A stretch of DNA of 52,139 nt. It comes from an uncultured Bacteroidota bacterium (GTDB lineage Bacteria; Bacteroidota; Bacteroidia; Bacteroidales; F082). Each line of letters begins with the position of its first letter. Positions within the stretch are counted from its first letter, which is position 1. Shown here piece after piece: positions 1 to 52,139 of this stretch. The position numbers and the translations under genes are program-made. Location: positions 1 to 52,139 of the forward strand of contig CAJBPB010000237.1 of assembly GCA_903957365.1 (NCBI GenBank), read 5' to 3'. Under the pieces are notes generated by a model that did no database searches, had not been told where the DNA came from, and saw nothing but the letters and a program-made list of their open reading frames with translations.

Positions 1-287
1 ATTCGTGCCGCAACAATTATCACCATCAGATATTAGGTGAAAATACCAATTTCATGCGAAATATCAGTAATCAGTTGAAACGTAATAGAATGATTATGAA
101 AGAGTTGAATCCTGAAGGAAAGTCACGGACCAAAAGGGAAATTCTTTTAAAAGCAGGTTTTAATTTCAAATATTTCACCCATATTTACACAACGAAAGAC
201 GGAAGAACTTATTATTTTGTTTTTGATCAGGGCTATACACAGCATGAAAATGATTACTTTACATTGGTTCAGAACGAAGAAATTTGA
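1..287 (+). CDS. C-terminal part of an unrecognised conserved protein (5' end outside window)
   Basis: The frame is open from the first complete codon at position 3 and ends at TGA 285-287, so 94 residues of a longer protein are visible. An internal Met at 54 is a possible start but the reading frame upstream of it looks equally protein-like (a run rich in N, H and Q), so a truncated gene is more likely. The visible part is basic and ends in an aromatic segment around the motif GRTYYFVFDQGY. I recall similar hypothetical proteins in Bacteroidota but no function. It converges with the metallo-hydrolase, whose stop codon lies 2 nt beyond. Confidence 0.6.
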   Translation, partial: SCRNNYHHQILGENTNFMRNISNQLKRNRMIMKELNPEGKSRTKREILLKAGFNFKYFTHIYTTKDGRTYYFVFDQGYTQHENDYFTLVQNEEI

Positions 288-289
288 TT

Positions 290-1051
290 TCAAATTTCTA
301 TTTGCATACCATCATATGCCAGCATCATATTATTTGGCAATTCTGGGTTGATGTCTGCCGCTTTTCCCATGAGATGACTCACATGTGTAAAATAGGTTTT
401 TTCGATTCTGAGTTCTCTTGCTACTGCTATTGCTTCCTCCAGACTAAAATGAGAAGCATGTTTGTTTTTTCTTAAAGCGTCAATAATTAAAATTTTTGTT
501 CCCTTTAAAAGTTGCATGCTATCTTCGGGAATAAAATTTACATCAGTAATATATGCAAAATCACCAAATCGAAAACCGAAGACCGTTAAATGCATATGCT
601 TGACTTTCAATGGTTGAACAAATATATTATCAACATGAAAAGCCGATTGATCAATGTTTATTAAATCAAAATCAGGTACACCCGGATATTTTTCATCACT
701 AAACGCATACGAAAATTCTTCCTTTATTCTTGCCTGATCGCGTTTACCGGCAAAAATACGCATCGCTTTTTTATACAAATAATTGAAAGAACGAACATCG
801 TCCAATCCGGCAATATGGTCTTTATGACAATGTGTAATTAATATAGCATCAACCTTCTTTACATTTTCCCGCAAAAGCTGTTGTCTGAAATCAGGGCCGG
901 CATCTATCACGATGGTTGTCCCTTCACTTTCTATCATAATGGATGATCTCAATCGTTTGTCTAACAGATCATTTGATTGACATACTTCACATTCACAAGC
1001 GATTACGGGTACTCCTTGCGAAGTTCCACTTCCTAAAACTGTGATTTTCAA
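290..1051 (-). CDS. MBL-fold metallo-hydrolase, PhnP-like
   Basis: A 253-residue metallo-beta-lactamase-fold hydrolase. The metal site THCHKDH gives His74, His76, Asp78 and His79. Further ligands are likely the Asp in YITDVN and the His in FTHVSH near the C-terminus. An N-terminal CxCxxC cluster (Cys19, Cys21, Cys24) matches the extra structural zinc site known in PhnP-type cyclic phosphate phosphodiesterases. There are no phosphonate genes nearby, so a role in phosphonate breakdown is not supported; a general cyclic-phosphodiester hydrolase is a safer guess. The start is TTG at 1051, since no ATG exists before the next in-frame region upstream. No signal peptide is visible, so it is probably cytoplasmic. 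Confidence 0.85.
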   Translation of the reverse strand: MKITVLGSGTSQGVPVIACECEVCQSNDLLDKRLRSSIMIESEGTTIVIDAGPDFRQQLLRENVKKVDAILITHCHKDHIAGLDDVRSFNYLYKKAMRIFAGKRDQARIKEEFSYAFSDEKYPGVPDFDLINIDQSAFHVDNIFVQPLKVKHMHLTVFGFRFGDFAYITDVNFIPEDSMQLLKGTKILIIDALRKNKHASHFSLEEAIAVARELRIEKTYFTHVSHLMGKAADINPELPNNMMLAYDGMQIEI

Positions 1052-1318
1052 TTTTTTTATTGCAAAGTAATGTAATTTGAATGTAAGTCTCCCGTTTTTT
1101 TAACAAGAGACAGAAACTCTTTACTGTTTGTTCTATTTAATAATTGATGAATTTAATAAATTTATTCTTCACAAAATGAACAATGTTGAGTTGCAGGCAG
1201 AGGTAGTTTCTTCATTGAATAGTGAATTGTACTTAATTTTGAATCAACAAACAGGATATTATTCTGTACCTTTACACGCTGAAATTTTGATTTATTAATC
1301 ATAATTAATTGAAAAAAA

Positions 1319-1858
1319 TTGATCACAAAATATTTTATTAAAAAGCATATTCTAAAGTCAATTAATTCTCAGAGGCTTGCGAATTTAATTGATTTTAATG
1401 AAGCAAAATCCATTGCTATTGTTACTTATATTACTAAAGATTTGCGTTATGAAGATGCTGGCGAAGAATTAAATCGTTTTGCCGATCATAGTAAAAATTC
1501 TTTTTTCTTTTTTGCACCACCAAAGTTGCAGTTGCCGGTATCGTTTAATGGTGGCAGACTAACACAAATTTCTCAAAAGGACTTTTCTTTTTTTGGTTTT
1601 CCAAAACGCCGGTTTTTGGCTGAACTTGAAACAGAAAGATTTGATTTACTGATAAATATCGATGTGTCAGGTAGTATTTTTAGTCATTTTTTAAGTGCAG
1701 TGATCCCTGCGAAATTCAAAATTGGTTTGTCGGCCGATGAATACACAAATATATATGATCTTTCGCTTCGAATGGCAGAGAATAATACCACCAATGAATT
1801 TTTTAAACATCTTAACTTCTATTTGCGTGCATTAAAAGGTAAACCAAATGAAAAGTAA
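1319..1858 (+). CDS. DUF6913-like conserved protein
   Basis: A 179-residue protein resembling the Bacteroidota-restricted family I know as DUF6913, usually found next to dapA. The typical segment FDLLINIDVSGS, followed by a phrase on KIGL, lies around residues 107-145. The function is unknown. The start is TTG at 1319: an in-frame TGA at 1310-1312 lies just upstream and no ATG occurs before residue 150. Its last 11 nt overlap dapA, which indicates translational coupling. A weak TACCTTTA box at 1267-1274 may be the promoter. There is no signal peptide. Confidence 0.65.
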   Translation: MITKYFIKKHILKSINSQRLANLIDFNEAKSIAIVTYITKDLRYEDAGEELNRFADHSKNSFFFFAPPKLQLPVSFNGGRLTQISQKDFSFFGFPKRRFLAELETERFDLLINIDVSGSIFSHFLSAVIPAKFKIGLSADEYTNIYDLSLRMAENNTTNEFFKHLNFYLRALKGKPNEK

Positions 1859-2729
1859 ATTTTCCGGAACTGGTGTGGCATTGATCACACCGTTCAATTC
1901 TGATTTTTCTGTTGATTATGATTCTTTGAAAAAGATTGTGCATCATGTGATCGGCAATGGCGTAGATTTTCTGGTTGCATTGGGAACAACCAGTGAGGCA
2001 GCTACCTTAGATGCAAATGAAAAGGATTTAGTTGTAAAGACCATTATTGATGCTGCCTCTCACCGCGTGCCTGTTGTGCTCGGAATCGGTGGAAATAACA
2101 CAAATGCTGTTATCGGTCTAATTCAAAAACAGGATTTTACTGGTATCGATGCGATCTTGTCCGTTGTTCCTTATTATACAAAACCCCAGCAAGATGGATT
2201 ATTTTATCATTTTGACGCTATTGCGACAGCTTCACCGGTTCCAGTAATATTATACAATGTGCCTGGTCGTACGAGTACAAACCTGAAGTGTGAAACTACC
2301 CTTAAACTGGCATTAAAACACAAGAATATTATCGCAGTAAAAGAGGCATCAGGCGATTTGATGCAAATCATGAACATCATTCACAACAAGCCTTCCCGTT
2401 TTGCAGTCTTATCTGGTGACGATGCATTCACTTTGCCATTGATTGCTTGCGGAGCTACCGGCGTTATTTCAGTTGCGGCCAATGCACTAACCGCTGATTT
2501 CTCGAAAATGGTGAATTTTGCCATAGATAATCGCGTTGTTGATTCCCGCATTTTACATTACAAGTTACTGAAAATGATAGAGTTATTTTTTGCAGATGGC
2601 AATCCATCAGGAGTTAAAGCATTGATGTCAGAAATGGGATTGTGTTCTGAAGTTGTCAGGCTTCCACTGGTTACTGTAAATGAAAATATTAGAAAACAAA
2701 TACGCGATGAATGGAATCGCATCAAATAA
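1848..2729 (+). CDS. dapA: 4-hydroxy-tetrahydrodipicolinate synthase DapA
   Basis: Condenses pyruvate with aspartate semialdehyde, the first committed step of diaminopimelate and lysine synthesis, in the cytoplasm. The 293 residues are full length. The Schiff-base lysine is Lys165 in IAVKEASGD, the catalytic tyrosine is Tyr136 and the substrate-binding arginine is Arg141 in LYNVPGRT. The proton-relay pair Thr47-Thr48 (GTTSE) and the Tyr pair at 109-110 are present. The gene overlaps the DUF6913 gene by 11 nt and is followed after 1 nt by the secreted peptidase start at 2731, so the three are probably cotranscribed. Confidence 0.97.
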   Translation: MKSKFSGTGVALITPFNSDFSVDYDSLKKIVHHVIGNGVDFLVALGTTSEAATLDANEKDLVVKTIIDAASHRVPVVLGIGGNNTNAVIGLIQKQDFTGIDAILSVVPYYTKPQQDGLFYHFDAIATASPVPVILYNVPGRTSTNLKCETTLKLALKHKNIIAVKEASGDLMQIMNIIHNKPSRFAVLSGDDAFTLPLIACGATGVISVAANALTADFSKMVNFAIDNRVVDSRILHYKLLKMIELFFADGNPSGVKALMSEMGLCSEVVRLPLVTVNENIRKQIRDEWNRIK

Positions 2730-2730
2730 A

Positions 2731-5052
2731 ATGATAATGAAACTCTTTACCAGAATATCACTTGTTTTGTTCCTGTTATTTCAGGTTCAACTTATTTTTT
2801 GTCAGACAATGGATATAGAATCCATTTACAAAGACCGTCGGGAGTTCTATTTTCAATTGCCATTCAATTCCATCAAAGAATTGGCTGAAATAGACAGATT
2901 GGTGTCGGTTGATAAAATTGAAAATCAAAACTGTATTGCATATGCTTCAGTAAAGCAATATGAAGCGCTATTGAATGCTGGTTTTAAACCTGAATTACTG
3001 ATTCCACCATCCTTTCAGACAACCGATCTTTCGATGATTGATTCAGATGGACTCAGAGATTCCTATGAATGGGATTCTTATCCAACTTATGGTGCATTTG
3101 TAAGCATGATGAACGCTTTTCAGACCGATTATCCTGGCATGTGCAATATTCATTCAATTCTGACGCTTGCCAGTGGACATGAGGTTTTAGTCGCACAATT
3201 GAATAATGGCAATCCTGATGGTAAGCCTAAATTTTTGTATTCATCTACAATTCATGGTGACGAAACTACCGGTTACATACTCACACTTCGGTTGATTGAT
3301 TATCTTTTATCGAACTATGGTATAATTGACGAAGTTACAAATCTGATGGATAATGTGGATATTTGGATAAGTCCGCTTGCCAATCCTGATGGCACCTATT
3401 ATCTAAATGACAATACTGTAAATGGTGCAACACGAGGTAATGCAAATGGAGTTGATTTAAACCGGAATTATCCTGATCCTGAAGATGGTCCTCATCCTGA
3501 TGGTAACTTTTATCAGCCTGAAACAGTTGCATTTATGAACCTTGCAGAAGATCATAGTTTTACTGTAGCAGCCAATTATCATGGTGGTGCCGAAGTGTTA
3601 AATTATCCATGGGATACCTGGGCCAGACGTCATGCTGATGATGCATGGTGGGTTTTCGTCTGCCGTGAATATGTTGATACAGTGCATGTTTATAGTCCAA
3701 ATGGTTATTTGACTGATTTAGAAAATGGGATTACAAATGGTTATGATTGGTACACCATTGATGGTGGACGTCAGGATTATATGAATTATTTCAGGCATTG
3801 CAGAGAGGTTACTATCGAAATCTCTTCAATTAAAACACTTCCTGCATCCCAATTACAAGCATTCTGGAACTATAATTACAGATCAATGCTCAATTACATA
3901 GAGCAATCAATGTACGGATTAACCGGTACAGTAATTGATTCTGTAACGAGAGAACCACTTGTTGCCAAAGTTGAAATATTAAATCATGATTTAGATAGTT
4001 CATTGGTTTACAGTAGTTTACCTATTGGTGATTATCATCGGCCAGTGAAGAGTGGTACGTATGATATTGTCTTTTCAGCTACAGGTTATTATTCCAAAAC
4101 ACTTTTTGATGTACAAATATCAGATTATCAGATAATCACAAATAATATAGAATTAGTTCCCGGAACAATGATTGCCAATTTTGAGGCAAGTGAAACGGAA
4201 ATCAACAAAGATGCTTTGATTAATTTCTTCGACAGGTCATTTGGTCAGAATATTGTTAGCTGGAATTGGAATTTTGAGGGTGGAGTTCCATCTGCTTCCC
4301 AGTTACAGAATCCCACTGGCATTGCCTATCCGGAAGTTGGAAATTTCGATGTTCAGTTGACAATTACCGATACTGAAGGTCAGACAGATGTATTGCTAAT
4401 TGAAGATTATATTCATGTAAATATTAATTTTATTATGCAAACCGGAACCTACACAACTTGTGAAGGATTGTTTTTGGATAGCGGTGGACCTGGTGCGAAT
4501 TATGGAAATAACCAGAATATTGTAATGACATTTAATCCAGATACAGCTGAACATTTAATGTCAGTGCAATTCGAAGAATTTGACATTGAACCGGAAACTA
4601 ATTGTGAATATGACTGGCTGAAGATTTATGATGGATCGAATACAAATGCGACATTGCTGGGAACCTGGTGCGGTAACAATTCTCCAGGATTGGTAACTGC
4701 TACAAATACTTCAGGTTCATTGACCTTCAGTTTTCATTCCGACGGTTCTGAAACAGGAACCGGATGGAAAGCTAGTATAAATTGTATTCCGTCAGTATCA
4801 GTCCAGGAGTTAACGAATAGTGAGATCAGGGTATTTCCAAATCCAACCTCTTTGAATTACACCTCTATTGAATCATATCAACCAATAAATAAGGTAGTTT
4901 TGACGGACATTTATGGTAAACTTGTATATGAGGAAATGTTAACAGGAATTAATAAATATGAACTCATTACAAGAAATCTGAAAAGTGGAACTTATTTTTT
5001 ACGTATTATTAATTCTACTTCAACGACAGTTAAACAGTTGATTGTGATGTGA
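2731..5052 (+). CDS. Secreted M14 zinc carboxypeptidase with PKD, CUB and T9SS sorting domains
   Basis: A 773-residue exported peptidase. An N-terminal signal peptide (about residues 1-24) is followed by an M14 catalytic domain with zinc ligands His175 and Glu178 (HGDE) and His284 (NYHGG), and the general base Glu363 in TIEISS. Next come a carboxypeptidase-regulatory-like beta domain from about 393, a PKD-type domain (about 495-565), a CUB domain (about 571-686) and a C-terminal type A sorting domain starting at VFPNPT. Type IX secretion is therefore expected. I chose ATG 2731 (2737 is also possible) because the frame extending to 2680 lies inside dapA and would place extra residues before the signal peptide. 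It ends exactly where the converging membrane gene ends. Confidence 0.93.
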   Translation: MIMKLFTRISLVLFLLFQVQLIFCQTMDIESIYKDRREFYFQLPFNSIKELAEIDRLVSVDKIENQNCIAYASVKQYEALLNAGFKPELLIPPSFQTTDLSMIDSDGLRDSYEWDSYPTYGAFVSMMNAFQTDYPGMCNIHSILTLASGHEVLVAQLNNGNPDGKPKFLYSSTIHGDETTGYILTLRLIDYLLSNYGIIDEVTNLMDNVDIWISPLANPDGTYYLNDNTVNGATRGNANGVDLNRNYPDPEDGPHPDGNFYQPETVAFMNLAEDHSFTVAANYHGGAEVLNYPWDTWARRHADDAWWVFVCREYVDTVHVYSPNGYLTDLENGITNGYDWYTIDGGRQDYMNYFRHCREVTIEISSIKTLPASQLQAFWNYNYRSMLNYIEQSMYGLTGTVIDSVTREPLVAKVEILNHDLDSSLVYSSLPIGDYHRPVKSGTYDIVFSATGYYSKTLFDVQISDYQIITNNIELVPGTMIANFEASETEINKDALINFFDRSFGQNIVSWNWNFEGGVPSASQLQNPTGIAYPEVGNFDVQLTITDTEGQTDVLLIEDYIHVNINFIMQTGTYTTCEGLFLDSGGPGANYGNNQNIVMTFNPDTAEHLMSVQFEEFDIEPETNCEYDWLKIYDGSNTNATLLGTWCGNNSPGLVTATNTSGSLTFSFHSDGSETGTGWKASINCIPSVSVQELTNSEIRVFPNPTSLNYTSIESYQPINKVVLTDIYGKLVYEEMLTGINKYELITRNLKSGTYFLRIINSTSTTVKQLIVM

Positions 5053-5883
5053 TTAATTCCATCCGAAATATATTCCGTTGTGCATAATCAATCTTGATCC
5101 AAGATAAAAAAGGAGTGTAAAAATGATCAGACCTCTCATGGGGCGGATTCTGCGGTTGTCGTCATCATCAAACATCAGTTCATCGCCAAAACGTGAACGC
5201 ATATAAAAAATGATCAGCATTACTCCAAGAACAATCCAGCTGTATCGTTCGTGAAAAAAACTCTTTGGAACGAAATAGAGATATACCATCACAGATCCGA
5301 TTAGATATGGCACAAAGACCTGGGCAGTTAAAAAAAATGGTGCCATTTTTTCTGTAAATCTTGTGAAATACACATTCGATGAAGTTGCAATCATGCTAAA
5401 TGCGAATACTGCCATTGTTAATAATCCAAAGAAACCGACCAGTGCCAGTAATAGTTTTGCTGTATCCTGCAGATACATCCAGTTAAAAACGTGTCCGATG
5501 CCCTGAGTCAGCAGATTTCCTAACAATAGCCCTCCAAAAAAATAGGTTGCTGAATGAATTATCAGCCAGAAGAAAAATATTTTTACTGGAATTGGGTCAG
5601 CCAGCAAACTATAAAAACCAAGTATTGAAAGAACCCCGATAATTAAAGTAGCAACATATCCGGCACTAAAAATCAGGAAAACGGCATCATGCGTCCATTC
5701 ATAGGGTTCAATATGAAAATAAAATGTTGCATAATCTACAGTGATCGGGTAATCATACATTCCCGCTGTCAACACAAACATCATTTGATTGACATAGAAA
5801 ATAAATAAATAGGCCATTACGAACGAGGCTGTTGAATTGATCGCAATGATCCAGAAATTATATCGGGTAAGTTGTGTTTCCAA
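5053..5883 (-). CDS. Integral membrane protein of unknown function, about 7 TM segments
   Basis: I do not recognise this 276-residue protein. It has about seven hydrophobic helices, a cytoplasmic-looking loop rich in Asp and Arg (DDDDNRR) before the last helix, and no HExxH, Walker or other catalytic motif that I can see. The start is TTG at 5883; the first ATG in frame lies within the first helix, so a later start is unlikely. It is preceded on the same strand by a strong bidirectional hairpin (5899-5927) that separates it from the oxoamine synthase gene. No clear promoter box lies in the short gap, so expression may depend on readthrough. Its last codon abuts the peptidase stop. Confidence 0.75.
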   Translation of the reverse strand: METQLTRYNFWIIAINSTASFVMAYLFIFYVNQMMFVLTAGMYDYPITVDYATFYFHIEPYEWTHDAVFLIFSAGYVATLIIGVLSILGFYSLLADPIPVKIFFFWLIIHSATYFFGGLLLGNLLTQGIGHVFNWMYLQDTAKLLLALVGFFGLLTMAVFAFSMIATSSNVYFTRFTEKMAPFFLTAQVFVPYLIGSVMVYLYFVPKSFFHERYSWIVLGVMLIIFYMRSRFGDELMFDDDDNRRIRPMRGLIIFTLLFYLGSRLIMHNGIYFGWN

Positions 5884-5898
5884 AGTTGTTTAGAATAA

Positions 5899-5927
5899 AA
5901 AAAAGCCATCAAGCAGATGGCTTTTTT
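5899..5927 (-). terminator. Bidirectional intrinsic terminator
   Basis: A perfect 12-bp inverted repeat (AAAAAAGCCATC, loop AAGCA, GATGGCTTTTTT) lies 11 nt beyond the stop of the oxoamine synthase gene. It gives a GC-containing stem and a T-run on both strands, so it should end transcription of that minus-strand gene. Confidence 0.88.
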
Positions 5928-5938
5928 GATGAAATTAT

Positions 5939-7186
5939 TTACAAGGAGCCGATATCGGCCATTTCTGTTGAATATAATTTTTGTTCAAGTTTTTCCTTCA
6001 CTTCCTTGAATGCCTTGATTGTGTATGAAACATCTTCAAGGGTGTGCACTGCTGTTGGTATCAAACGAAGCAATATTACACCTTTTGGAACAACTGGATA
6101 GGTTACAATAGAACAGAAAATATTATAATTTTCACGTAAATCATAAGTAATCTGTGTAGCTTCACCCACACCACCATATAACATTACTGGTGTAACAGGT
6201 GACTCGGTATTACCAATATCGAGTCCGGCTTCTTTCAATCCGTTTTGCAGCGCATTCACAATGGTCCAAAGTCTTTCACGATGCACAGATTGTGTTCTTA
6301 TTAACTCCAGGCGTTTCAAAGCACCTACTACCATTGGCATAGGCAATGATTTTGCAAAAATCTGAGACCGCATATTGTACATCAGATATTTAATTACCTG
6401 TTTTGGCCCGGCAATAAAACCACCTATTCCTGCCATAGATTTAGCAAAGGTTCCAAAATACAAATCCACATCCTTCTGAACATCAAAGTGTTCGTCTGTA
6501 CCAGCACCTGTTGGTCCCATTGTTCCAAAACCATGGGCATCATCAACAAGTAACCTGAAATTATACTTCTCTTTCAAAGCAACAATGGCTTTTAAATCGC
6601 CAAGATCCCCCGACATCCCATAAACACCTTCAGTAATTACTAAAATTCCACCACCTGTTTCATTGGTCATTTTAGTAGCACGTTGCAGTTGTTTTTCAAG
6701 ACTCTCAATATTATTGTGAGGGTAAACAAAACGTTTTCCGATGTGAAGACGCATACCATCAATGATACAGGCATGGGCCTCAGAATCATATACAATTACG
6801 TCCTTCCGGTCAACCATATTATCTATAATGGAAACCATTCCCTGATAGCCATAATTTAAAAGATAAGCTGACTCACGTTTTACATAATCAGCCAATTCAT
6901 GTTCAAGTTGCTCATGTAAATTGGATTGACCCGACATCATTCTGGCACCCATTGGATATGCCATGCCGTATTTGGCTGCACCCTCGGCATCTGCTTTTCT
7001 TACATCAGGGTGATTTGCCAATCCGAGGTAGTTATTTAAACTCCAGATTAATCTTTCTTTTCCTTTGAAAATCATTTTGTTACCGATTTCACCTTCAAGT
7101 TTCGGGAACATAAAATATCCTTCGGCCTGATCAGCGTAAATGCCTAACGGACCAAGATTTACTGTACATTTATTGAAAACATCCAC
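5939..7186 (-). CDS. Alpha-oxoamine synthase family PLP enzyme, serine palmitoyltransferase-like
   Basis: A 415-residue fold-type I PLP enzyme of the family that joins an amino acid to an acyl thioester with loss of CO2. The PLP lysine is Lys249 in TFAKSMAG, the ring-stacking histidine is His138 (SEAHAC), and the DDAHGFG motif (Asp215, His218) binds the pyridine nitrogen and phenolic oxygen. In Bacteroidota the usual member is serine palmitoyltransferase, which starts sphingolipid synthesis; cysteate acyltransferase for sulfonolipids or an aminoketone synthase are alternatives I cannot exclude. No bioC, bioD or threonine dehydrogenase gene is near, which argues against KBL or BioF roles. The start is GTG 7186, about 18 nt below a TAAATTTG promoter box. 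Confidence 0.85.
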   Translation of the reverse strand: MDVFNKCTVNLGPLGIYADQAEGYFMFPKLEGEIGNKMIFKGKERLIWSLNNYLGLANHPDVRKADAEGAAKYGMAYPMGARMMSGQSNLHEQLEHELADYVKRESAYLLNYGYQGMVSIIDNMVDRKDVIVYDSEAHACIIDGMRLHIGKRFVYPHNNIESLEKQLQRATKMTNETGGGILVITEGVYGMSGDLGDLKAIVALKEKYNFRLLVDDAHGFGTMGPTGAGTDEHFDVQKDVDLYFGTFAKSMAGIGGFIAGPKQVIKYLMYNMRSQIFAKSLPMPMVVGALKRLELIRTQSVHRERLWTIVNALQNGLKEAGLDIGNTESPVTPVMLYGGVGEATQITYDLRENYNIFCSIVTYPVVPKGVILLRLIPTAVHTLEDVSYTIKAFKEVKEKLEQKLYSTEMADIGSL

Positions 7187-7209
7187 TTTTTTAAGTTTTA
7201 ATTTGTTGG

Positions 7210-7217
7210 CAAATTTA
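7210..7217 (-). promoter_or_regulatory. Promoter -7 box TAAATTTG for the oxoamine synthase gene
   Basis: Exact match to the Bacteroidota -7 consensus TAnnTTTG on the minus strand. The predicted start of transcription is near 7204, giving a leader of about 18 nt before GTG 7186. Confidence 0.65.
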
Positions 7218-7490
7218 TAAATTTATCGGATGTTCGGCTTTGGTTTACATATCTATTTTTTATTCAAAAGGATATTTTAGACAAAGAATGATTATTTTCG
7301 GTTTATTTGCTTTGATGGATGAATGAAAGCGATTGTTAAATGTACTTTCAGAATTGAATTTTAAAAAAATGCCATTTCAAGAACTGGATCCGTTGTTTAA
7401 GGAATGATGACTTGTTAATATTCCATAAATATAGCTAAAAGAGTAATACTGGCAGTATAATTTCGTTTTCAAACAGAATGAAAATAATTG

Positions 7491-7498
7491 TACATTTG
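7491..7498 (+). promoter_or_regulatory. Promoter -7 box TACATTTG for bamD operon
   Basis: Exact TAnnTTTG match followed by CAGC and then ATG at 7503. With the usual spacing, transcription would start at or within a few nt of the start codon. Confidence 0.7.
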
Positions 7499-7502
7499 CA
7501 GC

Positions 7503-8300
7503 ATGATTAGAAAACTGTTTTTATTACTTTCAATTGTTTCAATATTAGGCATTTGGTCGTGCAGCAGCTACTCGAAATTAGTAAAAAGCACTGATAATGA
7601 AGCCAAATATGAGGCTGCAATTGATTATTTCGAAAAGAAAGATTACAACCGTTCGCTCGAACTCTTCGATCTTTTGCAATCTGCTTTCAGAGGCACAAAT
7701 AAAGGCGAGGACATAAGTTTCTATTCGGCCTATTGCTATTATTATATAGGTGATTATACAGTTGCAAGTTTTTATTTCAAGCGATATGCTGAAACATTTC
7801 CTTCTTCACCCCGTGCTGAAGAATGTCTTTATATGAATGCATATTGTTACTATCTTGATTCACCCAGAGCGAGTCTTGATCAGGCGAATACTACATTGGC
7901 GATGACTGAGTTACAGCTTTTCATGGATACTTATCCCAGAAGTGAACGCATCGCTGAGTGTAACAAACTGATCGATGAATTGCGTAAAAAACTTGAGCTC
8001 AAATCATTCAATATTGCACTCATGTATTACAGGATGGAAGATTATATGGCTTCAATCACATCATTTGAAATCATTTTAAAAAAATTTCCTGACACAGATA
8101 GACGCGAAGAAATTCTGATGTATATGGCCAAAGGCTATTATGAATATGCGGAACGAAGTATTCCTTCTAAAAAACGCGAGCGTTACGAAAAAGCGATTGA
8201 TTCCTATAATAATCTGCTTTATATATACCCCGATAGTGAGTATCTTAAAAGTCTGGAGAAAACTGTTAATTTGAAATCACGTCAAAAATTAGTAAAATAG
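7503..8300 (+). CDS. bamD: Outer-membrane protein assembly lipoprotein BamD
   Basis: A 265-residue lipoprotein of the BAM complex, which inserts beta-barrel proteins into the outer membrane. An N-terminal hydrophobic helix ends in a lipobox-like SCSS, with the lipidated Cys near residue 20. The rest is a series of TPR-like helical pairs (phrases such as YEAAIDYFEKKDYNRSLELF and the recurrent YP or FP turn), as expected for BamD/YfiO. I start at ATG 7503 rather than the upstream in-frame TTG-type codon at 7488, because the promoter box at 7491-7498 would otherwise be coding. It heads a tight operon with rpoZ (7 nt gap) and coaBC (9 nt gap). Confidence 0.93.
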   Translation: MIRKLFLLLSIVSILGIWSCSSYSKLVKSTDNEAKYEAAIDYFEKKDYNRSLELFDLLQSAFRGTNKGEDISFYSAYCYYYIGDYTVASFYFKRYAETFPSSPRAEECLYMNAYCYYLDSPRASLDQANTTLAMTELQLFMDTYPRSERIAECNKLIDELRKKLELKSFNIALMYYRMEDYMASITSFEIILKKFPDTDRREEILMYMAKGYYEYAERSIPSKKRERYEKAIDSYNNLLYIYPDSEYLKSLEKTVNLKSRQKLVK

Positions 8301-8307
8301 AGAACAT

Positions 8308-8643
8308 ATGGATTTTAAAAAAATCAAAACCGAAACGTCAGCTGTGACCCGTCAGAAGGATCTATTCCATGCTGGAACTGGTAATATTTATGAAACGGTT
8401 GCTGTACTTTCTAAAAGAGCTAACCAGATATCAACTGAGATGAAAGAAGAACTGCATAAAAAAATCGGTGAATTTTCCTCTGCATCTGATAATCTGGAAG
8501 AAGTTTTTGAAAATAGAGAACAGATTGAGATTGCTAAATTTTATGAGCGTTTGCCAAAACCTACTTTGATTGCGGTTCATGAATTTTTGAATGACCAAAT
8601 CTATTTTCGCAATCCGCATAAAGAAGAGGAATCTGATTTTTAA
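8308..8643 (+). CDS. rpoZ: RNA polymerase omega subunit, Bacteroidota type
   Basis: A 111-residue protein matching the Rpb6/omega family as it occurs in Bacteroidota. The signature GNIYETVAVLSKRANQIS lies at about residues 25-42, and an acidic tail ends the protein. Omega helps fold and hold the beta-prime subunit. It is often annotated only as hypothetical. Its position between bamD and coaBC is the standard Bacteroidota arrangement, which strengthens the call. Confidence 0.88.
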   Translation: MDFKKIKTETSAVTRQKDLFHAGTGNIYETVAVLSKRANQISTEMKEELHKKIGEFSSASDNLEEVFENREQIEIAKFYERLPKPTLIAVHEFLNDQIYFRNPHKEEESDF

Positions 8644-8652
8644 TTCGAAACC

Positions 8653-9855
8653 ATGCTGAAGGGTAAAAAAATTCTGATTGGAATTACCGGAAGTATTGCT
8701 GCTTATAAAATTCCACTTTTGATCCGGCTTTTGAAGAAAGACGGTGCAGAAGTTAAAGTAATTGCAACTCCTTCAGCATTCGATTTTGTTACTCCACTTA
8801 CCTTATCTACTCTTTCTGGTAATCCTGTGTCGGTTGAATCGCATGATAAACTGACAGGTGAATGGCACAGCCATGTCGAACTTGGTTTGTGGGCTGATTT
8901 GTTTATAATTGCACCTGCTACTGCGAATACCCTTGGTAAGCTTCAAGCCGGAATTGCCGATAACTACCTTTTAACTGTTTATTTGTCAGCAAGATGCCAG
9001 GTTATGATTGCACCGGCCATGGATCTGGATATGTTTAAACATCCTGCCACCATATCTAACATTGAAACGCTGAAGTCAAGAGGTGATATAATCATTGCAC
9101 CAGGAACCGGTGAATTGGCCAGTGGTCTGTGTGGTGAAGGACGGATGGAAGAACCTGAAGTGATTTTTGATTTAATAAAGTCGTGGGTTAAAAAATGTAA
9201 ACAATTTTCTGAATACAATATCTTGATTTCAGCAGGTCCTACTTATGAACCAATTGATCCTGTTCGATTTATTGGTAATCATAGTTCTGGCCTGATGGGA
9301 TTTGAACTTGCAAAAGCTTTCGCTGACAGAGGAGCACATGTTAATCTGGTTTCTGGCCCGGTTAATTTGAAATTGAACCATCCTTTAGTTGATGTTTTTC
9401 CAGTTACGACTGCAGCAGAGATGTTTGAAAATGTAAATTTACTTTTTAATCAGGCTAATATCGCTGTAATGTGTGCCGCTGTGGCTGATTATACACCTGA
9501 ATCGCCGGCAAAAACAAAGCTAAAAAAATCGGAAGATTCTTTCGACCTGCACCTTGTTAAAACAAAAGATATTCTTCTTCATCTTGGAAATAATAAAAAA
9601 GATGACCAGTTTTTGATTGGGTTTGCATTGGAGACCGACAATGCCCATGAGAATGCAATCAAAAAACTACACAACAAAAACCTTGATCTGATCGTTGTAA
9701 ATACGCTGGAAGATGAAGGAGCTGGTTTTAAACATCAAACGAATAAAGTAACGTTGATTGGCCGCGATGAATCATCTACAGAATTTGATTTGAAAAAAAA
9801 ATCAGCAGTAGCTGTCGATATCATTGATTATATCGCTAAGAGTTTGACAATTTGA
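8653..9855 (+). CDS. coaBC: Bifunctional phosphopantothenoylcysteine decarboxylase/phosphopantothenate-cysteine ligase
   Basis: A 400-residue CoaBC that makes 4'-phosphopantetheine for coenzyme A. The N-terminal FMN-dependent CoaC domain shows GITGSIAAYK, the catalytic His74 (WHSHVELG) and PATANT. The C-terminal CoaB ligase starts near residue 190 with SAGPTYEPIDPVRFIGNHSSG. Two CoaC positions differ from the E. coli enzyme as I recall it: the PxMNxxM motif reads PAMDLDM (Asn to Asp), and the active-site LACG reads LASG (Ser157), with a Cys three residues later (Cys160). The Asn change at least is common in Bacteroidota, so I do not regard the gene as defective. Confidence 0.96.
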   Translation: MLKGKKILIGITGSIAAYKIPLLIRLLKKDGAEVKVIATPSAFDFVTPLTLSTLSGNPVSVESHDKLTGEWHSHVELGLWADLFIIAPATANTLGKLQAGIADNYLLTVYLSARCQVMIAPAMDLDMFKHPATISNIETLKSRGDIIIAPGTGELASGLCGEGRMEEPEVIFDLIKSWVKKCKQFSEYNILISAGPTYEPIDPVRFIGNHSSGLMGFELAKAFADRGAHVNLVSGPVNLKLNHPLVDVFPVTTAAEMFENVNLLFNQANIAVMCAAVADYTPESPAKTKLKKSEDSFDLHLVKTKDILLHLGNNKKDDQFLIGFALETDNAHENAIKKLHNKNLDLIVVNTLEDEGAGFKHQTNKVTLIGRDESSTEFDLKKKSAVAVDIIDYIAKSLTI

Positions 9856-9891
9856 TTGTTAGTTGTCTTATTAATTAAAAAACACAATTTC

Positions 9892-10791
9892 ATGAAACAA
9901 CGGTTTGTATTACTTTTAATCCTTTTCATAACTTTCACACAAATCAATGCACAGGAATTTAACTGCGATATTCGTGTATCAGCACAAAGTATTGAAGGTA
10001 CTGACCGTCGTGTTTTTGAGGCTTTACAGACATCACTTTATGAATTCATGAACAACCGCAAATGGTCAAATATCAACATAAAAAACCAGGAACGTATTGA
10101 GTGTTCTATTCTTATCACAATAAAAGAAAGAATTTCATCAGATGAGTATAAGGCGACTCTGAACCTTGTGTTAAGGAGGCCGGTTTTCAATGCTTCATAT
10201 AATACTATTCTGCTTAATTATGTGGACGAATATTTTCAATTCCGATATATCGAATCACAAACACTTGAATACAATGAAAATTCGTTCAACAATAATCTGA
10301 CTTCCACATTGGCTTACTATGCCTATATGTTTCTTGGACTCGATTTTGACAGTTATTCATTATATGGAGGCGATCCATTTTACAAAGCTGCTGAATCTAT
10401 CGTAAACAGTGCACAGAATGCTTCTGAGAAAGGCTGGAAAGCATTTGATAGCAACAGAAACAGATATTGGATGGTCGAAAATCTTCAGAACGCATCGTAT
10501 CGCCCTATTCGTCAATTTATTTATGAATACCATCGTTTGGGATTAGATGTTATGTCAGAAAAGCCTGATGAAGGTCGTGCGAAAATTGGTGAAACACTTG
10601 CCTATCTGAATACCATAAATAGTAACCGACCCGGCTTATTTATCTTACAATTGATGATTGATGCCAAACGTGATGAAATTATCAAAGTATATTCAAAAGG
10701 CAGTGCCCAGGAAAAAACCAAAGCGGTAAACATCATGCGTGAAATTGATCCTGCCAATTCATCAAGTTACGAGAAAATTCTTGCCAAATAG
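9892..10791 (+). CDS. Secreted DUF4835 family protein
   Basis: A 299-residue protein with a clear signal peptide (about residues 1-20, ending INAQ) and no other recognisable catalytic motif. The content and position between coaBC and recN match the Bacteroidota family DUF4835. Its function is unknown; an envelope role is likely from its export. I chose ATG 9892 because the signal peptide starts there, while the frame open from 9856 adds an unlikely leader. The 36-nt gap to coaBC suggests it belongs to the bamD operon. Confidence 0.85.
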   Translation: MKQRFVLLLILFITFTQINAQEFNCDIRVSAQSIEGTDRRVFEALQTSLYEFMNNRKWSNINIKNQERIECSILITIKERISSDEYKATLNLVLRRPVFNASYNTILLNYVDEYFQFRYIESQTLEYNENSFNNNLTSTLAYYAYMFLGLDFDSYSLYGGDPFYKAAESIVNSAQNASEKGWKAFDSNRNRYWMVENLQNASYRPIRQFIYEYHRLGLDVMSEKPDEGRAKIGETLAYLNTINSNRPGLFILQLMIDAKRDEIIKVYSKGSAQEKTKAVNIMREIDPANSSSYEKILAK

Positions 10792-10818
10792 TTATCCGTT
10801 TTGTTTCGGCTTATTTCC

Positions 10819-10826
10819 TACTTTTG
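10819..10826 (+). promoter_or_regulatory. Promoter -7 box TACTTTTG for recN
   Basis: Exact TAnnTTTG match 18 nt before the recN ATG, in the 53-bp gap after the DUF4835 gene. Confidence 0.65.
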
Positions 10827-10844
10827 TGAAAACACATCAATACT

Positions 10845-12503
10845 ATGCTCCTTAGTCTGAAGGTAACAAACTATGCGCTTATCGAAGAACTTGAAATCGA
10901 TATGCATTTAGGATTTACTGCAATTACTGGAGAAACTGGTGCAGGAAAATCGATTTTATTAGGTGCCTTAGGATTGGTTTTGGGTAACCGTGCCGAGACA
11001 AATGTACTGATGAATCCAAATTCTAAATGCGTTGTTGAAGCAGTATTCGACTTGTCTAAAATGATCATCCGATCTTTTTTCGAAGAGAATGACCTTGATT
11101 ATCATGATGAAAGCGTCCTTCGAAGGGAAATTAATCCAAATGGAAAATCGCGGGCATTTATAAATGACTCTCCGGTAAATTTGAATTTATTAAAGGAAAT
11201 TGGTAATTTTCTGGTTGATATCCATTCACAGCATGATTCTTTGTTGCTTTCCAATTCGGGATTTCAACTTGAGTTAATTGATGAATTAGCCGAGCATGAA
11301 GATTTATTAAATACTTATAAATCAGAATTCAAAAGTTTTAAGCAATTACAAAAAGAGTTAAATGCACTTAGACAGTTTGCACGTGAGAAATCAGCCGATC
11401 TGGATTATCTACGGTTTCAGTTTGATGAGTTAGATAAAGCCCGTTTGGTAAAGGATGAGTTTGCAGAATTGAAAGTGCGTTATGATATATTGTCTCATGC
11501 CGTTGAGTTGCGGTCAGGATTATTGCGTGCAGGTGACTGTCTTGAGCAAGAGGAGTCGAATGCGATCCAATTGGTCAAAGAGTCAATTCAACATATAATA
11601 AAACTAGGCCGGGTTCTTCCAGAATGTGAAAGTATTTCTACCCGCCTCGAGTCCTGTCTGATAGAATTAAAAGATATCTCCAGTGAGTTGAAAGTACTTG
11701 AGAGTAAAGTTTATTTCGATGAAAATGAATTGGTTAAATCTCAGGAAAGACTTGATTTATTAACCCAGCTTATTCATAAACATAGGGTTTTAGAAGTAGA
11801 GGAGTTAATACTTCTTCGTGATGGATTGTGGAAAAAAATTCAAATGATTGACAATTCTGAATACCAGATTGAACTTTTGGCAAAGCAACTTTCTGAAAAA
11901 AATCAGCTTGTCATCCAATTAGCAATTCAAATTCAGGAAGGTCGGTTAAGAATTGTACCTGATTTTGAAAAAGAAATTTTAGATGTTTTGGTTCAATTAG
12001 GTATGCCAAATGCACGTTTTCAAATACAGTTAGATTCACTTTCTGAACCGGATTCAACTGGAAACGACAAGGTTAAATTCCTTTTTAATGCGAATAAAGG
12101 TGGCCAGATGGATGAAATAGCCCGAGTCGCTTCTGGCGGAGAGCTTTCTCGTTTAATGCTGGCAATCAAGAGTTTGGTATCTGGAAAAAGATATACCCCA
12201 ACATTAATTTTTGATGAAATTGATACTGGTGTCTCAGGTGAGATCGCTGCAAAGGTTGGTCGGATTATGGCCTCCATGTCAAAAAAAGTTCAGGTTATCA
12301 GTATAACCCATCTCCCTCAAATTGCAGGCAAAGCCAATCAGCATTTATTGGTTTATAAAACCGAGGACATTGATCGTACAAAGTCAGAGATTATTCAACT
12401 CAATGATTTACAGCGAATAGAAGAAATTGCCAGAATGTTGAGTGATGATACGATCACAGAAGCCTCCCGCAGTGCAGCAAAAGAACTGATAAAAAGTAAC
12501 TGA
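10845..12503 (+). CDS. recN: DNA repair protein RecN
   Basis: A 552-residue SMC-like ATPase used in double-strand break repair. Walker A is GETGAGKS (Lys35); the ABC signature VASGGELSRLMLAIKSL and Walker B LIFDEIDTGVSG lie near residues 425-470, separated by about 350 residues of coiled coil rich in Glu, Leu and Lys. The length matches the family. It has its own promoter box but is codirectional with the bamD group upstream and fabI downstream. Confidence 0.97.
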   Translation: MLLSLKVTNYALIEELEIDMHLGFTAITGETGAGKSILLGALGLVLGNRAETNVLMNPNSKCVVEAVFDLSKMIIRSFFEENDLDYHDESVLRREINPNGKSRAFINDSPVNLNLLKEIGNFLVDIHSQHDSLLLSNSGFQLELIDELAEHEDLLNTYKSEFKSFKQLQKELNALRQFAREKSADLDYLRFQFDELDKARLVKDEFAELKVRYDILSHAVELRSGLLRAGDCLEQEESNAIQLVKESIQHIIKLGRVLPECESISTRLESCLIELKDISSELKVLESKVYFDENELVKSQERLDLLTQLIHKHRVLEVEELILLRDGLWKKIQMIDNSEYQIELLAKQLSEKNQLVIQLAIQIQEGRLRIVPDFEKEILDVLVQLGMPNARFQIQLDSLSEPDSTGNDKVKFLFNANKGGQMDEIARVASGGELSRLMLAIKSLVSGKRYTPTLIFDEIDTGVSGEIAAKVGRIMASMSKKVQVISITHLPQIAGKANQHLLVYKTEDIDRTKSEIIQLNDLQRIEEIARMLSDDTITEASRSAAKELIKSN

Positions 12504-12526
12504 TCGTTTCAATTGAAGCCGTTATA

Positions 12527-12546
12527 AACTTTGATAGTTTTTTTAA
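12527..12546 (+). terminator. Possible weak terminator after recN
   Basis: A 5-bp stem (AAACT, loop TTGAT, AGTTT) continues directly into a T-run, 23 nt after the recN stop. The stem is short and AT-rich, so efficiency is doubtful. Confidence 0.3.
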
Positions 12547-12589
12547 TTAATTCTAAATCAAATAATTACGTAAAAAATTGAATTTGGTT

Positions 12590-12605
12590 TATATTTGTAT
12601 CTTTG
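12590..12605 (+). promoter_or_regulatory. Two back-to-back -7 boxes for fabI
   Basis: TATATTTG (12590-12597) is followed immediately by TATCTTTG (12598-12605), both exact TAnnTTTG matches. The leader to ATG 12644 would be about 33-40 nt. Either one or both may be used. Confidence 0.65.
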
Positions 12606-12643
12606 CGGCTCTTTAAATCAAAGGATTAATTAAAATAAATACA

Positions 12644-13504
12644 ATGGCTTACAATCTATTAAAAGGAAAAAGGGGAATCATTTTTGGTGCATTAGACAAC
12701 AAATCTATTGCATGGAAAGTAGCAGAACTTGCTCATGAGGAAGGTGCAATTTTCACTCTGAGTAATACTGCAACAGCCCTTCGTTTTGGAGAAATAAACG
12801 AGTTGGCCGAGAAATGCAATGCAACTGTTATTACTGCTGACGCTACTTCGGTTGAAGATCTTACCAATGTATTTACAAAGAGTATTGAAATTCTTGGAGG
12901 TAAGGTTGACTTTGTTCTGCATTCTATAGGAATGTCGCTGAACGTTCGTAAACATCGGGTTTACAATGATTTAAATTATGAATACTTAAATAAGACTCTC
13001 GATATTTCAGCAGTTTCATTCCATAAAATGCTTCAGGTGGCAAATAAAATGGATGCAATCAATGAATGGGGTTCGGTTGTTGGTCTTTCGTATGTTGCAG
13101 CCCAACGTACGTTATATGGATATAATGATATGGCTGATGCGAAAGCTTTGCTTGAATCAATCGCACGAAGTTTTGGTTATATTTATGGACGTGAAAAGAA
13201 AATCAGAGTAAATACAATTTCTCAGTCGCCAACACGGACAACAGCCGGAAGTGGTGTGAAAGGAATTGACGGTCTGATGGATTTCACAGAACGTATGTCG
13301 CCATTGGGAAATGCGACTTCTGAAGAATGTGCCATGTATTGTATCACCTTGTTTTCTGATCTGACACGAAAAGTGACCATGCAGAATCTTTTCCATGATG
13401 GTGGATTTTCGAGTATGGGGATGAGTTTGAAAGCGATGAATATGTACAATAAAAGTTTCAACTGTGATTGTGAGGAAGTGAGTGAAGAACCTATTTCGGA
13501 TTAA
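12644..13504 (+). CDS. fabI: Enoyl-[acyl-carrier-protein] reductase FabI
   Basis: A 286-residue short-chain dehydrogenase that reduces trans-2-enoyl-ACP with NADH in the last step of each fatty-acid elongation cycle. The catalytic triad is Tyr150, Tyr160 and Lys167, with the same 10- and 7-residue spacing as Tyr146, Tyr156 and Lys163 of the E. coli enzyme. An N-terminal GIIFGALDNKSIAW gives the NADH-binding loop. This is the class targeted by triclosan. Its last 4 nt overlap the converging TIGR02757 gene. Confidence 0.96.
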   Translation: MAYNLLKGKRGIIFGALDNKSIAWKVAELAHEEGAIFTLSNTATALRFGEINELAEKCNATVITADATSVEDLTNVFTKSIEILGGKVDFVLHSIGMSLNVRKHRVYNDLNYEYLNKTLDISAVSFHKMLQVANKMDAINEWGSVVGLSYVAAQRTLYGYNDMADAKALLESIARSFGYIYGREKKIRVNTISQSPTRTTAGSGVKGIDGLMDFTERMSPLGNATSEECAMYCITLFSDLTRKVTMQNLFHDGGFSSMGMSLKAMNMYNKSFNCDCEEVSEEPISD

Positions 13505-14268
13505 TCATTGAAGTAACCGCTGACACCCAGTCCGAAAAGGGCAAAATCATATTTCACCGGATCAAGATGGTCAAATTTTCTTAAGTTTTGAGTAAGTTCC
13601 ATAGCTGCTTTCCAGTCATTGGTTGTTCTTGAAAGTATTCCTAATATTCTGGCAGTGTTTCCTGAATGGATATCAAGCGGACAGACTAAATCTGATTGGT
13701 TAATCTGATTCCATAAACCAAAATCTACTCCCTTATCATCACTGCGAACCATCCAGCGAAGAAACATATTCAGTCTTTTTGCTGCTGAGCCGGTTATTGG
13801 ATTAGCGATATGTTTTCGTGAATGAGGCAGGTGTGGATAACTGAAAATCGTATCATTTAACTTGCTTATTCCACCAACAGCTCCGTTTTCCTGAAATCCC
13901 AGAGTAAAAATATTTTCCAATCCTTCCTGATATAGATATATCATTTTCAACGCATTAACAATAGTCAGAAGATCTGTTTCGTTGAAAGTCCGGTAATTAA
14001 ATCCTTTTAATTGTTTAAGGTCATTTTCTTTTGCATTGGTGATGAATTCATAAGGATTGTTATCCATACGATTCATGAGCTCCAGCGATTTTAAGATGAT
14101 TATTTTTCGTTGACCCCATGAAAAAATTGCTGTAAAAAAACCACTTATTTCGATGTCTTCTTTTCGTTTAAATTGATGGGGGATAGAAATAGGATCGTTT
14201 AGAATAAAATCAGGTGAATTGTACTTTTCCACCATTTCATTCAGAAATAACTTTGTTTCAGTTAGCAT
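13501..14268 (-). CDS. TIGR02757 (DUF2400) family protein
   Basis: A 255-residue protein that matches the family TIGR02757 by segments such as GFFTAIFSWGQRKII near residue 40, HIANP and KRLNMFLRWMVR in the middle, and LDIHSGNTAR toward the end. The family has no established function; its helical layout is sometimes compared with helix-hairpin-helix DNA glycosylases, which is only a suggestion. The start is ATG 14268, close behind the terminator of the oxidoreductase operon, so it may rely on readthrough or on a promoter I cannot identify. Confidence 0.85.
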   Translation of the reverse strand: MLTETKLFLNEMVEKYNSPDFILNDPISIPHQFKRKEDIEISGFFTAIFSWGQRKIIILKSLELMNRMDNNPYEFITNAKENDLKQLKGFNYRTFNETDLLTIVNALKMIYLYQEGLENIFTLGFQENGAVGGISKLNDTIFSYPHLPHSRKHIANPITGSAAKRLNMFLRWMVRSDDKGVDFGLWNQINQSDLVCPLDIHSGNTARILGILSRTTNDWKAAMELTQNLRKFDHLDPVKYDFALFGLGVSGYFND

Positions 14269-14284
14269 AATATCTAAATAAAAA

Positions 14285-14308
14285 GGGCTCCCGATTATTC
14301 AGGAGCCC
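14285..14308 (-). terminator. Intrinsic terminator of the 2-oxoacid oxidoreductase operon
   Basis: On the minus strand GGGCTCC, a 10-nt loop and GGAGCCC are followed by TTTTTATTT. The hairpin lies 21 nt beyond the stop of the gamma-subunit gene. The plus-strand side lacks a T-run, so it is directional. Confidence 0.88.
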
Positions 14309-14329
14309 TATATAACATATTATAATCGT

Positions 14330-14884
14330 TTAACTTACAAGATGAAAGGGTTTAATGTGTTTCATTCCCATATTGATTGCATCTTCATTCAAAGGAATTA
14401 ACTTATGGTATCGTTCAGGAAGTGATTTTTTCAATCCCTTGATAACGTATTCTAGCTGTACAATAGGTTTCAATTTCATATATGCTCCCAGAATTACCAT
14501 ATTGAAAATTTTAGTGTTACCCATTTCAGCAGCAACCTGAGCGCCTTCAATCTGATAAATATTAATGTCAGTTCTTGTTGGATGATGGGTGATGCCATTA
14601 GGATCGTACAGCAAAATTCCACCTGGACGAACTGATTTTTCAAATTTATCCATCGATTGTTGGTTAAGAATGATAGCTGTATCGACGATTGTTAAAATGG
14701 GTGAACTTATCCGTTCGTCACTTAATATTACAGTAACATTGGCAGTGCCACCGCGCATTTCAGGTCCGTAGGAGGGCATCCAGCTCACTTCCTGATCATG
14801 CATAATTCCACTGTAAGCGAGGATTTTGCCCATCGAAAGTACACCTTGTCCGCCAAAACCGGCTATGATTATTTCTTCAGTCAT
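14330..14884 (-). CDS. 2-oxoacid:ferredoxin oxidoreductase, gamma subunit
   Basis: A 184-residue subunit of the ferredoxin-dependent 2-oxoacid oxidoreductase. The N-terminal FGGQGVLSMGKIL is the hallmark of the gamma/C domain (POR_N-type Rossmann region), followed by SWMPSYGPEMRGGTAN, also typical. It lies last in the operon, 21 nt after the TPP subunit and just before the terminator at 14285. Together with the other three subunits it would form an oxygen-sensitive cytoplasmic complex. Confidence 0.93.
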   Translation of the reverse strand: MTEEIIIAGFGGQGVLSMGKILAYSGIMHDQEVSWMPSYGPEMRGGTANVTVILSDERISSPILTIVDTAIILNQQSMDKFEKSVRPGGILLYDPNGITHHPTRTDINIYQIEGAQVAAEMGNTKIFNMVILGAYMKLKPIVQLEYVIKGLKKSLPERYHKLIPLNEDAINMGMKHIKPFHLVS

Positions 14885-14905
14885 TTTATTTCTTTTTTTT
14901 TGGAA

Positions 14906-15694
14906 TTATTTAACCATTACTCCGTCAACTTTAATGTCACCCATGGGATAATAAGGGAACATATTCTCTACCATCCAGGTATTTGAATCGTTCGGTGTCA
15001 TTTTCCATCCTGAATTACAGTTAGAAACGATTTCAACAAATGACACACCTGGTTTTTTATCACGCTGATTTTCAAATGCTTTACGTATAGCTTTTTTTGC
15101 TTTACGAACAGCAGCCGGGGTATGAACAGCCTGACGTGTAACGAAATAGGTTCCTGGTAACTGGGCAACCAGTTCAGTAATTTTCAGCGGATTTCCCATT
15201 GTTTCAACATCGCGGCCAAAAGGAGATGTTGATGATTTCATTCCTGGAAGTGTAGTAGGTGCCATTTGTCCGCCTGTCATACCGTAAATACCGTTATTGA
15301 TGAAAATAATTACAATTTTTTCACCTCTGTTGCAGGCATGAATTGTCTCAGCTGTACCAATTGCAGCCAAATCACCATCACCCTGATAGGTGAAAACAAT
15401 CTTTTCGGGCCAGACTCTTTTTATTCCAGTTGCTACGGCAGGAGCACGTCCGTGTGCAGCCTGTGTCATATCAATATTCATGAATTCGTATGCCAGAACA
15501 GAACAACCAACAGGTGCAACACCAATCGTAATTTCTTCCATTCCAAGCTCTTCTATAACTTCCATGGTGATCCGGTGTGCAGTACCATGGCCACAACCCG
15601 GACAGTAACTTAGTTCCTTGTCGGTCATCAATCTGGTTTTTTCGTAAACCAGATTTTCAGGTTTGATGATATCATTCAATGTAATGTCAGCCAT
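14906..15694 (-). CDS. 2-oxoacid:ferredoxin oxidoreductase, TPP-binding beta subunit
   Basis: A 262-residue subunit that binds thiamine pyrophosphate. The TPP motif runs from GDGD (Gly105-Asp106) to INNGIYGMTGGQ, and Cys31 and Cys34 (CPGCGHG) with Cys64 (PVGCS) are at positions used in related enzymes to bind an iron-sulfur cluster. The C-terminus lacks other domains. It starts 3 nt after the alpha-subunit stop, so the two are translationally coupled. Confidence 0.95.
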   Translation of the reverse strand: MADITLNDIIKPENLVYEKTRLMTDKELSYCPGCGHGTAHRITMEVIEELGMEEITIGVAPVGCSVLAYEFMNIDMTQAAHGRAPAVATGIKRVWPEKIVFTYQGDGDLAAIGTAETIHACNRGEKIVIIFINNGIYGMTGGQMAPTTLPGMKSSTSPFGRDVETMGNPLKITELVAQLPGTYFVTRQAVHTPAAVRKAKKAIRKAFENQRDKKPGVSFVEIVSNCNSGWKMTPNDSNTWMVENMFPYYPMGDIKVDGVMVK

Positions 15695-15697
15695 GTC

Positions 15698-16783
15698 TTA
15701 TCCTCCGATCATTATTTTTTCTAATGCGTTTTCTACTTCTTCCGGACTATGAACGATGCCGCCAAAACGGCCATAATGTGCTACTTTTGCCCGCCCGTTT
15801 ACGGCAAGCTGCACATCTTCAACCATTTGACCTGCACTCATTTCAACAGCAAGGAATCCTTTTACACCCTGATCACACAAAACCTGAATTTGTTTGGTTG
15901 GAAATGGGAAGAGAGAAATTAACCGCAATAATCCAACCTTAATTCCTTTTTTACGCGCCAGTTGTACTGATTTTTGTGCGATACGTGCACTTGAACCGTA
16001 AGCAACATAAACATATTCAGCGTCTTCACAGTCAAATAGTTCAAACCTGACTTCATTTTCAGAAATCGTTTTGTATTTTGCCTGAAGATGATGATTGTGC
16101 TTCTCCATTTTAAGAGAATCCAGATCGAGTGAAGTGATAATACGTCTTTCAGTTCCTTTTGCTTTGCCAGTTGTTGCCCAGGGATATTTTTCTTTTATCT
16201 CAGCATCAGTTAAGCGAGGAATCTGGTCGAATAATTCGACTTTTTCCATCATTTGTCCGATAACACCATCTGACAAAATCAGAACAGCAATCCGATATTT
16301 AAATGCCAATTCAAACCCGATTTTTACAAAATCAGCCATTTCCTGCACTGAAGCAGGCGCAAGGACGATTTGTTTATAATCACCATGCCCACCACCTTTA
16401 ACACTTTGGAAATAGTCTGCCTGTGAAGGTTGAATTGTTCCCAAACCCGGGCCACCACGAACCACATTGGCATAAACACATGGTAACTCGGCTCCGGCGA
16501 TATATGAAAGCCCTTCCTGTTTTAAACTAACACCGGGACTTGAGCTGGATGTCATTACTTTTTTTCCTGCTCCGGCAGCACCATAAACCATATTAATTGC
16601 GGCTACTTCGCTTTCAGCTTGTAACACAACCATCCCGGTTCTTTCGTATGGTTTCTCCGACATTAAATATTCTATCACCTCCGATTGCGGTGTGATTGGG
16701 TAACCAAAGTACGCGTCAGCGCCTGCTCTGATAGCAGCCTCTGCCATGGCTTCATTACCTTTCATTAATTTTAATTCGCCCAT
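15698..16783 (-). CDS. 2-oxoacid:ferredoxin oxidoreductase, alpha subunit (VorB-like)
   Basis: A 361-residue alpha subunit. YFGYPITPQSEVIEYL near residue 25 and the segment TSSSSPGVSLKQEG are typical of the pyrimidine-binding half of pyruvate/2-oxoacid:ferredoxin oxidoreductases. Bacteroidota homologues are commonly named VorB (3-methyl-2-oxobutanoate dehydrogenase), which would mean branched-chain oxoacids as substrates; 2-oxoglutarate is the main alternative, since the separate delta ferredoxin and four-subunit order also occur in KOR enzymes. The sequence alone does not settle this. Confidence 0.93.
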   Translation of the reverse strand: MGELKLMKGNEAMAEAAIRAGADAYFGYPITPQSEVIEYLMSEKPYERTGMVVLQAESEVAAINMVYGAAGAGKKVMTSSSSPGVSLKQEGLSYIAGAELPCVYANVVRGGPGLGTIQPSQADYFQSVKGGGHGDYKQIVLAPASVQEMADFVKIGFELAFKYRIAVLILSDGVIGQMMEKVELFDQIPRLTDAEIKEKYPWATTGKAKGTERRIITSLDLDSLKMEKHNHHLQAKYKTISENEVRFELFDCEDAEYVYVAYGSSARIAQKSVQLARKKGIKVGLLRLISLFPFPTKQIQVLCDQGVKGFLAVEMSAGQMVEDVQLAVNGRAKVAHYGRFGGIVHSPEEVENALEKIMIGG

Positions 16784-16803
16784 TATATCTCGTTTTTATT
16801 TTT

Positions 16804-17034
16804 TTAACTGTTTACTTTCAAGCGATAAACAGTGATTACGCCATCCGGGCATACCACTGCGCAATTTGAACAACCTGTACATTCTTCAGGTTTTTCCATG
16901 AATGCGTAATGATAGCCTTTCCCGTTTACTTCACTTGCCAGGTCGATTACCTCGCTTGGGCAGGATGGCACACATACGCCACAGCCTTTGCATTTATGGA
17001 TATCGACCACGATTGCACCTCTCATTTTTGCCAT
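16804..17034 (-). CDS. 2x[4Fe-4S] ferredoxin, delta subunit of the 2-oxoacid oxidoreductase
   Basis: A 76-residue ferredoxin with two CxxCxxCxxxC sets: Cys15, 18, 21, 25 and Cys52, 55, 58, 62. It would pass electrons from the catalytic subunits to soluble ferredoxin. It is the first gene of the four-gene operon, with 20 nt to the alpha subunit. The 118-bp gap upstream holds a nested inverted repeat (17093-17151) that may control the operon. Confidence 0.95.
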   Translation of the reverse strand: MAKMRGAIVVDIHKCKGCGVCVPSCPSEVIDLASEVNGKGYHYAFMEKPEECTGCSNCAVVCPDGVITVYRLKVNS

Positions 17035-17092
17035 ATCTGAATAGATAATTAAATGATTATTATTTTCTACGAAATTACTGTTTTATAACTGA

Positions 17093-17151
17093 TTAAACTG
17101 TATACACTGAACGCAAAATCGCATAAGACGTTCAATTTATAAACAGTTTAA
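17093..17151. repeat. Nested inverted repeats upstream of the oxidoreductase operon
   Basis: The outer arms TTAAACTGT (17093-17101) and ACAGTTTAA (17143-17151) are a perfect 9-bp pair. Inside them TGAACG (17108-17113) and CGTTCA (17129-17134) form a perfect 6-bp pair around a 15-nt loop. No T-run follows on the minus strand, so it does not look like an intrinsic terminator. It lies between the aminotransferase stop and the ferredoxin start. Confidence 0.6.
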
Positions 17152-17152
17152 A

Positions 17153-18478
17153 TTATTTATTTGTAATCGGATGATCTTCATTAAACTGTTTCAGACGTTT
17201 TTCCAATGTGCCGAATTGGTCTCGTTGAATGAGTGATGTACATGCTCTGATTCCTTCATGACGGTCGCTACCTGTTATATCAAGTGAGATAGCACTGATG
17301 CCGTAATAAATCATTTTTTCCAACAATTCCACACCAGTAAAACCCGGATAAGAATATGTAAAATAAAAACCATCCGCAATCGGCTTGTCTTCATCCATGT
17401 CATATACAATTTTGAATCCGTTTTCGGTGAAAAGTTTTTTCATGATATGTGCTTTTTCACCATATTCTTTTACTTCATCCACAAAATTGAATTCACCGTC
17501 ATTGGCTGCTTTTAAAATTGCTGTCAATGCGTATTGTGCTGAATGTGAAGTGCCTGAACTCAAAGGATATAAAGTTCCAAAAATCATATTATAACCAAAT
17601 TTATCATTTGGATAAAATCTTTTCAGGTCAGGAAACTGGCTTTGGAAAAGATTATTGGCAATTACCATCATTCCGATACGTTCACCTGCATAACTGAAAG
17701 CTTTCGAACTGGAAATGAACAAAATGTATTTATCAGTGTAGTTGGCTACAGAAGGCTGATAAGGAGCTTGTCCGGGTTTGCTGTAATCATTTCTGAAATC
17801 CATACCGAAATAGGCCAGATCTTCCATAATTACGATATTGTATTTGTTTGCAAGCTCACCAATAATCTGAAGCTCTTTTTCTGTAAAACAGATCCACGAA
17901 GGATTATTCGGATTAGAATAAAGTACGGAATGTATATGTCCCTTCTTAAAATAAGACTCAAGTTTTTCGCGTAGTTTGTCACCACGATAATTGTAAACAT
18001 CAAAACTTTCATATTTGATATTCAATACTTTATGTTGTTGTTTATGGACTGGAAATCCTGGATCAATAAATAAGGTCGTATCACGTTCTTTGAAAATGCG
18101 ACCCAGCATCAAAAAGGATGCGAAGCCACCTTGCATCGAACCCACAGTAGGAATGCAGCCTTCAGGATTTACATCAATATTCATGAAAAGTTTCACAAAT
18201 CGGGAAATCTCATTTTTTAGAACGGCAATACCATGAATATCAGGATATAAGGCTGCAACGCCTTTTTGGAGTGCCTCAATTTGTCCGGCAACTCCAATTT
18301 TTGCAGGCGGTAATCCCGGGATTCCCATTTCCATCCGGATGAACTTTTCTCCTGATGCTTGTTCGATCATATCGACAAGTTTTTTGATTTCGCGTATGGA
18401 AGCCTTACCGATGGAGGTTAAGCCACTGTCTATAATTTTTTGCTGAACTATTTCTGGTTGGATAGGAGTGGTATTCAT
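17153..18478 (-). CDS. Class I/II PLP-dependent aminotransferase
   Basis: A 441-residue fold-type I aminotransferase. The PLP lysine is Lys259 in SSSKAFSYAGERIG, with the phosphate-binding Arg267 eight residues on. Asp220 and Tyr223 (MEDLAYFG) and Asn192 (SNPNNP) contact the cofactor. The substrate is not evident from sequence. It lies directly upstream of the 2-oxoacid:ferredoxin oxidoreductase genes on the same strand, so it probably supplies their oxoacid by transaminating an amino acid such as valine, leucine, isoleucine or glutamate. That assignment is inferred from context. Confidence 0.92.
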   Translation of the reverse strand: MNTTPIQPEIVQQKIIDSGLTSIGKASIREIKKLVDMIEQASGEKFIRMEMGIPGLPPAKIGVAGQIEALQKGVAALYPDIHGIAVLKNEISRFVKLFMNIDVNPEGCIPTVGSMQGGFASFLMLGRIFKERDTTLFIDPGFPVHKQQHKVLNIKYESFDVYNYRGDKLREKLESYFKKGHIHSVLYSNPNNPSWICFTEKELQIIGELANKYNIVIMEDLAYFGMDFRNDYSKPGQAPYQPSVANYTDKYILFISSSKAFSYAGERIGMMVIANNLFQSQFPDLKRFYPNDKFGYNMIFGTLYPLSSGTSHSAQYALTAILKAANDGEFNFVDEVKEYGEKAHIMKKLFTENGFKIVYDMDEDKPIADGFYFTYSYPGFTGVELLEKMIYYGISAISLDITGSDRHEGIRACTSLIQRDQFGTLEKRLKQFNEDHPITNK

Positions 18479-18619
18479 AAAATGTAACTATTTATATTTC
18501 AGTGATTTAATAAGAGTTAAACTGTTTCAACAAATTTAATAAAAAAGGTTTTATCTTTCGCAAACGATTGCAGTAATTTTAATAAGAGAGCTAATTTAGA
18601 ATGGATTCAAGTGAACAAT

Positions 18620-19333
18620 TTATTTGTTTGATTCATTAGAATCAATTGTTTTGGTTTTATCACCTGATATACTAAGTATAATTCCCAAGGCAATTCCTAA
18701 TATAGCGGCAAATAATACCTGATAATTTACGGGAAGTAAAAAGGTGATGGTATGGGCTGGAATCCAGAAAAACGGAATCGTTTTTTTATAAACAAAATCC
18801 CACTGCCTGTTCCAATCAATTTTGGTAAATATTACTCCAAAACGAATTGGTGTAAATAATCCGGTAATTGTCCCTCCGGTTGAGGCAATATGAATATCTG
18901 TTATTTTATGAAATGTCATCATAACAGGTGCATACATTAAGTTCATTGCTGTGCTGATCGAAAAGGCGATGAATATAGTTTGAAATGATAACTGACTATT
19001 GTTTGCAGTTACAGTATTCATTCCCAAATAATTGAGTAAAAAGGGTGTGCCTGTAGCAAAAATAACAAATGCCATTTTTATTGTTATTCCTAAAAACCCC
19101 CAGACAATAGCACGTGGAACGATTCCAAATCCTTCCTGATTATAGTTTCCGGTTCGTAAGCGAAGTGCGATCATTTCACCAAAAGTTGCCAATAAGGCAA
19201 ATTTCACAAAACTCATTAAAATACCATGACTAGTATTTAATTGGTTATAGGCTGCAAAAATTTCATCTGAAAGAAAAAAGGGACTGACCAATGCAAGTAT
19301 TATAACAATAACCAGCAAATCTGTTTTCTTCAT
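18620..19333 (-). CDS. Membrane protein, tentatively Mpv17/PMP22-like
   Basis: A 237-residue protein with about five to six hydrophobic helices. The C-terminal segment FFWIPAHTITFLLP followed by YQ and a final ILS resembles the conserved end of the eukaryotic Mpv17/PMP22 family (W-P-A, N-F, V-P, Y-R, L-S), with a two-residue gap. That is a weak pattern match. I take ATG 19333 as the start because the in-frame ATG at 19363 lies inside the acyl-CoA synthetase gene; the gap is then 4 nt, which fits translational coupling. The tight link to a fermentation enzyme raises the possibility of a role in acid or ion movement, which is a guess. Confidence 0.7.
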   Translation of the reverse strand: MKKTDLLVIVIILALVSPFFLSDEIFAAYNQLNTSHGILMSFVKFALLATFGEMIALRLRTGNYNQEGFGIVPRAIVWGFLGITIKMAFVIFATGTPFLLNYLGMNTVTANNSQLSFQTIFIAFSISTAMNLMYAPVMMTFHKITDIHIASTGGTITGLFTPIRFGVIFTKIDWNRQWDFVYKKTIPFFWIPAHTITFLLPVNYQVLFAAILGIALGIILSISGDKTKTIDSNESNK

Positions 19334-19337
19334 AGAA

Positions 19338-21392
19338 TTATTTTTCAATGCGTATGCGGGCATCTACAGCAACTACACCTAAATCATTACCCAGTAATGG
19401 ATTGAGATCAATTTCTGCAATCTCTGGTGCCACTTCAAGTAAGGCTGATAACCTGCAGATTGTCTCTGCAAAAGCCAGCTCATCTATTGGTTTTTGCCCT
19501 CTGACACCTTGAATTATTTTGTAGCTTTTCAGCGAATGAATCATTCTAAGCGCTTCTGTTTTACCTATAGGAATCAGTGCACTACTTACATCCTTTAATA
19601 CTTCTATAAATATGCCGCCTAATCCGCATAAAATAACATGGCCGAATTTTCCTTCTTTTTTCGCTCCCACGAATAATTCAGTCCCTGATAACATTTGTTG
19701 CATTAAAATGGCGGTAGTATCTTTTATTTTTATCATTCTTTCAAATTCACTCACTACTTTTTCGAGCGAATTCACATGAAGTGCAACGCCACCAACATCT
19801 GATTTGTGAATGGGTCCAACCACTTTCATCACCAGCGGAAAGCCAAGGTTATTGGCCGAAGATATTGCTTCTTCTGTGGAGTTAACAACCATTTCACCAG
19901 CCCTGCGAATTCCGGAAGCATCAAGTAATTGTTGTATCGATTCCGGTGAAATATAGCCATTTACATTTTCGTCAATAACGGTTCTGATTTTGGCTTTGTC
20001 GATCTTAAATACCTCTTCAACATTTTGAGGTGGCTGTATGCGCCATACTTTTCCCAAAGCATTTCCTAATTGTACTTCGTCCGGAAAATTGATACGGTCT
20101 TTTGACAAGAAAAATTTTACTTCATCTGCTGCTGTTAAAATGGAAGGTAAAACCGGAAAAATTGGTTTATTACTTGTTTTCATTTTTTCGTTGAGCAATG
20201 CATAAACATCAAATATTTCAATCAGACCCGGTGTCCCAAAAATAACAACCATGGCATCAATTTCATCAAAATCATTGTTACATGCATCAATGATAAAACC
20301 CAGCTGTTCAGCGGTCCCGGTTGCTAAAAAATCAATCGGATTGGCAACTGAGGAACCTGCAAAGAGTTTTTCCTTTAACAAATCTGCTTTGGTTCCATGG
20401 ATGGTCGGAACCTCCAGGCCATTGGCTGACAAAGCATCAGTAAGCATAACCGCAGGACCACCGGCATGTGTAATTACAGCTATTTTATTTCCTTTGCATA
20501 CAGGATGCATAAAAACGGATGCAACCGTAATCAGTTCTTCCCTGCCATAACAACGCACAATTCCTGCTTTACGGAACAAAGCATCAACAGCAACATCAGA
20601 ACTGGCCAAAGCGCCTGTGTGAGAGGATGCTGCGCGACTTCCTGCCTCACTGGTACCTGCCTTAATTGCGGCAATTTTGCAACCTTTTCTGATCAGCGAC
20701 GAGGCATGTTTGAGTAACATCTGTGGTTTTGAGATATTCTCGATATAAAGTAATTTGATTTTGGAATCATGTTGAGGATCAAAATTTTCATCGAGATACT
20801 TTAAGACTTCCTCAACCCCCATTTGTGCTGAATTACCTACTGAAAAAACATTGGAAAAAGTCAAACCTTTTGGTATACCGGCTTCCATGATAAATACAGC
20901 GGTGGCACCAGAACCTGATATAAAATCACAACCATCATTACGAAGATTGGGGATTGGTTTTGTGAAAATACTATGATGCTGAGGAGTGAGAATACCAACA
21001 CAATTTGGCCCTATTAACGAACCGTTTACTTTATTAATTGTATCAACGATCCTGTCTTCCAGTATTTTTCCTTCAGCACTTTCTTCACTGAATCCGGCTG
21101 AAAGTATAATAAATGCCTTTGTTCCTTTTTGAAATGCAAGTAAATCAACCAACTCAGGAATATATTTTGCTGCAATGGCAATAACCGCCAAATCAACCTG
21201 AGGTAAATCAGCTGGATTTTGAAAACTTTTTATTCCCTGAACCGTATCTTCTTTTGGGTTTGAAACGAATAATGAACCTTTGAATCCACCTTCGATAATA
21301 TTTTTCAAAACTTTGCCACCAGGTTTGTGGATATCATTGGAAGCACCAATCACAACGATACTATTAGGATGTGTTAACTGTTTAGTAATCAT
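19338..21392 (-). CDS. ADP-forming acyl-CoA synthetase (acetate-CoA ligase, alpha-beta fusion)
   Basis: A 684-residue enzyme that converts acyl-CoA, ADP and phosphate to the free acid, CoA and ATP. It reads as a fused alpha-beta type: a CoA-binding Rossmann domain (VIGASNDIHKPGG), a ligase domain with GPNCVG (residues 129-134), the SSHTGALA motif holding the phosphorylated histidine (His258, close to the known alpha-subunit position), then a C-terminal ATP-grasp domain from about 455 with VMKVVGPIHKSDVGG. A TACATTTG promoter box lies 41 nt upstream. It leads the minus-strand run ending in the 2-oxoacid oxidoreductase and would harvest ATP from the acyl-CoA that enzyme makes. Confidence 0.93.
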   Translation of the reverse strand: MITKQLTHPNSIVVIGASNDIHKPGGKVLKNIIEGGFKGSLFVSNPKEDTVQGIKSFQNPADLPQVDLAVIAIAAKYIPELVDLLAFQKGTKAFIILSAGFSEESAEGKILEDRIVDTINKVNGSLIGPNCVGILTPQHHSIFTKPIPNLRNDGCDFISGSGATAVFIMEAGIPKGLTFSNVFSVGNSAQMGVEEVLKYLDENFDPQHDSKIKLLYIENISKPQMLLKHASSLIRKGCKIAAIKAGTSEAGSRAASSHTGALASSDVAVDALFRKAGIVRCYGREELITVASVFMHPVCKGNKIAVITHAGGPAVMLTDALSANGLEVPTIHGTKADLLKEKLFAGSSVANPIDFLATGTAEQLGFIIDACNNDFDEIDAMVVIFGTPGLIEIFDVYALLNEKMKTSNKPIFPVLPSILTAADEVKFFLSKDRINFPDEVQLGNALGKVWRIQPPQNVEEVFKIDKAKIRTVIDENVNGYISPESIQQLLDASGIRRAGEMVVNSTEEAISSANNLGFPLVMKVVGPIHKSDVGGVALHVNSLEKVVSEFERMIKIKDTTAILMQQMLSGTELFVGAKKEGKFGHVILCGLGGIFIEVLKDVSSALIPIGKTEALRMIHSLKSYKIIQGVRGQKPIDELAFAETICRLSALLEVAPEIAEIDLNPLLGNDLGVVAVDARIRIEK

Positions 21393-21432
21393 TTATTTAA
21401 TTTATTGTTTAGAAATTAACAATAGTAAGCGG

Positions 21433-21440
21433 CAAATGTA
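21433..21440 (-). promoter_or_regulatory. Promoter -7 box TACATTTG for the acyl-CoA synthetase gene
   Basis: Exact TAnnTTTG match on the minus strand, with a predicted leader of about 35 nt to ATG 21392. Confidence 0.65.
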
Positions 21441-21565
21441 ACAAATTCTAAAATAGCTGAACAGCAACCTTAGAATTTAGAATGAATTCAAAGAGCAAAA
21501 ATCATTCTAGAACTGCTTTTATTATTAAAAAACAAATCAATAATCGCTTTGATGCGTTTTTATGA

Positions 21566-21593
21566 ACAAGTTGATCAAAAAACTTGTCTTTTT
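21566..21593 (+). terminator. Orphan terminator-like hairpin
   Basis: A 7-bp stem with an 8-nt loop (GATCAAAA) is followed by CTTTTT. No plus-strand gene ends upstream of it, so it may end an unannotated short transcript or be chance. Confidence 0.35.
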
Positions 21594-21729
21594 AAATAAT
21601 TGTATCAACTTTGGACTTAATTTCACACTTATTACATTATTATTGAAAATTGATGTACTTCGATCTTTGTATTATTCAATTTTGACAAACGACATTCAGC
21701 ACTTAAACATCTTAATAAATTAAACAGAA

Positions 21730-23082
21730 ATGGCGGAAGAAAAAACGGAATCGAAATTTGCCAAATTCAGGCCGATTCAGAAAGGTGACAAAAAGACCAT
21801 CAAAGCCTGGGTGATGTATGATTGGGCAAACTCAGTTTATCAGTTAACGATTTTATCGGCCATTTTTCCGATCTATTTTATATCTGTTACAAGTTCAGAT
21901 AATGGGAATATCATCTCTTTTTTCGGACATAAGGTTATTAATACCGTGGCTTATTCGTGGTCTATCGCAATAGCCTATCTGGTTGTTGCACTTTTTTCTC
22001 CTTTATTCTCATCGCTAGCCGATTATACAGGAAGGAGAAAAACCTTTATGAAGGTTTTTACAATTATTGGTGCCATTTCATGTGGAGTTTTGTTCTTTTT
22101 TGATCGTCAGCATATCGAACTTGGTATAATAGCTTTCACACTGGCCACTTTTGGATATGGCGGAAGTCTTGTTTTTTACAATTCATTTTTACCAATTATC
22201 GCCGAGCCTAAAGACCAGGATATGATCAGTGCACGAGGCTATTCAATGGGTTATTTAGGCGCAGTTATTTTGCTGGTAGCCAATTTAATAGTTGTTCTTA
22301 AACCTGATTTTTTCGGTATTCAGGATAAGACAATTCCAGCAAAACTTGCATTTGCATCTGTTTGTGTCTGGTGGTTGTTCTTTTCCAGATTGACATTTAT
22401 CCGGTTACCAAAATACACTTTCGGTCATCGCCAGAAAGGTGCTAATTTGTTTATAAAAGGTTATCAGGAATTACAGGTTGTAGCAAAACAGGTTTTTCGA
22501 TCACGTAAAATGACATTGTATCTCATTGGTTTTTTCTTTGTTATCAGTGGAATACTGACCGTTATGTTTATGGCTGCAACATTTGGTGCAAAAGAACTAG
22601 GTCTGTCAGATACGGTATTGATTCCGGTGATATTAATTATTCAGATTGTAGGAATGGCGGGTGCATATTTATTCGCTAACCTTTCTGCCAAATGGGGAAA
22701 TTTTCAGGTACTGACAGGATTAATCATTTCCTGGATTTTGATCGTTATTGGTGCTTATTTTATAAAAGGAGCATTTGGTTTCATTTTAATAGCGGTTTTG
22801 GTAGGACTGATAATGGGAGGATCACAAGCATTAACAAGATCAACATTCTCAAAAATGATACCTCCTGAAACGAAGAATCATACCTCCTTTTTTAGTTTTT
22901 ATGATGTTATGGAAAAACTGGCAACTGTGGCTGGTACTTTCAGTTTTGGATTGATGGAGACTTTAACTGGAAGTATGCGGGCCTCAGTCTTGTCGATCAT
23001 CATATTTTTTATAATTGGATTGGTATTCTTCTTGTTCCTGATAGGAATTGAGTCGCGTGAAAACGCAAAAGTGATTTCGTAA
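21730..23082 (+). CDS. MFS permease, UMF1 (Atg22-like) family
   Basis: A 450-residue transporter with about 12 hydrophobic helices. The N-terminal AWVMYDWANSVYQLTILSAIFP is typical of the UMF1/Atg22-like branch of the major facilitator superfamily, as are SPLFSSLADYTGRRK and GGSQALTRSTFSKMIP. Substrates of bacterial members are poorly known; amino-acid efflux is a possible analogy to the yeast vacuolar protein. It ends at a strong bidirectional terminator shared with the converging fusion gene. Confidence 0.9.
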   Translation: MAEEKTESKFAKFRPIQKGDKKTIKAWVMYDWANSVYQLTILSAIFPIYFISVTSSDNGNIISFFGHKVINTVAYSWSIAIAYLVVALFSPLFSSLADYTGRRKTFMKVFTIIGAISCGVLFFFDRQHIELGIIAFTLATFGYGGSLVFYNSFLPIIAEPKDQDMISARGYSMGYLGAVILLVANLIVVLKPDFFGIQDKTIPAKLAFASVCVWWLFFSRLTFIRLPKYTFGHRQKGANLFIKGYQELQVVAKQVFRSRKMTLYLIGFFFVISGILTVMFMAATFGAKELGLSDTVLIPVILIIQIVGMAGAYLFANLSAKWGNFQVLTGLIISWILIVIGAYFIKGAFGFILIAVLVGLIMGGSQALTRSTFSKMIPPETKNHTSFFSFYDVMEKLATVAGTFSFGLMETLTGSMRASVLSIIIFFIIGLVFFLFLIGIESRENAKVIS

Positions 23083-23124
23083 AAGCGTTATCATTGTTCT
23101 GGAAAAATTCAGTACACAAAAAAT

Positions 23125-23155
23125 AAAAATGCCGGGTTATTAATCCGGCATTTTT
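23125..23155. terminator. Bidirectional intrinsic terminator
   Basis: A perfect 11-bp inverted repeat (AAAAATGCCGG, 9-nt loop, CCGGCATTTTT) lies between the converging MFS (+) and DAK2-DegV (-) genes. It provides a T-run on both strands. Confidence 0.9.
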
Positions 23156-23206
23156 ATTTTTATTTTGCTATGACTTGGTTAAAGTCAAGAAGGAAGATTC
23201 AAAATT

Positions 23207-25000
23207 TTATCTGAGCATAACTGAAAGGGCAACAACACCAGGTCCGGCATTGGTCACAAGTACAGGCGAAGCCTCATTGATAAATATGGGTTTTTTTCCA
23301 GTAAGAGTCTCCATCTGGTCAGCGTACCAATTTGCTGCAGTTTTGTTTTCAGCGTGAGAGATAGAATAACCCCACACTTCATTCTCGCCAACGTATCTTT
23401 TCATTTCATCCATGATAATTTTCATGCTGGCTTTTTCATTCAGAGGTTTACCAAAGGTTTCTGCTTTTCCATTGTTTTTAACTTCAACGATTGGTTTAAT
23501 CCCGAGTATCTTACCCAATAAACCTTTGGTATAACTAACACGACCACTTCTTACAAGATATTTCATGGTTTTTGATGAAACGAGTATCTTGGTGTTGTCA
23601 GACCATGCAGGCATATCATTAACAATACTTTCGTGGCTCATTCCCTTTTCAATTGCTTCTGCCATACGCAGAACAATCAGACCCAATCCACTTGATGTTT
23701 TTCTGGTGTCAATAACTGAGATGTTTTTTCCAGTCTCTCCACTTATTTTCCGGGAAGCATTCAAACTGTTTTGCCATGTGCCACTCATTCCTGCACTGAT
23801 ATGAGCAGCAATAATGGATTCGTAATGTGTTGCAAGATAATTGTAACGATTTACAAACTCGGGATACGCAGGTTGTGCAGTAGTAGGTTGAATTTCAGAT
23901 GATTGTAGTTTCTTAAAAAATTGCTCAGGCTGTATAGTAATACGATCAAGAAAATACTCTTCACCAAAATGAATGGTAAGAGGCACGACCTGAATCTGGT
24001 ATTTTTGCAATAAATCGTTTGGGATATCACAAGTTGAATCTGTAACAATTCCGATTTTAAATTTACGGTTTGATGCAAGGTCATTCTGCATAACCATATC
24101 ATCCACTTTTTTATAGGTAACTGTTCCTATTTTGGCAATATTTTCAAATAGCAACCAAGGCTGATCAGTATGAATATGGATTCTCATTTTAGTAGGTGAG
24201 CCAGCGATTACAACGGAGTCACCCATTCCTTCCATTACTTTGGTAAAGGCTGCACGTGTCAGATTTTCACCTTTTATCATTGCTTCGGTGCAAAAACGGA
24301 AAGTAATATCTTCATGGTTGATTGCATCAACAGCTTCTTCTATTTCAATTTTGGAATCATCAAAGGCGATCTGTACCTGTCCGTTTTTAAAATAGTCGAA
24401 CATACCTTCCAGAAAAACTACAAAACCTTTGGCCCCGGCATCCACAACATTTGCTTTTGCAAGCACTGCCATGCGGGTAGTCGTGAGTTTTAACGATTCC
24501 ATTGCCTTCAACAAACCATCCAGTAAAAGTTTCAAAAAGTCATCAAATTTGTCTTTGAGAAGGTAGATATATTCTGCCCAGTCTTTTATTACTGAAATCA
24601 TTGTTCCTTCAACCGGATTTGCTATGGCTTCATACGCATAACGAACCGCTTTATTCATATACTCAGCAAAAGCGCTTACGGTTAGTGTTGCCTCATCTTT
24701 TATTTCATTACTAAAACCATAAAGAAACTGTGCAAAAATAATTCCTGAATTTCCACGTGCTCCGATCAATGCTGCATCAGCAAGTGCAACTGCAGTGAGT
24801 TTCAGACTTTCCTGAGGTTGTGCCGTGTTCACAATGCTTCTCATGGTAGAGGCAAGATTGGTGCCTGTATCTGCATCAGCAACCGGAAAGACGTTGATTT
24901 TGTTGAGGAGTTTTTGGTTTTCAAAAATTCGCTGAGCGCCAGAAATGAAGCTGTAATACAACTGTATCCCGTTAATTTCAGTTACTTTGAGGTTTTCCAA
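23207..25000 (-). CDS. DAK2-DegV fusion protein, predicted one-chain fatty acid kinase
   Basis: A 597-residue two-part protein. Residues about 10-205 are a DhaL/FakA-type ATP-binding domain: NVFPVADADTGTN gives metal ligands Asp42 and Asp44, with ARGNSG and VDAGAKG further on. Residues about 230-305 match the FakA middle domain. From residue 313 a DegV/FakB lipid-binding domain begins (KIGIVTDSTCDIP), with SAGMSGTWQNS near 401-411 and a C-terminal Gly-Pro-Gly-Val motif. In Firmicutes FakA and FakB are separate and jointly phosphorylate exogenous fatty acids; here both are joined and the usual FakA C-terminal domain is replaced. The start is TTG 25000, about 30 nt after a TAACTTTG box. Confidence 0.9.
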   Translation of the reverse strand: MENLKVTEINGIQLYYSFISGAQRIFENQKLLNKINVFPVADADTGTNLASTMRSIVNTAQPQESLKLTAVALADAALIGARGNSGIIFAQFLYGFSNEIKDEATLTVSAFAEYMNKAVRYAYEAIANPVEGTMISVIKDWAEYIYLLKDKFDDFLKLLLDGLLKAMESLKLTTTRMAVLAKANVVDAGAKGFVVFLEGMFDYFKNGQVQIAFDDSKIEIEEAVDAINHEDITFRFCTEAMIKGENLTRAAFTKVMEGMGDSVVIAGSPTKMRIHIHTDQPWLLFENIAKIGTVTYKKVDDMVMQNDLASNRKFKIGIVTDSTCDIPNDLLQKYQIQVVPLTIHFGEEYFLDRITIQPEQFFKKLQSSEIQPTTAQPAYPEFVNRYNYLATHYESIIAAHISAGMSGTWQNSLNASRKISGETGKNISVIDTRKTSSGLGLIVLRMAEAIEKGMSHESIVNDMPAWSDNTKILVSSKTMKYLVRSGRVSYTKGLLGKILGIKPIVEVKNNGKAETFGKPLNEKASMKIIMDEMKRYVGENEVWGYSISHAENKTAANWYADQMETLTGKKPIFINEASPVLVTNAGPGVVALSVMLR

Positions 25001-25548
25001 TGATTTTAGTTTTAATGATTAAATCTTACTAAGCGGCCAAAGTTATGTAAAAAACATAATACCAAACTACATCTTGGTGAACAAATGTGATGATAAAATT
25101 TTTATTAATTTATTAAAGTATTATATATCAAATTGTTATAACATTTTTACACTTACCTGTGTTAATAACTTTTATTGAATATGTTGATGTTATTGTTTGT
25201 TAATTTGTTAACAAAGATAGTAGACTTTCTTCTCCATAATCGGTATAAAATATCTTTATTGAACTGAAAAATTGAATATAAAACAGATGGAAAAAGTAAG
25301 TAATAAGTTGCAATTAGAAATTTAAGTACTAAATAATCAATAAGATAAAATTCTAAACCGAGTAATTTTCTGATTATTCAATGTTTTTATTATTTATGAA
25401 ATATTCTAATATTACGAAAATTATAAATTTTGATTATAATGTGTTCATTTACATTATCATAGTGATAAAAATGAGATATAAAATTGCATTATTAGCTTAA
25501 TGTTACATTTTAACAATAGGAGCATTATAATATTCAGCAGAAGTGAAA
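25001..25548. other. AT-rich gene-free region with a perfect palindrome
   Basis: The longest gap in the window (548 bp). Apart from the promoter box at 25038 it holds a 20-nt palindrome, TTTGTTAA-TTTG-TTAACAAA, at 25196-25215. Only very short ORFs exist (for example 12 codons at 25287), without support. No tRNA-like or T-run hairpin structure was seen. Confidence 0.55.
25038..25045 (-). promoter_or_regulatory. Promoter -7 box TAACTTTG for the DAK2-DegV gene
   Basis: Exact TAnnTTTG match on the minus strand, about 32 nt of predicted leader to TTG 25000. Confidence 0.6.
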
Positions 25549-26337
25549 TTATTTTTTTCTCTGCCTTAAAGCTTCAAATACAACTATTGCTGATGAAACC
25601 GATACATTGAGTGAATCTGCGATACCACGCATAGTTATGATAATATTTTGTTTTGCACTTGAAATCCATGGCTTTGTAATTCCAGTTGATTCCGCTCCCA
25701 TTACAATTGCAGATGAATGCGTATAATCAACAGTTCTGTAATCCACAGAGGCTTCCAAATACGTACAATAGATGTCTATTTCTTTTTGCTGAAGCCATTC
25801 GATGGCTTTTTCACTTGTAGTTGTAGCAATCTGAATGGCGAAAATGCAACCCAGACTGGCGCGAATCGTATTGGGATTGTACAAATCTGGTAATGGATTA
25901 CAAAGTATAACCGCATCAACACCAGCAGCATCAGCTGTTCGAAGCACCGCACCAAGATTTCCTGGTTTTTCAACTGCTTCTAAAACGATTATCAGTGGAT
26001 TTGAACTTAGTTTTAATTCTGAAAGTTCATTATATTTTGACTTGAATACGGCTATTAATCCATCAGAACCTTCACGATATGCCATTTTTTCGAAAACATC
26101 AAGTGTAACATTCTCCAAACCTGTAAACTTTGGTAAATTATCAAACAATGATTCCAATTGGTATGGTTTTGTCAATTCTTCACAGTGATATAATTCCATC
26201 AGTTGGTAGCCCGAACGTATTGCCCGGTCAATTTCACGGAAACCTTCCACTACAAAAAGACCCTGAGAAATTCTTTCAGATGCTTTCTGTAGTTTAATGA
26301 TGTTCTTAATTCTCGGATTTGCTTTACTTGTAATCAT
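25549..26337 (-). CDS. TrmH-family (SpoU) RNA 2'-O-methyltransferase
   Basis: A 262-residue SPOUT methyltransferase. An N-terminal substrate-binding region (FVVEGFREIDRAI) precedes the three SpoU motifs: EAVEKPGNLGAVLRTADAAG (about 142-161) with the catalytic Asn and Arg, VMGAESTGI, and ADSLNVSVSSAIVVFEALRQ at the end. It uses S-adenosylmethionine to methylate a ribose in rRNA or tRNA; the exact target is not evident. It lies 29 nt after the saccharopine dehydrogenase-like gene, probably in one operon. Confidence 0.93.
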   Translation of the reverse strand: MITSKANPRIKNIIKLQKASERISQGLFVVEGFREIDRAIRSGYQLMELYHCEELTKPYQLESLFDNLPKFTGLENVTLDVFEKMAYREGSDGLIAVFKSKYNELSELKLSSNPLIIVLEAVEKPGNLGAVLRTADAAGVDAVILCNPLPDLYNPNTIRASLGCIFAIQIATTTSEKAIEWLQQKEIDIYCTYLEASVDYRTVDYTHSSAIVMGAESTGITKPWISSAKQNIIITMRGIADSLNVSVSSAIVVFEALRQRKK

Positions 26338-26366
26338 CCGGATATTATTTGTTAAATTTTAAATAT

Positions 26367-27512
26367 CTATAAATCAATTATTTGTTCTTTGTATTCAATT
26401 CCTCTTTCGCTCAGTCTCTCAAGAATGAATTTTACACTTGCTGCATCTTTACCAACGAATTCCGGAACATTAATTCCGATACTGTTGTAAATTCCGGCAT
26501 CAAGCATTCGTAATGCTGCAGTTGCTGTGTAACCTGTTGTGCGCGCCATTGAGTGAATATTTGTTGCCATATCGTAAATATCAAACAAATCATAAACATA
26601 TCTTTTTCTCTGGCCGGTCGAATTTTCGCCTTCAACAATAATTCGCATTACTGTAAAATCTTCTTCATTTTCACCAAGTTTCCAGGAAGGAAAAAGCATT
26701 TTTTTTGTAAATTCCAGAGGAATTATTTCGGTGTTATTTATGATAACTGGCTCTGTTCCGAAGAAGCCACTTTTCTTTAAAACTTTAATTTTATCAATAT
26801 GGCCCTGATATCTCAGCGTTTTTTCGGCCATATAATCAGCCTTGATTGTATAAACAAGTGAACGTAAACCATCACTGTTAAATGCTTCAAGTGTTCCAAC
26901 AGAACCAAAATCAATCAATTCAGATTCTGATAATGCCTCTTTAAAAACGATATTCCCATTTTCAACCAATCGGGCCGGACGGGTATATTCTTCTATAACA
27001 TCAGAAGGTGAAAAAACAGCTTTATACTCCCATGGAAAAGTTCTTACTTTTGGTAATCCTCCGACATAAATCAAAATCTTTTCAATTTTTACCAACTGTG
27101 AGGCAGCATAACCACTTAGTAAATGACTCATTCCAGGCGCGACACCCATATCACATATTACACAAACCTCATTTTGTTTTGCCAATTCATTCAGATCGAG
27201 TGGATTTTCTGCATAAAAGGCAATATCCACAACATTTTTTTTTGATTCTATTATTGCCTTTAATGATTTAAATCCGATAGAACCTGGTACTGCATTGATT
27301 ACCAGATCATAATCTGATATAACTTCTTTAACTTGATTTGAATCTGAAAGATCACGTTTGAATGTTCTGGCCCTTGTTCCGCTAAATTTATCTAAAGCCT
27401 TCTCTGAGAAGTCAGCAATTCCCACTTCAAACTCATCATTTTTTAACAAATCGAGTGCCATTGGTCGGCCAACCAACCCTGCTCCTAAAATAATAACGCT
27501 TCTTTTTGACAT
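26367..27512 (-). CDS. Saccharopine dehydrogenase family oxidoreductase
   Basis: A 381-residue NAD(P)-dependent enzyme. The N-terminal Rossmann motif is ILGAGLVGRPMALDLL (Gly-x-Gly-x-x-Gly), and the central CDMGVAPGMSHLLSGYA and TRPARLVENG belong to the saccharopine dehydrogenase/reductase fold. Its substrate could be saccharopine, lysine-derived amino acids or a carboxynorspermidine-type compound; the neighbours do not settle this. It follows the EamA permease gene after 30 nt. Confidence 0.88.
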   Translation of the reverse strand: MSKRSVIILGAGLVGRPMALDLLKNDEFEVGIADFSEKALDKFSGTRARTFKRDLSDSNQVKEVISDYDLVINAVPGSIGFKSLKAIIESKKNVVDIAFYAENPLDLNELAKQNEVCVICDMGVAPGMSHLLSGYAASQLVKIEKILIYVGGLPKVRTFPWEYKAVFSPSDVIEEYTRPARLVENGNIVFKEALSESELIDFGSVGTLEAFNSDGLRSLVYTIKADYMAEKTLRYQGHIDKIKVLKKSGFFGTEPVIINNTEIIPLEFTKKMLFPSWKLGENEEDFTVMRIIVEGENSTGQRKRYVYDLFDIYDMATNIHSMARTTGYTATAALRMLDAGIYNSIGINVPEFVGKDAASVKFILERLSERGIEYKEQIIDL

Positions 27513-27542
27513 AAATATTTTATTATTAAGTGTTTATTGATG

Positions 27543-28439
27543 TTAAACTTTTGACTGTTTAAAGTTATATTCAGATAAGATTACACCCAAGATGACAATC
27601 ATCATTCCTGTTAGTTTTTGAATACTCAATGTTTCATTTAAAAAGTAATAGCTGAATATAGCCGTAAAAACAGGTATAAGATTTGCGTACAAGCTAGCAC
27701 GTGCGATTCCAAATTCCTTTACTGATCTGGTGTAAAATACAAACGCAAGTGAACTTGCAAATATTCCTAGAAGTAATAAATTTATAATCAAATGCGCATC
27801 AAAAGTATCTGTACTAATATTTCCGTTTCCCCAAAAAAAAACCAGTGGAAGAAAGTAAAAAATTCCAATGATATTCTGCGTAGTGATAATTATGACCGGA
27901 TTATAATGAAATGTAAGTTTCTTGAGTAAAATTCCATGACCTACAGCTGCTGCAACTGCACCAAAAAGAAAAAGTATACCATACCAGGAAATTCCTAGGT
28001 TTCCGATGGATTTATCCAGAACGATAATCAATACACCTAAAATGGATACTGCTAAACCAACGATATTTAATAATTTAAGTCTTTCCTTCAAAACAATAAA
28101 TGCTATCATCGGAGTGAAAACAGGAATCGTTGAAATAATAACAGCACTTATTGTGGGAGTAACGAGTTGTAAACCATAACTTTCTCCAATGAAATACAAA
28201 AATGGATTCAGAAAGGAAGAAACAATGAAAATAGGATAATGCCTGGTTTTTATAACCTGCCATTTTCGGGTGATTGTAAGCAGCAAAAGGAGGGTAAAGG
28301 CTGAAATTATTAACCTGATGAAAACTGTTTCTATTGGGCCAAGATATTCAAAAACAACTTTTGACCAGATATACGACATCCCCCAAAAAATCATGGATAG
28401 CAAGGCTAACACATGAACTGAGGCATTATTTGTTTTCAA
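27543..28439 (-). CDS. EamA (DMT superfamily) permease
   Basis: A 298-residue inner-membrane protein with about ten helices, built as two EamA repeats; the second ends with the typical FTAIFSYYFLNETLSIQKLTG run. These carriers export amino acids or other small metabolites. The start is TTG 28439 (the next in-frame Met lies in the first helix). It is the first gene of the likely operon with the saccharopine dehydrogenase-like and TrmH genes. Confidence 0.9.
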   Translation of the reverse strand: MKTNNASVHVLALLSMIFWGMSYIWSKVVFEYLGPIETVFIRLIISAFTLLLLLTITRKWQVIKTRHYPIFIVSSFLNPFLYFIGESYGLQLVTPTISAVIISTIPVFTPMIAFIVLKERLKLLNIVGLAVSILGVLIIVLDKSIGNLGISWYGILFLFGAVAAAVGHGILLKKLTFHYNPVIIITTQNIIGIFYFLPLVFFWGNGNISTDTFDAHLIINLLLLGIFASSLAFVFYTRSVKEFGIARASLYANLIPVFTAIFSYYFLNETLSIQKLTGMMIVILGVILSEYNFKQSKV

Positions 28440-28507
28440 GAGATTGAATTTTTAAAATTTTAATCAGCTGCACGCCAATATATTGTGAAGTAAGATCTTC
28501 AATATAT

Positions 28508-29254
28508 TTAAGACCTGCCTTCTTCCTGAAGAAGATTGGTGTAATGCTTAAAACTTCTTAGAAGCAATGCGATCAATCCAGTCACAATAAGGATTGCAGT
28601 AGATAATCTTGACAAATTGTAAATACCATGATAGGCATAATACCTTATCTGGTCAACAAAAACAAATCCCAAAACAGTGGCCAATGCACCAGAATATTCA
28701 CGGCGCAAAACACTTTTAACACTGAACGGAATTACATTTTTCTTGTAATTTTTAAAAGAGGGAAGAAATGCAGGTGTTGTTAAAGACCAATCCATATAGG
28801 TGCTTCCAAATTTTTTCTCAAGGAATCTTTCCTCGGCAAACATAATTCGCTCATAATAAAGCCAAAAAGCCAGAGAAATAATGATAACAAAACTAAAATT
28901 GAATGTGAAAACCACGATTCCAATCCACATAAAATAATTCCCAACGTATAAAGGGTGTCTTAAAACCGAATAAATTCCTGTTGAGTTCAGTGATTCAGCA
29001 ACTTGTCCTTCTTTCGTATTTCGGCCTGAGGTACCTTTGGGTGTGGTGCCAATGGCATAGGAACGGATTGCAAATCCCAACAGACTTAGGAAAATTGCAA
29101 AAAGCGACAGGAGAATTTCATGTTCGTCAGATAAATAATCTGTGTTTGTGAAATATACCACTGGAATAGCCAGAACAAACAACATTACCGGTAATTCGCC
29201 GCGGTGTTTGAAAAGCCAGTTTCCACTTTTTTCAAATGAGTGAATTAATGCCAT
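28508..29254 (-). CDS. ICMT-like membrane methyltransferase
   Basis: A 248-residue membrane protein with four to six helices. The motif RHPLYVGNYFMWIG and the later EERFLEKKFGSTYMDW mark the isoprenylcysteine carboxyl methyltransferase-like family, which binds S-adenosylmethionine at the membrane. Bacterial relatives modify lipids such as lipid A phosphate, or unknown acceptors. An in-frame ATG at 29287 was rejected because a TACATTTG promoter box at 29275-29282 lies after it; ATG 29254 then has a leader of about 15 nt. Confidence 0.85.
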   Translation of the reverse strand: MALIHSFEKSGNWLFKHRGELPVMLFVLAIPVVYFTNTDYLSDEHEILLSLFAIFLSLLGFAIRSYAIGTTPKGTSGRNTKEGQVAESLNSTGIYSVLRHPLYVGNYFMWIGIVVFTFNFSFVIIISLAFWLYYERIMFAEERFLEKKFGSTYMDWSLTTPAFLPSFKNYKKNVIPFSVKSVLRREYSGALATVLGFVFVDQIRYYAYHGIYNLSRLSTAILIVTGLIALLLRSFKHYTNLLQEEGRS

Positions 29255-29274
29255 AATTTGAGCTTTTTGAGGCA

Positions 29275-29282
29275 CAAATGTA
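29275..29282 (-). promoter_or_regulatory. Promoter -7 box TACATTTG for the ICMT-like gene
   Basis: Exact TAnnTTTG match lying between the two candidate start codons, which decides for the downstream ATG at 29254. Confidence 0.65.
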
Positions 29283-29382
29283 GTCATTTTAACACTTCAA
29301 TCAGTATTGTAAGACTTACAATAGTATTAAATTCTAGGCTTTTTGATGTAAAATGTGAATGTTTTAATATAGAGAAAAAAGA

Positions 29383-30177
29383 TTAATCACCGATATTTTT
29401 ATTGATAAGATAGACTTTTATTGATCCAACGACAATTTTTGCATCAATGAGAACCGGAATTTTATACTTATCATCAGTTACCCAGATTGTAATTTTTTCA
29501 CCACTTCGAAACATGGTTCCTTTGTCGATAATGGCAGAGAATTTTGTACATATTACCGGTGAATTGTTCATCCCTTCCATAATTTCTTTACCATGATAAA
29601 CAATAGGTAATTTGAAAAGTCTACCATCATGAATAAGTTTAATCATGATAGTATCCCCAACCCAATTATTGGAAAAGTCCATGGAACGGGCAACATAGGT
29701 TGCAGTCAGAATATCGTAGGTGCAATCCGAAATAGAAATGGAATCAAATTTATACTCCGAATTATTATCCCTCATTTTTGCATAGACTACATTTTTATCA
29801 TTATCAAAACTGTATTGATCCATATTGTATATGCCACCTTCCAGCGTAGATCGCCTGAATTCTATCGGATAAAGGTTTTTTGCATTTGAAATCACCTGAA
29901 ATGTGTCCCGGACTTTATAAATCCATTCCCATTTTTTTTCTGAAATGCCCGTACTTGTAAATTGATATGTTTCATAGCCATTCAATGTTTGTTTAGTTGC
30001 CATGAAATCCACAAATCCGGCATCGATCCAGATAATGCCGAAATTATACGAAACTTTATAGTTTAAAATCTCCTTATTTCCAAAATCGATTCTCGAATTA
30101 TTACATTCAACTTCATTTTGAGCAACAAGTATATTGAGACAAGCAAAGAAAATCAGAAGAATAAAAAACCGGATCAT
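29383..30177 (-). CDS. Exported DUF3108 family protein
   Basis: A 264-residue protein with a signal peptide (about residues 1-19, ending LVAQ). The beta-rich remainder, with LNYKVSYNFGIIWIDAGFVDF near the start and WVTDDKYKIPVLIDAKIVVGSIKVYL at the end in two separate blocks, matches DUF3108, a periplasmic or outer-membrane-associated family without known function. A TAGTTTTG box gives a leader of about 14 nt. It is divergent from the kamA operon. Confidence 0.85.
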   Translation of the reverse strand: MIRFFILLIFFACLNILVAQNEVECNNSRIDFGNKEILNYKVSYNFGIIWIDAGFVDFMATKQTLNGYETYQFTSTGISEKKWEWIYKVRDTFQVISNAKNLYPIEFRRSTLEGGIYNMDQYSFDNDKNVVYAKMRDNNSEYKFDSISISDCTYDILTATYVARSMDFSNNWVGDTIMIKLIHDGRLFKLPIVYHGKEIMEGMNNSPVICTKFSAIIDKGTMFRSGEKITIWVTDDKYKIPVLIDAKIVVGSIKVYLINKNIGD

Positions 30178-30196
30178 TCAGATGTTAATTTCTCTT

Positions 30197-30204
30197 CAAA
30201 ACTA
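30197..30204 (-). promoter_or_regulatory. Promoter -7 box TAGTTTTG for the DUF3108 gene
   Basis: Exact TAnnTTTG match on the minus strand 20 nt from ATG 30177. Confidence 0.55.
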
Positions 30205-30364
30205 ATCAAATGTGACTAACCTCGCAGTTTTTTAAATTTTGTTGGTTTATAAAATGACTAAAATACTGATATTTAATTAATTAAATGGGGATAACTAAAC
30301 TTAAAAAAAAATATTATTTGTTGTATATTTCATCTTGATTTTAGATTATTATTGCAGACTTTTA

Positions 30365-30396
30365 TTTGCAGAAGTTGAAATGTATAAATAACTTTA
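30365..30396 (+). promoter_or_regulatory. Likely promoter of the kamA-ATP-grasp operon
   Basis: TTTG (30365-30368) is followed after 20 nt by TAACTTTA (30389-30396), a one-mismatch version of TAnnTTTG. Both elements and the spacing fit the Bacteroidota -33/-7 pattern. The leader to ATG 30429 would be about 26 nt. Confidence 0.55.
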
Positions 30397-30428
30397 GATC
30401 AATCAATTAAAAAAAACAAATCATTAAA

Positions 30429-31694
30429 ATGAAAGATTTTGTAAATGACAATGTGACCATAAATCCAACTGACATTGTCGAATTAGAAGAACCTCCAAGT
30501 ATTATTAATGGATCAGGAATTTTAAATGCAGCCAAAAATCTGATTACAGTCAATGAAACAGCTGAAATGCTGATTTCGGAGAAAGTAAAATCATTTATTC
30601 AAAAGCATTTTCCGCAAGTAAAGCAAACAGATTGGAATAATTGGAAATGGCAAATCAGCCATAGTTACACCGATATACAGCAATTGAATACAATTTTTGC
30701 CACGCAATCTATCGAATTTGATTCAAACAAAGGAGCATCTGAATTATTACCTTTACGTATCACACCTTATTATGCGAGTTTATTTTACCAATCCAGGCTT
30801 GATGATCCGATAAGAAGGACTGTGGTACCATCTGTCTTAGAGTTAGAGTTAAACAGAGGTGAAATTACAGATCCGTTAAGCGAAGAAAACCATAGTCCGG
30901 TGCCCAATCTGGTTCATCGGTATCCTGACCGGGTATTGTTTCTGGCAACTGGTTTTTGTTCAGCGTATTGTCGCTATTGCACACGCACACATATGGTTGC
31001 CAAAGATAAATGCCATGTTGGAAAGGATTCATGGGAGCCGGCGCTACAATATATTGCTAAACATAAAGAGATCAGAGATGTAATTGTTTCAGGCGGTGAT
31101 CCTTTGAGTATGCCGGATGAGCAGATCGATTATCTGCTTTCTCGTTTGCGTGCTGTTGATCATATTGAGATCATCCGTATTGGAACAAAAATTCCTGTTG
31201 TTTTACCTATGCGAATTACACATTCGTTGGTTTCAATTCTGAAGAAATACCATCCTTTGTTTATGAGCATTCACTTTACGCATCCTGACGAGCTTACACC
31301 AGAGGTAAAGCGGGCATGTGAACTTTTGGCCGATGCTGGAATTCCTTTGGGAAGTCAGACAGTGCTTTTAAAAGGAATAAACGATTCAGTTGAAATAATG
31401 AAACAATTGATGCATGGATTGTTAAAAATACGCGTGCGTCCATATTATCTGTATCAATGCGATCCAATTCCAGGATCGATGCATTTTCGGACACCTGTTT
31501 CAAAGGGAATTGAAATTATCAAAGGTTTACGAGGTTTTACATCAGGTTATGCGGTTCCACAATTCGTAATTGATGCACCAGGTGGTGGTGGAAAAATACC
31601 ATTGTTACCTGATTATTTTCAAGGATTTGAGGAGGGTGATGTATTATTGAAGAATTACGAGGACAAGTACTTCCGCTATCCCGACGCATTATAA
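30429..31694 (+). CDS. kamA: Lysine 2,3-aminomutase-like radical SAM enzyme (KamA family)
   Basis: A 421-residue PLP-dependent radical SAM aminomutase. The cluster cysteines are Cys177, Cys181 and Cys184 (CSAYCRYCTR), the PLP lysine is Lys389 in DAPGGGGK, and Arg186, Asp345 and Asp382 match the substrate-binding Arg134, Asp293 and Asp330 of the clostridial lysine enzyme. All seven residues keep one constant offset of 52. The two aspartates bind the lysine side-chain amine and are replaced in glutamate 2,3-aminomutases, so L-lysine to beta-lysine is the likely reaction. Compared with the clostridial protein it has about 52 extra N-terminal residues and is about 47 shorter at the C-terminus. 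No kamDE fermentation genes, efp or epmA are nearby; two ATP-grasp genes follow. Confidence 0.92.
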   Translation: MKDFVNDNVTINPTDIVELEEPPSIINGSGILNAAKNLITVNETAEMLISEKVKSFIQKHFPQVKQTDWNNWKWQISHSYTDIQQLNTIFATQSIEFDSNKGASELLPLRITPYYASLFYQSRLDDPIRRTVVPSVLELELNRGEITDPLSEENHSPVPNLVHRYPDRVLFLATGFCSAYCRYCTRTHMVAKDKCHVGKDSWEPALQYIAKHKEIRDVIVSGGDPLSMPDEQIDYLLSRLRAVDHIEIIRIGTKIPVVLPMRITHSLVSILKKYHPLFMSIHFTHPDELTPEVKRACELLADAGIPLGSQTVLLKGINDSVEIMKQLMHGLLKIRVRPYYLYQCDPIPGSMHFRTPVSKGIEIIKGLRGFTSGYAVPQFVIDAPGGGGKIPLLPDYFQGFEEGDVLLKNYEDKYFRYPDAL

Positions 31695-31714
31695 AGTAAC
31701 ATTATGAAACTCTT

Positions 31715-32692
31715 ATGAAAATTGGTCTTACTTACGACTTGCGTGATGCTTATCTCGCAATGGGATTTACTGAAGATGAAACCGCTGAACTCGATAAGGA
31801 AGAAACAATCGAAGGCATTGAGGCGGCTCTGATTGCCTTGGGCCACGAAACAGAACGGATAGGTCATTTAAAAGAATTGCAAATAGCACTGTCAGAAGGG
31901 AAGAGTTGGGATTTGGTATTCAATATATGCGAGGGAATTTATGGTATTGGCCGTGAAGCCCAGGTACCTGCTTTATTGGATGCCTGGCAAATTCCCTATA
32001 CTTTTTCTGACCCGCTGGTTTTATCCCTGACCCTTCATAAAGGAATGACAAAGAGGATATTGCGTGATGCAGGTATACCAACAGGCGCTTTTTATTTAAT
32101 TAGAGAAAAGAGTGATGTTAAGTCTGTTAAACTTGATTTTCCACTTTTCGTTAAACCGGTTGCTGAAGGATCAGGTAAGGGAATTGACAGAAGATCAACA
32201 GTATATGATCAATTGGCTTTGGAAGAAGTTTGTAATCGTCTGTTAACTGATTACAAACAAGAAGTTTTGGTTGAGGAGTTTCTTCCTGGAAGAGAATTTA
32301 CGGTGGGAATTGTTGGCACTGGTGAGAAGGCAGTTTGTGTTGGAGGAATTGAAGTGATCATTTCAGAAACTGCTGAAGAAAATTCATATTCAAGATTCAT
32401 CAAGGAGAATTATGAAGGAAGGGTTGAATACAAACTCATGGGGGGCGAAATGGCAGAGAAATGTGAGGCACTGTGTCTGAATGCCTGGCGTTTATTGGGT
32501 TGCAGGGATGCCGGAAGAATAGATGTTCGTCTTGATAAAAATGGCGAACCCTGTTTTATTGAGGTAAATCCTTTGGCAGGTTTAAATCATATACATTCTG
32601 ATTTACCAATCATCATGTATAAAAAAGGACACACATTTAAAGATTTGATAGAAAAGATCGTTTTGTCAGCATCAGACAGATTAAAACAATAA
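31715..32692 (+). CDS. D-Ala-D-Ala ligase-like ATP-grasp ligase (first of pair)
   Basis: A 325-residue ATP-grasp enzyme. The metal ligands Asp270, Glu283 and Asn285 have the 13- and 2-residue spacing of D-Ala-D-Ala ligase, Lys147 (FVKPVAEGSGKG) is the ATP-binding lysine and EEFLPGREFTVGIV follows as in Ddl. However, the N-terminal GxSxE motif that holds the first D-alanine is missing (the start reads MKIGLTYDLRDAYLAMG), and the ligase serine region after Asn285 differs. It is therefore unlikely to be the cell-wall Ddl. It should form an amide or peptide bond by way of an acyl phosphate. It begins 20 nt after kamA and is 2 nt from the second ligase gene. Confidence 0.88.
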   Translation: MKIGLTYDLRDAYLAMGFTEDETAELDKEETIEGIEAALIALGHETERIGHLKELQIALSEGKSWDLVFNICEGIYGIGREAQVPALLDAWQIPYTFSDPLVLSLTLHKGMTKRILRDAGIPTGAFYLIREKSDVKSVKLDFPLFVKPVAEGSGKGIDRRSTVYDQLALEEVCNRLLTDYKQEVLVEEFLPGREFTVGIVGTGEKAVCVGGIEVIISETAEENSYSRFIKENYEGRVEYKLMGGEMAEKCEALCLNAWRLLGCRDAGRIDVRLDKNGEPCFIEVNPLAGLNHIHSDLPIIMYKKGHTFKDLIEKIVLSASDRLKQ

Positions 32693-32694
32693 TC

Positions 32695-33669
32695 ATGAAA
32701 ATATTAATTATCCATAATAAATTGAGCGAGAATGCTTTGACTGATGAGATGGATGTCATGGAACAAGTCAGGCTGGTAGAAGAATCACTCATATCACTTG
32801 ACCATGAAGTTAGAGTACTTCCTGTTTCTCTTGATTTATCGAAAGCAATTGCAGATATTAGAGCTATATCCCCTGAACTAATTTTCAATTTAGTCGAATC
32901 GTTTGAAAATAAAGGAGAGTTGGTGTATTTTGCTCCTGCTATACTCGATGTTTTGAAAATTCCATATACAGGAACCCACACAGTGCAGATGTTTCTTTCT
33001 TCGAGTAAGACACTAACAAAAGAAAGTTTAATCAGACATAGTATTCCAACACCAGGAAGTTTCGAAATCAATGTTTTGCATCAGATTCAGAAAGAAAAAA
33101 AATACATTTTGAAACCAAAATGGGAAGAAGGATCGTTGGGCTTGGATGAGGATGCTGTTTTTTCTGGAGATAATATTGATTTTGTCAAAAAACTGAAAAA
33201 TTATTCCTTAAAAGATTATTTTATTGAGGAATTTGTTGAAGGCCGTGAATTTAACTGTGCATTGATTGCCGAAGAAAATGGTCCGAGTGTTTTGGCTGTA
33301 GCTGAAATTGAATTTGTTGATTTTCCTGAAAATAAGCCTAAAATATTAGGTTACAAAGCCAAATGGGACGAAGAATCCTTTGAATATAAGAACACTGTGA
33401 GGAGATTGGATTTTGATGAAACCGACGGTAGTCTATTGGCCGGATTGGGTGAACTTGCAAAAAAATGCTGGTTCGCATGTGGATTGAGAGGATATGCACG
33501 GATCGATTTCAGGGTTGATAAGTTAGGGAATCCATTTGTTCTGGAAGTGAATTCAAATCCATGTATTTCTCCTGACAGTGGTTATTATGCTGCTGCGGTT
33601 CATGCCGGTTTACCGTTTACAAAAGTTGTTCAATTGATCATTGAAGATGCATTTCGTAGTCACAATTAA
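32695..33669 (+). CDS. D-Ala-D-Ala ligase-like ATP-grasp ligase (second of pair)
   Basis: A 324-residue ATP-grasp enzyme, paralogous to its upstream neighbour but clearly divergent. It keeps the Mg ligands Asp271, Glu284 and Asn286 with identical spacing, the ATP lysine in ILKPKWEEGSLGL (Lys140), and EEFVEGREFNCAL. After the Asn the sequence reads SNPCISPDSGYYAAA, unlike the first ligase (PLAGLNHIH), which suggests a different acceptor. The N-terminal Ddl motif is also missing. Spacing of 2 nt from the first ligase indicates coupled translation and joint action on one product. Confidence 0.88.
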   Translation: MKILIIHNKLSENALTDEMDVMEQVRLVEESLISLDHEVRVLPVSLDLSKAIADIRAISPELIFNLVESFENKGELVYFAPAILDVLKIPYTGTHTVQMFLSSSKTLTKESLIRHSIPTPGSFEINVLHQIQKEKKYILKPKWEEGSLGLDEDAVFSGDNIDFVKKLKNYSLKDYFIEEFVEGREFNCALIAEENGPSVLAVAEIEFVDFPENKPKILGYKAKWDEESFEYKNTVRRLDFDETDGSLLAGLGELAKKCWFACGLRGYARIDFRVDKLGNPFVLEVNSNPCISPDSGYYAAAVHAGLPFTKVVQLIIEDAFRSHN

Positions 33670-33682
33670 TAAATATTTTGAA

Positions 33683-34174
33683 ATGAATTCTATAGTATTT
33701 CGCTCCTATGTGATTGATTCAGATCCTGATACGATTGAAAAAATAATCCGTTCCTCTGGTTTTTTCTATGAGGATGAAATTCCAATTGCCCGTGAACTGG
33801 CCGAAGAAACATTGAAGCAAGGTGAATTGAGTGGTTATAAATTTGTATTCGCTGAGATTGATGGTGAAACTCTGGGTTATGCTGCATATGGTTTTATTGA
33901 TGGAACCGATGGTAGTTATGATTTGTATTGGATCGCTGTGCGCAATGAACTGCGGGGAAAGGGAATAGGCAAAGCGATTCTTGAGGAAGTTATGGTTGTC
34001 TTAAAAAAGGAAAATGGCAGACAGTTGATCGCTGAAACATCATCACTGGAAAAATACTTGCCAACACGTGAATTTTATCTGCATCATGGATTTAATCTTG
34101 TTGCTACAATCCCAAATTTTTTCAGGGTAGGGGATGATAAGGTGTTTTATTTGAAAAAGATAAAGGAAAATTAA
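33683..34174 (+). CDS. GNAT family N-acetyltransferase of the kamA cluster
   Basis: A 163-residue acetyltransferase with the acetyl-CoA pyrophosphate loop RGKGIG near residue 92 and a C-terminal segment TREFYLHHGF typical of the fold. I take ATG 33683 as the start, since the frame from 33641 would overlap the ligase gene by 29 nt. In some archaea and bacteria lysine 2,3-aminomutase is paired with a beta-lysine acetyltransferase (AblA/AblB) that makes the osmolyte N-epsilon-acetyl-beta-lysine; here the GNAT is shorter than AblB as I recall it and comes after two ligases, so it may act on a ligated product instead. Confidence 0.85.
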   Translation: MNSIVFRSYVIDSDPDTIEKIIRSSGFFYEDEIPIARELAEETLKQGELSGYKFVFAEIDGETLGYAAYGFIDGTDGSYDLYWIAVRNELRGKGIGKAILEEVMVVLKKENGRQLIAETSSLEKYLPTREFYLHHGFNLVATIPNFFRVGDDKVFYLKKIKEN

Positions 34175-34178
34175 CTGG

Positions 34179-34850
34179 TTAAAAATAATTCCTCTCACCA
34201 AATATTTTTGTCCCAACCCTGACGATAGTTGATCCTTTGGCAATGGCCAATGCAAAATCGCTGGACATACCCATAGAAATTTCTTTAAAGTATTCTTTAT
34301 CAGAAAAGTAAATTGATTTTAGTGTTTCAAAAATTTGTTTCAGATTACGAAATTCTCTGGAAATTTGCTCTGAATCATCTGTAAATGTTGCCATTCCCAT
34401 TACACCACAAATGATCGTATTTAAAAGAGGTTCGGTTTGTAAATATTGTAAAATCTCAATTGCTTCTGATAAATCAAGTCCAAACTTGGTTTCTTCTTCA
34501 GCAATGTGAAACTGCATGAGTACTTTTTGATTCCTGCTTACTTTACCAGCCTGTTTATCGATTTCCTGAAGCAATTTCAAGCTATCGACCGATTCGATCA
34601 TTTCAACAAATGCAGCAATATATTTCACTTTGTTGGTTTGCAAATGACCTATTAAATGCCATTGAATATCTGAAGGAAGTTGATTCTGTTTATTCACCAA
34701 TTCCTGAACTTTGTTTTCTCCAAAGAGCCGTTCTCCGCAATCATACGCTTCTTTAAGCATTGTAACAGGCATTGTTTTAGTGACAACCACAAGCTTTACA
34801 TTTGCTGGTATCTGTTTTTTAACTTCGAGAATATTTGATTTAATTGACAT
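34179..34850 (-). CDS. yggS: YggS/PLPBP family pyridoxal phosphate homeostasis protein
   Basis: A 223-residue PLP-binding TIM-barrel protein. The PLP lysine is Lys25 in VVVTKTMP; GENKVQEL, WHLIGHLQTNKVK and SMGMSSDFALAIAKGSTIVRVGTKIFG (read in pieces) are the typical family blocks. It keeps PLP levels balanced. The start at ATG 34850 is chosen because a TAAATTTG promoter box (34875-34882) overlaps the upstream in-frame ATG at 34877. It converges with the kamA operon after 4 nt, which may be a coincidence although KamA itself needs PLP. Confidence 0.93.
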   Translation of the reverse strand: MSIKSNILEVKKQIPANVKLVVVTKTMPVTMLKEAYDCGERLFGENKVQELVNKQNQLPSDIQWHLIGHLQTNKVKYIAAFVEMIESVDSLKLLQEIDKQAGKVSRNQKVLMQFHIAEEETKFGLDLSEAIEILQYLQTEPLLNTIICGVMGMATFTDDSEQISREFRNLKQIFETLKSIYFSDKEYFKEISMGMSSDFALAIAKGSTIVRVGTKIFGERNYF

Positions 34851-34874
34851 ATTTGAATCTTCGCTTTCTGAATA

Positions 34875-34882
34875 CAAATTTA
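34875..34882 (-). promoter_or_regulatory. Promoter -7 box TAAATTTG for yggS
   Basis: Exact TAnnTTTG match on the minus strand. It decides the yggS start codon in favour of 34850. Confidence 0.65.
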
Positions 34883-34940
34883 GGTTTTAAATTGGCAAAA
34901 CACCTGTGTTTTCGAAATCTGATTGTTTCATGGAATAATC

Positions 34941-34948
34941 TATTTTTG
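34941..34948 (+). promoter_or_regulatory. Promoter -7 box TATTTTTG, likely leaderless gene
   Basis: Exact TAnnTTTG match followed by CCGC and then ATG 34953, the same 4-nt spacing as at bamD. Confidence 0.65.
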
Positions 34949-34952
34949 CCGC

Positions 34953-36824
34953 ATGAAAAATGCATTGTTTCAACTTCTGAAGATATTGGGTAAGAGATTC
35001 ATTTTTTGGTTATTGTTTTTTACCGTTTTGCGTTCAGTTTTTCTAATTTATTATAGATATCTTCTTGTTTCAGAGTCGATTCCGGCAACCGATATTTTGT
35101 TAACATTCGTAAACGCGTTTTGGTTAGACGTTTCCACTGCTTGTTACCTTTTGCTTTTTCCGCTATTCATCTACTCTTTTCATTTGTTCAAACCAAATAG
35201 TTTTTCTGCAAAGATTGAAGCAGTTTATACATTGCTTATGATCAGTATTTATTCATTGATCGCTGCTGCTGAACTTGGACTGTATGCTGAATGGAAAACG
35301 AAATTATCATACAAGGCTTTGGCTTACCTCAAAAATCCGGACGAAGTCTTCAATTCTGCTTCAACCTCCGAATTCATACTTTTGATTTCTATCTGGATGG
35401 TTCAGACTTTACTTGCGTTTTACTTATTTAAAAAATTGATAATCAGATATAAACAGATTGAAAAAATCCGGATATCAGCTGTAATTTTATCATTTATTAT
35501 TTACTTTTTCATCATTTTTACTGGCATCAGAGGTGGTTGGACTGCTATTCCGATAACCACAAGCGCAGCTTACTTTAGTCAACATAATATTTTAAATATG
35601 GCTGCGGTAAATCCAGGTTACAATATGTTGATGAGTAGCATTAATTCGGGTAGTTTTAATAATCAAAACCTGTTTAATACTATGCCGGTTGATGAAGCCA
35701 GACAATTGGTAAATTCCATTCATAATGTTGAAAAAGACACTACTATTTCCATATTTAAAGTCAAAAAGCCAAATATTGTTGTTCTGTTGCTAGAAAGCTG
35801 GTCGGCTGATTTAATTGAATCATTGGGAGGAGAGGCTGGAATCACGCCAAATTTCAGACAATTGGAGGCTGAGGGATTGTTATTTACAAATTTCTACACC
35901 AGCGCCAACCGCTCACAACAGGCAATGGGATCGCTCTTCGCCGGAATCCCAGGTATACCGATCACCACAATCACCAACCATCCGGAAAAATATGCCGCTT
36001 TGCCAAGTCTGGTTCAGGATCTGAAAAAAGTGGATTATTATACCAGCTTCTATTTCGGGGGTGAACTTATATATGGAAACATTTTGTCGTATTTAATGCA
36101 CAATGAATTTGATAAAATTGTCGAAGGTAAAGATCTGGATGCCATTATGCCTCGTGGAAAACTAGGTGTACATGATGAATATTTACTTAAGCATTTTGCC
36201 TTGGCTTTAAACAGCCAGAGACAACCTTTTTTCAGTACTGTTTTTACCCTTAGTTCACATTCACCTTATGATTTCCCGAAGTCATCCGATATTCAATGGC
36301 CAAAACTGGAAAAGGAATTTGTAAATTCAGCAGCCTATTCCGATTATAGTCTGGGTGAGTTTTTTAAGTTGGCCAAGCTACAATCATGGTACGAAAACAC
36401 AGTATTTGTTGTAATGGCCGACCATAGTCATAATACCTACCGTAACCATGAGTTACAGTCGTTTGCCTATCATAAAATACCACTTTTGATTTTTGGACCT
36501 GCTCTGGTGGATTCATTGCGTGGAAAACAGTTCGATAAGATTTCCGGAAATACAGATGTCACTGCAACTTTGTTGGCTCAGTTGGGCTTAAGTTCAAAAG
36601 ATTATCCGTGGAGTAAAAATCTCTTCAATCCTTATTATCAGCAATTTGCTTATTTTGAATTGAATGAAGGATTTGGATGGAAACGCCCCGAAGGTGAATA
36701 TGTTTGGAATCAATTGACTAACAAAGCTTTTGTTGACAGTCTGCCTGTTGATAGCCGCGAAAGAATTATCAAAGAAGGAAAGGCATATTTGCAAGTCTGG
36801 TATAGTGAATTTCTTAATTATTAA
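34953..36824 (+). CDS. LTA synthase-like membrane phosphotransferase (sulfatase fold)
   Basis: A 623-residue protein with five N-terminal membrane helices (to about residue 195) and a large extracytoplasmic alkaline phosphatase-fold domain. Metal ligands fit Glu281 (LLLESWS), Asp490 and His491 (VMADHSHNT). The nucleophile position, usually Thr in LtaS-type RTxxG motifs, appears to be Ser321 in ANRSQQAMGSLFAG. Such enzymes move phosphoglycerol or phosphoethanolamine from phospholipid to a glycan or lipid. In Bacteroidota there is no classic lipoteichoic acid, so the acceptor is unknown. The start ATG 34953 lies 4 nt after the promoter box; the frame from 34923 would include the promoter. Confidence 0.88.
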   Translation: MKNALFQLLKILGKRFIFWLLFFTVLRSVFLIYYRYLLVSESIPATDILLTFVNAFWLDVSTACYLLLFPLFIYSFHLFKPNSFSAKIEAVYTLLMISIYSLIAAAELGLYAEWKTKLSYKALAYLKNPDEVFNSASTSEFILLISIWMVQTLLAFYLFKKLIIRYKQIEKIRISAVILSFIIYFFIIFTGIRGGWTAIPITTSAAYFSQHNILNMAAVNPGYNMLMSSINSGSFNNQNLFNTMPVDEARQLVNSIHNVEKDTTISIFKVKKPNIVVLLLESWSADLIESLGGEAGITPNFRQLEAEGLLFTNFYTSANRSQQAMGSLFAGIPGIPITTITNHPEKYAALPSLVQDLKKVDYYTSFYFGGELIYGNILSYLMHNEFDKIVEGKDLDAIMPRGKLGVHDEYLLKHFALALNSQRQPFFSTVFTLSSHSPYDFPKSSDIQWPKLEKEFVNSAAYSDYSLGEFFKLAKLQSWYENTVFVVMADHSHNTYRNHELQSFAYHKIPLLIFGPALVDSLRGKQFDKISGNTDVTATLLAQLGLSSKDYPWSKNLFNPYYQQFAYFELNEGFGWKRPEGEYVWNQLTNKAFVDSLPVDSRERIIKEGKAYLQVWYSEFLNY

Positions 36825-36949
36825 TTGGTTCTTAATTATCCATTTTATTTACTTATTGTCGATTCGGGCTTCGACACATAAAATCACAAATTGACTAATT
36901 TGAAACTCGTATTTACTTACCAGTTTCCTCCCGATTACACATTTTTCCA

Positions 36950-36957
36950 TACCTTTG
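36950..36957 (+). promoter_or_regulatory. Promoter -7 box TACCTTTG for ffh
   Basis: Exact TAnnTTTG match 24 nt before ATG 36982. Confidence 0.65.
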
Positions 36958-36981
36958 CACCTCAAATTGAATTATACTATT

Positions 36982-38319
36982 ATGTTTGAAGGTTTAAGCG
37001 AAAAACTAGAACGCTCTTTTAAAATCCTTAAGGGACAGGGTCATATAACCGAAATCAATGTTGCAGAAACGCTAAAGGAGGTACGAAAAGCTCTTCTTGA
37101 TGCTGACGTTAGTTTCAAAATTGCCAAAGATTTCACAACCGCAGTAAAGGAAAAAGCACTGGGTGAACGCATCCTGACATCGGTTTCTCCGGGTCAGCTG
37201 ATGGTTAAAATTGTGCATGATGAACTGGTTGCGCTAATGGGTGGTGAGCATGAAGATATCAACCTGAAAGCCAATCCAGCCATCATTTTGATTGCAGGTT
37301 TGCAGGGATCTGGTAAAACAACCTTTTCGGCAAAGCTTGCAAATTATCTTAAAAAGAAAAAAGGTAAACAACCTTTGCTTGTTGCCTGCGACGTTTATCG
37401 TCCGGCAGCTATCGAACAGTTAAAAGTGTTAGGTGAACAGGTCGATGTGAAAGTTTACACCGACGAAGGAAGTAAAGATCCGGTTTCAATTGCACGTAAT
37501 GCGATAAAGTTTGCAAAAGAGCAGAATCTGAACGTTGTGATCATTGATACTGCCGGTCGTCTGGCCATCGATGAGCAGATGATGAATGAAATTGCTGCTG
37601 TAAAAAACACTGTCAACCCAAATGAAATTTTGTTTGTTGTGGATTCCATGACCGGACAAGATGCGGTAAATACAGCAAAAGCTTTTAATGATCGTCTTGA
37701 TTATCACGGAGTTGTCTTGACCAAATTAGACGGTGATACACGAGGTGGTGCGGCTTTGACAATTCGTTCAATCGTCGACAAACCAATCAAATTTGTAGGG
37801 ATTGGTGAAAAGATGGACGCTCTTGATGTCTTTTATCCAAGTCGTATGGCTGACAGGATTCTGGGAATGGGCGACATTGTTTCGCTGGTTGAGCGTGCCC
37901 AGGAGCAATTTGATGTTGAGGAAGCCAAAAATCTTCAACGTAAACTTGCTAAAAATGAGTTCAATTTCAATGACTTTTTAAAGCAGATTCAACAAATCAA
38001 GAAAATGGGTAACATCAAGGATTTGGCCGCTATGATTCCGGGAATGGGTAAAGCGTTGAAAGATACAGAAATAGATGATGATGCATTTAAAGGTATCGAA
38101 GCTATCATACAATCAATGACACCTGGCGAAAGAGAAAATCCAAAAATTTTAAATGGAAGCAGGCGCAAACGCATTGCAACCGGAAGCGGAAACAGCATCG
38201 TTGAAGTAAATCGCCTGATAAAACAGTTTGAAGATACAGCCAAAATGATGAAGATGATGAGCGGAGGTGGCGGTAAGAAAATGATGCAGATGATGAGTCA
38301 GATGAATAATCGCCGATAA
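36982..38319 (+). CDS. ffh: Signal recognition particle protein Ffh
   Basis: A 445-residue SRP GTPase. The N-domain helices are followed by the G-domain P-loop GLQGSGKTT (Lys112), DTAGR, TKLDGDTRGG and GIGEKMDALDVF. The C-terminal M domain is methionine-rich and ends in MMKMMSGGGGKKMMQMM. It binds signal sequences and targets ribosomes to the membrane. ATG 36982 matches the canonical MFEGLSEKLE start; the frame open from 36955 would run across the promoter box. It leads the ffh-folD-cargo-queE run. No 4.5S RNA gene was seen close by. Confidence 0.97.
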   Translation: MFEGLSEKLERSFKILKGQGHITEINVAETLKEVRKALLDADVSFKIAKDFTTAVKEKALGERILTSVSPGQLMVKIVHDELVALMGGEHEDINLKANPAIILIAGLQGSGKTTFSAKLANYLKKKKGKQPLLVACDVYRPAAIEQLKVLGEQVDVKVYTDEGSKDPVSIARNAIKFAKEQNLNVVIIDTAGRLAIDEQMMNEIAAVKNTVNPNEILFVVDSMTGQDAVNTAKAFNDRLDYHGVVLTKLDGDTRGGAALTIRSIVDKPIKFVGIGEKMDALDVFYPSRMADRILGMGDIVSLVERAQEQFDVEEAKNLQRKLAKNEFNFNDFLKQIQQIKKMGNIKDLAAMIPGMGKALKDTEIDDDAFKGIEAIIQSMTPGERENPKILNGSRRKRIATGSGNSIVEVNRLIKQFEDTAKMMKMMSGGGGKKMMQMMSQMNNRR

Positions 38320-38331
38320 TAATTTAGAACA

Positions 38332-39219
38332 ATGAGTATCAAAATTATCGATGGCAAAGCCATTGCTGCTGATTTAAAAAAAGAAATTGCTGCTCAGGTT
38401 GCAGCCATGATCGATGCGGAAAATGAAGCACCACATTTAGCCGCCATTATTGTCGGTGAAGATGCTGCAAGCCAGACTTATGTTGCTTCCAAAGAAAGAG
38501 CCTGTCATGAAGTGGGAATCACTTCAACGATATACAGAATGCCGGCAGTTGCATCAGAAAAAGAACTTATTGAAATGGTTGACTTTCTGAATAATGATCC
38601 GGATATTGATGGTTTTATTGTGCAACTTCCTCTTCCTGAACATATTGATGCAAATAAAATTATCGAAAGAATTGATCCGGCCAAAGATGTGGATGGGTTT
38701 CATCCAAGAAATATCGGTTTGATGCAACTGGGTTTGCCAACTTATCTTCCAGCTACCCCATTTGGTATTGTTGAGTTGTTAAAAAGAAGTAATGTTAAAG
38801 TAAACGGAAAACACGTCGTTGTTTTAGGACGTTCAAATATTGTTGGCACGCCGGTCAGTGTGCTTTTATCACGGAAATCGGAATATGGTAATGCAACTGT
38901 AACACTTTGTCACAGTCAGACTGAAAATTTGGAAGAGATTACAAAACAGGCTGATATATTGATTGCTGCCATTGGTAAACCCCAATTTGTGAAAGCATCT
39001 ATGGTTAAAAAAGGTGCTGTTGTGATTGATGTTGGTATTCATCGCATCGAAGATATAACCACTGAGAAAGGTTATCGTTTGGTTGGAGATGTTGATTTTG
39101 ATGATGTTGTGTCAGAAGCTGGAAGAATTACTCCTGTTCCGGGTGGTGTCGGACCTATGACAATCGTCGCGTTACTTCACAATACATTGATCGCCTCAAA
39201 AAAAGAAATCTATAAATAA
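38332..39219 (+). CDS. folD: Methylenetetrahydrofolate dehydrogenase/cyclohydrolase FolD
   Basis: A 295-residue bifunctional enzyme that interconverts methylene- and formyl-tetrahydrofolate. The catalytic Tyr50 and Lys54 lie in TYVASKERA; the family blocks PLPEHID, DPAKDVDGFHP, GRSNIVGTPVS and PVPGGVGPMTI are all present. It follows ffh after 12 nt and probably shares its transcript. Confidence 0.97.
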   Translation: MSIKIIDGKAIAADLKKEIAAQVAAMIDAENEAPHLAAIIVGEDAASQTYVASKERACHEVGITSTIYRMPAVASEKELIEMVDFLNNDPDIDGFIVQLPLPEHIDANKIIERIDPAKDVDGFHPRNIGLMQLGLPTYLPATPFGIVELLKRSNVKVNGKHVVVLGRSNIVGTPVSVLLSRKSEYGNATVTLCHSQTENLEEITKQADILIAAIGKPQFVKASMVKKGAVVIDVGIHRIEDITTEKGYRLVGDVDFDDVVSEAGRITPVPGGVGPMTIVALLHNTLIASKKEIYK

Positions 39220-39229
39220 AACAATCAAA

Positions 39230-40489
39230 TTGGTTCGGAAAGTAAAATTTAAGTTATTGATAATTTTTGGATTAACCTTTTTTGGATCAAGTCTTTTTTC
39301 ACAATCAGAAGGATGTACTGATCCGCAGGCATCAAATTTTAATCCATCGGCTACCGAAAATGATGGATCATGTAATTATCCATATACAGATTTCAACCCA
39401 CCTTTTAAATATATCCTTTCTAATACAGTTAGTGAAACTTCAGCATTGGTTTATCTCAAAAATAAGCTTTGGACACTGAATGATAGTGGTGGATTGCCGG
39501 TATTATATGCAATGGATACTGCTACAGGGCAGATAATTCAGGAAGTTACCATCACAAATGCAAATAATGTTGATTGGGAAGAATTGGCTATCGACGAAGA
39601 TTATATTTATATTGGTGATTTTGGAAACAATGACGGAACACGCGATGATCTTGGTATTTATAAAGTATTAATTGATGATTTGCCATATCAGGGAAATGGT
39701 TCTGTTACAGCATCCCACATTACTTATATTTATCCCGATCAGAAATCTTTTAATCGTAATTATAGTCATAATTTTGATTGTGAGGCATTTATTGCAACAG
39801 AGGACAGTTTGTATCTTTTTAGTAAAAACAGGGCAGATTACAAAACAAAATTGTACCGCTTACCGAAAGAACCTGGCAATTATATAGCTGAATTGATTAC
39901 ATCATTTGATGTCAATGGATTGATCACCGGTGCTGGTTACAGTATTACGGAAAATGAAGTTGTCCTGATAGGCTATGTTCAAAATATTTATACACCTTTT
40001 GTATGGTTATTGTTTTATTTTCAAAGTAATAGTTACTTTTCAGGAAATAAAAGAAGAATCGATTTTCCAAACCTTACAACCATTCAAACTGAAGGAATCT
40101 GTTATATAAGTGGTAAAGATCTTATGATTTCAGCTGAGAAGAGTCCAACTTTCACTGCAAGGGTTTTTCGTTTCAATGCATCAGCCTGGACTGACCATGT
40201 AAGCCACACAAATGAAATTAAAATCGCAAAAAGAGCAACCTTAAAAGTCTTAGAAAATCCTGTTGGTGACAGTATCCTGAAGCTTTCTCTGGTTGATTGT
40301 CCGAAAGGAAATTACCGTGTGGATATAACCGATTTACTAGGGAAAATCGTTTTTCAGACTTCAGTTGAAATTGACCGTGTAAAAGAACAATCTTTAAGTA
40401 TTAAACTACCTGAACTAAGTCAGGGGAATTATTTGGTTTCATTTATCAGTAACTGCCGAATTATTTCAGAAACATTTGTAATACAATAA
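39230..40489 (+). CDS. Exported T9SS cargo protein, propeller-like, unknown function
   Basis: A 419-residue exported protein. A signal peptide (about residues 1-24, ending LFSQ) is followed by a GCTDPQASNFNPSA module with its closing DGSC, a short acidic repeat seen in many Bacteroidota surface proteins and plausibly calcium-binding. The central 300 residues contain repeated WTLND, EELAIDEDYIYIGDFGNND and LYRLP strands, suggesting a beta-propeller-like fold. A C-terminal type A sorting domain (ENPVGDS to the end) indicates T9SS secretion. The start is TTG 39230, 10 nt after folD, because no ATG precedes the signal peptide. The function is unknown. Confidence 0.82.
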   Translation: MVRKVKFKLLIIFGLTFFGSSLFSQSEGCTDPQASNFNPSATENDGSCNYPYTDFNPPFKYILSNTVSETSALVYLKNKLWTLNDSGGLPVLYAMDTATGQIIQEVTITNANNVDWEELAIDEDYIYIGDFGNNDGTRDDLGIYKVLIDDLPYQGNGSVTASHITYIYPDQKSFNRNYSHNFDCEAFIATEDSLYLFSKNRADYKTKLYRLPKEPGNYIAELITSFDVNGLITGAGYSITENEVVLIGYVQNIYTPFVWLLFYFQSNSYFSGNKRRIDFPNLTTIQTEGICYISGKDLMISAEKSPTFTARVFRFNASAWTDHVSHTNEIKIAKRATLKVLENPVGDSILKLSLVDCPKGNYRVDITDLLGKIVFQTSVEIDRVKEQSLSIKLPELSQGNYLVSFISNCRIISETFVIQ

Positions 40490-40492
40490 ATT

Positions 40493-41119
40493 ATGCTAAA
40501 AGCTGACCTTTTTGAAGGAGGTAAAAAACTTCCATTAATGGAAGAATTTTATACTTTGCAGGGCGAGGGTCACAATATGGGTTCGGCAGCCTATTTTATC
40601 AGGATTGGCGGTTGCGATGTAGGTTGCCGCTGGTGTGATTCAAAACCATCCTGGGACGCTAAAAATTTCCCCCCAACTGATGCAGTCGAGATTGCAGACC
40701 GGGCAGCAACCTATCCGGCAAAAACCGTTGTGGTTACCGGAGGCGAACCCTCGATGTACCCACTGGATTTTTTTACCAGAATACTGAAAGACAGAGGGAT
40801 TAAGACTATGGTAGAGACTTCGGGTGCGCATCCTCTCACAGGTGATTGGGACTGGATATGCTTGTCTCCAAAAAAGTATTCACCACCCAAATCTCCGGTT
40901 TTTCAGAAAGCACATGAACTTAAAGTGGTTATTCAAACAGAAGCAGATTTGCTCTGGGCTGAAAAAAATGCCCGTCTGGTAAACGAAAATTGTATTCTTT
41001 ATTTGCAGCCAGAATGGAGCGTTTCGCAAAAAATCATGGGTCTACTTACTGAATATGTAATGATGCATCCTAAATGGAGGATAAGTCTGCAGAGCCATAA
41101 ATACATGAATATTCCATAA
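40493..41119 (+). CDS. queE: 7-carboxy-7-deazaguanine synthase QueE
   Basis: A 208-residue radical SAM enzyme of the queuosine precursor pathway, converting 6-carboxytetrahydropterin to 7-carboxy-7-deazaguanine. The cluster motif is Cys41, Cys45 and Cys48 (GGCDVGCRWCDSKPSWD), preceded by EEFYTLQGEGHNMGSAAYF and followed by VVTGGEPSMY, all typical. No other queuosine genes lie in the window. It starts 3 nt after the T9SS cargo gene, so it is cotranscribed with ffh and folD. Confidence 0.96.
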   Translation: MLKADLFEGGKKLPLMEEFYTLQGEGHNMGSAAYFIRIGGCDVGCRWCDSKPSWDAKNFPPTDAVEIADRAATYPAKTVVVTGGEPSMYPLDFFTRILKDRGIKTMVETSGAHPLTGDWDWICLSPKKYSPPKSPVFQKAHELKVVIQTEADLLWAEKNARLVNENCILYLQPEWSVSQKIMGLLTEYVMMHPKWRISLQSHKYMNIP

Positions 41120-41257
41120 TAAACACTTCCATTATTTTATAATTCGGATTTGTTATTATTCTGAAAGCACTTCGATAGGATAAATATGGTTTATTTGTAA
41201 TGAAAATTGAATTAGATCTGTTTCAGATATCAAAATGATAAAGTAAATCAGCAATTT

Positions 41258-43189
41258 ATGCGAAAAACACTTATTTTTTTGTTATTAATAATAGCGATTG
41301 TTGTCCATAGTCAGGTCAGGGAAATTGCATACAGCACCCAATCAAAGAAAGCTATTTCTGCATACAAGGATGCTGAAAAACTCTATCTGGAAGGCAATAT
41401 GGAAGCTGCACTCCCAAAGTTGGAAAACGCGATCGGCTATGATCAGAATTTTATAGAAGCCTGGCTACTGAAAGGAGATGTTGAGCGTGATCTTGGATTC
41501 AATTTTGAAGCACTTCTGACCTATAAAAAAGTAATTTCAATAGATGGTGATTTTTTCCCGGTTACCTATTATTTTGCAGGTAATCTGTCACTTGAAGCTG
41601 GTTTGTATGATGAATCTGTATCTTTTTTTGAATCGTTTTTATTGTACAATAACGTAAGACCAGAAATTCAATTACAGACACTCGATAAACTGGCAAGTGC
41701 CAGATTTGGTAGTTATGCGATGAGTCATCCAAATAGTGATAGCATCCAAATTCTTAATGATTCAATCAATTCAACAGCTGATGAATACATAAATTCATTG
41801 CGCTTCGATAATAACGAGATGTTGTTTACTCGCAGATTCAAGCCTGATTCAATGTTATCAGACGGTTTATTAATGGAGAAATTTTTTCTTTCAAAAAAGG
41901 TCCAGGATTTCTGGCAAAAAGCATATGATTTGAATCTGAACTGGCCTGTCGATGATCAGATTGGTGCCTTATCGGTTTCAGCAGATGGTAACACAATGTA
42001 TTTTGCTGCTTGCGGGCTTCAGGACGGATTCGGAAGTTGCGATATTTATCAATCCACTTTGGTGAATAACGCATGGGAGCAGCCGGTAAATTTGGGTGAA
42101 AGGGTTAATTCAACAGGATGGGATTCTCAACCTTGTATTTCTGCTGATGGAAATCAATTGTATTTTGTGAGTAAGCGCAAAGGTGGTTTTGGAGAATCTG
42201 ATTTATGGAAATGCGTCAGACTTTCAGACGGATCATGGAGCGATGCGATCAATCTTGGAGAGTTTTTAAATACTTCAGGTAACGAAATGGCACCCTATCT
42301 TCATGCAGATGGAAAATCACTGTATTTTTCTTCGACAGGACATATTGGCATGGGAAATGCTGATTTGTTTTTGAGCCGTTTAGATGGAGCAGATCGTTGG
42401 TCAAAACCTGAAAATTTAGGTTTTCCTGTAAATACGATTGGTGAAGAATTAAATATTATTTATAATAGTGATGGAAATCAGGCATATATATCTTGTAATA
42501 GAAAAGATGGTTTTGGTGGCTTCGATATTTATTCTGTTTTGCCAGATACTAAAAACAAACCAGCTGCAGTTTCATTTGTCAAAGTAATTGTACGTGATTC
42601 AATTTCAAAAGTTTATTTATCATCTGATTATAATATTATTGACCTGAAATCAACTATAGAAATTGTGTCCGGTCTGACCGATCAAAGAACCGGATCATTT
42701 ATTCAAGCCCTTCCAAATGGTAAACAGTATTCGTTGCTCGTTCGTAAATCGGGATATTGTATACATACAGAGCATTTTAATCTAGAGAAAAGGTCAGATA
42801 ATCAACCACTTATTATAGAAATACTTTTGCTCCCTATTAAAATTGGAAGTACCATTGTTTTAAATAATGTTTTTTTTGATGTTGACAAATCTGAAATAAA
42901 ATCTGAATCAATTTCAGAACTTAATCATGTTGTGGATTTCTTAAGTCTGAATCCTGAAATCAAAATTGAGTTGGGGGGACATACTGATTCTGATGGAGAT
43001 ACAAATTCTAATCTGAAACTTTCTTCAGATAGAGCTGAGTCTGTCAGAAATTATCTGATTGGGAAAGGAATTGTTGAGGACAGGATTACTGCAAAAGGTT
43101 ATGGCTCAACGATACCTGTCGCGACAAATCTTACTATGGAAGGAAAAAGAATGAATCGCCGGACAGAATTTAAAATTGTTGATAATTAA
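41258..43189 (+). CDS. PorE-like OmpA family protein with TPR and PD40 repeats
   Basis: A 643-residue envelope protein. A signal peptide (about 1-18) precedes TPR helices (about 30-150), several PD40/WD40-like repeats (about 230-440; for example ALSVSADGNTMYF and QPCISADGNQLYF), a carboxypeptidase-regulatory-like beta domain (about 440-515) and a C-terminal OmpA peptidoglycan-binding domain with FFDVDKSEIK and GHTDSDGDT. This order is that of PorE, which anchors the type IX secretion machinery to peptidoglycan, but Bacteroidota carry many paralogues. It may therefore be PorE itself or a relative. Confidence 0.87.
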   Translation: MRKTLIFLLLIIAIVVHSQVREIAYSTQSKKAISAYKDAEKLYLEGNMEAALPKLENAIGYDQNFIEAWLLKGDVERDLGFNFEALLTYKKVISIDGDFFPVTYYFAGNLSLEAGLYDESVSFFESFLLYNNVRPEIQLQTLDKLASARFGSYAMSHPNSDSIQILNDSINSTADEYINSLRFDNNEMLFTRRFKPDSMLSDGLLMEKFFLSKKVQDFWQKAYDLNLNWPVDDQIGALSVSADGNTMYFAACGLQDGFGSCDIYQSTLVNNAWEQPVNLGERVNSTGWDSQPCISADGNQLYFVSKRKGGFGESDLWKCVRLSDGSWSDAINLGEFLNTSGNEMAPYLHADGKSLYFSSTGHIGMGNADLFLSRLDGADRWSKPENLGFPVNTIGEELNIIYNSDGNQAYISCNRKDGFGGFDIYSVLPDTKNKPAAVSFVKVIVRDSISKVYLSSDYNIIDLKSTIEIVSGLTDQRTGSFIQALPNGKQYSLLVRKSGYCIHTEHFNLEKRSDNQPLIIEILLLPIKIGSTIVLNNVFFDVDKSEIKSESISELNHVVDFLSLNPEIKIELGGHTDSDGDTNSNLKLSSDRAESVRNYLIGKGIVEDRITAKGYGSTIPVATNLTMEGKRMNRRTEFKIVDN

Positions 43190-43198
43190 TTTATTTAT

Positions 43199-43666
43199 AT
43201 GAATAATAATCTTTGCTTTAGGTCATTTAATCAAAGTGATGAAAGTCAGTTTATTGAGATGAATACCGAATTGTTTTCGGGCGATACAGCCACTTTAGGA
43301 GTTTTACCTGAAAGTCATCTTAAAAGTACCATTGATTCTTTTTTTTCAAAAGATAATATGGTTGAAATTTATATTTTTGATATCGGAGGTGAGACGGTTG
43401 GCTATGCTGTTGTCACCTGGTTCTGGAGTAATGAATTTGGTGGCAAAGCCATTTTATTGGATGAGATTTTGGTTAAACATGATTGGCGTGGAAAAGGAGT
43501 AGGAAGCCAATTCATCAGATTCGCAATTGACAGTTATAAAGATGCAGCAGTTTTTATGCTTGAAGTATCTCCAGGAAATCCAAAAGCCCGGAAATTATAC
43601 GAAATAAGGGGTTTTAAGGAATTGAAAACCAGACATTTATTCTTAGTTCCAGAAAAGCAGGAGTAG
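43199..43666 (+). CDS. GNAT family N-acetyltransferase
   Basis: A 155-residue GNAT with the acetyl-CoA loop WRGKGVGSQF and the C-terminal NPKARKLYEIRGFKEL typical of amino-group acetyltransferases. The acceptor is unknown. It follows the PorE-like gene after 9 nt and ends 1 nt from the converging FMN-protein gene. Confidence 0.88.
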   Translation: MNNNLCFRSFNQSDESQFIEMNTELFSGDTATLGVLPESHLKSTIDSFFSKDNMVEIYIFDIGGETVGYAVVTWFWSNEFGGKAILLDEILVKHDWRGKGVGSQFIRFAIDSYKDAAVFMLEVSPGNPKARKLYEIRGFKELKTRHLFLVPEKQE

Positions 43667-43667
43667 G

Positions 43668-44276
43668 TTATTGCGTTGACAAGGATGAGTGTTCATACCC
43701 CAATTCGCGTTGGGTATTAATCAACTTTCTCATTAACAACGTTTTACTTTCAATATCATTTGTGATTGCATACACAGATATGGTTGCTCCTGAAATGGCA
43801 TCCACATTTTTACCGACTTTTAGTGTTGATTTATCATCAAAACCGATAAATTGTTTCAGCCAGTTTTTGGACGTAACTTCCTGACCATGTGATGCCTGAT
43901 AGTTATAAATGCGAACTTTACTTATTTTACAATCAAGATTGAACAGAATATAATAATCAAAATATTCAGAGGTTTCATTGTCGATTAATTCTCGATCAAT
44001 ACTGCAACCACCTGCGCGACAACTATTTACACGACCAATATAAAGATGATTGATGATTTTATCTGTGGATTTATTCATTACATTGAAAAACTTTCCTTCC
44101 TCAACTATATTGTTGTTGTACAGACCAATTTCCAGAATTTCAATGCCTGTATCAATGCCTGAAACCTGGAGCTTTTCAATGTCTGAATGTATTTGTTTTG
44201 GATTGAAATCTATTGCCTGAGCAAAAATGCAAGTTGAAAAAGCAAATCCAAGAATAAATATAAGTACCTTAATCAT
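43668..44276 (-). CDS. Exported FMN-binding protein with a flavinylation motif
   Basis: A 202-residue protein with a signal peptide (1-20, ending IFAQ) and an FMN-binding domain like those of RnfG and NqrC. DAISGATIS (residues 159-167) is the flavinylation motif at which the enzyme ApbE attaches FMN to Thr165. A CRAGGC pair (Cys86, Cys91) and Cys116 could form a disulfide or bind a metal. It lies 12 nt after a porin gene and is likely coexpressed with it. An extracytosolic redox role is likely; its partner is not known. Other flavinylation components, such as apbE, are not in the window. Confidence 0.82.
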   Translation of the reverse strand: MIKVLIFILGFAFSTCIFAQAIDFNPKQIHSDIEKLQVSGIDTGIEILEIGLYNNNIVEEGKFFNVMNKSTDKIINHLYIGRVNSCRAGGCSIDRELIDNETSEYFDYYILFNLDCKISKVRIYNYQASHGQEVTSKNWLKQFIGFDDKSTLKVGKNVDAISGATISVYAITNDIESKTLLMRKLINTQRELGYEHSSLSTQ

Positions 44277-44288
44277 TGATGTTTAGTG

Positions 44289-45497
44289 TTAAAACATGAT
44301 TCCAATTCCAGCATTAAAAACTTTCGAATAAGTTGCTTTGTCAGTTGGCTTAATAAACTGCAAATCTGTTTTTACGACAGCACCTTTGGTTAATTTCAAC
44401 GTAAGTCCGGCAGTGAATGCCTTCACATGATTGGCACTATTTTGAATGATAGATGCTTCAACTTCCGACTGGGTGTTGTAGGTTTCATAACGGACGAAAG
44501 GAGTCAGATTCATGTCCGTATTTTTAACAAACCGAAGAACATCGTATCCGGCTTCTATATATAAACCGTTCATCGCACTTCCAAGGTCATTTGGATTTCC
44601 TGTTTCTGAAGAAGTGAAATAATTGTATTCCAATGTATTAGAAACAGATGTTAAATAAAGCTGACTTTTTAAGATAAGTCCTTTCATTGAAAAGCGTCCG
44701 TCAACACCGATCATTGCAATGCCAACAACTGAAGAATCTGCTGTCGCCAATGATGAAACATTATTCTTATCAATCCCGTTAAAAAGATTACTTTGGGTCT
44801 TTCCAAAATACCCTGACAAACCAAGGTTTAATCCTTTTATTCCGTAATACTCCAACTTTCCGGATAAATTTGGCGAACTGATGTAAGATTCAGCACCTTT
44901 TTGTCGTCCATTCCGAAAACCATTGCTTCCATTTAACTTTGCTGTACCATCATATCCATTAAAACCATTTACGATGTACAATTGATATTTCATTGAGGCG
45001 GGTAAAATATTTCCACTAATTCCGATGCCAATTTCTCTCCAGGTCGATGGTGAAATTTTTGTATCAACCCAAGGCCTTTCAACGCCATTAAATGTTGTTG
45101 GTTCATGATACTCATTAATAATGCCCATTGGAATCAACATTAATCCACCACGCAGATTGATCCATGAATTCAATTTATATTGCATAAATGCCTGTTCAAC
45201 ATATACTTCTGAAACATGTTCAAATTCAAGTTCACTGATGAATTGTACTTTGCTGTTGAAATTGTAACCGACCAGTAACACCATCCGGTGGACATCCAGG
45301 GTGCCGGTTTTTGAAATTTTGGTATCCAATGGTTGGTTATAATGCACTTCTACATATCCGCCGATAGTTAATTTACTGTCAGAATTAAGAAGTTTCTCCG
45401 CCAGATTTATATCAGATTGTGTTTTAACTTCAACATTCTGAGCAAAAAGTATTATGATGTTAAGAGTAAAAAATGAAAGTAGAAATATTTTTTTCAT
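44289..45497 (-). CDS. Outer-membrane porin, OprO/OprP-like
   Basis: A 402-residue protein with a signal peptide (about 1-19, ending LFAQ) and amphipathic beta strands ending in an aromatic residue (GIMF), as expected for a barrel inserted by the BAM complex. The opening GGYVEVHYNQP, followed by VHRMVLLVGYNF and a conserved WREIGIGISG, is like the phosphate-selective porin family found in Bacteroidota. I start at ATG 45497, since a TACTTTTG promoter box at 45519-45526 lies between it and the upstream in-frame codon. The FMN protein follows in the same transcript. Confidence 0.87.
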   Translation of the reverse strand: MKKIFLLSFFTLNIIILFAQNVEVKTQSDINLAEKLLNSDSKLTIGGYVEVHYNQPLDTKISKTGTLDVHRMVLLVGYNFNSKVQFISELEFEHVSEVYVEQAFMQYKLNSWINLRGGLMLIPMGIINEYHEPTTFNGVERPWVDTKISPSTWREIGIGISGNILPASMKYQLYIVNGFNGYDGTAKLNGSNGFRNGRQKGAESYISSPNLSGKLEYYGIKGLNLGLSGYFGKTQSNLFNGIDKNNVSSLATADSSVVGIAMIGVDGRFSMKGLILKSQLYLTSVSNTLEYNYFTSSETGNPNDLGSAMNGLYIEAGYDVLRFVKNTDMNLTPFVRYETYNTQSEVEASIIQNSANHVKAFTAGLTLKLTKGAVVKTDLQFIKPTDKATYSKVFNAGIGIMF

Positions 45498-45518
45498 AAG
45501 TATCTGTTTTATGTGTGG

Positions 45519-45526
45519 CAAAAGTA
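45519..45526 (-). promoter_or_regulatory. Promoter -7 box TACTTTTG for the porin-FMN protein operon
   Basis: Exact TAnnTTTG match on the minus strand, about 16 nt of leader to ATG 45497. Confidence 0.65.
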
Positions 45527-45591
45527 GGGGAGTGGCCAGTGCCGGCAAATACCTATATGTAGTGAATTTCTAAAGTCTGGGAAAATGAAAA

Positions 45592-46860
45592 TCAGATTAA
45601 TCTGGCAAGTCGGAAACTAATGTTTTCCAGACTCTGATTGCGCAGAATGATTAGTTTAATTCTGTTTTTTGGTCTGGTTCTGAAAAATCCATTTACTTCC
45701 TGGATAGACATTTCCGTAATTATTTGCCCATTAATTCCCAAAATTAAATCTCCGATTTTTACACCAGCCAAATCAGCTGGTGACCCGGGAATAATATGAA
45801 TCACTTTGTAAAGTTTGAAATTCGATCCTATTGCAATCAGATCAATACCACTGAGATTATATTCAAAATCCCTTTTGATTTTGCTGTTTTTTCTGAAATA
45901 GATTTTCTCTTTTTTATAATCAAAAATAACAGTAAATCTTCCAAGAAGTTCGCCACCAATTGAACCTTTGCGGTCCGGGATTTTATCGGTTAAATTCTGA
46001 CCGTATCCTGGAATGAAAGTACAAAGCACATCCTGAAAATGATGTCCTGCAAGATTTAAACTGTCAATACGTCCTAATTCACCAGTCAATTCTCCTCCTA
46101 AACCCCACCCAACAATGGTTTCAATACTATTCTCAGGAACATAAATATTTGAATCACTGTCTGTTTCAAGCATGACTGCGTGGCTTGCACCAGTATCGAT
46201 CAATAGTCTAGCCTGAATTTTTGCATTCTCTTTTTGCGAAAAATTCGTTAAAATATACGGACGACCATGAATAAGATTAATATTACTGATTGCAAATTGT
46301 TTCCTTGGTTTGAATTTTTCTGGATCGAAAACCGTTATTATTTTACTCTCATAATCAATCCTTACAACAAACTGACTAAAAAAGTCATATCCCAGAATGC
46401 CATGTATTTCCATTCCAAGATGATTTTGCAGATGCAGATAATCCTCTTTCAAAGCCACTATTGATAATCCCGGAGAAGAAATACCTGGTAATCTGAAGGT
46501 GATATTACTCACAACAAATGCCTCAACTTCATTCATTATTCCGGCGCCAACAATGTGAACGGGTCTGCATTTTGTAAGGTCGAAATTTGTTATTGAATTG
46601 TCAGTCAATATAGTAGCTCTTACACCAGTATCCAGAATAAAGTTGAGATTGACAGTATCATTAATGACAACAGGAACAACAATCAGATTATTGATCAGTT
46701 CGAACCTGAAACTGGTCCTGTCATTATCGTTTTCGATGTAAAAACCTAAAAATTGTGCAGTTCCCTGTAACGATAAGAAAATTGATAAAATGAAAGTGAA
46801 ACCTACTTTTATTAGAAAAATAGACCAGCTGGACAAACACGAATTTTTACCATTTGCCAC
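45592..46860 (-). CDS. Exported double-retropepsin protein with a PDZ domain
   Basis: A 422-residue protein. A hydrophobic N-terminal export signal (about residues 12-36) is followed by two aspartyl-protease-like repeats, with catalytic-type Asp77 in FILDTG and Asp222 in LLIDTGAS, and a C-terminal PDZ domain (about 335-415; IIPGSPADLAGVKIGDLILGING in parts). Retropepsins are dimers with one Asp from each half, so a single chain with two DTG motifs would be a self-contained active site. Its substrate is unknown; an envelope quality-control or processing role is plausible. The start is GTG 46860. Confidence 0.87.
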   Translation of the reverse strand: MANGKNSCLSSWSIFLIKVGFTFILSIFLSLQGTAQFLGFYIENDNDRTSFRFELINNLIVVPVVINDTVNLNFILDTGVRATILTDNSITNFDLTKCRPVHIVGAGIMNEVEAFVVSNITFRLPGISSPGLSIVALKEDYLHLQNHLGMEIHGILGYDFFSQFVVRIDYESKIITVFDPEKFKPRKQFAISNINLIHGRPYILTNFSQKENAKIQARLLIDTGASHAVMLETDSDSNIYVPENSIETIVGWGLGGELTGELGRIDSLNLAGHHFQDVLCTFIPGYGQNLTDKIPDRKGSIGGELLGRFTVIFDYKKEKIYFRKNSKIKRDFEYNLSGIDLIAIGSNFKLYKVIHIIPGSPADLAGVKIGDLILGINGQIITEMSIQEVNGFFRTRPKNRIKLIILRNQSLENISFRLARLI

Positions 46861-46934
46861 TATCAGTTATTTTTAATCTGACTATAAAATTACATTATTG
46901 TAAAGTGAAATTAACAAATTAAGTAAAATCAGGA

Positions 46935-49640
46935 TTATGAGGTTTTCACAATTTTTAATGTCTGAACCTCATTTTCACTTTTGATGTGAATAAAATAAAC
47001 ACCATTGGTAAAATATTGAATATCAAAATCTTCTTTCATGTTAGTTGTCGCATTTACCAACCTTGATAAAATTACTCTCCCGTTAAGATCCATAATTGAA
47101 ACCTGTGTTGCACCAGCATAAATTGAGGCAGAAGTTATCTGAAATTTTCCGTCTGAAGGATTGGGTTGAATCCTGAAATTTTCACCTTTTGTATTGGAAG
47201 GAACAGAAGTTGCCTGAAGAATTTTAAACCAGTTAACATTAAATTCTCCCCCTATTACATAAAGTCTGAAAGTATAGCTTCCGGCTGGCAGTGGCACGCT
47301 AAAGGTTAAATTTTTCCATGTCTGCCAGCCACCTGTTGCAGTAAAAGAGATGGATTTTAATTTAGTGAATGTACCATTATTTCCAAGTCTGATTTCTGCT
47401 ACTCCATTTGAATAGAGTGAAGCGTATCTTATATCGATCGGATATTCACCACCATTCTGCACGTAAATGGTGTAATCGAGATAATCACCTGCGTTTGCAA
47501 AACCTGCATTCTGTCCGCCGCCCGTATCGGTGCAGTCTTCCATTTGAAAGCCATTGTTAAAGGAAAAAGCTTCAGCCTCAATTTTGCATGGTACTGTATA
47601 ACTAAAAGGTAATGTGTTTCTTACGGTTTTTGAACTGAAAGTTTCAAGAACCTGCTGACCTGAAAGTATTGTATTTCCTGTATAACTTATTTTCAAGGCG
47701 TCACCATATTTTACTGATAGATCAATTGTAATTATCAATCCATTGGGTACATCCGGATTTGGTTCGACTGTTTCAATGGCAGTATTTACATTATTAATTG
47801 TCAAAGCGAAGTCATTGACAGATGCGGAGAATGAGGTGATAGGTTTATTTAGTGTCAATAAAATCTTTGCTCCATCATTGGTAGTCTGGCCAGAAATAAA
47901 ACCAAAACTGACTTCCTCAACTGCAACAGGATTTTTAAATTTGAAATAATTAAGGTTTGATCCGGCCCTGTCTGAATATACCCTGATTTTATTAGTTCCG
48001 GCTGGTAATATAATATTTTCAATGCTTGAAGTTTTCCATGTTTGCCAGCCTCCTGTAGAAGGTAAATAATGTGTTTGACTAATGTCTACTCCATTGTTTG
48101 CCAGTCTTATACCGCCACCACTTCCTAAAGCAGCGGATCTAAATTCGACAGAATAGGCGGCTGTGGAATCGGAAACCATGGTATATTCCATCCACTCGTC
48201 AGCAATCACCCAACCAACGCTATAACCAAGATTTCCGACAATCGTGTCCTGACATGCTTCTATATCTACACCATCATTTCTATATTCCCAACCTTGATTC
48301 CAGGAGCCATTATTTCCTGTGTTCGCTGTATCAGTGTCGTAATAGGCATATTTATTACGACCAAAGTTGTAGTTGGCGAAAAAGATTTTATCACCGGGTT
48401 TTGCTACAAGAAAAGGTTTTGTTTCTGTAGAGAAAGGTTGCCTCATCATAGCATCGATCACATCATATTTAACCATACAGTTTTCTGCTTTGTGGTTTTG
48501 TGACCATTGCATCACGGCGCTGAATGCCTGGGCTGGGGTAACAACCGGTAATCCTGTTGTCCAGTAACTTATCAGATTGTCATAATTTTTATTTGTTGGC
48601 GCCTGAAAAACATTGTTTATTCCGGCTTTTTTTACAGGCCACCATGACCAGCCAATTTTATTAGATTCACATAAAGCAATTAAACTTGTAAACCAGACAT
48701 TGGAATTCTCGCCTGTTTCACCCAACCAGATTGGGATATTATGCGTGTTTCGCAGATTGATCATCCAGTTTATAGAGGCTAATGTGTTCGGATTCCAATA
48801 CTTATGAAAGCTAAAGACCATATTATTATCCCACGGTGGTGTGAGTCCGGTATAATCATTCGCAAACCAATTACCTTCCACGATGATAATATGGTTTATG
48901 TCAACGGCGCGTATCGCATTGGTTATCTGTACATAAAGCTGTTTAAGCAAAGTCCCGTTTGGCAAATCCCAGTTTGGTTCATTAATCATATCATAACCGC
49001 CAATCCAGGGTTCTTCAGCATAACGTGCAGCAAGTTTCGACCAGAGGGCAACTGTTTTTCGTCTGTTTTCAGCACTTTCCCATAATGACAGTTTTGAAGG
49101 ATCATAATCTGAGATATTTCTGTCATGACCTTGTCCGCCGGGCGCACCGTGTAAATCAAGAATAAGATACATCTGATTTTGTGAGCACCATTTCAGTAAG
49201 GTGTCAATCCGGACAAATCCGGATTCAAACCATGTGTCCTGTCCAACAACCGGCTCATCTTCAATAGGTAAGGTAAACCATTTATAATGCATTGCCACAC
49301 GAACGGAGTTGAATCCCCATACTTTCATAGAATCCAAATCACGTTTTGTGAAATGGTTATCCAGCCATGATTCATAAAAAGCAGCTGTATTTGTTTCACC
49401 AATGGTTGCTGTAAGTTTGTTCCTGAAATCAGTATGTGTACCAGCGATATCTGATGATCGCATCATATAGCCTTCATTGATCATCCAGTTACCTGTGCCG
49501 ATACCACGTAGAATAACTTCCTGATTGTTAGCGTTATAAATGTATTTTCCACTGGTGTGCAGGTAGCCTTGTGCACTTAAAAAAATTGGTAACATTAAAA
49601 CAATTGCCAATACAGGAAAAGTCAGTTTTAGAATTTTCAT
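46935..49640 (-). CDS. Secreted GH5-family glycosidase with two CBM6-like modules and T9SS sorting domain
   Basis: A 901-residue glycosidase. After a signal peptide (about 1-24) comes a GH5 barrel with acid/base Glu221 in DMINEPNWD and nucleophile Glu308 in IWLGETGE; His164, His279 and Trp270 lie at substrate-pocket positions. Two CBM6-like modules follow (about 460-570 and 675-805), separated by an Ig-like domain of about 100 residues. A C-terminal type A sorting domain starts at IQPNPSDGKF. The family cleaves beta-glucans or mannans; the specificity is not readable. I start at ATG 49640 because the signal peptide begins there. A TACCTTTA box near 49700 may be the promoter. Confidence 0.92.
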   Translation of the reverse strand: MKILKLTFPVLAIVLMLPIFLSAQGYLHTSGKYIYNANNQEVILRGIGTGNWMINEGYMMRSSDIAGTHTDFRNKLTATIGETNTAAFYESWLDNHFTKRDLDSMKVWGFNSVRVAMHYKWFTLPIEDEPVVGQDTWFESGFVRIDTLLKWCSQNQMYLILDLHGAPGGQGHDRNISDYDPSKLSLWESAENRRKTVALWSKLAARYAEEPWIGGYDMINEPNWDLPNGTLLKQLYVQITNAIRAVDINHIIIVEGNWFANDYTGLTPPWDNNMVFSFHKYWNPNTLASINWMINLRNTHNIPIWLGETGENSNVWFTSLIALCESNKIGWSWWPVKKAGINNVFQAPTNKNYDNLISYWTTGLPVVTPAQAFSAVMQWSQNHKAENCMVKYDVIDAMMRQPFSTETKPFLVAKPGDKIFFANYNFGRNKYAYYDTDTANTGNNGSWNQGWEYRNDGVDIEACQDTIVGNLGYSVGWVIADEWMEYTMVSDSTAAYSVEFRSAALGSGGGIRLANNGVDISQTHYLPSTGGWQTWKTSSIENIILPAGTNKIRVYSDRAGSNLNYFKFKNPVAVEEVSFGFISGQTTNDGAKILLTLNKPITSFSASVNDFALTINNVNTAIETVEPNPDVPNGLIITIDLSVKYGDALKISYTGNTILSGQQVLETFSSKTVRNTLPFSYTVPCKIEAEAFSFNNGFQMEDCTDTGGGQNAGFANAGDYLDYTIYVQNGGEYPIDIRYASLYSNGVAEIRLGNNGTFTKLKSISFTATGGWQTWKNLTFSVPLPAGSYTFRLYVIGGEFNVNWFKILQATSVPSNTKGENFRIQPNPSDGKFQITSASIYAGATQVSIMDLNGRVILSRLVNATTNMKEDFDIQYFTNGVYFIHIKSENEVQTLKIVKTS

Positions 49641-49786
49641 CCGATAAATATTGTTGAATAACAAATAGTTAATAAAATAGAGTCCTTATAATCAGGCAAT
49701 AAAGGTACCAATATTGAATGAATAGAGGTAAAACATTAGGTTTTACAAGCCAATATAGTTTGGTTCTAAATTACTCGAATAATTTA

Positions 49787-50929
49787 TTAATAACCCTTAA
49801 GATCCATTCCTTCACTATCAATCATCGTCACCCATTTGCCCATTTTTTTCTGTATGACCTTGAAATGATGCTGGTCATCTGGTGTGATAAATGAAATAGC
49901 TTCGCCCGAAGATTCTGCCCGACCTGTTCGACCGATGCGGTGAATATAATCTTTGGGTGATCGGGGCAATTCGTAATTAATTACAAAAGGCAGAAACTGA
50001 ATGTCAATACCTCTGGAAATCAAATCTGTTGCGACCATTACACGAAGTTCGCCGGTTTTGAATTTATTCATGGTTTCTGTTCGCAACTCCTGACTCTTTT
50101 TGCTGTGCATCGAACGGGCTTCGATGCCGTTTTTTCGTAGTTTCTCAGCTACATTATCCGCTGAATATACCGAGGATGTGAAAACCAGGACTTGTTCCAT
50201 CTCATTGTGTTTGATCAGATAACGCAATAACGGACCTTTTTTCTCATCTGAAACAAAATAGGCTAATTGCGAAATAAGGTCAATATTATCCGTTTCCGAT
50301 TCAATTTTAATTACCAGTGGATCATGCAATAAAAACTGGTTGATATTGCTTACATCATCACTCAAAGTTGCTGAAAACAAAAGGTTCTGTCGCTTTTCTG
50401 GCAAAAGTGCGAAAATACGGTTCATTTCTTCCCTAAAACCAAGATTGAGCATTTTATCAGCTTCATCCAGAACCAAAGTGTCAATTTCATTGAGATGCAC
50501 AGCATTTGATTCAACCAGTTCAATCAACCTTCCAGGCGTAGCTATTAAAATATTCACGCCTTGCATTGCCATCATCTGAGGATTTATCGAAACACCACCA
50601 AAAACTGCAAGAGATTTTATCCTTTCGGGTAAATCACGACTGAATAGTTCAAATACCTCTCGAACCTGCATTGCCAATTCACGGGTAGGAACCAACACCA
50701 AAACCCTTACATGTCTGTTTTTGGACGCTGGAATCCATTGCAGATTCATAAGGATTGGCAAAACATAACCTGCTGTTTTTCCTGATCCTGTTTTTGCAAT
50801 TCCCAAAACATCCTTTTTATTTAAAATGGCTGGAATTACTTGCTGTTGAATGGGATAAGGCTGGAGGTAGTTTTGGCTGGCCAGTGTTTTTAAAAGTGAA
50901 GGGGATAAACCGAGTGTGTTGAAAGACAT
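49787..50929 (-). CDS. rhlE: DEAD-box RNA helicase, RhlE-like
   Basis: A 380-residue helicase with the full motif set: the Q motif (YPIQQQ), motif I AKTGSGKT, PTRELA, DEAD in VLDEADKML, SAT, and the C-terminal HRIGRTGR. It ends shortly after the helicase core and lacks the basic tail of longer RhlE proteins, so the RNA-binding extension is reduced. I start at ATG 50929; the frame from 50974 begins within a TACTTTTG promoter box. It unwinds short RNA duplexes, probably in ribosome assembly or RNA turnover. Confidence 0.94.
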   Translation of the reverse strand: MSFNTLGLSPSLLKTLASQNYLQPYPIQQQVIPAILNKKDVLGIAKTGSGKTAGYVLPILMNLQWIPASKNRHVRVLVLVPTRELAMQVREVFELFSRDLPERIKSLAVFGGVSINPQMMAMQGVNILIATPGRLIELVESNAVHLNEIDTLVLDEADKMLNLGFREEMNRIFALLPEKRQNLLFSATLSDDVSNINQFLLHDPLVIKIESETDNIDLISQLAYFVSDEKKGPLLRYLIKHNEMEQVLVFTSSVYSADNVAEKLRKNGIEARSMHSKKSQELRTETMNKFKTGELRVMVATDLISRGIDIQFLPFVINYELPRSPKDYIHRIGRTGRAESSGEAISFITPDDQHHFKVIQKKMGKWVTMIDSEGMDLKGY

Positions 50930-50971
50930 GTTTAACTGTGCTAAATAAAGAAGTAAAAACGTTAATGGCTG

Positions 50972-50979
50972 CAAAAGTA
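50972..50979 (-). promoter_or_regulatory. Promoter -7 box TACTTTTG for rhlE
   Basis: Exact TAnnTTTG match on the minus strand. The leader to ATG 50929 would be about 37 nt. Confidence 0.65.
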
Positions 50980-51268
50980 CATGAAATTAGTGGGTTTATC
51001 CGGAGGAATTCAACCCCACCTTATAACTGTAAATGAATCGATTCAACAAAGACCATACAAGCCTTCATTTTGCAATGTTCATTGTATGCACATATTCAAT
51101 TATTTTCGAATTTGTTTTTCATGCAATCTGGAGCGCAATTATTGCCGGTCGAAGGTGATTTTTTTTGGTTCAATGATAAATTCTGAGAAAAAATGGTCTG
51201 ATGACATGAAAAGACAAATAGAATAATAAAAACCAAATGGTGACATATTGTCAATTAAAGAAAATACC

Positions 51269-51276
51269 TACCTTTA
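51269..51276 (+). promoter_or_regulatory. Promoter -7-like box TACCTTTA for the PfkB kinase
   Basis: One mismatch to TAnnTTTG, followed by ATCC and then ATG 51281. The 4-nt spacing equals that at bamD and the LTA synthase-like gene. Confidence 0.5.
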
Positions 51277-51280
51277 ATCC

Positions 51281-52139
51281 ATGAGACAAAAATTGGTCGT
51301 TTGCATTGGTGCAGCATTGATAGATGAAAGTTTTCACTTTGAAATGCAGCCGGTTACAGGCACTTCAAATCCTTCTACATTCTGCCGGTCACCTGGTGGT
51401 GTTGCACGGAATATTGCCAACCACCTTGCATTACTTGGAAATTCAGTTGAATTGATTACGCATTTCGGAAATGATTCAGATGGTAAATGGCTCATGAAAA
51501 ACTGCATATCATGTGGAATAGGTATTTCGCATTCATTGGTCAATGAAACCGATACTGGGCGATATGTGGCAATGCTTTCCCCTGAGGGCGACTTATTTGC
51601 CGGTGCGGTTTCAACCCAATTAGAATCACTTATTACTCCTGCTTTTCTTCAGAAAAGAATTCCATTGTTGAAAAGGGCTTCCTTAATTCTGATGGATTGC
51701 AATTTAAGCAGTGAAAGTCTCGACTGGTTGCTGCGTTTTTGCCTTACCGAAAATTTACAATGTATTATTGAGCCTGTTTCTGTGCCAAAAGCTGCCCGTC
51801 TGCAAAACACCAACCTTGACAATGTGCTGCTTATAACACCTAATCGAGATGAAATGTCGGCTATATCCAGCGAAAAAGATCAATTGCAACTTGAAATCTT
51901 GGTACAACATTTACTTAAACGCGGTGTAAAATATCTTTGGGTACGAAATGGAAAGGAAGGATCGGTTACATACGCAAAAGACTACAACTTTAAACTTGAT
52001 GCACCAATCGTACATGTGAAAGATACAACAGGAGCCGGTGATGCTGCACTTGCTGGCTGGATTCATGCCAGACTCACAGATAAAAATCTGGAAGACTGTG
52101 TCCGTTATGGTCATGCATTGGCCTCCCTGATACGTCAGG
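51281..52139 (+). CDS. PfkB-family carbohydrate kinase, possibly pseudouridine kinase (3' end outside window)
   Basis: The frame is open from ATG 51281 to the window end: 286 complete codons, and the usual family length is about 300-320, so only a short tail is missing. The N-terminal GGVARNIANHLALLG is the PfkB substrate-side signature, and DTTGAGDAAL near residue 248 is the ATP-binding signature with the catalytic Asp. The GGVARN form is typical of pseudouridine kinases (PsuK), which usually sit next to a PsuG glycosidase gene; that gene would lie outside the window. Ribokinase or another sugar kinase is the alternative. Confidence 0.88.
   Translation, partial: MRQKLVVCIGAALIDESFHFEMQPVTGTSNPSTFCRSPGGVARNIANHLALLGNSVELITHFGNDSDGKWLMKNCISCGIGISHSLVNETDTGRYVAMLSPEGDLFAGAVSTQLESLITPAFLQKRIPLLKRASLILMDCNLSSESLDWLLRFCLTENLQCIIEPVSVPKAARLQNTNLDNVLLITPNRDEMSAISSEKDQLQLEILVQHLLKRGVKYLWVRNGKEGSVTYAKDYNFKLDAPIVHVKDTTGAGDAALAGWIHARLTDKNLEDCVRYGHALASLIRQ

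Follow-up and report, generated by a model that had tools for sequence, protein, structure and literature searches.

A conserved operon of a lysine-type aminomutase, two ATP-grasp ligases and an acetyltransferase, probably for a small acetylated beta-lysine amide

Introduction

Several described systems resemble parts of the locus reported here. The osmolyte N-epsilon-acetyl-beta-lysine is the product of AblA and AblB, a KamA-family aminomutase and a GNAT, and both protein families are also found in our locus; in contrast to AblA/AblB, however, it contains two additional ligases and a GNAT that is not AblB. The N-acetylglutaminylglutamine amide pathway likewise combines an ATP-grasp enzyme with a GNAT and has a hydrolase nearby, but is not known to include a KamA and apparently uses other ligase families; its GNAT/ATP-grasp and amidotransferase families are absent from the NCBIfam matches listed for the locus (for P0002, 25 of 40). 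In pyrrolysine synthesis, the radical SAM lysine mutase PylB is followed by the ATP-grasp amide ligase PylC, although PylB makes methylornithine. In Pseudomonas syringae, too, a KamA-like gene adjoins an ATP-grasp ligase gene (pboF/pboG of the Pbo cluster; PMC8473136), but this cluster is larger and its ATP-grasp is of the L-amino-acid-ligase type.

The sequence-only reading of the locus knew of no characterised pathway with this gene set, and our search of one open-access library likewise found no description of a pathway joining KamA to this ligase pair. An earlier mention may exist in Iyer et al. 2009, a classification of amidoligases that reportedly may touch on such neighbourhoods.

Results

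The operon lies within a window of 52,139 nucleotides, i.e. the whole stretch of DNA from an uncultured Bacteroidota bacterium that was analysed. On the + strand, kamA (30429..31694, 421 aa), encoding a KamA-family radical SAM amino acid 2,3-aminomutase of the lysine type, is followed by gA (31715..32692, 325 aa) and gB (32695..33669, 324 aa), encoding two ATP-grasp proteins with the D-Ala-D-Ala-ligase fold, the first a probable amide ligase and the second bearing an NxNPC signature, and by a GNAT-family N-acetyltransferase gene (33683..34174, 163 aa counted from the ATG). The intergenic gaps are 20, 2 and 13 nt, as read earlier from the sequence and now borne out by the ORF coordinates. Since the ORFs on either side (29383-30177 and 34179-34877) are both on the - strand, the four genes form an isolated unit, and the four-gene operon is confirmed.

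A possible promoter (30365..30396, + strand) ends 32 nt before the kamA start and consists of TTTG at 30365, a 20-nt spacer and TAACTTTA at 30389, boxes that fit what we take to be the Bacteroides-type promoter consensus. Of the single likely promoter proposed earlier, these boxes are present, but a sigma-70 scan gave 23 sites versus 16.9 (sd 3.9) in shuffles, i.e. little above shuffles and weak evidence. Rfam had no match in positions 28000-36000 of the window. A saccharopine-dehydrogenase-like gene 3 kb away was considered as a polyamine gene and rejected, with a score of 24.7 versus the carboxynorspermidine synthase cut-off of 800.

The KamA of the window passes the family model TIGR00238 (360.9 bits, cut-off 199.2) and falls below the equivalog cut-offs for glutamate and arginine 2,3-aminomutase (416.9 and 354.8 versus 650 and 600, respectively) and for EpmB (259.1 bits versus 369.3). 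It also remains under the cut-off of the AblA equivalog TIGR03820 (460.3 versus 525.4), which we count against the best explanation; among the KamAs of eight relatives tested, seven are below this cut-off as well and one passes (529.2 versus 525.4), its gene being close to gA and not adjoining it (L172). The CxxxCxxC cysteines C177, C181 and C184 and K389 in GGGGK, presumably the radical SAM cysteines and the PLP lysine, are invariant in 34 KamA rows. The same holds for D345 (in YQCD) and D382 (in DAPGGGGK), which align to the same residues of 2a5h and which we take to be the aspartates binding the lysine side-chain amine; their retention in 34/34 rows agrees with the lysine-type aminomutase predicted earlier. 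In five gA-kamA pairs (L144-L148), QAQ replaces the lysine-type aspartate and GGGGK has no match, and the amino acid used by these KamAs therefore probably differs. One further locus, L059, has just an N-terminal KamA-like fragment ahead of the operon.

Both gA and gB contain a Dala_Dala_lig_C domain, and their predicted structures show the ATP-grasp fold of the Ddl type. Residues aligned to the ATP-grasp catalytic ones are invariant (K147, E187, D270, E283 and N285 in gA, D271 and N286 in gB), and both proteins share with Ddl an arginine, presumably the second-substrate residue. In contrast, the Ddl first-substrate motif, GGx[ST]xExx[VISA]S, was found in 12/12 Ddl controls, 0/52 gA rows and 0/57 gB rows, so that the loss of this motif noted for the window extends to 109/109 rows. 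In its place, the N-terminus of gA has a motif of its own (E25, D27, T31), and the gA signature regex matches 46 of the 52 A2 rows, not all. A long branch separates gA and gB from Ddl in the tree. The 50 matches listed per ligase in fold searches are all D-Ala-type ligases, and the searches therefore give no substrate names. 'D-alanine--D-alanine ligase' would be a questionable name for these two large groups of proteins, and the first-substrate motif offers a simple sequence test separating them from Ddl.

Gene neighbourhoods were compared in the best 80, i.e. the nearest, of at least 566 confirmed gA relatives. Among those with sufficient flank, kamA was located upstream of gA in 65/69 loci (missing in L051, L059, L062 and L073), gB downstream in 73/75 (missing in L062 and L111) and the GNAT gene downstream in 64/70 (missing in L062, L072, L076, L101, L108 and L111). 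Conservation of this order across phyla had been named earlier as support for a shared pathway, and the order is indeed conserved in several phyla, as given by record titles. Beyond the operon, clustering of the neighbours gave mainly lineage-specific synteny, and any neighbour that would point to a role recurs in a minority of loci at most.

Among 296 genomes sampled from the window's phylum, 59 have a gA-like gene. KamA was present in 58 of these versus 43 of the 237 without it, the 43 being every such genome at E<=1e-60 (Fisher p about 1e-32, uncorrected for kinship). A same-strand KamA gene lies at most 4 kb from gA in 48/59 genomes, a count that omits the ten weakest KamA rows (E 4.4e-85 to 5.6e-61) and scores as 'elsewhere' one genome (G311) in which gA and the gB-GNAT-kamA block (L248) lie on separate contigs. 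All ten wide-gap loci fetched have the order gA-gB-GNAT-kamA, and the operon thus varies in having kamA first or last. A second phylum sample, taken around the L063 genome (titled Desulfobulbaceae), gave gA-like ligases in 84/247 genomes (E<=1e-60); both this count and 59/296 mix operon variants. Of the 85 gA matches of the L063 sample, 60 were fetched, selected by score band with complete or almost complete coverage of the lower ones.

The acetyltransferase of the window is a GNAT by family assignment. No match to the AblB-type acetyltransferase (TIGR03827) was obtained in the genome at E<=0.001, and this family is absent from the four NCBIfam matches of P0004, consistent with the earlier view that the set is distinct from AblAB. 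In 18 of the best 80 of at least 566 loci, an HDAC-type domain resembling acetylpolyamine amidohydrolases is present, in 17 of them with a fused GNAT; counting loci of the same set with ample flanks, the partner occurs in 10/51. The best solved relatives of this domain are the acetylpolyamine amidohydrolases 9gkz and 3q9b, from which the partner differs by its fusion to one or two GNAT domains. It is absent from the window operon, the single HDAC-like match of the genome being unlinked, and is a minority feature that counts against the best explanation. Two loci, L065 and L117, carry a GNAT-gB fusion. ORFs were called with a simple script, and fusions in GC-rich loci need care.

In 12 relatives, the polyamine-gene variant, gA-gB adjoins an arginine decarboxylase gene, and in 10 of them also an agmatinase gene. 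KamA is encoded elsewhere in these relatives, with exactly one such KamA in 14/14 genomes searched. The gB proteins of all operon types form one clade (99 and 100 in two trees), with Ddl apart. In the larger tree, the gA proteins from loci of the rearranged or polyamine type group with gB (98), which we count against the best explanation, while a single gA clade was not rejected in a 68-row test (p-AU 0.264); the variant gA is a candidate orthologue of the window gA. Type labels in these trees were set by gene position only, ORFs of more than 470 aa (e.g. the gA ORFs in L144 and L148) are omitted, as are rows not within 270-420 aa, and type I is thinned; in L177, L179, L220 and L221 no gA was recognised. 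Replacement of spermidine was also considered and rejected. Scores above the nspC cut-off occur in 0/12 genomes with a close gA versus 7/49 others (61 relatives), but none of the 37 genomes of the window's family, operon-bearing or not, scores above it, and the pattern is therefore uninformative.

Discussion

From the gene set, its conservation and co-occurrence, the residues and the predicted folds, we infer that the operon probably directs the biosynthesis of a small, acetylated beta-lysine amide. Judging by its family and residues, KamA would convert L-lysine into beta-lysine. The paralogous gA and gB would then form two amide bonds via acyl-phosphates, the established reaction type of the Ddl-type ATP-grasp fold, and the acidic motif of gA would suit a cationic diamino substrate. 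The GNAT would cap one amine, and the acetylpolyamine-amidohydrolase-type deacetylase of some relatives would allow the acetyl group to be removed again. The most likely product is a non-proteinogenic, polyamine-like intracellular solute, which in some lineages may be joined to, or made beside, agmatine-derived polyamines.

A narrower form of this explanation, tentative but the strongest of the alternatives, is a compatible solute, i.e. an N-acetylated beta-lysine di- or tripeptide accumulating as an osmolyte, in the manner of the AblAB and N-acetylglutaminylglutamine amide systems, and turned over by hydrolases. KamA plus GNAT follows the AblAB logic, and the GNAT-gB fusions and adjoining hydrolases (the HDAC type in 18/80 of the best 80 of at least 566 loci, an M20 peptidase in L192, an amidohydrolase in L168) fit as well; yet the record titles of relatives name lake or freshwater samples (Loclat, Lac Pavin) besides marine ones, the searched stretch has no Rfam match, and the polyamine-gene variant is left unexplained. 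The acetyl group might instead protect one beta-lysine amine and so direct the ligases, to be removed by the HDAC-type enzyme from a non-acetylated product. Here, GNAT and deacetylase domains share one polypeptide, and PMC2922099 discusses, for other systems, the acetylation of an amine ahead of peptide ligation, but we consider this unlikely, as 41/51 ample-flank loci among the best 80 of at least 566 lack the HDAC partner and the window operon has none.

Somewhat less probable still is an exported secondary metabolite, such as a signal, a metal ligand or an antibiotic. L105 and L192 each have an MFS transporter next to the ligases, the two being homologous (44% identity), and the pboF/pboG pair (PMC8473136) offers a parallel; such a transporter was, however, noticed in these two loci only, and gA-like genes in 59/296 and 84/247 genomes look more like general metabolism. 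That the operon simply makes N-epsilon-acetyl-beta-lysine, with the ATP-grasps as unrelated passengers, would account for the presence of KamA and a GNAT, but is improbable given that gB accompanies gA more constantly than any other gene does (73/75 in the best 80 of at least 566), that the GNAT has no AblB match and that all four genes stay together where their order is rearranged. Protein modification, either EF-P beta-lysylation as by EpmA/EpmB or RimK-like tailing, seems the least credible: KamA is homologous to EpmB but misses its cut-off, no aminoacyl-tRNA-synthetase-like family is prominent by eye among recurrent neighbours, and the predicted ligase fold is of the small-molecule Ddl type.

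Returning to the acetylated beta-lysine amide, if gA-like ligases serve one pathway, its product would be an unknown and perhaps abundant metabolite in anoxic sediments and lakes. It is tempting to speculate, although we hold this to be rather doubtful, that several phyla of mostly uncultured bacteria share a new polyamine class, i.e. a polycationic beta-lysine amide, either by itself or conjugated with a polyamine derived from agmatine, with its charge set by acetylation and, in some lineages, by HDAC-type deacetylation. The pathway would tie beta-lysine to polyamine metabolism in a way testable through four genes. The likely product shifts towards a polyamine-like amide because of three features that lie outside the view of a single window and are new relative to the sequence-only reading: the HDAC-type partner, the polyamine-gene variant and, in the kamA operon of one locus (L185), a GNAT fused to agmatinase.

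Operon structure and conservation

The four genes of the operon, i.e. kamA (30429-31694), gA (31715-32692), gB (32695-33669) and the GNAT gene (33683-34174), all lie on the forward strand with gaps of 20, 2 and 13 nt, and the ORFs flanking them on either side are on the opposite strand. They encode a lysine 2,3-aminomutase-like protein, two ATP-grasp proteins of the D-alanine-D-alanine ligase (Ddl) fold and an N-acetyltransferase. In the source genome (4.44 Mb in 385 contigs, the window being contig C237), a search with the operon KamA matched only this protein itself.

A scan of a genome contig collection with a gA profile gave at least 566 confirmed relatives, the best 80 of which were analysed. 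The linkage proposed in the sequence-only reading holds in most of these loci: among loci with enough flank, kamA is found upstream of gA in 65 of 69, gB downstream of gA in 73 of 75 and the GNAT gene downstream in 64 of 70. Record titles of the best 80 are mainly Bacteroidetes/Bacteroidales or Deltaproteobacteria/Desulfobacterales, with single titles from Krumholzibacteriia, KSB1, Acidobacteria, Neomarinimicrobiota, Patescibacteria and Nitrococcus, and belong to metagenome assemblies in which binning errors are possible.

In a sample of the window's phylum, 101 of 296 genomes contained KamA and 59 a gA-like gene. In these 59, KamA was encoded on the same strand within 4 kb of gA in 48, elsewhere in 10 and was absent from one. 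kamA lay downstream of gA in 47 of the 48 close pairs, 7 directly and 40 with 1.4 to 2.1 kb in between, an interval occupied by gB and GNAT in all 10 fetched loci of this class. Therefore, the four genes remain linked in two different orders, that of the window and a rearranged one (gA-gB-GNAT-kamA). In five of the loci fetched from this phylum (L149-L151, L157 and L158), gA adjoins neither kamA nor gB, and KamA is encoded elsewhere in the genome.

The aminomutase

The window KamA scores well above the KamA-family cut-off, and its residues 61-418 align to 2a5h, a solved lysine 2,3-aminomutase. All 34 rows of our KamA alignment (A4) keep the cysteines of the radical SAM motif, the PLP lysine and the two aspartates with which these enzymes hold the side-chain amine of lysine. 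Since its AblA equivalog score (460.3) is below the cut-off of 525.4, the protein is not classed as AblA, and the operon GNAT has no AblB match. The operon lacks the defining AblAB features tested, and KamA also lacks the tested defining feature of EpmB.

Judged from sequence scores, KamA has switched subfamily between operon types. In 16 genomes with window-like operons, the best KamA copy scores at least 677 against A4 and other copies at most 496; the scores are 460-491 in rearranged operons and 464-546 in some window-order operons of the Desulfobacterota sample.

The first aspartate is missing from KamA of the gA-kamA pairs L144-L148, which therefore probably acts on a different amino acid. 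QAQ replaces the lysine-type aspartate in these homologues, encoded directly downstream of gA, and in those of L251 and L252. For L144 and L145, the two tested, an arginine 2,3-aminomutase model scores best, still under its cut-off. L059 carries only an N-terminal KamA-like remnant (5740-6213, 157 aa, without Pfam match) ahead of a GNAT-HDAC gene, and L051 a similar 153-codon ORF of the same cluster (by clustering only).

The ligases

gA and gB share 29 % identity over 286 columns, and high-confidence predictions give both of them the D-Ala ligase fold (mean pLDDT of 91.3 for gA and 94.1 for gB). Loss of the Ddl first-substrate motif from both, noted earlier, is borne out by its absence from all 52 gA and all 57 gB rows and its presence in 12 of 12 Ddl controls; neither ligase thus has this defining Ddl feature. 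In its place, gA has an acidic N-terminal motif with E25 and D27 invariant in the 52 rows, and NxNPC occurs in 57 of 57 gB rows. The arginine with which Ddl binds its second substrate is retained in both (R268 in gA, R269 in gB), which fits a carboxylate-bearing acceptor in at least one ligation step.

Phylogenetically, gB is a single old group. In a 118-row tree, gB from every operon type forms one starred clade and a long branch separates Ddl. Window-type gA forms one group with that of the gA-kamA pairs (support 91, not starred), the gA proteins of rearranged operons and of the polyamine variant group with gB (98, starred), and the gA-like L206 and L213 lie near Ddl without support. A second tree of 68 rows recovered the gB clade (100, starred), and a single gA clade was not rejected (p-AU 0.264).

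Polyamine genes and the HDAC-type partner

A second phylum sample, built around the L063 genome, had a gA-like gene in 84 of 247 genomes, and 60 of its 85 gA matches were fetched. Twelve of the 60 (L180-L184, L205, L208, L209, L211, L215, L217 and L219) have a pyruvoyl-dependent arginine decarboxylase gene just upstream of gA-gB, separated by one gene in L182. Agmatinase is encoded in 10 of the 12 and a deoxyhypusine-synthase-like protein in five (phmmer), in addition to a divergent one in L182. None of the 12 shows kamA; exactly one KamA match, with both aspartates kept, was found elsewhere in each of 14 genomes searched (the 12 and two similar ones). Just upstream of the stand-alone kamA, 13 of these 14 loci (L225-L238) have a small gene from a single cluster, the only member tested (L230) being MerR-like. 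One kamA operon, that of L185, encodes a GNAT joined to an agmatinase domain, which scores 220.9 (cut-off 174.3). Together, variant and fusion tie the ligases simultaneously to beta-lysine and polyamines. The polyamine genes of the variant occur in 0 of the best 80 loci within the fetched flanks. In the window itself, a saccharopine-dehydrogenase-like gene (26367-27512, reverse strand) was considered as carboxynorspermidine synthase and rejected, scoring far under the cut-off.

An HDAC-fold domain, with acetylpolyamine amidohydrolases as nearest match, lies within the operon in 18 of the best 80 loci and is preceded in 17 of these by a recognisable GNAT domain; in the later locus sets it occurs in 7 of 40, 1 of 20 and 0 of 20. 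It is additionally fused to the operon GNAT in L063, L070, L096, L104, L112 and L118. The window's operon lacks it, and its genome has one unlinked HDAC-like match.

Proposed pathway

From gene set, order, co-occurrence, residues and predicted folds, we infer that KamA would convert lysine to beta-lysine, gA and gB would form two ATP-dependent amide bonds, and GNAT would add an acetyl cap, which the HDAC-type enzyme, where present, might remove. Because of the polyamine gene evidence, a polyamine-like product or polyamine conjugate is likely enough to be tested first; it may serve as an osmolyte, a polyamine or another solute.

Searches of one open-access library turned up no account of these four genes together, and an earlier survey of amidoligases may cover such neighbourhoods. 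We rate the pathway as undescribed and widespread, its enzyme folds being already known. The papers considered were PMC3543383, on AblAB of Pelobacter carbinolicus, and PMC8473136, PMC2922099, PMC4431377 and PMC10407285.

Neighbouring transporters and regulators

Homologous MFS transporters (44 % identity) adjoin the ligase genes in L105 (2156-3547) and L192 (1855-3246), the latter with an M20 peptidase gene also in between. Loci L066, L093, L103, L192, L193, L200 and L202-L204 (3 of 80, 6 of 40, 0 of 20 and 0 of 20 by locus set) encode an NtrC-type regulator sharing a single receiver-domain type, in many cases ahead of the operon. In L172-L176, five related loci, genes for a histidine kinase and a response regulator of the NtrC type separate gA from kamA.
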